Source: Caldilineaceae bacterium
GTDB taxonomy: Bacteria > Chloroflexota > Anaerolineae > Caldilineales > Caldilineaceae
Reading direction: 5' to 3'
NCBI GenBank assembly: GCA_026989655.1
Contig: JALSIX010000008.1
Location: forward strand, 1-33,291
DNA length: 33,291 nucleotides
Translations under genes and position numbers: made by a program
Part shown: piece by piece, positions 1-33,291 of the stretch
Position numbering within the stretch: position 1 is the stretch's first letter
Layout: each line of letters begins with the position of its first letter
The notes under the pieces: model-generated
The model's database searches: none
Told to the model about the DNA's origin: nothing
Seen by the model: the letters and a program-made list of their open reading frames with translations, nothing else

Positions 1-813
1 GGAGACGACCGGCGCACGAAGGTCGCTTTTCTGCTGGTGGACGGCCTCGCCCTGGACCAATGGATCGCCTTGCGCGAGGTGCTCGGAGAGCTGGATTCGA
101 AGCTGCGGTTCCGTGAGAACGCCGTTTTCGCCTGGATTCCCACCATCACCTCGGTTTCCCGGCAGGCCGCCTTTGCCGGCAAGCCGCCGATCTACTTCCC
201 GGCGAGTATCCATACTACAGACAAGGAGCCGGGCCTTTGGACGCAGTTCTGGGTCGATCAGGGGCTGACGCAGCATGAGGTGGCTTACGCCAAGGGGCTG
301 GGCGACGGGGACCTGGACGAGGTCTCCGAGCTACTGAGCCGGCCCAGGCTACGTGTCGTCGGGCTGGTCATCGACAAGGTCGACCGGATCATGCACGGCA
401 TGGAGCTGGGTGCGGCGGGCATGCACAACCAGGTTCGGCAATGGGCCAGGCAGGGATTCATGCGGGACCTTCTCGGCCTGCTTCAGACCCAAGGTTTCCA
501 GGTCTACCTTGCCTCGGACCACGGCAACATCGAGGCGAGAGGCGTAGGGCGGCCTGCCGAAGGGGCGGTCGCGGACCTGCGCGGCGAGCGCGTGCGTGTC
601 TACTCCGATCCCAGGCTCAGGGCTCAAATCAAGGAGCGATTCCCGGAGTCCTTGGAGTGGCCCTCGGTGGGCCTCCCAGAGGACTACCTCGCCCTCATCG
701 CTCCGAACCGGGCTGCTTTCGTGCGGGCGGGTGAAACCCTTGTCGGTCATGGAGGCATTAGTGTCGAGGAACTACTCGTCCCTCTTGTCCAGATCGATAG
801 GAGGGACCGATGA
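1..813 (+). CDS. PglZ-domain protein, C-terminal part (5' end outside window)
   Basis: The frame is open from the first base, so the gene starts upstream; 270 residues are visible. It fits the PglZ branch of the alkaline phosphatase superfamily. The visible part begins with a hydrophobic strand followed by VDGLALDQW, the usual first metal-site strand of PglZ domains. Further on are a SDHGN motif (about residues 174-178) and a C-terminal GHGGISVEELLVP motif, matching the late metal-ligand region. PglZ proteins are core components of BREX/Pgl phage-exclusion systems and occur in other defence operons; the BREX subtype cannot be told from this fragment. The stop overlaps the start of the next gene (ATGA), so the two are translationally coupled. 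The region is visibly less GC-rich than the housekeeping genes that follow, as expected for an acquired defence island. The family call is good; the system assignment is inference. Confidence 0.8.
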   Translation, partial: GDDRRTKVAFLLVDGLALDQWIALREVLGELDSKLRFRENAVFAWIPTITSVSRQAAFAGKPPIYFPASIHTTDKEPGLWTQFWVDQGLTQHEVAYAKGLGDGDLDEVSELLSRPRLRVVGLVIDKVDRIMHGMELGAAGMHNQVRQWARQGFMRDLLGLLQTQGFQVYLASDHGNIEARGVGRPAEGAVADLRGERVRVYSDPRLRAQIKERFPESLEWPSVGLPEDYLALIAPNRAAFVRAGETLVGHGGISVEELLVPLVQIDRRDR

Positions 814-1607
814 ACAGTCGCCTGACCCAGATCGGTTTCAGCCAGCGGGTTCGTCTTGAATGGCTGGAGAGAACGGCCAACCTGGTGCTTGCCGGAAACG
901 ACGAGGCGTCCATCTACAACGCCCTCCAAGAGCTGCTCGAAGACAAGCTGTCTGTCGGCGGGAATGCCAAACGCGGCAATCGGGAGAAGGTGATCACCAT
1001 CCTGATGAAGATCTGGGTCCGCCCCCCGCGCGACCTCCATCCCCTTCAGCGGGAAGGCCTCAAGCTTCTCTCACACCTGCCGCGTGAGGACCATATCGCG
1101 GTCCACTGGGGCATGGCCATGGCGGTTTATCCGTTCTGGGGGGGCGTAGCAGCCCATGTGGGGCGATTGCTCAGACTCCAGGGAACGGCCAGCCACGCCC
1201 AAGTGCGCCGTAGGATTATGGAGCAACATGGGCAACGCCCGACGGTCAAAGATGCTGTTCGCCGTGTCCTTCGTTCCATGGTGGATTGGGGTGTGCTGAA
1301 AGACGCCAAGACACGAGATGCACAACACGCCGACGGCACGTATGTGCCTGGGCTTTCACTCGCCATAGCTCAGGTGGAGCTTATCGCCTGGTTGGTCGAA
1401 GCGGTTCTGCATTCCCTTCCAAATGGAACCCTGTATTGGCAAGAGATTAGGAACTCTTCCCGGATTTTTCCCTTCCACCTCCATCGGGTCCCTGCAGAAC
1501 AGCTCCTCCATGCGTCCACGCGGCTCGAAATGGTGCGGCACAACCTAGACCAGGATCTTATCATGCTGCGTCGACCTCTTCTCAAGTTCAGGTTCCCAGT
1601 CCACTGA
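810..1607 (+). CDS. Hypothetical protein coupled to PglZ, possibly BrxA-like
   Basis: A 265-aa soluble protein with no signal peptide and no convincing membrane segment. The ATG overlaps the PglZ stop as ATGA, with a GGAGG five bases upstream, so the start is well supported. I do not recognise it with certainty. It is helix-rich and Arg-rich. The middle part (about 95-170) has a His-Trp pair, an aromatic stretch YPFWGG, then a segment (ASHAQVRRRIMEQHG...VRRVLRSMVDWGVL) that looks like a winged-helix DNA-binding fold. A small helical wHTH-like protein next to PglZ is what BrxA (DUF1819) is in BREX loci, and type 3 BREX ends with pglZ-brxA, so a BrxA-like role is a reasonable guess. It is the last gene of the island before a gene-poor spacer. 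Confidence 0.6.
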   Translation: MNSRLTQIGFSQRVRLEWLERTANLVLAGNDEASIYNALQELLEDKLSVGGNAKRGNREKVITILMKIWVRPPRDLHPLQREGLKLLSHLPREDHIAVHWGMAMAVYPFWGGVAAHVGRLLRLQGTASHAQVRRRIMEQHGQRPTVKDAVRRVLRSMVDWGVLKDAKTRDAQHADGTYVPGLSLAIAQVELIAWLVEAVLHSLPNGTLYWQEIRNSSRIFPFHLHRVPAEQLLHASTRLEMVRHNLDQDLIMLRRPLLKFRFPVH

Positions 1608-2007
1608 AATCCCAAGAAGTATCCATGGGTGGGCTTTCCACAACCGAGATAGAACCTTCAACGGGCCCTGGTACAGATATCACGAGGTGAAGGATCTCCT
1701 CACGTGTATACGTCTCTTCTTCCACAGAACATCTTCTCCTGATCAGGGCGATTGCCCTGCCCGAAGATATTGAAGATATTGGATACCCAACCCAGACCGC
1801 TCACAATTGTGGATGCTCTGCCGCGGTCCCAGAGGCGATTCAGATGCCCCTCGGAGAATTCCCCAGCAAATGTGCTGCCAGATCTTTGACCACCAGCGTA
1901 GACCCCCACCCCCCACGTTTGGACAAGGGCCCCTCTCCCGGGTACACTAGACCCGCGGAGCCGCCGGGAACGTCCAGGGGAGCCCCGGGACCGGGGAGAA
2001 CACGCCC
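1608..2007. other. Gene-free spacer between defence genes and guaA
   Basis: About 400 bases with no convincing gene. The left 300 bases are relatively AT-rich, like the preceding defence genes, and the right end rises to the GC content of guaA. On the minus strand, short open stretches in adjacent frames between about 1909 and 1610 could be a decayed gene, but nothing in them is recognisable and no start has a ribosome binding site. The right end holds the guaA promoter. Confidence 0.5.
1919..1948 (+). promoter_or_regulatory. Predicted SigA-type promoter of guaA
   Basis: A -35 TTGGAC (1919-1924) and a -10 TACACT (1943-1948) lie 18 bases apart, about 60 bases upstream of the guaA ATG. The -10 context CGGGTACACTAGAC is nearly the same as that of the promoter before the plus-strand ABC exporter (15451-15465), which supports a shared sigma-factor preference. 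Confidence 0.5.
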
Positions 2008-3573
2008 ATGCACCACGAGACCGTGGCCGTCGTCGACTACGGCAGCCAGTACAGCCAGCTCATCTGCCGCCGCATCCGGGAGGCCCAGGTCTACGCGGCC
2101 CTGATCCCCTGGGAACAGGCCCAGACACGCCTGCCGGACCTGCCCCTGAAGGGCATCGTCCTCTCCGGCGGGCCGGCCAGCGTCTACGAGCCGGACGCCC
2201 CCACCCTGCCCCCAGCCGTCCTGGACGCCCAGGTGCCTGTCCTGGGCATCTGCTACGGCCTCCAGCTTCTGGCCCACACCCTGGGCGGCCACGTGGTCCC
2301 CAGCCAGGAACGGGAGTACGGCCCGGCCACCCTCCAGGTGGTGGCCGACAGCCCCCTCTTCCACGGCCTTCCCCGCCGCCAACCGGTATGGATGTCCCAC
2401 GGCGACCGGGTGGACGCGCTGCCGCCCGGCTTCCACGCCCTCGCGCGGAGCGAGAACTCCCCCTTCGCGGCCATCGCAGACGAGACCCGGCAGCTCTACG
2501 GGCTCCAGTTCCACCCCGAGGTGGCCCACACCCCCCACGGCCGGCAGCTCCTGGAGAACTTCGTCCTGCGCATCTGTGGCTGTCGGCAGGACTGGACCCC
2601 GGGGAACTTCATCCAGGAGACCGTCCAACAGATCCGGGAGAGCGTGGGCCCGGAGGGCTACGCCGTCGCCGGGCTGAGCGGCGGCGTGGACAGCGCCGTG
2701 GCCGCGGCCCTGGTCCACCAGGCCATCGGCGACCGCCTCACCTGCATCTTCGTGGACCATGGCCTGCTCCGGGCCGGCGAGGCCCAGGAGGTGGTGGAGA
2801 CCTTCCAGCAACACATGGGCATGCGCCTGGTGCCGGTGGATGCCCGGGAGGAGTTCCTGCAGGACCTGGTGGGGGTGGAGGACCCGGAGGAGAAGCGCAG
2901 GCGCATCGGCCACCGCTTCATCCGGGTCTTCGAGGCCGAGGCCGCCCGCCTGGCCGCGGCCCAGGCCATCCACCGGCCGGGGTTCCTGGTCCAGGGCACC
3001 CTCTACCCCGATGTCATCGAGTCGGCCTCCAGCCAGGATACCCCCACGGCCCGGACCATCAAGACCCACCACAACGTGGGCGGCCTTCCCCAGGACATGG
3101 CCTTCCGCCTCATCGAGCCCCTGCGGATGCTCTTCAAGGACGAGGTGCGCCGGGTGGGCGAGGCCCTGGGGCTGCCCGAGGAGATCGTGTGGCGCCACCC
3201 CTTCCCGGGCCCTGGGCTGGCCATCCGCATCCTGGGCCAGGTCACCTGGGAGCGGCTGGAGACCCTCCGCCGGGCCGACGCGATCTTCCTGGAGGAACTG
3301 CGGGCCGGGGGCCACTACCGGCGGACCAGCCAGGCCTTCGCGGTGCTCCTGCCCGTGCGCAGCGTGGGCGTCATGGGCGACGGCCGCACCTATGCCCACG
3401 TGATCGCGCTCCGGGCGGTCACCACCGAGGACTTCATGACCGCGGACTGGGCCCGGCTGCCCTACGAGCTCCTGGCCCGGGTGGCCAACCGGATCGTGAA
3501 CGAGGTGGACGGGGTGAACCGGGTGGTGTACGACATCAGCAGCAAGCCGCCGGCCACCATCGAGTGGGAATAG
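2008..3573 (+). CDS. guaA: GMP synthase (glutamine-hydrolysing)
   Basis: Converts XMP, ATP and glutamine to GMP in the last step of guanine nucleotide synthesis in the cytosol. At 521 aa it has the full length of the one-chain enzyme. The N-terminal class I amidotransferase domain (about 1-190) has the nucleophile Cys82 in GICYGLQ and the His169/Glu171 dyad in FHPEV. The ATP-pyrophosphatase domain follows, with the P-loop SGGVDS at 224-229. The C-terminal dimerisation/XMP-binding domain ends in the conserved [13 protein letters not shown]. The ATG is preceded by GGGGAG nine bases upstream. The next gene begins 15 bases after the stop, so the two are probably cotranscribed. Confidence 0.97.
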
Positions 3574-3588
3574 CACAGGAACGGAGGT

Positions 3589-5193
3589 ATGCTCCGCCTC
3601 TTTCGGGTCGTCCTGCCCATCCTGGCCTTCCTGGCCCTCTTCCCCCTCTACACCCGCTACAAGGCCCAGGCCGGCCCTGTCCCCCCGGGCGTCCACCTGG
3701 CCGGCCTGGAGCTGAGCCGGGTGAAGGACCCCGCCGCGATCCGGGAAGCCCTGGAGGCCCGCTATCGGGAGCCCATCGCGGTCTACTACGGCCAGGAGCG
3801 GCTCATCCTGCTCCCCCAGGAGGTGAGCTTCCAGATCGATGTGGAGGCCATGCTCCAGGAGGCCGGCCAGTACCTGCAGGGGCCGGACTTCGTGGACATC
3901 GCGCTGCGCTACCTCCTGGGGCTGGAGCAGCGCCGCCGAGACGTGCCTCTCCGCTACCGGTACGACGAGGACCGGCTCCGGGCCTGGCTGGCCCAGGTGG
4001 CCGAGGAGTACGACCGGGGCCCCCAGCCGGCCTACGCCCGCCCCCCCCAGTGGGAGTGGCAGGACACCGGCCAGGTGGACACGGCACCGGCCGGCTACGC
4101 GGGCATCTACCGCCAGGACTGGCGGTGGACCCCGGGCGCGCCGGGCCAGACCCTGGACCTGGAGGCCAGCATCCCCAGGGTGTTGGCCGCGCTGGCCAGC
4201 CCCGATGCCCGGGCCGCCCGCCTGGTGGTGGAGGAGACGCCCCCCCCGCCCCCCCAGATGGCCGATCTGGCCGCGGTGCTGGACACCTACACCTCCGACT
4301 TCCCCGGCTTCGCCGCGATCTACGTCCAGGACCTGGTCACCGGCCAGGAGGCCACGGTGGACGTGGACGTGGCCTTCTCCGGCATGTCCACCATGAAGGT
4401 GGCCATCATCGCGGCCCTGTTCAGCCGCATGGACGGGGTGGAGAACCCGGACGTGGGCCAGTGGATGGACTACGCCCTGGGCGAGAGCAGCAACTTCGCG
4501 GCCAACCTGCTCCTGCGCTACCTGGGCGACGGCGACATCTACACCGGCGCCCGCCGGGCCACCCAGTTCCTGCGCCAGCTTGGCTACGCGAACTCCTTCA
4601 TCCAGACCGGCTACGACGCGAAGACCCCCCTCCCCCCCATCCCCACCCAGGCCAACCAGCGCACGGACTGGAACACGAACCCCGACGCCCACCTCCAGAC
4701 CACCCCCAGGGAGATGGGCCGTCTCCTCGCAGCGATCTACCGCTGCGCCCAGGGCCAAGGTCCCCTCCTCCGCACCTTCCGCGACACCATCCAGCCGGAC
4801 GAGTGCCGCACCCTCCTCTTCTACATGAGCCACAACGAGTTCCAGGAGCTCATCTGGGGCGGCCTCCCCCGACGAGACCAGGTCTGGATCGTCCACAAGC
4901 ACGGCTTCGTCAACGAGGCCCACAGCGACCTGGCCCTGATCCACGGGCCGGCCGGGCCCTACGTGTTGGCCGTCTACCTCTGGCGGCCCGGGTGGATGGA
5001 CTGGGAGACCAGCAACAGCACCATGAAGGCCATCAGCCGCATCGTCTGGCGCTACTTCGAGATGGTGGCCGAGCTCCAGGGCCGAGAGCCCGGCCCACCC
5101 CTGGTCCTGGAGCCACCGCCGAACTACGTGCCCCTGAAGGAGGAGTACCCCGGCCTGGCCGCGAACTACCGAGGCAACGGACAGCCCGAGTGA
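3589..5193 (+). CDS. Membrane-anchored serine hydrolase, class A beta-lactamase-like
   Basis: 534 aa. An N-terminal hydrophobic segment (about 6-22) is a signal anchor, placing the rest outside the membrane. Residues 32-210 resemble the peptidoglycan-binding domain found in VanW/YkuD-type wall proteins (GVHLAGLELSR...REALEARY). From about 225 on it is a penicillin-recognising serine hydrolase: nucleophile motif STMK at 267-270, an S-x-N-like ESSN at 299-302, and HKHG at 436-439 where beta-lactamases have KTG. That substitution and the context argue against a true beta-lactamase; cell-wall modification or an inactive wall-binding role is as likely. It follows guaA by 15 bases with GGAGG before the ATG, so it is probably in the same transcript. 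Confidence 0.8.
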   Translation: MLRLFRVVLPILAFLALFPLYTRYKAQAGPVPPGVHLAGLELSRVKDPAAIREALEARYREPIAVYYGQERLILLPQEVSFQIDVEAMLQEAGQYLQGPDFVDIALRYLLGLEQRRRDVPLRYRYDEDRLRAWLAQVAEEYDRGPQPAYARPPQWEWQDTGQVDTAPAGYAGIYRQDWRWTPGAPGQTLDLEASIPRVLAALASPDARAARLVVEETPPPPPQMADLAAVLDTYTSDFPGFAAIYVQDLVTGQEATVDVDVAFSGMSTMKVAIIAALFSRMDGVENPDVGQWMDYALGESSNFAANLLLRYLGDGDIYTGARRATQFLRQLGYANSFIQTGYDAKTPLPPIPTQANQRTDWNTNPDAHLQTTPREMGRLLAAIYRCAQGQGPLLRTFRDTIQPDECRTLLFYMSHNEFQELIWGGLPRRDQVWIVHKHGFVNEAHSDLALIHGPAGPYVLAVYLWRPGWMDWETSNSTMKAISRIVWRYFEMVAELQGREPGPPLVLEPPPNYVPLKEEYPGLAANYRGNGQPE

Positions 5194-5326
5194 GGCGGGG
5201 CAGGGAAAAGGTGTCGGGGGCAGGGACCGACGCCCCGAAGGCCCGGTGCCCCCACAGCCATGCCACTGCCCGCCCCCTCCCGGGCCGTGGAGAACCGCCC
5301 AAGACCATCGAGGAGGACATCCCTCT

Positions 5327-5866
5327 GTGAGAGCCCGTATCCTGGCACTGACCCTCCTGCTGCTGGCCCTGGGGGCATGCGCCCCGCCCCCATCCCCGGG
5401 CACATCGGAACCGGAGGCCCGCACCCCAGAGCCCGGGGCCCAGCCCCTGCCCACTCAGCCCCCCGATCTGGCGCTCTTCGTCGCCCAGCTCCAGGACGCC
5501 CTCCTGGAACGGAAGTGGGAACAGGCCGCGGACCTCATGGCCCCAGGCTTTGTCATCGGCTACTGGCGCGACCAGGTCTACCCACCGGTGGATCCTGCCC
5601 AGGCCGTGGGGCACATCCGCACCTTCCTGCTGCCCGGGGGCCCCCCCAGCTTTCCCGAGCCCGACGCGCCCCTGGCCGTCATGGTGGGGAACCGGGATCC
5701 CCTCTCCCTGTGGGCGCCGGAGCTGAACGTGGTCCACCTGCTCTACAGCCGCGGGTGGGGCGAGGACGCCCTGGGCGAGGCCCTGCTGGCCATCGGCCAA
5801 ACCGAGGACGGCTACCGATGGGTCGGGGTGCTGGCCGCGCCCCGGGGATTCGGCCGGCTGGAGTAG
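5327..5866 (+). CDS. Small lipoprotein of unknown function
   Basis: 179 aa from a GTG start. The N-terminus is a lipoprotein signal: Arg residues, a Leu-rich stretch and the lipobox LGAC (Cys at about residue 18), followed by a Pro/Thr/Glu-rich linker typical of surface lipoproteins. The globular part (about 50-179) resembles small SnoaL/NTF2-like folds in that it begins with a helix containing ALLERKWEQAADLMAP, but I cannot name a family. GAGGAGG lies about 11 bases before the GTG, a little far. Upstream ATGs in this frame would put the signal peptide inside the protein, so the GTG start is preferred. It lies 133 bases after the serine hydrolase and may belong to the guaA operon. Confidence 0.7.
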   Translation: MRARILALTLLLLALGACAPPPSPGTSEPEARTPEPGAQPLPTQPPDLALFVAQLQDALLERKWEQAADLMAPGFVIGYWRDQVYPPVDPAQAVGHIRTFLLPGGPPSFPEPDAPLAVMVGNRDPLSLWAPELNVVHLLYSRGWGEDALGEALLAIGQTEDGYRWVGVLAAPRGFGRLE

Positions 5867-5949
5867 CCGAGACCGTCCGCCCCCGCCCTCTGGACCGCCC
5901 ACACGAGGGGCCTGGGCTCCCCGGGGTCCAACAGGGACGTTGCCCCCTC

Positions 5950-6330
5950 ATGCCCCACGTCCCACCGCCTCCAGAGCTCCTGAGGCGTCCCATAGGATCC
6001 CCGGTCCCACCCATCCGGCTGCTGCCCCTCCCCCTGGCCCTCCGCTGGCCGGACACAGCGGCCCGGGCCCAGGCGCCCAGCCCACCCCAGGCCGTGAGTT
6101 TTCCGACGCCTACTCCACCGTCATCAGTGGCCGGCCCTGGGCCCCCGACGAGCCCACAGTCCAGGCCATCCACGAGGACGGCGACGGCGTGTGGAGCCTC
6201 AGCCTGGAGCTGCCGGCCGCTACGCGTTCAAGGTGGCCCTGGATGGCTCCTGGGCCACCAACTACGGCCTGGATGGCCAGCAGGATGGCCCCAACGTCCT
6301 ACCTGAACCCCGTCTCCGAGGCTCCCTCCA
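5950..6330 (+). pseudogene. Broken gene for a pullulanase-type carbohydrate-binding domain
   Basis: Pieces of one protein lie in successive frames. In one frame EDGDGVWSLSLELPA ends at about 6218; in another GRYAFKVALDGSWATNYG begins at 6215 and runs to a DGQQDGPNV segment. Joined, they give LPAGRYAFKVALDGSW...NYG, the pattern of the X25/pullulanase-type domains seen in secreted amylolytic enzymes and SusE-like proteins. Restoring one lost GGCC unit in the GGCC-rich stretch 6213-6220 would rejoin the frames. An upstream frame starting with the ATG at 5950 has a weak hydrophobic stretch ending in ARAQ, like a signal peptide, and needs another frame change near 6090. At least two disruptions suggest true decay, though assembly errors in a GC-rich tract could mimic it. 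Confidence 0.55.
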
Positions 6331-6354
6331 ACCGGCGTGGCCGCGGAGGGAGCC
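6320..6354. terminator. Hairpin at the convergent junction
   Basis: Perfect 10-bp inverted repeat GGCTCCCTCC (6320-6329) and GGAGGGAGCC (6345-6354) with a 15-base loop, just beyond the 3' end of the MOSC gene and at the end of the broken carbohydrate-binding gene. No long T tract follows on either strand, so it may be a weak or Rho-assisted terminator. Confidence 0.45.
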
Positions 6355-6391
6355 CCCGGAGCCCCGAACTGGAGGAAGGCGAGGGAGCGGA

Positions 6392-7051
6392 TCACTCCAG
6401 CCCTCGCCCGCCTGCCAGGAGCCGCGCCAGCCGCCTCTCCATCCGGACCCGCAGGCGCACGGCCACAGGCACGGCCAGGATCCGGCGCAGCGCGTCCGGG
6501 GGGAGATCGTCCCGGTAGGCGGCCTGGAAGAGCTCCAGCACCGTGACCCGTTCACCGGGGTACGGCTCCCAGCGGACCGGATCCCCGGCCTGGAGGGTGC
6601 CGGGGACCGACACCCGACAGTAGAACCCCGGCCGTTCCGCCTCTCGGAAGCGGCGGATGAACGCGGGCTCGTCCATGCGGGCCGCCAGTGTGCTGCAGGG
6701 GATCCGGGGGCCGGTGACCTCCAGGACTACGGACCCCACCTGGAGCCGATCGCCCACCGCAAAGGAGCTGCCCTCCAGCCCGTGTACCGTCAGGTTCTCG
6801 CCGAAGGTGCCGGGCTCCAGCGAACGCCCCAGCTCCTGGGCCCACCAGGCATAGTCCTCGCCCCCGTAGACGTAGACCGCCTGGTCCAGGCCGCCGTGGT
6901 GCTGGGTGTCGCAGACCGTATCGCCGGCCACCCCCTCCGGCGTGACGGCCACCGCTCCGGCGACCGGCTCCTTGAAGATGCCGGTGAGGCCACGGAAATC
7001 GTGCCGGGCCAGATACCGGGGCCGTCCTGCGTTGACGCTGATCAGGTGCAT
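6392..7051 (-). CDS. MOSC domain protein, YiiM-like
   Basis: 219 aa from the ATG at 7051, preceded by CAGGAG; longer in-frame starts have no such site. MOSC domains are the molybdenum-cofactor sulfurase C-terminal fold, and YiiM-type proteins detoxify N-hydroxylated bases using Moco. Visible marks are the N-terminal strand LISVNAGRPR, the metal-proximal GDTVCDTQHHGGLDQAVYVY segment, GTFGENLTV, and the conserved Cys in PRIPCSTLAARM, which would bind molybdenum. The YiiM-type C-terminal helical extension is present (about 155-219). It points the same way as the importer genes next to it and lies 115 bases after the ATPase. Co-transcription with the importer is possible, but a functional link is not shown. 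Confidence 0.88.
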   Translation of the reverse strand: MHLISVNAGRPRYLARHDFRGLTGIFKEPVAGAVAVTPEGVAGDTVCDTQHHGGLDQAVYVYGGEDYAWWAQELGRSLEPGTFGENLTVHGLEGSSFAVGDRLQVGSVVLEVTGPRIPCSTLAARMDEPAFIRRFREAERPGFYCRVSVPGTLQAGDPVRWEPYPGERVTVLELFQAAYRDDLPPDALRRILAVPVAVRLRVRMERRLARLLAGGRGLE

Positions 7052-7166
7052 GCGATCACACTCCTGGAAAGGACCGGCCACCCCCTGGTCCGTGGAGGTG
7101 GGCCCCGGAACGGCCGCGATAGGCCGGTTCACCGGGCCGACAAGGCCCAGGGAGCCGGGACCTGGC

Positions 7167-7970
7167 TCACGCTCCGCCCACCGGGTTGGGCCCGATGCGC
7201 TCCTCCCGGATCAGGGCCAACAGGTGGCGGCGGAGCTCCACGAACCGGGGCGAGGACTCCGTCTCCAGCAGGGAACGGGGCCGGGGCAGCTCCACGGCCA
7301 CCTCGGCCTTCAGCCGGCCTGGCCGGGCGGTCATCACATAGATCCGATCCGAGAGGAGGATGGCCTCCTCCACGTCGTGGGTCACGAAGAGCACCGTGGT
7401 GCGATCCTCCTCCCAGATCCGCAACAACAGCTCCTGCATGAGGAGGCGGGTCTGGGCGTCCAGCGCGCCGAAGGGTTCGTCCATCAGGAGGAGCTGGGGG
7501 CGGTAGACCAGGGCCCGGGCGATGGCCACCCGCTGGCGCATGCCCCCGGAGAGCTGGGCTGGGTACGCGTCCTCGAACCCCTGGAGCCCCACCTGGTGGA
7601 GGAAATGGGACACCGCCTCCTCCTGGGCCTGTCGGGAGAGATCCTGTTTCTTCAGCGCGAAGCGGACGTTCTCCCGGACGGTGAGCCAGGGGAAGAGGGT
7701 GTAGCTCTGGAAGACCATGCCCCGGTCCGCGCCGGGGCCGGTGATCCGGCGGCCGTCCACCTGGATCTCGCCTCGGGTAAGGCGCTCCAGCCCGGCCACC
7801 ATGCGGAGGAAGGTGGACTTGCCGCAGCCGGAGGGGCCGATCAGGGAGACGAACTCGTTGGCATGGATGTGGAGGCTCAGGTCCTCCACGGCCACCACGG
7901 CCTGGCCTCTGGGCCCCGAGCCGAAGACCTTCCACACGTGCTGGGCGAGGAGCTTGATGGGACGGCCCAC
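7167..7970 (-). CDS. ABC importer ATPase (nitrate/sulfonate/taurine family)
   Basis: 267 aa, energising subunit of the importer encoded with the two following minus-strand entries. All motifs are intact: Walker [10 protein letters not shown] (about 43-51), Q-loop [12 protein letters not shown], signature LSGGMRQR, Walker [13 protein letters not shown] and switch His in [20 protein letters not shown] and [12 protein letters not shown] are typical of the SsuB/TauB/NrtD group. Translation starts at a GTG four bases after the permease stop, preceded by GGGAGAG, so it is coupled to the permease. Substrate is not readable from the ATPase. Confidence 0.93.
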
Positions 7971-7974
7971 GGGG

Positions 7975-8832
7975 CTACTCTCCCTGGCTTTCCCGGACCA
8001 CCCAGGGAAAGAGCCATCGGTAGGTGAGCTTGAAGCTGTAGTCCGTCATCAGCCCCAACACCCCGATGACCAGGATCCCCAGGATGATGGTCTCCGTCTC
8101 CAGGAAACGCTGGGCCCGCATGATCCGATAGCCCAGGCCCACGTTGGCCGCCACCAGCTCGGCCACCACCAGGTAGGTCCAGGCCCACCCCAGGGTGATG
8201 CGGAAGGTGTCCCAGATGCCGGGCATGGCCGCGGGCAGGACCACGTGGAAGAGGACCTCCCGCCGGTTCAGGCCGAAGGTGTAGCTCACCTGGATCAGCT
8301 CGTAGCGGACGGTCTTCACGTTGTCCATGATCATCAGCACCTCCTGGAAGAAGGTGCCGATGAAGAGGATGATGAACTTCTGGGTGTCCCCGACCCCGGC
8401 CCACAGGATGGTCAGGGGGATGAAGGCCACGGCCGGCATGTAGCGCACCAGGTCGATGAAGGGCTCGAACAGCCCCTCGAAGAGGCGGAAGTTCCCCATC
8501 AGGATGCCGATGGGCAGGGCCACGGCCGTGGAGATGAGCCAGCCCACGGTGATCCGGTAGACACTGGCCGAGACGTCCTGCCAGAGAATGCCCTCCTGCA
8601 CCTGGCGGACCAGCTCCTGGAGGACCGCGGCCGGGGGAGGCAGGAAGATGGGCGACACCAGGCCCAGCTCGGTGAGGAGCACCCAGCCCAGGAGAAACAG
8701 GCCGATGAAGCCCAGGCCCGCGCCCCAGTAGTAGCGGGCTGGGATGGCTCCTCGGATCTCCAACAGGGCCCGGGGACGGTCCGCATCCAGGGGAACGGTG
8801 GCCTCCCCGTTCTCGACGGTGGATGAGGTCAT
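7975..8832 (-). CDS. ABC importer permease (SsuC/TauC-like)
   Basis: 285 aa, BPD-type inner-membrane permease with about six membrane helices after a roughly 35-residue cytosolic N-terminus. The cytoplasmic coupling (EAA) loop is visible as YTFGLNRREVLFHVVLPAAMPGI, read here as two parts (YTFGLNRREV and LFHVVLPAAMPGI). ATG at 8832 with AGGAAGGG just upstream. It sits 144 bases after the receptor gene. It likely works as a homodimer with two ATPase copies to import a small anionic or thiamine-precursor-like solute. Confidence 0.92.
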   Translation of the reverse strand: MTSSTVENGEATVPLDADRPRALLEIRGAIPARYYWGAGLGFIGLFLLGWVLLTELGLVSPIFLPPPAAVLQELVRQVQEGILWQDVSASVYRITVGWLISTAVALPIGILMGNFRLFEGLFEPFIDLVRYMPAVAFIPLTILWAGVGDTQKFIILFIGTFFQEVLMIMDNVKTVRYELIQVSYTFGLNRREVLFHVVLPAAMPGIWDTFRITLGWAWTYLVVAELVAANVGLGYRIMRAQRFLETETIILGILVIGVLGLMTDYSFKLTYRWLFPWVVRESQGE

Positions 8833-8890
8833 TGGGCCCTTCCTGGGATGGAGGTGTGCACGGCTGGATGCCAGAGAACGGGAGATGGGC

Positions 8891-8907
8891 GGTGGCCCGG
8901 GCCCACC
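8891..8907 (-). terminator. Small hairpin between receptor and permease genes
   Basis: GGTGG (8891-8895) pairs with CCACC (8903-8907) around a 7-base GC-rich loop in the 144-base gap between receptor and permease. Such hairpins often protect the 3' end of the abundant receptor mRNA or attenuate readthrough. No T tract, so this is only a suggestion. Confidence 0.25.
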
Positions 8908-8976
8908 GGAGGCGGTCCGGATGCCCCCGGCCCGGGCCCTCCGGGCAGCACGGTGCAGGCCATCGTCCCTCCAGCC

Positions 8977-9981
8977 CTACTCCAGGAACGCGGGATCGAT
9001 CAGGGCATCCAGGTCGGGGATCTCCGAGATGAGGCCGATGCTCAGGGAGACCTCTGCCACGTCCTGGATGGTGTCCCGGAAATCGCCGGTGAGCTGCTCC
9101 CGGTTGGCGGCCAGGTCAAAGAACTCCACACCGTCGAAAGCGGTAGCCAGCTCCTGGGGATCGCTGCCCACGGCCCGGGAGATGATGGCCCGGCCCTCCT
9201 CGGGGTTCGCGTTGTAGAAGGCCATGGCCTCATCCCAGATCGCCAACAGGGCCCGGACGGTCTCGGGCCGTTCCTGGGCGAACTGGGCGCTGACGGCCAG
9301 CACATCGGAGATCAGGCCTGGCCGTTCCGCCGCGGTGTAGAGCAGGTGCAGGTCCGGGTTCTGGGCCCGGGCCTCGCTGATATAGGGCTCATAGGTCACC
9401 GCGGCCTCCACCCGCCCCGCGATGAGCGCGGCCCCCGCGTCCGAGGCGGGCATGGGCACCGGCTGGACGTCCTGGATGGACATCCCGTTCTGGGCCAACG
9501 CGTAGTGGAGCAGGAGATCGCTGGTGCTCCCCTCCTCGTAGGCCACGGCCACGCCCCTCAGGTCGGCGATGGCCTGGATGTCTGCCCCGGCCAGGATCGC
9601 GTCCGCCTCGTAGGAGGCGTCCTCCAACAGGACGATCCGGATCTCCAGGCCGTTGCCGAAGAGCTTGATGGCCGTGTGGGTGGCCAGGTTGGCCGCGTCC
9701 ATGTCGCCGGAGGCCAGGGCCGCGTTCACGTCCTGGTCCTGGATGAACTCCACCAGCTCCACGTCCAGGCCGTACTTGTCGAAGAGGCCCCGCTCCTGGG
9801 CGATCCACCAGGGGCCGTAGCCGATCCAGGGCTGGGTGCCGATCCGAACTCTCTCCGAGGTCGTCGGGCCCGCCTGGCCCGACGAGGATGTGCCCGGTGG
9901 GGGCGGCGCCACCGCCGAACAGGCCGCCGCGACCAGGGCAAGGGCCAGGAGCCACACCAGGGCATGGATCCGATACCACAT
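8977..9981 (-). CDS. ABC importer substrate-binding lipoprotein (NMT1/TauA-like)
   Basis: 334 aa, extracytoplasmic receptor of the importer. The N-terminus is a lipoprotein signal peptide with lipobox VAAAC (Cys about residue 21), then a Pro/Gly/Ser linker. The mature domain opens with RVRIGTQPWIGYGPWWIAQE, the pattern of the NMT1/SsuA/NitT-TauT receptors, followed by GLFDKYGLDVELVEF and a GDMDAANL segment lining the pocket. Close relatives bind sulfonates, taurine, nitrate, riboflavin or pyrimidine thiamine precursors; the sequence does not decide. AGGAGGTT precedes the ATG. A strong promoter lies about 105 bases upstream. Confidence 0.9.
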   Translation of the reverse strand: MWYRIHALVWLLALALVAAACSAVAPPPPGTSSSGQAGPTTSERVRIGTQPWIGYGPWWIAQERGLFDKYGLDVELVEFIQDQDVNAALASGDMDAANLATHTAIKLFGNGLEIRIVLLEDASYEADAILAGADIQAIADLRGVAVAYEEGSTSDLLLHYALAQNGMSIQDVQPVPMPASDAGAALIAGRVEAAVTYEPYISEARAQNPDLHLLYTAAERPGLISDVLAVSAQFAQERPETVRALLAIWDEAMAFYNANPEEGRAIISRAVGSDPQELATAFDGVEFFDLAANREQLTGDFRDTIQDVAEVSLSIGLISEIPDLDALIDPAFLE

Positions 9982-10000
9982 GTCGCAACCTCCTGAAGCA

Positions 10001-10040
10001 GGTGCATGGAATGGATGAAGGGTGCTCGGAATGGATCAAA
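10001..10040. repeat. Two-copy 20-bp tandem repeat in the importer leader
   Basis: GGTGCATGGAATGGATGAAG (10001-10020) is followed directly by GGTGCTCGGAATGGATCAAA (10021-10040), 16 of 20 bases the same. It lies between the predicted promoter and start codon of the receptor gene, so it is transcribed. The two-turn spacing would suit a dimeric repressor bound to one face of the DNA, or it may act in the RNA. Confidence 0.55.
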
Positions 10041-10084
10041 GGGACGGAGTTGCCACAGCGCGTCCGGTTCGGAGGATAGAGACC

Positions 10085-10113
10085 ATTGTACCGAGCGGCC
10101 CCCCAGGCGTCAA
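10085..10113 (-). promoter_or_regulatory. Predicted SigA-type promoter of the importer operon
   Basis: On the minus strand TTGACG (10108-10113) and TACAAT (10085-10090) are separated by 17 bases. Transcription would start near 10078 and leave a leader of about 97 bases containing the tandem repeat. Confidence 0.65.
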
Positions 10114-10236
10114 ACCGATCCCCGAGAGCGTCGTGCACGACCATCCCGGAACCGGCCGAGGCATGGCGGCGGCCGTCCCGGGGGCGGTCCTCCACCGGAT
10201 CCACGCCCGTGGGCAGCACCTCCCTGCCCGTCCCAT

Positions 10237-10266
10237 TTGGCAAAACCGGGCTTTCCGTGGTTGAAT
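10237..10266 (+). promoter_or_regulatory. Weak promoter candidate for the PPTase gene
   Basis: TTGGCA (10237-10242) and TTGAAT (10261-10266) with an 18-base spacer. It is the best match upstream of the PPTase, but the -10 is poor and the leader would be about 165 bases. Confidence 0.25.
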
Positions 10267-10439
10267 GGGGGGTGTGCCGTCATGGCCCCCGACTGTCCAC
10301 CCCCCATGGACAGATGCGTCGCCGTGCGCATCCAGACGGCCACATCGCTCGGCTTCTCCCGCTGGGGGCCATCGCCCCGGGGAACCCAGGCCATCCGAGG
10401 AGTCCAACCCAGGCGCGGGAACATCCGGTGACGAAAACC

Positions 10440-11195
10440 ATGGAGGAAGCCCCAGAGCTCACCCCGGGGGTCGTCCACGTCTGGTACGCGGGGCTGACAG
10501 CCCATCCGTCCGAGCTGGTCCGCCACGAGGCGGTCCTGTCCTCAGACGAGTGGAGCCGGGTTCGCCGCATCCGGGATCCAGAGGCGGCCCGGCGCTTCGT
10601 GGTCCGCCGTGGGCTCCTGCGCCACCTGTTGGCCCGGTACCTGGGTGCGCCGCCCCAGGCGCTGGTCCTCTGCCAGGGCCGTCAGGGCAAGCCCGCCCTG
10701 GCAAGGCCCTGGAGCCAGCACAACCTCCACTTCAGCCTGTCCGACTCGGGCGATCTGGCCGTGTACGCGTTCGCGATCGGCCACCCCCTGGGCGTGGACC
10801 TGGAACGGCTGCGGCCCGTGGCCCGGGGGATCGCCCTGGCCCGACGTCACTTCAGCCCCGGGGAACAGACCTGGCTCCAGGCCCAGCCCCCGGAGCGATG
10901 GGAGGAGGCCTTCCTCCGCTGTTGGACCTGCAAGGAGGCCGTGGTCAAGGCCGTGGGCTCGGGCCTGACCGTGCCCCTGCAGGAGATCTCCGTGGCCCAC
11001 TGGGAGGATCCACCCCGGGTGACGTGGCCGTCCCAGGAAGGGAGATGGCGGATCCAGCTCCTCGAATCGCCGCCGGGCTATCTGGCCGCGCTGGCCCTCC
11101 CCGCGGAGCGCCCCCTCACCCCCCAGGTCCACTGGGTGGAGGGGGCCTCGCTCCCGGAGTTCTCGGCCCAGGGCCCCTTGCCCCCGGGGAGATGA
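10440..11195 (+). CDS. 4'-phosphopantetheinyl transferase, Sfp type
   Basis: 251 aa. Transfers the phosphopantetheine arm of CoA to a Ser of acyl or peptidyl carrier proteins. The two family motifs are clear: GVDLE (118-122), with the magnesium-binding Asp and Glu, and WTCKEAVVKAVGSGL (from 162), with the catalytic Lys-Glu pair. Length fits the two-lobed Sfp/Gsp group rather than the short AcpS. Start is uncertain: ATG at 10440 and GTG at 10428 are both in frame and neither has a clear ribosome binding site. No polyketide or peptide synthetase gene is near, so the partner carrier protein is elsewhere, possibly the fatty-acid ACP. It converges on the ABC exporter gene with 12 bases between stops. 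Confidence 0.9.
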   Translation: MEEAPELTPGVVHVWYAGLTAHPSELVRHEAVLSSDEWSRVRRIRDPEAARRFVVRRGLLRHLLARYLGAPPQALVLCQGRQGKPALARPWSQHNLHFSLSDSGDLAVYAFAIGHPLGVDLERLRPVARGIALARRHFSPGEQTWLQAQPPERWEEAFLRCWTCKEAVVKAVGSGLTVPLQEISVAHWEDPPRVTWPSQEGRWRIQLLESPPGYLAALALPAERPLTPQVHWVEGASLPEFSAQGPLPPGR

Positions 11196-11207
11196 TGGGG
11201 ACGCGGC

Positions 11208-13019
11208 TCAGGCTGGGTGCAGGGCCTCCTCCAGAGCCCGGCCCTGCTCCTCTCGGAACTGCTGGATGTAGAGGCGATAGTAGTGTCCTCGGGCCCGGAT
11301 CAGCTCCGGGTGGGTGCCCATCTCCACGATCCGGCCGTCCCGGATCACCACGATCCGATCCGCCCTGCGGACGGTGGAGAGCCGGTGCGCGATGATGAAG
11401 CTGGTCCGTCCCTCCAGCAGCCGCTCCATGCCCCGCTGGATCAGGGCCTCGGTCAGGGTGTCCACGCTGCTGGTGGCCTCGTCCATGATGAAGATGTCCG
11501 GGTCGGCCAGGACGGCCCGAGCCAGGCTGATGAGCTGTTTCTGGCCCACCGAGAGCAGGATGCCCCCCTCCCCCACGTCCGTGTCGTAGCCCTTCTCCAG
11601 TTGACAGATGAAGTCGTGGGCCCCCACGGCCCGGGCCGCGGCCTCCACCTCCGCGTCCGTCGCGTCCAGCCGGCCATAGTGGATGTTCTCCCGGACGGTG
11701 CCGGAGAAGAGGTGGGGGGTCTGGAGCACCATCCCGATCCGGGACTGGAGGCCGTGGAGGGTGAACTCCCGGTAGTCCCGGCCGTGGATCCGGATCTCCC
11801 CCTCTCGGGGCTCGTAGAAGCGACACAGCAGGTTCACGATGGTGGACTTCCCCGCGCCGGTGGGGCCCACCAATGCCACGGTCTCTCCCTGGCGCACGTG
11901 GAGGCTGAACGCCTGCAACACGGGCTTGTCCGGCTCGTACCAGAAGCTCACCCGGTGGAAGACGATGTCGCTGCGGAGGGAGCCGGGGTCCACCGCGCCG
12001 GGGCGGTCCTGGATCTCGGGCACCGCGTCCAGGAGGGAGAAGATCCGCTCCCCCGCGGCGATGGACTGCTGCATCTCCGCGTAGATCCGGGCCATCTCCT
12101 GGATGGGCCACAACATGAAGGTGATGTAGGAGACGAAGGCCTGGATGCTCCCCACGGACATGCCGCCCACCTGGAACTGCCAGCCCCCGTACCACAGGAC
12201 CGTGCCCACCCCCACCGCGCTGATGAGCTGGACCGTGGGCAGGAACAGGGCCGAGAGCCAGGCCGCGCGGAAGGCCGCCCGCTGCATCCGCCCGGTCAAC
12301 TGGGCGAACTCGGCCAGGTTGGCCTCCTCCCGGCCCAGGGCCTTCACCACCCGGACCCCGGTGATGTTCTCGTTGAAGGCCCCGGTGATCTGGGAGTTCA
12401 TCCGCCGCACCGTCCGGTACTCGCCCAGGATACGCCGGCGGAACCCCCCGGCCACCCCCAACAGCACCGGGATCACCCACACCACGGCCAGGGCCATCTG
12501 CCAGTGGATGTAGAACATGAAGGTGAACGCGGCCAGGATGTTCGTGATCCCCCACACCGTGTCCAGGAACCCCCAGGAGACCAGCTCGCTCACCCGTTGG
12601 CTGTCCGAGGTGACCCGGGACATGAGCCAGCCCACCGGGGTCCGATCGAAGTAGGAGAGGGAGAGGGTCTGGAGCTTCTCGAACATCTGCCGGCGCAGCT
12701 CGTACTGGACCCGCTCGCCCAGCCGGCCGGCACTGGTGATGAAGCCGAACACCAACACCGCCTGGACCCCGATGAGCGCCGCGTACTCCGCCACCAGCCG
12801 GGCCAGGAGGGCCCGGTCGCCGGCCAGGATGGCCTCGTCGATGATCTGCTTGCCCAGGAACGTGAAGTACGCGTCCAACAGGGAGGTCAGCGCGACCGAG
12901 GCCAGGAAGGCCGCCATGTAGGGCCAGTGGGGCAGCCCCTGCTGCAGGATGCGCAACACCGTTCTCCCGTTGAACCGGGTGGTGAACGCCTCTTCCTGGA
13001 AGTGCTCAGGCGTGGACAT
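11208..13019 (-). CDS. ABC exporter half-transporter, distal subunit of minus-strand pair
   Basis: 603 aa, type IV exporter with six membrane helices (about 30-330) followed by the ATPase. Walker A GPTGAGKS at 385-392, Walker B with catalytic Glu514 (MDEAT) and switch His545 are intact, but the signature is LSVGQ (489-493) instead of LSGGQ. Together with its partner's degenerate Walker B this predicts a heterodimer with one consensus and one degenerate ATP site, as in BmrCD, TM287/288 and TmrAB. Drugs or lipids are the usual substrates of this class. It lies 70 bases behind the partner gene, same strand, presumably same transcript and under the attenuator at 15038-15160. Confidence 0.93.
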   Translation of the reverse strand: MSTPEHFQEEAFTTRFNGRTVLRILQQGLPHWPYMAAFLASVALTSLLDAYFTFLGKQIIDEAILAGDRALLARLVAEYAALIGVQAVLVFGFITSAGRLGERVQYELRRQMFEKLQTLSLSYFDRTPVGWLMSRVTSDSQRVSELVSWGFLDTVWGITNILAAFTFMFYIHWQMALAVVWVIPVLLGVAGGFRRRILGEYRTVRRMNSQITGAFNENITGVRVVKALGREEANLAEFAQLTGRMQRAAFRAAWLSALFLPTVQLISAVGVGTVLWYGGWQFQVGGMSVGSIQAFVSYITFMLWPIQEMARIYAEMQQSIAAGERIFSLLDAVPEIQDRPGAVDPGSLRSDIVFHRVSFWYEPDKPVLQAFSLHVRQGETVALVGPTGAGKSTIVNLLCRFYEPREGEIRIHGRDYREFTLHGLQSRIGMVLQTPHLFSGTVRENIHYGRLDATDAEVEAAARAVGAHDFICQLEKGYDTDVGEGGILLSVGQKQLISLARAVLADPDIFIMDEATSSVDTLTEALIQRGMERLLEGRTSFIIAHRLSTVRRADRIVVIRDGRIVEMGTHPELIRARGHYYRLYIQQFREEQGRALEEALHPA

Positions 13020-13089
13020 AGGCGAGACTCCGGCATCGATACGGTGGATCGCCCCGGCCCGGCTGGGATCCGGGCCGGGGCCGAAGCGA

Positions 13090-14991
13090 TCATCTCCGCT
13101 CTTCCAGCCCTTCCCGAGGAGCTGCCTCCAGGGCCTGGCGGATCTCCTGCTCCAGCTCGGCCTCCATGCGGATCTGCAGCTCGTACACCCGGCGGTAGAT
13201 CCCCTGCCGGGCCATCAGCTCCGCGGGGGTGCCCTGCTCCACGATGCGCCCCCGGTCCATCACCAGGATCCAGTCCGCGTCCGCCACACTCTGCACCCGA
13301 TGGGCGATGATGAAGGTGGTCCGCCCCTGCATGAGGCGGCGCAGGGCCCCTCGAATGGCCGCCTCGGTCTCCGTGTCCACCGAGGAGAGCGCGTCGTCCA
13401 GGATCAGGATGCTGGGATCCTTCAGCAAGGTCCGGGCGATGGTGATGCGCTGCTTCTGGCCCCCGGAGAGGGTCACCCCTCGCTCTCCCACCAGGGTGTC
13501 GTAGCCCTGGGGGAAGGCGAGGATCCCCTCGTGGATGGCCGCGGCCCGGGCCGCGGCCTCCACCTCCTGGTCGCTCACCTCCCGGCCCACCCCGTAGGTG
13601 ATGTTGTTGCGGATGGTGGTGGAGAACAGGAAGGGCTCCTGCTGCACCAGGCCGATCTCTCGACGCAGGTAGCTCCGGGGGTAGTCCCGCAGCTCCACCC
13701 CATCCAGGGTGATGCGCCCCTCGGTGTAGTCGTAGAACCGGAGCAACAGGTTCACCAGGGTGGTCTTGCCGGAACCGGTGGCCCCCAGGATGCCCACCAC
13801 CTGTCCCGGCGCCGCGCGGAAGGTGATCTCCCGCAGCACCCACTCCTGGCCCGAGGCCTGGGCCCCGGGGTAGCGAAAGCCCACCCCCTGGTAGCAGATC
13901 TCGCCCCCCAGGCGAGCTGGGGGCCGGATCCGGCCGGCCTCCAGGGGTTCTCGGGGCTCCCGCAGGATCTCCAGGACCCGTTCCAGGGAGACCAGACCGG
14001 TGGAGATGTGGGCCATCAGCCGGCCCAGGTTGCGGATGGGCCAGAGGATCTGGACCACCAGCCCCATGTAGGCCAGGTAGGTGCCCACCGTGAGGGTGCC
14101 CTCCATGACCATCTGCGCGCCCAGGTAGAAGCCGCCCACCATCTGCAGCCCACACAGGATGTCCGTGGTGGGCCAGAAGATCGCGTGCATGCGGATGAGC
14201 TGGGTGCCCTGCAGGTACTTCTGCCAGTTCTCCCGATCGAAGCGCCGCCTCTCGTATGCCTGACGGGCGAAGGCCTTCACCACCCGCACCCCGGTCAGGT
14301 TCTCCTGGAGCCGGTCCGACACCACCGCGTCCTGGTCCTGGTAGGCCTGGTAGACCTGCTCCAGGCGGCGGAAGAAGTGGAGGGAGAGGGCCACCACCAC
14401 CGGCACCACCAGGACCGAGAGGACGGCCAGCCGGCGGTCCAGGTAGAGCAGGGCCCCGAAGTGGACCAGGAAGAGCAGGCCCACCTGGCCCACGCCGATG
14501 AGCTGCTCCGAGAAGAGCCGGCGCACCGCGTCCACGTCCGAGGTGGCCCGTTGGACCAGCTCCCCTGTCTGCATGCGGTCGTGGTAGGGAAAGGGCAACC
14601 GCTGGATATGGTCGAACAGGTAGTTCCGCAGCCGCCGGGCGATGGTCTCCGCGGTGTCCGCGGCCAGCCGCCCGCTCAGGAAGGTCAGGCTTCCCTGGAG
14701 CAGGGCCACCAGGACAAAGGCCCCGGCGGTCCAGGGGATGGCCCAGCCCAGCTCCGGGTCCTGCAGCACCCGGTCCACGAAGAAACGCAGGACGTAGTAG
14801 AGGCCGGTTCGGGCCAGCGCGGCCAGCCCCACCGCGAGGAGGGCCACCAGGTAGGCCAGCCGATGCCCCCGCAACAGCCGCCACAGGCCCACGGCCTTGT
14901 GATCGGTGACCACGTGGGCCAGATCGTCGTCCTCCGGCCGAGAGTGCAGCCTCCTGGCTTGCCTCTCGGGGTGTGCCTCCATGGCATCCAT
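13090..14991 (-). CDS. ABC exporter half-transporter, proximal subunit with degenerate Walker B
   Basis: 633 aa from the ATG at 14991 (GAGGG about ten bases upstream; a second ATG at 14982 is possible). A charged N-terminal tail of about 35 residues precedes six membrane helices; the ATPase starts near 365. Walker A GATGSGKT (403-410), signature LSGGQ (508-512) and switch His564 are canonical. The catalytic Glu after Walker B is replaced by Asp533 (LDDALSSVD), so its own site should hydrolyse ATP poorly. This is the BmrC-like partner of the LSVGQ subunit downstream. Its mRNA begins with a leader of about 400 nt with an upstream ORF and an intrinsic terminator, so expression is probably induced by antitermination. 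Confidence 0.93.
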   Translation of the reverse strand: MDAMEAHPERQARRLHSRPEDDDLAHVVTDHKAVGLWRLLRGHRLAYLVALLAVGLAALARTGLYYVLRFFVDRVLQDPELGWAIPWTAGAFVLVALLQGSLTFLSGRLAADTAETIARRLRNYLFDHIQRLPFPYHDRMQTGELVQRATSDVDAVRRLFSEQLIGVGQVGLLFLVHFGALLYLDRRLAVLSVLVVPVVVALSLHFFRRLEQVYQAYQDQDAVVSDRLQENLTGVRVVKAFARQAYERRRFDRENWQKYLQGTQLIRMHAIFWPTTDILCGLQMVGGFYLGAQMVMEGTLTVGTYLAYMGLVVQILWPIRNLGRLMAHISTGLVSLERVLEILREPREPLEAGRIRPPARLGGEICYQGVGFRYPGAQASGQEWVLREITFRAAPGQVVGILGATGSGKTTLVNLLLRFYDYTEGRITLDGVELRDYPRSYLRREIGLVQQEPFLFSTTIRNNITYGVGREVSDQEVEAAARAAAIHEGILAFPQGYDTLVGERGVTLSGGQKQRITIARTLLKDPSILILDDALSSVDTETEAAIRGALRRLMQGRTTFIIAHRVQSVADADWILVMDRGRIVEQGTPAELMARQGIYRRVYELQIRMEAELEQEIRQALEAAPREGLEERR

Positions 14992-15037
14992 GGCGAGATC
15001 CCTCGAGATCCTTTGGGTGGGTGGTTGCGTGCAAACG

Positions 15038-15068
15038 AAAACGCCGCGGGAAGAACCCGTGGCGTTTT
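15038..15068 (-). terminator. Intrinsic terminator in the exporter leader
   Basis: Read on the minus strand: AAAACGCCACGGG (15068-15056), loop TTCTT, CCCGCGGCGTTTT (15050-15038), then CGTTT. The 13-bp stem has one A-C mismatch and ends in a T-rich run. It lies between the promoter (15403-15431) and the exporter start codon (14991), so it can only act as an attenuator. Confidence 0.8.
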
Positions 15069-15160
15069 CCGTGGAGTGCCGACAGATGAGGCACGTCCCC
15101 CCAGATCGCGGGGCAACAGAAAAGGCCACGGGCCTGGCACCGTGACCTCCGGGGGGGACG
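15056..15160 (-). promoter_or_regulatory. Attenuator: competing antiterminator and anti-antiterminator pairings
   Basis: Minus-strand CCCGTGGCCTTTTC (15132-15119) is complementary over 13 of 14 bases to GAAAACGCCACGGG (15069-15056), which contains the terminator's 5' arm; forming this helix destroys the terminator. The same segment can instead fold with GGTCACGG (15147-15140) into a local hairpin (15124-15147), which frees the terminator arm. A 9-bp helix CGTCCCCCC (15160-15152) with GGGGGGACG (15102-15094) encloses that local hairpin and would stabilise the terminating state. The three sets of pairings are what a riboswitch or ribosome-controlled attenuator needs. No known riboswitch class is recognised. 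Confidence 0.7.
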
Positions 15161-15192
15161 AAGCAGCCGGCCTTGCCGGCCGCCAAGGTGCT

Positions 15193-15204
15193 TCAGAGGA
15201 TCAT
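15193..15204 (-). other. Three-codon ORF overlapping the leader ORF stop
   Basis: ATG ATC CTC TGA starts inside the stop of the leader ORF (ATGA overlap). It would allow reinitiation and move the ribosome to 15193 before release. Its last bases overlap the AGAGGA complement that can pair with the leader ORF's ribosome binding region. May be coincidental. Confidence 0.25.
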
Positions 15205-15278
15205 CGGTGCACCTGTCCTTCGCTTCCGGCGCGCTGCGCGCCGCTGCGGGAGAAGAAAAGGGAGCAGATCGTCCGCAT
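15201..15278 (-). CDS. Leader peptide ORF upstream of ABC exporter
   Basis: A 25-codon ORF starting MRTICSLFFSRSG and ending GQVHR, within the transcribed leader of the exporter operon, about 120 nt downstream of the predicted transcription start and about 130 nt before the terminator. Two possible Shine-Dalgarno sequences precede it: GGTGAGG ending 3 bases before the ATG, and GAGGAG about 12 bases before. The bases AGAGGA (15298-15293) can pair with TCCTCT (15200-15195) just after the stop, so translation and folding would interact. In Bacillus, bmrB is a leader peptide gene that controls the heterodimeric exporter bmrCD by ribosome-mediated attenuation; this layout is analogous, though no sequence similarity is claimed. 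Being in a leader, a short ORF could also be chance. Confidence 0.55.
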   Translation of the reverse strand: MRTICSLFFSRSGAQRAGSEGQVHR

Positions 15279-15402
15279 GGTCCTCACCGAGCTCCTCTCA
15301 CGACATGGGCCGTCGAGACGACGGCGCCCCGACCTTGGCTGGCCCTGGAGGGTCTGGACGTCGGCAGGCACAGGCCCGGGGGCCTGCCCGGCGACGGATG
15401 TC

Positions 15403-15431
15403 ACTATAACAGACAGGATGTCGGATGTCAA
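15403..15431 (-). promoter_or_regulatory. Near-consensus promoter of minus-strand exporter operon
   Basis: TTGACA (15431-15426) and TATAGT (15408-15403) separated by 17 bases on the minus strand: a full-consensus -35 and a -10 with one mismatch. Start of transcription near 15396 gives a leader of about 405 nt. A strong promoter followed by a terminator fits control after initiation. Confidence 0.8.
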
Positions 15432-15433
15432 CC

Positions 15434-15462
15434 TTGAATTCCTCCCGGGAATCGGGTACACT
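15434..15462 (+). promoter_or_regulatory. Predicted promoter of plus-strand exporter operon
   Basis: TTGAAT (15434-15439) and TACACT (15457-15462) with a 17-base spacer, about 95 bases before the GTG start. Its -35 is two bases from that of the opposing promoter, so the two polymerases would exclude each other or share a regulator. Confidence 0.6.
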
Positions 15463-15556
15463 GGACGTGGCTGTATCGGTTCAGAGCCATATCGGAGCAG
15501 GTCGTCTGCCCTGGCCTGCAGATCTGCGGCCTTCCCCCGACCGTGGAGGCATCCCC

Positions 15557-17341
15557 GTGACCGGCCGACTCGCCGTCTACCATCGGCTCCTGGGCTACCT
15601 GCGCCCCTACTGGAGACAGGCCACCCTGGCCTACGCCGCGGTCCTGGCCGTGGCCCTGCTCAACCTGCTGGTCCCCCAGATCCTGAAAGGTGCCATCGAC
15701 CAGGGCCTGGCCAGCGGACGCCCGGAGGCCCTCTTCCTGGCCGGCGGGCTCATCCTGGCCGTGGCCGCGGTCCGGGGCGGGGCCGCGTATGTCCAGCGCT
15801 TCTACGGCCAGTGGTTGACCCATCGGGTGGCCTACGACCTGCGCAACCACCTCTACAGCCGGCTGCTGCGGCTTCCCTTCGCCTTCCACGACCGAGCCCA
15901 CACCGGGGACCTGATGAGCCGGGCCACCAGCGACATCAGCGAGACCGAACGCTTCGTGGGCATCGGCCTCATGGACCTGACCGCTACCCTGCTGCTCCTC
16001 CTGGGGGTGATCGGGGCCATGCTCCTGGAGAACACCCGACTCGGTGCCCTGGTCCTGCTCCCCATGGCGGTGCTGGTGGTGGCCACCCTCCACTTCGGCC
16101 ACGTGGTGCGCCCCATGTTCAAACGGATCCAGGAGCAGATGGGGGTGCTCTCCACCACCATGCAGGAGATCCTCACCGGGATCCAGGTGGTGAAGGCCTT
16201 TGCCCGGGAGCCCCACGAGCTGGGGCGGTTCGACACGGCCAATGAGGAGTGGTTCCGACGCCGCTACCGGGTGATCCGGGTCTGGGCCCATAGCTGGCCC
16301 ACCTTCACCCTCATCCTGGGCACGGCCATCCTCCTCCTGCTCTGGGTGGGCGGCCCCCAGGCCCTGCGGGGAGAGAGCACGGTGGGCTCCCTCTTCGCGC
16401 TCATCTCCTATGTGCTCATGCTGAACGGCCCGGTGCAACGCCTGGGCTTCCTGGTGAACCTGGCCGCAACCGCGGGGGCCAGTGCCTCCCGGGTCTTCGA
16501 GATCATCGACATGCCGCCGGAGGACGAGGCCCCGGACGCGGTGGAGCTCCGGGAGGTCCGCGGGGAGGTGGCCTTCGAACACGTGGCCTTCCGTTACGGG
16601 GATGGCCCGCCCATCCTCCAGGACATCCACTTCCGGGTAGCCCCCGGCCAGACCGTGGCCCTGGTGGGCCCCACCGGCTCGGGCAAGTCCACTGTGGTCC
16701 AGCTTCTGGCCCGTTTCTACGACCCCACCCAGGGCCGCATCACCGTGGACGGGGTGGACATCCGCCGGGTGACCCGGGAGAGCCTGCGCCGACACATCGG
16801 CATGGTCATGCAGGAGCCCTTCCTCTTCGGCCTCACCGTGGCCGAGAACATCGCCTACGGCCGGCCGGACGCCTCCCCCCAGGAGATCGTGGCCGCGGCC
16901 CGGGCGGCCCGGGCCCACGACTTCATCATGCAGCTTCCCCAGGGCTACGAGACCCGCATCGGCGAGCGGGGGGTGACCCTCTCCGGGGGCCAGAAACAGC
17001 GCATCGCCATTGCCCGGGCCCTCCTCGCGGACCCCCGCATCCTGGTGCTGGACGATTCCACCAGCAGCGTGGATACGGAGACGGAGCATCGGATCCAGGA
17101 GGCCATGGCCGAGCTCATGCAGGGCCGGACCACCTTCATCATCGCCCAGCGGCTCCTCACCCTGAAGAACGCGGACCGGATCCTGGTGTTGGATCGGGGA
17201 CGGATCGTGGAGCAGGGCACCCACCGAGAGCTCCTGGCACGCGATGGCCTCTACCGACGTATCTACGACCTGCAGCTTCGAGACCAGGAGGCCTCCGCAG
17301 GGCTCCTGGCCCAGGCCTGGAACTCGGACACAACCCCATGA
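15557..17341 (+). CDS. ABC exporter half-transporter, proximal subunit, catalytically degenerate
   Basis: 594 aa from a GTG at 15557 with GGAGG eight bases upstream; the frame is open further upstream, but those starts overlap the promoter. Six membrane helices (about 20-310) then ATPase with Walker A GPTGSGKS (371-378) and a canonical LSGGQ (475-479). Two catalytic positions are changed: the Glu after Walker B is Asp500 (LDDSTSSVD) and the switch His is Gln531 (IIAQRLLT). It should therefore form the non-hydrolysing site of a heterodimer with the next gene, whose start overlaps this stop (ATGA). It occupies the same position as the 13090-14991 subunit in the mirrored operon. Confidence 0.93.
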   Translation: MTGRLAVYHRLLGYLRPYWRQATLAYAAVLAVALLNLLVPQILKGAIDQGLASGRPEALFLAGGLILAVAAVRGGAAYVQRFYGQWLTHRVAYDLRNHLYSRLLRLPFAFHDRAHTGDLMSRATSDISETERFVGIGLMDLTATLLLLLGVIGAMLLENTRLGALVLLPMAVLVVATLHFGHVVRPMFKRIQEQMGVLSTTMQEILTGIQVVKAFAREPHELGRFDTANEEWFRRRYRVIRVWAHSWPTFTLILGTAILLLLWVGGPQALRGESTVGSLFALISYVLMLNGPVQRLGFLVNLAATAGASASRVFEIIDMPPEDEAPDAVELREVRGEVAFEHVAFRYGDGPPILQDIHFRVAPGQTVALVGPTGSGKSTVVQLLARFYDPTQGRITVDGVDIRRVTRESLRRHIGMVMQEPFLFGLTVAENIAYGRPDASPQEIVAAARAARAHDFIMQLPQGYETRIGERGVTLSGGQKQRIAIARALLADPRILVLDDSTSSVDTETEHRIQEAMAELMQGRTTFIIAQRLLTLKNADRILVLDRGRIVEQGTHRELLARDGLYRRIYDLQLRDQEASAGLLAQAWNSDTTP

Positions 17342-19308
17342 CCTCCCTGTCCCACCCCTCGTCCAATGGCCCGGCCAAGTATCCCCGGCCGCGAGACCGG
17401 CTGGGCCGGCTCCTTCCGGGGACTGCCCCCTGGGAAGATCCGGCCCTCTCCCTGGAGGCCCGGGAACGGCTGATGCGGGAAAGCCGGGTGGCAGACCTCC
17501 TGCCCCAGGAGGAAGAGGAGGATCGTCTGGGCAGGGCCTACGATGGACGGCTGTTGCGCCGTCTGGCCGGCTACATCCACCCCTACCGGGGGCGGATGGC
17601 CCTGGCCGTGGTGCTCATGGTGGTCTCCTCCCTGCTCAGCGTGGCCGGACCATGGACCATCGGCCAGGCCATCGACCAGGGCATCCAGGCCGGGGACATG
17701 GGTCGGCTGCGTTTCTGGACCCTGGTCTTCCTGGCCACCCTGTTGGGCGAATGGCTCGCGAACCGCAGCCGCATCGCGCTCATGGCCTACGTGGGCACCC
17801 GGATCGTGGCCGACGTCCGACGCCATCTCTTCCGCCACCTGCTGGCCCTCTCCCTGCACTTCTTCCACCGCTACAGCGTGGGCCGGCTGATGAGCCGCCT
17901 GATCAGCGACGTGGGCGTGCTCCAGGACTTCGTCACCTGGTCCATCACCGGTGTGGCCCGGGCCGTCTTCGTACTCCTGGGCATCGTCATCGCCATGGTG
18001 GGGATGAACCTCCGCCTGGCCCTGGTGGCCTTCTCGGTGTTGCCCCTGATGGTGCTGCTGACCGACTACTGGCGCCGACGGGTCCGAGAGGCCTACCGGG
18101 CCACCCGACGACGCCTGGCCCTGATCAACGGTTTCCTGAACGAATCCATCTCGGGCGTCCGCATCATCAAGAGCTTCGTGCGGGAACGGATCAACGCCCG
18201 CCACTTCGACGAGCTGAACCGGGCCTTCTTCGATGCCAACATCCAGGCCGCGCGGCTGGCCGCGCTCTTCTTCCCCGGGGTAGACGGCATCGGGGCTCTG
18301 GCCAAGGCCCTGGTGGTGGGGGTCGGTGGGTGGCTGGTGCTGGACAACGCCCTCACCCCGGGCACCCTGGTGGCCTTCGTCCTCTACGTGGACCGCTTCT
18401 TCGACCCCATCCGGGACCTGGCCCAGCGCTACAACACCTTCCAGGCCACCATGGCCGCGAGCGAACGGATCTTCCAGCTCCTGGACACCGAGCCGGACCT
18501 CCAGGACCGGCCGGGCGCGTACGAGCTGCCCCGGGTGCGGGGCCACGTGCGCTTCCACCGGGTCTCCTTCGGGTACGTGCCCGGGCAGCCGGTGCTCCAG
18601 GACTTCACCCTGGAGGCCCGGCCTGGAGAACGGGTGGCCCTGGTGGGCGAGACCGGCGCGGGCAAGAGCACGGTGATCCGGCTCCTGGCCCGCTTCTACG
18701 ATCCCACCTCCGGATGCATCCAGGTGGACGGCCACGACATCCGCCAGGTGACCCGGGCCAGCCTACGCCGGCAGATGGGCATCGTCCTCCAGGACACCTT
18801 CCTCTTCAGCGGCACCATCCGGGAGAACATCCGCTATGGCCGGCTGGACGCGACGGACGGGGAGGTGGAGGCCGCGGCCCGGGCCGTGGGGGCCCACGAC
18901 TTCATCGCGCAGCTGGAGAAGGGCTACGACACCGAGGTGGGCGAGCACGGAATCCACCTGAGCGTGGGGCAGCGCCAGATCCTGGCCTTTGCCCGGGCCC
19001 TCCTCGCGGACCCTCGGATCCTGGTGCTGGACGAGGCCACCAGCAGCGTGGACACGGAGACGGAGCGCCAGATCCAGGCCGCGCTGGAACGCCTGCTGGC
19101 CGGGCGCACCAGCTTCGTCATCGCGCACCGGCTCAACACCATCGTCCACAGCCACAAGATCGTGGTCCTGGACCGGGGCCGCATCGTGGAGATGGGCACC
19201 CACCCGGAGCTCCTGGCCCGGGGCGGGCGGTACCACCAGCTCTACACCCTGCAGTGGGCCCGCCAGCCCGCAGAGGCACCCCGGCGCGAACAGGGTGTGG
19301 GCCCCTGA
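17338..19308 (+). CDS. ABC exporter half-transporter, distal subunit of plus-strand pair
   Basis: 656 aa, partner of the preceding subunit, translationally coupled by an ATGA overlap. It has an unusually long cytosolic N-terminus of about 75 residues, rich in Arg and Glu (LPQEEEEDRLGR), before the first membrane helix, some 50 residues more than the 11208-13019 homologue. Walker A GETGAGKS (from 437), Walker B with Glu566 (LDEAT) and His597 are intact; the signature reads LSVGQ (541-545). It thus supplies the working Walker site and the degenerate signature, as in BmrD-type subunits. Segments such as YGRLDATDGEVEAAARAVGAHDF are nearly the same as in the 11208-13019 protein (read in two parts), so the two pairs arose by duplication. 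Confidence 0.93.
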   Translation: MTSLSHPSSNGPAKYPRPRDRLGRLLPGTAPWEDPALSLEARERLMRESRVADLLPQEEEEDRLGRAYDGRLLRRLAGYIHPYRGRMALAVVLMVVSSLLSVAGPWTIGQAIDQGIQAGDMGRLRFWTLVFLATLLGEWLANRSRIALMAYVGTRIVADVRRHLFRHLLALSLHFFHRYSVGRLMSRLISDVGVLQDFVTWSITGVARAVFVLLGIVIAMVGMNLRLALVAFSVLPLMVLLTDYWRRRVREAYRATRRRLALINGFLNESISGVRIIKSFVRERINARHFDELNRAFFDANIQAARLAALFFPGVDGIGALAKALVVGVGGWLVLDNALTPGTLVAFVLYVDRFFDPIRDLAQRYNTFQATMAASERIFQLLDTEPDLQDRPGAYELPRVRGHVRFHRVSFGYVPGQPVLQDFTLEARPGERVALVGETGAGKSTVIRLLARFYDPTSGCIQVDGHDIRQVTRASLRRQMGIVLQDTFLFSGTIRENIRYGRLDATDGEVEAAARAVGAHDFIAQLEKGYDTEVGEHGIHLSVGQRQILAFARALLADPRILVLDEATSSVDTETERQIQAALERLLAGRTSFVIAHRLNTIVHSHKIVVLDRGRIVEMGTHPELLARGGRYHQLYTLQWARQPAEAPRREQGVGP

Positions 19309-19352
19309 AAACCCACACCCCGTGCCTGCCGCCTGGGCGGCAACCTCGCGGC

Positions 19353-19370
19353 CCCAGCCGGGCGGCTGGG
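19353..19370. terminator. Terminator hairpin between exporter and malate dehydrogenase
   Basis: CCCAGCC (19353-19359), loop GGGC, GGCTGGG (19364-19370), followed by ACCTCTTTCC. It lies in the 81-base gap between two convergent genes and can serve the plus-strand exporter operon. Confidence 0.55.
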
Positions 19371-19389
19371 ACCTCTTTCCCCGGTCTCC

Positions 19390-20373
19390 TCAGGAGACCG
19401 CGGCCATGGCCGCGGCCCGCTCCTCCAACAGCTCCTGGCCGGTGATGCGCAGCCGCTCCCGGTCGAAATCGCTCAGCTCCAGCCCCTCCACCACCCGGTA
19501 GACCCCCTGCTCCACGGTCACCGGAAAGCTGAAGACCACGCCCTCGGGCGCGCCGTACCATCCCTGGCTGGGAATGGCCATGCTCACCCAGTCGCCGGGA
19601 GGCGTGCCGTGGTACCAGCTCTGCACGTGGTTGATGCAGGCGTTGGCCGCGCTGGCCGCGCTGCTGCGCCCCAGCACCTCGATGACCGCAGCCCCGCGCT
19701 TCTGCACCGTGGGGATGAAGACCTCCCGGATCCAGCGATCGTCCCCGATCACCTCCGGCGCAGGACGGCCGCCGATCTCCGCGTGGTACGCGTCCGGGTA
19801 CTGGGTGACGCTGTGGTTCCCCCAGATGGTCACCTTGCGGACCTGGGAGACGGGCACACCGGCCCTGTGGGCCAGTTGGTGGAGGGCCCGGTTGTGGTCC
19901 AGCCGGGTCATGGCGGTGAAGCGTTCCCGGGGGATGTCCGGCGCGTTCTGCATGGCGATGAGGCAGTTGGTGTTCGCGGGATTGCCCACCACCACCACCC
20001 GGATGTCGTCGGCCGCGTGCGCGTTCAAGGCCTTGCCCTGGGCCACGAAGATGGGCGCGTTGGCCCCCAACAGGTCCTTGCGCTCCATCCCCTTGCTCCG
20101 AGGCCGGGCCCCGATGAGCAGAGCCCAGTTGGCATCTCGGAACGCCACGTTCGGGTCGTCCGTTAACACCATGTCGGCCAACAGGGGAAAGGCGCAGTCC
20201 TCCAGCTCCATGGCCACGCCCTCCAGGGCTCTCATGGCCGGAGGGATCTCCAGCATCTGGAGGACGACCGGCTGCTCCGGGCCAAAGAGATCGCCGTTGG
20301 CGATGCGGAAGAGGATCGCATAGCCGATGTTGCCGGCCGCGCCGGTCACTGCGACTCGAATGGGGCTCGTCAT
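19390..20373 (-). CDS. mdh: Malate dehydrogenase (NAD(P)-dependent, cytosolic type)
   Basis: 327 aa; interconverts malate and oxaloacetate in the TCA cycle. The dinucleotide motif is GAAGNIGYA near the N-terminus. Other family marks are NPANTN, the substrate-binding RLDHNRA and the catalytic His segment [11 protein letters not shown]. It belongs to the longer bacterial/cytosolic MDH group (about 325-330 aa), not the lactate-dehydrogenase-like group. The ATG at 20373 has AAAGGAG upstream. PEP carboxykinase, which uses its product oxaloacetate, lies about 4 kb away on the same strand but not in the same operon. Confidence 0.96.
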
Positions 20374-20474
20374 GGTGACGCTCCTTTCCGTGCGTGGAGA
20401 TCGTCCATCGGGATCCGCATCGATCGGCCGGTGGGGGGCCCCGGCCCGGGAGGACCGCTTCGTCCCCCACTCCC

Positions 20475-20503
20475 AGGATACTCCCAATGGCCGGAAAGGT
20501 CAA
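20475..20503 (-). promoter_or_regulatory. Predicted promoter of mdh
   Basis: TTGACC (20503-20498) and TATCCT (20480-20475) on the minus strand with a 17-base spacer, about 100 bases upstream of the mdh start. Confidence 0.5.
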
Positions 20504-20539
20504 TGTGTCCAGGAGGGTTCCGGGCCGCTCCGGGCCCTG

Positions 20540-20548
20540 TGCTATAAT
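20540..20548 (+). promoter_or_regulatory. Extended -10 promoter of the FG-GAP protein gene
   Basis: TGCTATAAT: a perfect TATAAT (20543-20548) with the TG of an extended -10. No good -35 is seen, which is usual for this type. Transcription would begin near 20555, about 80 bases before the ATG. Confidence 0.55.
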
Positions 20549-20635
20549 GGCCTCCGGGCCTGTCCAAGTGGCCTGCGGAGGCCCCTTCATCGGTCCACCG
20601 CGGCAACGACCTTTCCACCCGAGGAGACGGAAACG

Positions 20636-22699
20636 ATGCACAAACCCCTGGCGACCCTTCTGATCGTGCTCTCCATGGCCCTGGCAGGGGTGTGGGTGCC
20701 CCCCGCGTCCCCGACCCAGGCAGCCGAGGCATCCCCTGTCGCCACCCCCGACGACGAGATCATCTACATCGACGCGGCCGGCTTCATCCGGGTCATCGAC
20801 CCCAACGTGGCCTCTGGCACCCAGGAGATCCGCTGGCAGAGCCCGGAAGGCGGCTGGTTCGACTTCGCCGTGGCCGACGTGAACAACGACGGCGATAAGG
20901 AGATCGTGGCCATCGGCAACGGCAAGCTCACGGTCTTCGATCCCGTGGTCCAGGACCCCAACATCCAGCCGGACGGCCTCATCAACGACGTGCCCTGGGC
21001 ACGCCTCCACGAGCAGGCCCGGCCCACGGCCACCCTCATCGGCGGCGGCAACCTGGACGCGGGCGCGCCGGGCGAGGAGATCATCCTGGGCTACACGGTG
21101 AACGAGCCCAACAACATCCGCTACCGTCTGGAGGTCCTCAAGACCCCGGACGGCGGCCGGACCTGGACCACCCACCTGAACCAGGGCTTCGGAGCGCCCT
21201 GGAAGTTCCTGGCCGTGGGCAACGTGAACGACGTGGGCTCCGAGGACGTGGTCCTGCTCCGGGACGCGGATCGGCTCATGGACGTGCGGGAGGTGGACAA
21301 CAACTTCGCCCGCATCTTCGCCCGGGACGACGCGGAGGTCTTCCTCCACAGCAGCGCGGCCATCGGCCAGCTCTACCCCGGCGGGCCCGGCGAGGTGGTG
21401 CTCCTGCGGACCTTCCAGGGCACGGTCCAGGCCCCAGTGGTGCTCATCTACTCCTTCACCAACGGGGCCTGGCAGGTCCAGAGCACGGACCAGTTCAACC
21501 ACTTTCCCCACCCCACCTTCGCCTTCTTCGCGGACATCAACGGCAACGGCGACGACGAGCTCTTCTGGCTCCGGGCCGTGGCCGGCACCACCCCCTTCGA
21601 CCGGATCTTCATGGTCAACCGGGGCCCGGACACCACCCTGCCCCCGTTCCGGGATGTGCTGGACAGCGACGGCGGCTACCGGGTGGGGGCCGGAGGGGAC
21701 GTGGACGGCGATGGCCGGGACGAGGTCATCCTCATGCGGAACGACCGCATCCGCAACTACTACGCGGCGGAGAGCGGCAACATGTCCCTGTTCTTCGACT
21801 ACACGGGCATCACCACCAACAGCCGTAGCCTGAAGGTGGCCAACCTGGACGGCAACGGCTACGTGGCCGGCACCCGGTTCGCGGCCACGGCCGACCCCAT
21901 CGAGGCCGCCCTGACCGCGGGCACCGCCTCCCCCGCGCCCATCGCCTTCGAGTTCCGGGCCCTGGGCGCACAGACAAACGTGCCCTTCACCGCGGCCAAG
22001 GAGGACCCTGCCGCGTCCTGGTACAGCTTCACCCTGGGCAGCAACACCACCCCGGCCCAGGTCTTCGTCACCTTCGACGCCACCCAGCTTCCTCCCGGGG
22101 TATACACGGACCGCATCCGCTTCGACACCGCTGTGGATGTGGTCAACAAGCCCTTCTACGTCACGGTCAAGCTCACGGTGAGCGCCGCATCCTTTGCCCT
22201 GAACCCGGCCCAGAGCACAGGCTTTGCCTTCCGGGCCGGGGAGACCGTCACCCAGACCCTGGGCATCAGCGTCCAGGGGCTGCCCGGCCTGAAATTCACC
22301 GCGGCCGCGGTGGACAAGCCCGCGTTCCGGGCCGCGGTGAAGGCCCTGGGGGGGGTGCCCCAGTTCGGCTACCTGGTGGATGGACGCCTGGTGTTGAGCA
22401 ACGGCGTGGGCGGGGAGTACACCATCTCCTTGGAACCGACGGGCCGGGTGTCCGCGGCCGCGGTGACCTGGCCCTCCGGCGTGCCCTGGCTCACGGTCCG
22501 CTCCGCGGGCAACACCGTGCCGGACACCATCGTCCTCACCGGAGACCCGACCCAGATGCAGGCCCTGAGCGAGGAGGCCCTGCTCATCGTGGTGGGGGAT
22601 GAACGGACCGGGACCACGCCGGAGAACATCCGGATCGTGGAGATCCGGGCCCTGAAGGAGGTGGCCCACCAGCTCTTCATGCCGGTGGTACGCCGGTAG
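20636..22699 (+). CDS. Secreted FG-GAP/VCBS repeat protein
   Basis: 687 aa. Signal peptide of about 30 residues (MHKPLATLLIVLSMALAGVW...TQAAEA). The N-terminal half is a beta-propeller-like array of FG-GAP/VCBS units with calcium-loop motifs: DVNNDGDKE, DINGNGDDE and DVDGDGRDE. The second half (about 420-680) looks like two beta-sandwich repeats containing PPGVYTDRIRFDT, similar to BACON/Ig-like modules. The last ten residues HQLFMPVVRR match a short motif also seen in the secreted protein at 32415-33085. The ATG at 20636 has GAGGAG upstream; the frame is open further 5' but crosses the promoter. Likely a cell-surface protein; ligand unknown. Confidence 0.85.
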   Translation: MHKPLATLLIVLSMALAGVWVPPASPTQAAEASPVATPDDEIIYIDAAGFIRVIDPNVASGTQEIRWQSPEGGWFDFAVADVNNDGDKEIVAIGNGKLTVFDPVVQDPNIQPDGLINDVPWARLHEQARPTATLIGGGNLDAGAPGEEIILGYTVNEPNNIRYRLEVLKTPDGGRTWTTHLNQGFGAPWKFLAVGNVNDVGSEDVVLLRDADRLMDVREVDNNFARIFARDDAEVFLHSSAAIGQLYPGGPGEVVLLRTFQGTVQAPVVLIYSFTNGAWQVQSTDQFNHFPHPTFAFFADINGNGDDELFWLRAVAGTTPFDRIFMVNRGPDTTLPPFRDVLDSDGGYRVGAGGDVDGDGRDEVILMRNDRIRNYYAAESGNMSLFFDYTGITTNSRSLKVANLDGNGYVAGTRFAATADPIEAALTAGTASPAPIAFEFRALGAQTNVPFTAAKEDPAASWYSFTLGSNTTPAQVFVTFDATQLPPGVYTDRIRFDTAVDVVNKPFYVTVKLTVSAASFALNPAQSTGFAFRAGETVTQTLGISVQGLPGLKFTAAAVDKPAFRAAVKALGGVPQFGYLVDGRLVLSNGVGGEYTISLEPTGRVSAAAVTWPSGVPWLTVRSAGNTVPDTIVLTGDPTQMQALSEEALLIVVGDERTGTTPENIRIVEIRALKEVAHQLFMPVVRR

Positions 22700-22722
22700 A
22701 TCGGCCCGCCACCGGCCGACCG

Positions 22723-22771
22723 CCCGGCTTCCGGAAGGGGCTGCCCCTGGGGTGTCCCTTCCGGAGCCGGG
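22723..22771. terminator. Long hairpin between convergent genes
   Basis: CCCGGCTTCCGGAAGGG (22723-22739) pairs with CCCTTCCGGAGCCGGG (22756-22771), a 16-bp stem with one bulged base and a 16-base loop. It lies between the convergent FG-GAP and sirtuin genes and can act for both. Confidence 0.7.
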
Positions 22772-22804
22772 CCCCTCTCCCTCACATCCCGGTCCGGCAG
22801 CGCC

Positions 22805-23644
22805 TCAGCCCCGGCCCTCCGCGGCCTGGACCATCTGGACCAGCCGGGGGATGGAGACGGCCACATCCTCCCGGATGATCAGGTCGGCCTGGCTGTCGGC
22901 CATGGTCCGGCCCAGGTTGAGGATCAGCAGCCGGGCCCCCCGCCGTTTGGCCAGCAGGGGCAGGTCCGCGGCCGGCATGACCTCCAGGCTGGAGCCCACC
23001 ACGATCACCAGATCACAGCCCAGGGCCGCCTGCTGCGCGGTCCGCAGGGCTTCCTGGGGCAGCTCCTCGCCGAAGAGGACCACATCCGGCTTCATCAACC
23101 CACCACAACAGGGGCAGCGAGGCACCTCCACCTCCGGCCGGGCCAGGGCCTCCTGCCAGAAGCGCTCCTCCTCCTGGCCATGGCCACAGTCCAGACAGAC
23201 CATCCGTCCGGCCCGGCCGTGCAGGTGGATCACGTTCCGGGAGCCGGCCTGCTGGTGGAGGTCGTCGATGTTCTGGGTGACGATCTGGTGGACGTGCCCC
23301 CCCTGCTCCAGCTCGGCCAGCCCCCGATGCGCGGGGTTGGGCCGGGCCCGCCGCATCTTCTCCGCCAGGGGGCGGATCCACCGATAGAACCGGACGGGGT
23401 CCTCCCGAAAACCCCAGATGGAGGCCACCTCCATGGGGTCCACGTACTCCCACAGCCCGCTTCCCGGGGAGCGAAAGTCCGGGATCCCAGAGGGGGTGCT
23501 GATGCCCGCGCCGGTGAGCACCAGGGTGTGGGCCGAGGTCAGGAGCAGGTCTCGGGCCTGTTCGTAGAGGGCCTCCTGCCCGGGCCCTCCTGTATGGCCG
23601 TTGCCGGCCCCCGCGAACCACCCCTGGAACAGCCGGTTGAACAT
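22805..23644 (-). CDS. NAD-dependent protein deacylase, Sir2 family
   Basis: 279 aa. Removes acyl groups from lysines using NAD. The NAD site reads GAGISTPSGIPDFRS (from 45), TQNIDDLHQQAG (from 123) with catalytic His142 in LHG, and VGSSLEVMPAA. Four zinc cysteines are present: CLDC (150, 153) and CPCC (177, 180). About 25 extra N-terminal residues, Gly-rich, precede the domain. Start at 23644 is supported by AAGGAG; a longer open frame upstream has no such site. Histidine, zinc and NAD residues are all intact, so it should be active. Monocistronic, divergent from the next gene. Confidence 0.94.
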   Translation of the reverse strand: MFNRLFQGWFAGAGNGHTGGPGQEALYEQARDLLLTSAHTLVLTGAGISTPSGIPDFRSPGSGLWEYVDPMEVASIWGFREDPVRFYRWIRPLAEKMRRARPNPAHRGLAELEQGGHVHQIVTQNIDDLHQQAGSRNVIHLHGRAGRMVCLDCGHGQEEERFWQEALARPEVEVPRCPCCGGLMKPDVVLFGEELPQEALRTAQQAALGCDLVIVVGSSLEVMPAADLPLLAKRRGARLLILNLGRTMADSQADLIIREDVAVSIPRLVQMVQAAEGRG

Positions 23645-23792
23645 GGGCGTTCTCCTTGCAGTACCGGGCCCCCGCCGGGGGCGGGGATCCCGTCCACCCG
23701 GGTGGAGCCCTGGGGCGAGAGAAGGTGTTCCGCCTCCCTCTCCCGCACCGGGTCGACGCTTCGGGAACAGCGGCCCCGGAATCCGGGCGGCT

Positions 23793-23821
23793 TTGTGGCC
23801 CCTCCGCTCCGGTGGTATACT
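23793..23821 (+). promoter_or_regulatory. Predicted promoter of the CDP-alcohol phosphatidyltransferase gene
   Basis: TTGTGG (23793-23798), 17-base spacer, TATACT (23816-23821) with an extended -10 TG (23813-23814). It lies about 100 bases upstream of the ATG at 23920. Confidence 0.55.
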
Positions 23822-23919
23822 GGCTGCGGACGCGATCGCCCCCTGGGGGAAAACGGCCCGTCTCTCACATGCCCATCCAGGCCCCAACGCCTGGCCATCC
23901 ACCGCAGAGAGGCACCGCG

Positions 23920-24546
23920 ATGCTTGCCCGGATCCTACGCCCGCGATTGGCCCGCCCATTGGAGCGGATCGCCTACCGGCTCCACCGCCTGGGGGTCACG
24001 CCCAACGGGCTCACCGTCACGGGCTTCGTCCTGACCCTGGTGGCCGCGTGGCTCCTGGTAGAGGGCGAGCTCTTCTGGGGCGGGGTGATCCTGGCCCTGG
24101 CCGCGTCCTTCGACATGTTGGACGGCTCCCTGGCCCGCTACGCGAACCAGGTGAGCCCGTTTGGCGCCTTCCTGGACAGCACCCTGGACCGCTACTCCGA
24201 GAGCGCCATTCTCCTGGCCCTGGCCGTGCACTATGCCCGGGCGGACGAGGCCGCGGGCCACCTGTACCTGGTCCTCATCCTGTTGACCCTGGTGGGCTCC
24301 TGGATGGTGAGCTACACCCGGGCCCGGGCCGAGGGCCTCCGGATCGAGTGCAAGGCAGGGATCCTCCAGCGCCCGGAACGGGTGCTCCTGCTGTTGGCGG
24401 GCCTGATCACCGGGTGGATGGGCCCGGTGCTCTGGATCCTGGCCATCCTCACCAACGTCACCGCGCTGCAGCGCATCCACGAGGTCTACATCCGCACCCA
24501 ACGCGCCCCCGGCTCCCGGAGCCCGGTGGCCCCCAACCGGGGATAG
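23920..24546 (+). CDS. CDP-alcohol phosphatidyltransferase family protein
   Basis: 208 aa, integral membrane, about five to six helices. The family signature D-x2-D-G-x2-A-R-x8-G-x3-D-x3-D is complete: Asp65, Asp68, Gly69, Ala72, Arg73, Gly82, Asp86 and Asp90. These enzymes make phospholipids by joining CDP-diacylglycerol, or a CDP-linked polar group, to an alcohol. The acceptor could be inositol phosphate, glycerol phosphate or another polyol. The domain fold and the second-half motif YTRARAEGLRIECKAGILQR are like those of archaeal and actinobacterial inositol-phosphate-type enzymes, but this does not fix the substrate. An ATG at 23869 is also in frame; 23920 fits the domain start better. 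Confidence 0.9.
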   Translation: MLARILRPRLARPLERIAYRLHRLGVTPNGLTVTGFVLTLVAAWLLVEGELFWGGVILALAASFDMLDGSLARYANQVSPFGAFLDSTLDRYSESAILLALAVHYARADEAAGHLYLVLILLTLVGSWMVSYTRARAEGLRIECKAGILQRPERVLLLLAGLITGWMGPVLWILAILTNVTALQRIHEVYIRTQRAPGSRSPVAPNRG

Positions 24547-24570
24547 CCCCCGGCGCCAGCGCCCACCAGC

Positions 24571-26202
24571 CTACCCGGTGGGCCGTTCCCCGGCCTGGAT
24601 CCCGGGTCCCGCCTGCTCCACGGCCGGATCCACCTGATCCGCGTAGCGCCGGAAGTTCTCCGCGAACATCCGGGCCAGCCGATCTGCCTGGCGGTCGTAG
24701 GCCTCGGGATCCGGCCACGTGTTGCGGGGCATGAGGATCTCGTCCGGCACCCCCTCCACGTGGACGGGCACGTGGAGGCCGAAGACCGGATCCGGCACGG
24801 TCTCCACCCGTTCCAGTTCCCCGCCCAGGGCCGCCCGGACCATCCGCCGGGTATGGGACAGCCGAATGCGCCGGCCCACGCCGTAGGGGCCACCGCTCCA
24901 CCCGGTGTTCACCAGCCACACGGCGACCCGATGGCGGGTCAGGCGTTCCCCCAGCATGCGGGCGTAGACCGCCGGATGCAGGGGGAGAAAGGGCGCGCCG
25001 AAGCAGGCCGAGAAGACCGGCTGGGGCTCGGTGACCCCTCGTTCGGTCCCGGCCACCTTGGCGGTGTAGCCGCTGAGAAAGTGGTACATGGCCTGTTCCG
25101 GGGTGAGCCGGCTGATGGGCGGAAGCACCCCGAACGCGTCCGCGGTGAGGAAGAAGATATGCCGGGGATGCCCGGCCATGCCCGAGGGATCGGCGCTGGA
25201 GATGTGGGAGATGGGATAGCTGGCCCGGGTGTTCTCCGTGATGGAGTCGTCGTCCAAGTCGATGCGCCGGGTCTCGCTGTGGTAGACCACATTCTCCAGG
25301 ATGGTGCCGAAACGCCGGGTGGTCTGGTAGATCTCCGGCTCGCCCTGGGGATCCAGGCGGATGACCTTGGCGTAGCACCCTCCCTCCAGGTTGAAGATCC
25401 CGTCCTCGCTCCAGCCGTGCTCGTCGTCGCCGATGAGGGTGCGCTCCGGATCCGTGCTCAGGGTGGTCTTGCCCGTGCCGCTCAGGCCGAAGAAGAGGGC
25501 CACATCCTCCCGGTCCCGGCCGTAGTTGGCGCTGCAGTGCATGCTGAGGACGCCCTGGAGGGGCAGGTAGTAGTTCATCGCGCTGAAGATGGATTTCTTG
25601 ATCTCGCCGCTGTAGGCCGTGCCCCCGATGAGGACCAGATGGGCCGCGAAGTTGAGCACGATGAAGGTCTGGCTCCGGGTGCCGTCCTCCTCCGGATCCG
25701 CGTGGAGCCGGGGCAGGTGGAGCACGGTGAAGTCGGGCACGAAGTGCTCCAGAACCTCCGGGTGGAACTCCCGGATGAACATGTTGCGGGCGAAATGGGA
25801 GTGGACCGCGTGCTCGGTGACGATGCGGACCCTGCGCCGGTAGCGGGAATCCGCGCCCACGAAGCCATCGAAGACGAACAGGTCCCGGTTCTGGGTGTAG
25901 GCCCGGGCCTTCCGGTACAGGCCGTTGAACTGTTGGGTGGACATGGCCTGGTTCACCTCGCCCCACCAGATGTTGGACTCGGTGGTGGGCTCTCGCACGA
26001 TGTACCGATCCCGGGGAGAGCGGCCGGTGTGCTCGCCGGTGTGGATGACCAGGGGGCCCAGATGGACCATGGCGCCCTCGCCCCGGCGGATGGCCTCCTC
26101 GTAGAGGCGGGGCGTGGGCAAGTTCCAGTAGACGATGTTCGCGTTGTGGATGCCCAGGTAGTCCAGTTTGTACTGGCTCATGTACGGGCCCAGGTGTTGC
26201 AT
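24571..26202 (-). CDS. pckA: Phosphoenolpyruvate carboxykinase (ATP)
   Basis: 543 aa; converts oxaloacetate and ATP to PEP, CO2 and ADP, the entry to gluconeogenesis. Clear marks: RSPRDRYIV substrate loop (from 61), [12 protein letters not shown] (from 193), kinase P-loop GLSGTGKTT (239-247), the metal/ATP segment [19 protein letters not shown] (from 259), and the C-terminal [12 protein letters not shown] adenine-site region. All belong to the ATP-dependent family, not the GTP one. The ATG at 26202 has AAGGAGG six bases upstream. The small membrane protein gene lies 88 bases before it on the same strand. Confidence 0.97.
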
Positions 26203-26289
26203 GGTTGCCTCCTTGTTGGGTGATCGCACCCGTCTCCGACCCCATTGTCAGAGTCAGAGGCTAGGCCGAGGAACAGGAACGCGGTCTCC

Positions 26290-26472
26290 TCATGGGCGGG
26301 AGAGGTGGAGTCGATCCAGCAGGGCGGTGCCCGCGATGCAGACCGCGGCCGTGGCCGGCAACAGGGGATGGACAGCGGTGCCCCGGAGGACCAGGACCAG
26401 ACAGGCCACCAACAGGCCAGCGCCGACCAACAGGAACAGGTTGCTCAACCAGGGCAATCGCACGTGGGGCAC
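26290..26472 (-). CDS. Small two-helix membrane protein
   Basis: 60 aa from a GTG at 26472 with GGAGG seven bases upstream, which is why this start is chosen over an in-frame ATG at 26616 that overlaps the moaB promoter region. Two hydrophobic segments: [21 protein letters not shown] and, after a short loop, [18 protein letters not shown] (the first given as helix about 9-29, the second about 35-52). It ends in basic residues. No family recognised. Same direction as pckA, 87 bases upstream of it. Confidence 0.5.
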
Positions 26473-26588
26473 GGTACGCCTCCGCCAGACGAAGATGGTT
26501 GGCGTCGAGCTGGATGCCCGGGCCACGGAAGCGGTCCGAGGAAGGACATTGGGGACACACCCGAGCAGAGTGGCCCATCCGGGCCCAT

Positions 26589-26594
26589 TATAGT
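26589..26594 (+). promoter_or_regulatory. Possible -10 of the moaB operon
   Basis: TATAGT at 26589-26594 in the stretch CATTATAGTATCC, about 100 bases before moaB. No good -35 at the right distance, so this is tentative. Confidence 0.3.
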
Positions 26595-26697
26595 ATCCTG
26601 GAAAGGGCAAGGCCAAATCCTCGGCCCTCCGAAGTGGGAGAAGGCCGGGGCCCTCTCGGCCCAGACATGCAACCCCTCAGAGCATCCGGAGGAGAGT

Positions 26698-27204
26698 ATG
26701 GGAGCGGAAGACCATCGAAGCCAGGCCGCCCAGACCCAGCGGACGGTCCGAGTCGCCGTGGTCACGGTGAGCGACACCCGGACCCCGGAGACCGATCGCA
26801 GCGGCCAGCTCATCCGCGACCTGGTGGAAAGGGCCGGCCACCAGGTGGTGGGGTACCGGATCGTGCCCGATGAACCCGACGCGGTGGAGGCCGCCCTGGC
26901 GGCCTTCACAGGCACAGCCCAACTGGTGCTCTTCAACGGCGGCACCGGCATCAGCCGACGGGACCGGACCTACGATGTGCTCTCCCGCCGGCTGGAGAAG
27001 GTGCTGCCCGGCTTCGGAGAGCTGTTCCGCATGCTCAGCTACCAGGAGATCGGGGCCGCGGCCATGCTCAGCCGGGCCACGGCCGGCACCTGCCAGGGCT
27101 CTGTGGTGGTGAGCATGCCCGGCTCCCCCCACGCGGTCCGCCTGGCCATGGAAAAGCTCATCCTGCCCGAGATCCAACACCTGGCCTGGGAGCTGGCCCG
27201 CTGA
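26698..27204 (+). CDS. moaB: MoaB/Mog family molybdopterin biosynthesis protein
   Basis: 168 aa. The family adenylates molybdopterin before molybdenum insertion. Conserved sites: the first strand [11 protein letters not shown], the MPT/nucleotide site [16 protein letters not shown] (from 80), [18 protein letters not shown], and the C-terminal MPGSP with following Ala-Val. The ATG at 26698 has GGAGGAG just upstream; the long upstream extension of the frame has no such site. First gene of a plus-strand cluster that also carries XdhC and Cox accessory genes, which makes a role in a molybdenum hydroxylase pathway likely. Confidence 0.92.
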
Positions 27205-27219
27205 GGGGAGGCCGGAGCC

Positions 27220-27927
27220 ATGGAGATGCCCATCGCACCCCGGCTGCTGGGCCTGCTGGCCTTTGGCTTCCTCTTGGGCCTCCAACATGCCCTGGACCCG
27301 GACCACGTGGTAGCCGTCAGCACCCTGGTCAGCGAGACCAAGAGCCTGCGCCGGTCCTCCCTCCTGGGCGTACTGTGGGGGTTGGGCCACACCACCACCC
27401 TGCTGCTGGCCGGGCTAGTGGTCCTGCTGTTGAAGGTGGCCATCCCCGAACGCGTGGCCCTCTCCTTCGAGTTCCTGGTAGGGATCCTGCTGGTGATCCT
27501 GGGCGGCGATGTGGTCCGCCGAGTCTGGCAGGAGCGCCCCCACATCCATCTCCACACCCACGCCGACGGCACCACCCACATCCACCTGCACAGCCACAGA
27601 CACGGCCCGGACCATCATCACGGCCACCGTTCCTACATGGTGGGTCTGGTCCATGGCCTGGCCGGCAGCGCGGCCCTGCTCCTCCTGGTCCTCGGAACCG
27701 TGGACCAGCTGAGCCTGGGCATCCTCTTCATCCTGGTCTTCGGCCTGGGCTCCATCCTGGGGATGTTGGTCACCAGCACGGCCATCGCGCTGCCCTTCGC
27801 CCTCCTGGGGCGGATGGCCCGGGTGGATCGGAGCCTGCGCCTGGTCGCGGGAACCATCAGCATCCTCCTGGGCGTGGCCATCATGGTGGAGATCGGCTGG
27901 TTCGAGGGGCTCCTGCGCCCGCCCTGA
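27220..27927 (+). CDS. Nickel/cobalt transporter-like membrane protein (NicO/UreH type)
   Basis: 235 aa with about six membrane helices. Helix 1 carries QHALDPDHVVAV, the metal-transport signature of NiCoT/UreH-type permeases (H-A-x-D-x-D-H). Helix 2 has LWGLGHTTT, and helix 4 VGLVHGLAGSAALL, each with the expected His. The loop between helices 3 and 4 is very His-rich: about 13 His within 30 residues (about 108-137), probably a metal-binding sensor or chelator. Start is 15 bases after moaB with GGGGAGG upstream, so they form an operon. Either nickel or cobalt uptake or efflux is possible; nickel would not serve the molybdenum enzymes of the cluster. Confidence 0.85.
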   Translation: MEMPIAPRLLGLLAFGFLLGLQHALDPDHVVAVSTLVSETKSLRRSSLLGVLWGLGHTTTLLLAGLVVLLLKVAIPERVALSFEFLVGILLVILGGDVVRRVWQERPHIHLHTHADGTTHIHLHSHRHGPDHHHGHRSYMVGLVHGLAGSAALLLLVLGTVDQLSLGILFILVFGLGSILGMLVTSTAIALPFALLGRMARVDRSLRLVAGTISILLGVAIMVEIGWFEGLLRPP

Positions 27928-27974
27928 GGAGGCATGTTCCCCCGAGTCCCAGACTCCGGCTCGGCGCTTCCGTC

Positions 27975-27983
27975 TGGTATAAT
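27975..27983 (+). promoter_or_regulatory. Extended -10 promoter very close to the GNAT start
   Basis: TGGTATAAT: perfect TATAAT (27978-27983) with TG at 27975-27976. It ends nine bases before the ATG at 27993, so an mRNA started at the usual distance would have only a few bases before the start codon. Confidence 0.55.
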
Positions 27984-27992
27984 GGAGGCAGG

Positions 27993-28451
27993 ATGATCCA
28001 CTACACGGACACGCTGGAGGACATCGCGCCGGATCATCTGCAGGGGTTCTTCGTGGGCTGGCCCAACCCGCCCAGCCCCGAGACCCACCTGCGGCTGCTC
28101 CGGGGAAGCGACGCGGTGGTCTTGGCCCTGGACAGCCAGGCCGACCGGGTGGTGGGCTTCGTCACGGCCATCAGCGACGGCGTCCTGAGCGCGTACATCC
28201 CCCTCCTGGAGGTCCTGCCCTCATACCAGGGCCGGGGCATCGGCCAGGAACTCATGCGTCGGATCCTGCGCCGCCTGGATGGGCTGTACATGGTAGACCT
28301 GGTGTGCGATCCAGACCGCCAAGGCTTCTACGCCCGCTTCGGCATGCGACCTGCCCATGCCATGATCCTCCGGCACTACCGCCTTCAATCCGGCCGCGAG
28401 GACAGAGGCCCCGACCCGACACCATCCCGGGGGCCGGGCCAGAGGCCCTGA
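27993..28451 (+). CDS. GNAT family N-acetyltransferase
   Basis: 152 aa. Acetyl-CoA-binding motif A reads LEVLPSYQGRGIGQELMRRIL, with the Q-x-x-G-x-G pyrophosphate loop (the motif spans about 71-91). Motif B follows with the usual FYARFGM. The N-terminal region carries WPNPPSPETHLRLL, seen in small chloroflexal and actinobacterial GNATs of unknown target. The C-terminus ends in a short Pro/Arg/Gly-rich tail. GGAGG lies before the ATG at 27993, but the nearby TATAAT may place the RNA start past it. Target of acetylation unknown. Confidence 0.88.
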   Translation: MIHYTDTLEDIAPDHLQGFFVGWPNPPSPETHLRLLRGSDAVVLALDSQADRVVGFVTAISDGVLSAYIPLLEVLPSYQGRGIGQELMRRILRRLDGLYMVDLVCDPDRQGFYARFGMRPAHAMILRHYRLQSGREDRGPDPTPSRGPGQRP

Positions 28452-28481
28452 TAGGTTCAACCCGATCCCGGTGAAGCGACC

Positions 28482-29396
28482 ATGACCCGAACTGTGGAAT
28501 CCATCGATCAGATTGTCCAGGCCCTGAAGGACCACATGTACATCGCGGACCGGAGCCTGGCCACGGCCATCTTCCTGGCCCTGAAGCTGGGGCGCCCCCT
28601 CTTCCTGGAAGGGGAGCCCGGCGTGGGCAAGACCGAGGTGGCCAAGGTCCTGGCAGACCTGCTGGACCGTCCCCTGATCCGGCTCCAGTGCTACGAGGGC
28701 CTGGACGTGAACACCGCGGTCTACGAGTGGAACTACACCCGGCAGATGCTCCAGATCCGCCTGATGGAGGCCGCGGGCACCGCCCGCGACCAACACGCGG
28801 TGGACGGTCTCTTCAGCGAGGAGTTCCTGCTCAAGCGCCCCCTCCTCCAGGCCCTGGAATCCAGGAACGGCCGGGCCCCGGTGCTCCTCATCGACGAGCT
28901 GGACCGAGCCGACGAGGAGTTCGAGGCCTTCCTCCTGGAGGTCCTGTCCGACTTCCAGATCACCGTGCCCGAGCTCGGCACCATCCGGGCCCAGGAGCCC
29001 CCGGTGGTGGTCATCACCTCCAACCGCACCCGAGAGATCCACGACGCGCTGAAACGGCGCTGCCTCTACCACTGGATCGACTACCCCGGCTTCGAGAAGG
29101 AATACCAGATCGTCCTGGCCAAGGTGCCCCAGGCCCCGGACCGGCTGGCCCGCCAGGTGGTGGGCTTCGTCCAGGCCCTGCGCGGGGAGGAGCTCTACAA
29201 GCTGCCCGGCGTGGCCGAGACCTTGGACTGGGTCACCGCGCTGGTGGCCCTGGACCAGGAGGAGCTCACCGAGGAGGCGATCCAGGAGACCCTGGGCGTG
29301 CTGCTCAAGTACCGGGACGATATCCAGCGGATCCGGGGCGAGACGGTCCGCCAGCTCCTGGAGCGCCTGCAACAGGGCGAGGCCCTGGGCCTGTGA
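28482..29396 (+). CDS. MoxR-type AAA ATPase, CoxD-like
   Basis: 304 aa. Walker A GEPGVGKT (44-51), Walker B LLIDELD (135-141), sensor 1 in VVITSNRTREI and the lid helical domain from about 210. MoxR ATPases act as chaperones that insert metal cofactors, together with a VWA protein. CoxD of Oligotropha helps build the CuSMo site of CO dehydrogenase, and this one is followed by a CoxE-like VWA gene and XdhC genes, so it is likely the same kind of maturation ATPase. It lies 30 bases after the GNAT gene. No strong ribosome binding site before the ATG. Confidence 0.9.
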   Translation: MTRTVESIDQIVQALKDHMYIADRSLATAIFLALKLGRPLFLEGEPGVGKTEVAKVLADLLDRPLIRLQCYEGLDVNTAVYEWNYTRQMLQIRLMEAAGTARDQHAVDGLFSEEFLLKRPLLQALESRNGRAPVLLIDELDRADEEFEAFLLEVLSDFQITVPELGTIRAQEPPVVVITSNRTREIHDALKRRCLYHWIDYPGFEKEYQIVLAKVPQAPDRLARQVVGFVQALRGEELYKLPGVAETLDWVTALVALDQEELTEEAIQETLGVLLKYRDDIQRIRGETVRQLLERLQQGEALGL

Positions 29397-29469
29397 CCTC
29401 GAGCCCCGGCGCCGAGGGCCCCACCCGGAAAGGGGCCCAGGCCGCCCCCAGAAAGCTGCCACCGGCACC

Positions 29470-30705
29470 ATGATGAGCGCCCTCCCCGAGACCGCACCGG
29501 AGCCCACACCCCCCCACCCCGCGGGAAAGGGGCAGTTGCTGCGCAACATCGTCCACTTTGCCCGGCTGCTCCGAGCCCTGGGCATGGACGTGACCCCCAC
29601 CCAGATCCTGGACCTGGTGGCCGCGCTGGAGCACATGGACCTGGGCGCGAAGCAGGACGTGAAGGCCGCGGCCCGGGCCATCCTGGTGGGGCGCCGGGAG
29701 CATCTGGAGCTCTTCGACGAGGCCTTCGAGCTCTTCTGGCGGGCCCATCGCCACCGCTTTCCCCGGGTGGACCTGGGCCAACTCCTGCGCAAACGGCCGG
29801 CCCCCCAGGAGCTCCTGCGCATGGCCGAGCCGCCCTCCAAGGGGAAGGGCCAGGAGCCGGAGCCCGATCCGGAGCCGGAGCTCGACAAGATCTTCACCTG
29901 GAGCGACACCGAGGTCCTGCGCCGCAAGGACTTCGCCCGCATGAGCGAGTACGAGCTGGCCCAGGTCAAGGCCCTGATGGAGGAGATGCGCTGGGACCTG
30001 GACACCCGACGCAGCCGACGGCTGGAGCGGGCCCGAGCCGGTGCTCAACTGGACCTGCGGCGCACCTTTCGGCGCAATACCCGCTACGGCGGCGAGCCGT
30101 TGGAACTGGCCTGGCGACAGCGGAAGGAGAAACGCCGCCCCATCGTGGCCCTGTGCGACATCAGCGGCTCCATGGACCGTTACTCCCGGGTCCTGCTCCA
30201 GTTCCTGTACGCCATCACCCACAGCCTGGGGCGAGTGGAGGCCTTTGTCTTCGGCACCCGGCTGACCCGGATCACCCGCCAGCTCCGCATCCGGGACATC
30301 GACCAGGCCGTGGACGCGGCCGCATCCCAGGTGGAGGACTGGGCCGGGGGCACCCGCATCGGCGAGGCCGTCCGCAGCTTCAACCGCCACTGGGCCCGGC
30401 GGGTCCTGGGCCAGGGGGCCATGGTGCTCATCATCAGCGATGGCTGGGACCGGGGGGATCCGGAGCTCCTGGGCCAGGAGATGGACCGGCTCCACCGGAG
30501 CTGTCACCGGCTGATCTGGCTCAACCCCCTGCTGGGCTCACCGGGCTACGAACCGTTGACCCGAGGCATCCAGGCTGCGCTTCCCCATGTGGACGAGTTC
30601 CTGCCCGTCCACAACCTGGTGAGCCTGGAGCAGTTGGCCCAGGTGTTGCGAGGGGACGCTCCGCGGCGCCATGGATGGCGTGTCCGGCCCCGGCGGACAG
30701 GGTAG
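29470..30705 (+). CDS. VWA domain protein, CoxE-like
   Basis: 411 aa. The C-terminal von Willebrand A domain has the metal site DISGS (230-234) with Asp230, Ser232 and Ser234, later Thr in GGT and ISDGWD, so the MIDAS is complete. The N-terminal half is helical; LRALGMDVTPTQILDLV is typical of CoxE. A low-complexity acidic Pro/Glu stretch (EPEPDPEPE, about 129-138) links the halves. CoxE partners with the MoxR-type CoxD ATPase in assembling the Mo-Cu site. Two adjacent ATGs (29470, 29473) start it 73 bases after the ATPase stop. Confidence 0.9.
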   Translation: MMSALPETAPEPTPPHPAGKGQLLRNIVHFARLLRALGMDVTPTQILDLVAALEHMDLGAKQDVKAAARAILVGRREHLELFDEAFELFWRAHRHRFPRVDLGQLLRKRPAPQELLRMAEPPSKGKGQEPEPDPEPELDKIFTWSDTEVLRRKDFARMSEYELAQVKALMEEMRWDLDTRRSRRLERARAGAQLDLRRTFRRNTRYGGEPLELAWRQRKEKRRPIVALCDISGSMDRYSRVLLQFLYAITHSLGRVEAFVFGTRLTRITRQLRIRDIDQAVDAAASQVEDWAGGTRIGEAVRSFNRHWARRVLGQGAMVLIISDGWDRGDPELLGQEMDRLHRSCHRLIWLNPLLGSPGYEPLTRGIQAALPHVDEFLPVHNLVSLEQLAQVLRGDAPRRHGWRVRPRRTG

Positions 30706-30823
30706 GGGCGGCGGCTGGCCCGCTCTTCGAACGGCGCCCAGCTCCCCTCCTTCGGCCTCCTTTTTCCGATACACAGCCGTTCACAGCCGAGAGCTTCGTT
30801 CGCAACAGGACATCTTTCCAACC

Positions 30824-31150
30824 ATGCGCGAGGTGATCCACCCTATCCAACGTTGGCAGGCCCAGGGAAAACAGGTGGCCCTGGCCACTGTGGTGAAGGT
30901 CTACGGCTCTGCCCCCCGGCCCCTGGGCGCGAAGATGGCCATCTCCGAGGCCGGGGAGATGGCCGGGTCGGTGAGCGGCGGCTGCGTGGAGGCCGCGGTG
31001 ATCCAGGAAGCCCTGGAGGTCCTCCGCACCGGCCAGCCCCGCCTCGTTCCCTTCGGCATCTCCGACCAGGATGCCTGGGAGGTGGGCCTGGCCTGCGGCG
31101 GCACCATCGAGGTCTTTGTGGAGCCATGGAACGGGGGAGAGGGTCCGTGA
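30824..31150 (+). CDS. XdhC/CoxI family protein, N-terminal domain only
   Basis: 108 aa. Carries the XdhC_CoxI domain: VALATVVKVYGSAPRPLGAK (about 19-38) and SVSGGCVEAAV with the conserved Cys. XdhC binds molybdenum cofactor and delivers its sulfurated form to xanthine dehydrogenase-type enzymes. In many bacteria this domain is fused to a C-terminal Rossmann domain; here that part is in the next gene, which overlaps by four bases (GTGA). ATG at 30824. Part of the same cluster as coxD/coxE-like genes, 118 bases downstream of the VWA gene. Confidence 0.9.
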   Translation: MREVIHPIQRWQAQGKQVALATVVKVYGSAPRPLGAKMAISEAGEMAGSVSGGCVEAAVIQEALEVLRTGQPRLVPFGISDQDAWEVGLACGGTIEVFVEPWNGGEGP

Positions 31151-31890
31151 GCCGGAACAAGCGCTCCCCGGCCCAGGCCTTTGTGGACGCGGTGGCCGCG
31201 GATCGGCTGGCCGCCCTGGCCACCGTCATCCGAGGACCCACCCTGGGCCGCAAGCTCTTCGTGCCCCTCCAGGGAGAACCCTTGGGCACCTTGGGCCATC
31301 CCACCCTGGACCGGGCTGTGCTGGCCGCGGCCCGCGAGGCCCTGACTGCCCAGCAGCCCCGCCGTCTGGCGCCCCAGGAGGACACGGAGGTCTTCATCGA
31401 CGTCCACGTGCCTCGTCCTACCCTGGTCATCGTGGGGGCCGTGCACATCGCCATCCCCCTGGTGACCTTTGCCAAGACCCTGGGCTTCCGCACGGTGGTG
31501 GTGGATGCCCGCTCGGCCTTCGCCACCCCGGAACGCTTCGCCCACGCAGACGAGCTGATCATCCGCTGGCCCGCGGACGTCCTCGCGGAGATGACCCTGG
31601 ACGAGACCACCTACGTGGTCACCCTGACCCACGACGAAAAGCTGGACAACCCGGCCCTGGTGGAGGCCCTTCGTCGCCCCGTACGCTACATCGGTGCGCT
31701 GGGATCCCGCCGAACCCATGCCCGGCGGGTGGAGGCCCTGAGGGCCGCGGGGATCCCCCCGGAGCAGATCGCCCGCATCCACGCGCCCATCGGCCTGGAC
31801 CTGGGCGGCCGCAGCCCGGAGGAGATCGCCCTGGCCATCATGGCCGAGATCGTGGCCGTGCGCAACCGGGGGCCGGGAGGAAGCCCATGA
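31147..31890 (+). CDS. XdhC family protein with C-terminal Rossmann domain
   Basis: 247 aa from a GTG that overlaps the previous stop. The first 85 residues are a diverged XdhC_CoxI-like domain that has lost the Cys of the partner's SGGCVE (it reads LGTLGHPTLDR there). The rest is the XdhC C-terminal Rossmann domain: LVIVGAVHIAIPLVTFAKTL (about 98-117), DELIIRWPADVL, VVTLTHDEKLDNPAL, then YIGALGSRRTHARR, and the end HAPIGLDLGGRSPEEIALAI. The conserved GAGHV-like turn reads GAVHI. The two XdhC proteins probably act as a pair, one with the Cys, the other with the nucleotide fold. Last gene of the cluster; a repeat-bounded segment follows. Confidence 0.9.
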   Translation: MSRNKRSPAQAFVDAVAADRLAALATVIRGPTLGRKLFVPLQGEPLGTLGHPTLDRAVLAAAREALTAQQPRRLAPQEDTEVFIDVHVPRPTLVIVGAVHIAIPLVTFAKTLGFRTVVVDARSAFATPERFAHADELIIRWPADVLAEMTLDETTYVVTLTHDEKLDNPALVEALRRPVRYIGALGSRRTHARRVEALRAAGIPPEQIARIHAPIGLDLGGRSPEEIALAIMAEIVAVRNRGPGGSP

Positions 31891-31896
31891 CAACGG

Positions 31897-31928
31897 GAGT
31901 GGTTGCCAAGCAAGGAAAGCTTAAAAAT
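31897..31928. repeat. Direct repeat R1, copy 1
   Basis: 32 bases, 29 identical to 33260-33291, with the last 22 (CAAGCAAGGAAAGCTTAAAAAT) exact. It starts seven bases after the xdhC-like stop. AT-rich at the right end, unlike its surroundings. Confidence 0.85.
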
Positions 31929-31970
31929 TGGAGCCCTGGCCGTGTAACAGTACTGCTGTGGCGGCGCGAT

Positions 31971-32007
31971 AGTTCAGTTCGTAGTGCGCGCTTCAGCGCG
32001 TGCCCGA
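31971..32007. repeat. Direct repeat R2, copy 1
   Basis: 37 bases identical to 33108-33144. It contains the palindrome CGCGCTTCAGCGCG. Read on the minus strand in one frame it encodes GHALKRALRTEL. Probably a dispersed REP-like element rather than coding. Confidence 0.85.
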
Positions 32008-32080
32008 GGCAAGGGCTCAAGGGGGCGCTGTCGCGTTGGTGGCCTTGTACGAAACCCACCTGCGGGAAACTGCTGCGGCA

Positions 32081-32320
32081 TTACCTCATGCGCGCCTTGA
32101 GATAGAGCGCGGCCCCGGTGATAAAGATGGCGACGGGCACGATCCGAGTCCATCCGAAACCAGGATTTCCCGAGAGATATAGAAACACAAAAGGCGACAT
32201 GAACACACTGGCCAGTACGAGGTAGAGCGGAGTGTGTTTCACGGTGGCAACGATCAAGCACCCGATGCCGATTAGAAAGGAGATGTCGAGCACCAATGGA
32301 ATGAGCAACTCGGTGTCCAT
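32081..32320 (-). CDS. Small three-helix membrane protein
   Basis: 79 aa with three hydrophobic segments: about 5-27 (LLIPLVLDISFLIGIGCLIV), 31-51 (PLYLVLASVFMSPFVFLYL) and 59-76 (RIVPVAIFITGAALYLKA). The ATG at 32320 has TGAGGG about seven bases upstream. Codon use and GC are clearly lower than in the genes to the left. It lies 94 bases downstream of the broken secreted-protein gene on the same strand. No family recognised. Confidence 0.55.
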   Translation of the reverse strand: MDTELLIPLVLDISFLIGIGCLIVATVKHTPLYLVLASVFMSPFVFLYLSGNPGFGWTRIVPVAIFITGAALYLKARMR

Positions 32321-32414
32321 GGATATCCCTCAACGGTAAGCCAAATTTCGCAAGCCTGTATGTTGCAAGGTTCCCACTCAGGTAGGGAGACTACCCCGCA
32401 AAGTGCACTGGCTT

Positions 32415-33085
32415 TCAATTCAAGGTTACGGTGTGGAAAATAAGCCAAGATGCTTCCCCTGCATCCCAATACGAGGTCTGATAGGTGTAGTTCCCTGAGT
32501 TTGTCCCACATATTTTGATCCAGTGATATGATTCTGTTGATTGATCTGCATTCCCGAAATCCCAGTTTATATAATCTCCGATAGCCCAGTTGCAAACCTC
32601 GGAGTTGGCGTTGAAATATGTGGGGCTGTTATTTGAACAGAAGGTTGTAAACCAATGCGTATTTGCTGGGCTGGGATTTGCAGCCCAACAGGCATCATTG
32701 TACTCTGTCCATTGCACGGTACTACCGTTGTAATTCCAGCGCAGGAAGTTCGTTGTTGTTGCAAGCGTTAACCAGGCAGGATCTTTGGTATGCATCGATA
32801 CGGAGTACTCCGTTACGCAAAATGGATGCCGTGACTGCATACAAGTTTAGTTGCGCCGCAACAGCAGTAGAAAGTTCGGTCTCGGGCTGGAGATAAATTA
32901 ATTACCCTAATTACGTCAACGTTTTGCCCTATGCTATTGGACGCGCTATTGCTCACACTGGGCAGGAACACCCGGTGGACAGGCGCGTCTCCGTCACTGT
33001 CGGTAGATCCGGACTGGGCCCGGACTGTCGAGACGCCACCCAACACCAGGCTAACACACAACAATACCGTGAGCAACTGCTTCAT
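32415..33085 (-). pseudogene. Secreted protein gene split by a -1 frameshift
   Basis: The ATG at 33085 has AAAGGAGG upstream and begins a signal peptide (MKQLLTVLLCVSLVLGG...RAQ), then HRVFLPSV, a motif shared with the FG-GAP protein's C-terminus. This frame stops at 32813 after 90 codons. The adjacent frame is open from about 32840 to 32415 and encodes a Trp/Asn/Thr-rich, Cys-containing beta-type domain of about 130 residues. Adding one base to the four-T run (minus strand; AAAA at 32819-32822) joins them smoothly as ...SHGIHFCVTEYSVSM..., a protein of about 223 aa. Either a sequencing error in a homopolymer or a recent inactivation; a programmed frameshift is less likely. Family unknown. 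Confidence 0.7.
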
Positions 33086-33107
33086 GATTATCCTCCTTTG
33101 GCGCCGA

Positions 33108-33144
33108 AGTTCAGTTCGTAGTGCGCGCTTCAGCGCGTGCCCGA
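33108..33144. repeat. Direct repeat R2, copy 2
   Basis: Identical to 31971-32007. It lies directly upstream of the ribosome binding site of the secreted-protein gene and would be transcribed in its leader, where its palindrome can form a hairpin. Confidence 0.85.
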
Positions 33145-33242
33145 AGCAAAGACAGAACAAAAGCAGAAATCACCAGCGGAAGCCGGGCGGGGTTGTGGAA
33201 CAGGGGGCGCAACGTGGGGCGAGGGCGTTGAGACTTGCTGTC

Positions 33243-33272
33243 AGTTTACCACAAGGGGGGGGTGATTGTCAA
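33243..33272 (-). promoter_or_regulatory. Predicted promoter of the secreted-protein gene
   Basis: On the minus strand TTGACA (33272-33267), 18-base spacer and TAAACT (33248-33243). The -35 lies inside repeat R1 copy 2; R1 copy 1 has TTGGCA there and no -10. Leader of about 150 nt. Confidence 0.55.
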
Positions 33273-33291
33273 GCAAGGAAAGCTTAAAAAT
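33260..33291. repeat. Direct repeat R1, copy 2 (runs to the window edge)
   Basis: 29 of 32 bases match 31897-31928; it may continue beyond the window. Copies are 1363 bases apart, same orientation. Confidence 0.8.

Follow-up and report, generated by a model that had tools for sequence, protein, structure and literature searches.

The leader of an ABC exporter operon on the minus strand of the window, the 33,291-nucleotide stretch of Caldilineaceae DNA analyzed here, is probably a ribosome-mediated transcription attenuator with two linked terminators, for which translation impaired by antibiotics is the likely signal. The leader (15431-14991, minus strand) comprises a promoter, a short upstream open reading frame (uORF), a hairpin A, and a terminator hairpin B. 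As judged from sequence comparison, the presence and conservation of these parts, co-variation at all five adjacent pairings, and a uORF frame that is kept among relatives are well established. The leader has the features of an attenuator, namely, a short uORF that has a Shine-Dalgarno site and, by comparison, is predicted to be translated, alternative folds that exclude one another, with a strand overlapping the uORF determining whether the terminator forms, and an intrinsic terminator ahead of the first structural gene. An earlier note had read this region as a leader-peptide attenuator of the exporter, and the conserved uORF, the co-varying helices, the upstream promoter, and the lack of an Rfam match support that reading.

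The promoter (15403-15431, minus strand) consists of a -35 box, TTGACA (15431-15426), and a -10 box, TATAGT (15408-15403), with a 17-nt spacer. The near-consensus character ascribed to it in the earlier note holds, with 11 of 12 positions matching and a TG ahead of the second hexamer; promoter-like sites number 2 in 10 kb, versus 0.5 in shuffled sequence. It lies upstream of 15038 and is conserved, since the leaders of orthologues are preceded by the same promoter type (TTGAC-17/18-TATAGT or TAAACT). The uORF (15201-15278, minus strand) was correctly noted as a 25-codon ORF; it encodes MRTICSLFFSRSGAQRAGSEGQVHR, runs from the ATG at 15278 to the TGA at 15201 with AGAGGAG ahead, and is kept in place and frame among relatives. 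The intrinsic terminator placed by the same note just ahead of the exporter gene is hairpin B (15070-15032, minus strand; GGAAAACGCCACGGG..CCCGCGGCGTTTTCGTTTG). Hairpin A (15150-15119, minus strand) also resembles a terminator because it carries its own U-rich tail. A GTG start within hairpin A, opening an ORF at 14685-15140, was dropped, as the GTG is not kept in two related leaders (L046 and L057).

The downstream genes are two adjacent full subunits of a type IV ABC exporter, one of them with a degenerate catalytic Glu, as is typical of heterodimeric multidrug exporters. The first subunit (13090-14991, minus strand) has the Walker B motif ILILDD, with Asp at the catalytic Glu position, and the second (11208-13019, minus strand) has the canonical IFIMDE, with Glu, in agreement with the heterodimeric exporter proposed earlier; the two nucleotide-binding sites thus look unequal in sequence, in line with the asymmetry of heterodimeric exporters. 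The solved structures matched by the pair are P-glycoprotein, the 6raf/5mkk multidrug exporter, YheI (BmrC), and TM288. A second type IV ABC exporter gene pair (15425-19308, plus strand) is divergent from the first. Its longest ORF begins within the minus-strand -35 box, and the more likely start is the in-frame GTG at 15557, which follows a GGAGG. Elsewhere in the window are genes for a MOSC-domain protein and an NMT1-type ABC importer (6392-9981, minus strand) and for an AAA_5 ATPase adjoining a CoxE-like VWA protein (28482-30705, plus strand).

Six minus-strand segments of the leader form a relay in which the pairings 1:2, 3:4, and 5:6 (off) compete with 2:3 and 4:5 (on). Strand 1 (15279-15298) contains the Shine-Dalgarno sequence AGAGGAG and the bases up to the uORF start, and it pairs with strand 2 (about 15193-15213; GGTGCACCGATGATCCTCTGA), which spans the last uORF codons, the stop codon, and a few bases more and can pair with strand 1 or strand 3. 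Strand 3 (15136-15150; GGAGGTCACGGTGCC) is the 5' arm of hairpin A, and strand 4 (15118-15135) is its 3' arm with the U-rich tail, having the terminator 5' arm as an alternative partner. Strand 5 (15054-15071) is the 5' arm of terminator hairpin B, and strand 6 (15032-15050) is its 3' arm with the U tract. The predicted duplex energies in the window are -20.6 (1:2), -24.3 (2:3), -23.6 (3:4), -24.5 (4:5), and -24.0 kcal/mol (5:6). In the best six-strand chain of the window leader, the weakest link is -21.3 kcal/mol, which is not equaled in any of 60 dinucleotide shuffles (mean of the weakest link, -16.3 ± 1.1; strongest, -18.3). The segment 15119-15132 (CCCGTGGCCTTTTC) is indeed complementary to the terminator 5' arm (GAAAACGCCACGGG) at 13 of 14 positions, as claimed in the earlier note. 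Its pairing with 15140-15147 also stands, although it forms a local, short-looped hairpin and not the long-range helix that had been described. The claim of a complete switch fails, because the note had strands 3 to 6 and strands 1 and 2 are needed to connect the uORF; these two were found by aligning orthologous leaders.

The co-variation of the helices, which the earlier note left to be checked in relatives, was found across them in two ways. When cognate duplexes were compared with duplexes of strands swapped among 55 non-redundant leaders, all five adjacent pairings were favored (z of -7.4 for 1:2, -7.4 for 2:3, -14.4 for 3:4, -10.0 for 4:5, and -18.6 for 5:6), each with 0 of 5,000 permutations as extreme. 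These z values ignore relatedness, and the unlinked pairs 1:3, 2:5, 2:4, 1:4, and 1:5 serve as a control because they share the same phylogeny; they give no signal (z, +0.4 to -1.5). Pair 3:6 also scores (z, -6.0), as would be anticipated from the resemblance between strands 3 and 5. Seven leaders with ambiguous parsing (L150, L196, L160, L242, L065, L216, and L044) were left out of this comparison, and the four hairpin segments of the window leader were set by hand, as the automatic picker chose a nested hairpin. In alignment A4, hairpins A and B are 96.6% paired, and 15 pairs are changed on both sides, versus 6.0 in shuffled alignments. Pairing 4:5 is 94.8% paired, with a covariation score of 0.273 versus 0.202 (0 of 500), in an alignment fitted to the hairpins rather than to 4:5 and with the 4:5 register picked for best pairing. 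A striking case is L223, where strand 1 (GGCAAGTGGG), strand 2 (TGCCCACTTGCC), and strand 3 (GTGGGCA) are all altered together.

By its nearest named relatives, which are MAGs of Caldilineaceae, the family of Litorilinea, and of other Anaerolineae, the window lies in a Chloroflexota genome. The leader recurs upstream of orthologous exporters in Caldilineaceae, with the promoter, a 23-codon uORF ending in HR and a stop at the matching place, and both hairpins. A shorter form is present in many Anaerolineales orthologues: the promoter is TTGACA-18-TAAACT, the uORF ends in R-S-A-P-V-D-R, and only one terminator follows, its 5' arm being the direct partner of strand 2. Model R1, a covariance model that represents hairpins A and B and was built from 22 sequences including the window leader, matches 34 of 46 family genomes as well as the window leader itself (E value of 3e-10, for a sequence that is part of the model). 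A second model (R2) matches 101 of 396 class genomes at an E value of ≤1e-4, and the search for other attenuators in the host genome, made by this covariance model only, gave the window site as the sole match. A strict scan for the full layout left 31 of 72 exporter loci unscored, some of them through parsing. R1 matches outside the class were weak and were treated as false, the two that were inspected (L168 and L169) having no uORF layout; reverse-strand model matches are palindrome echoes. Some R2 matches also seem unrelated, such as L238, which overlaps a tRNA-like sequence, and L241, which precedes a gene that by eye resembles one for a tRNA synthetase.

The number of terminators varies among these leaders. 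Two linked terminator-like hairpins are present in 47 of the 55 non-redundant leaders, and L147, a clear eight-strand form, has three with both links strong (-17.6 and -17.3). Six leaders were scored as three-hairpin forms by script, a count that includes weak or chance third hairpins; the one called in the window leader is a short hairpin ahead of A. The variants have one, two, or three linked hairpins, corresponding to four, six, and eight strands, and the number is always even, as the logic of serial opening requires. One switch could open all of the terminators in series. Tandem hairpins that share arms, two or three in number, were also seen in L147, L149, and L230, upstream of ABC exporters, and in L220, upstream of a methyltransferase.

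The uORF is tied to strand 2 by its reading frame. The strand-2 core lies in the frame of the start codon in 50 of the 58 non-redundant leaders that have a core, for which one-third is expected by chance, and the frame is kept even though the distance from start to core ranges from 39 to 108 nt. Among the 23-codon uORFs of Caldilineaceae, frame 0 is open in 16 of 16, and each of the other frames is open in 6 of 16. Codon pairs differing by a single change include 198 synonymous and 372 nonsynonymous pairs, versus neutral expectations of 137 and 433, a modest synonymous excess in a peptide that is itself poorly conserved. A mini-ORF, ATGATCCTCTGA (MIL and a stop; 15204-15193, minus strand), overlaps the uORF stop codon (ATGA), and relatives have GTGA at this place, opening an ORF of 10 to 12 codons; translational coupling and a by-product of strand 2 are both possible.

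Folding of transcripts ending before strand 6, with ribosome footprints masked, is consistent with a switch set by ribosome position in the 55 leaders. With strand 1 masked, as for an early stall, the means are 10.4 bp for 2:3 and 10.0 bp for 4:5, whereas with strand 2 masked, as for a ribosome at the stop codon, they are 8.7 bp for 3:4 and 3.9 bp for 4:5. Pairing 4:5 is more than 1 bp higher with strand 1 masked than with strand 2 masked in 36 of 55 leaders and lower in none. The window leader behaves likewise, giving 15.4 and 13.4 bp for 2:3 and 4:5 with strand 1 masked and 7.5 and 4.4 bp for 3:4 and 4:5 with strand 2 masked. In equilibrium folding without a ribosome, the window leader prefers 2:3 and 4:5, the on state; therefore, its off state should depend either on ribosomes reaching the stop codon or on 1:2 being trapped kinetically.

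RNA polymerase would start at about 15396 and transcribe the translated 25-codon uORF and then the two linked terminator hairpins. Ribosomes running through the uORF to its stop codon would cover strand 2, so that hairpin A (3:4) folds, followed by hairpin B (5:6), and transcription would stop before the exporter. A ribosome stalled or queued early in the uORF would instead cover strand 1, so that strand 2 pairs with strand 3 and strand 4 with strand 5; neither terminator could then form, and RNA polymerase would continue into the exporter operon. We infer that termination and readthrough occur in this manner in vivo.

The signal is likely to be a disturbance of translation by antibiotics that target the ribosome, and we infer a drug as the signal because of the genes that follow the leader. 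Among 60 further matches in the class, 47 precede genes for ABC exporters, ABC ATPases, ABC-F proteins, GNAT proteins, or RsgA, as assigned by phmmer or Pfam. With near-identical genomes counted separately, these are 17 type IV ABC exporters, 12 single ABC ATPases (distinguished from the remaining ABC classes on the basis of length and four Pfam scans rather than individually), 5 ABC-F proteins, 10 GNAT acetyltransferases, and 3 RsgA GTPases. Two ABC-F proteins have matches to NCBIfam ribosomal-protection models that fall short of the curated cutoff, both proteins being cut by the end of the locus. In other Anaerolineae, the same leader precedes genes for the ribosome-assembly GTPase RsgA (L194, L208, and L209) and a HAD-like hydrolase (L214). 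L213 has a uORF and two linked terminators upstream of a gene that by eye resembles one for an aspartyl-tRNA synthetase and may be a related amino acid attenuator.

The same attenuator could answer to another cue, a shortage of charged tRNA or arrest of the nascent chain at the conserved C-terminal R-S-A-P, and we consider this unlikely. Its target genes are of the resistance and ribosome-rescue type rather than biosynthetic, and the uORFs of the collected leaders contain no run of one codon for an end-product amino acid, which indicates that they are not amino acid attenuators. Another cue gains some weight from the codon before the strand-2 core, which specifies Arg in 37 of 49 uORFs through the synonymous codons CGG, CGC, CGT, or AGG, and from the resemblance of R-S-A-P, near the end of the RSAP-type uORFs, to R-A-P-P-like motifs, which are known arrest sequences (PMC10951233 and PMC12992588). 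However, the window uORF ends in HR, not RSAP. By analogy, a slow step at R-S-A-P would keep strand 2 covered, favoring termination. R-x-R motifs, which stall ketolide- and macrolide-bound ribosomes (PMC8298421), argue for a drug signal, as 16 of 49 RSAP-type uORFs have R/K-x-R/K ahead of the core, versus 6.6 ± 2.1 with residues shuffled; the window uORF itself has no R-x-R motif.

A ligand-binding riboswitch or a protein-dependent antiterminator, for which translation of the uORF would not be needed, might also account for a leader that is structured, conserved, and ended by a terminator. This is very improbable, since the uORF stays in frame although its length varies, the Shine-Dalgarno region of the uORF itself forms strand 1, and there is no conserved unpaired core. 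Rfam (release 15), searched at gathering and relaxed thresholds, gave chance matches only and no family at the gathering threshold, which agrees with the earlier note in recognizing no known riboswitch or leader family. The least probable explanation is one without switching, in which the hairpins are conventional tandem terminators or insulate the divergent exporter operons from each other, because, although both hairpins resemble intrinsic terminators, two terminators acting independently would have no need of shared arms, co-variation is seen for 4:5 and 2:3, and the element sits before unrelated genes in other genomes.

Translation-dependent attenuation by linked terminators remains the preferred reading, and the leaders probably belong to an undescribed family of "domino" attenuators across Anaerolineae, in which a uORF switch is linked by strand exchange to one to three successive intrinsic terminators (four, six, or eight strands), constituting a shared translation-stress response for exporters, ABC-F proteins, acetyltransferases, and RsgA. 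No attenuator of such a kind was found described for Chloroflexota in the literature searched, which stopped short of most subscription journals, and the antibiotic-responsive attenuators in that literature are mainly from Bacillota and Actinomycetota. If the family is real, it would represent a class-wide intrinsic-resistance response that is readable from sequence alone, the leader marking the exporters, acetyltransferases, and ABC-F proteins that respond to ribosome stress. A question of design also arises from the linked terminators, namely, whether added terminators cut leakage while induction stays.

The attenuator of the his operon follows a six-strand scheme, A to F, and to our knowledge, the middle hairpin of its leader is not a terminator. 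The enterobacterial his leader has an extra hairpin between the pause hairpin and the terminator (PMC1183508). The window leader is similar in having hairpins in series from leader peptide to terminator, but the his leader senses histidine through His codons, and the targets differ. For ermK, two adjacent terminators are reported (cited in PMC4335068). The ermK and mef(E)/mel macrolide attenuators, compared here by layout only, likewise combine a leader peptide (MTASMRLR for mef) with transcription attenuation of resistance genes, whereas the window leader comes from another phylum, its uORF lacks R-x-R, and in its family the number of terminators linked to a single uORF is between one and three. 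The bmrB leader of bmrCD in Bacillus subtilis contains an ORF that is translated, together with an intrinsic terminator, and responds to induction by lincomycin, erythromycin, and chloramphenicol (PMC4191407). The parallel with bmrB drawn in the earlier note holds for the mechanism, as in both cases the heterodimeric multidrug ABC exporter is preceded by a leader ORF and an intrinsic terminator that govern it, but it does not extend to the placement of the terminator, which lies within the leader coding region in bmrB (PMC4191407), whereas the window uORF ends at 15201 and the terminator lies at 15070-15032. The window leader further differs in its two linked hairpins after the uORF and its defined six-strand relay, and as far as Rfam searches show, neither leader is in Rfam. 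Ribosome-mediated attenuation is itself an established mechanism; what looks new is the leader family, together with the linkage of its tandem terminators.
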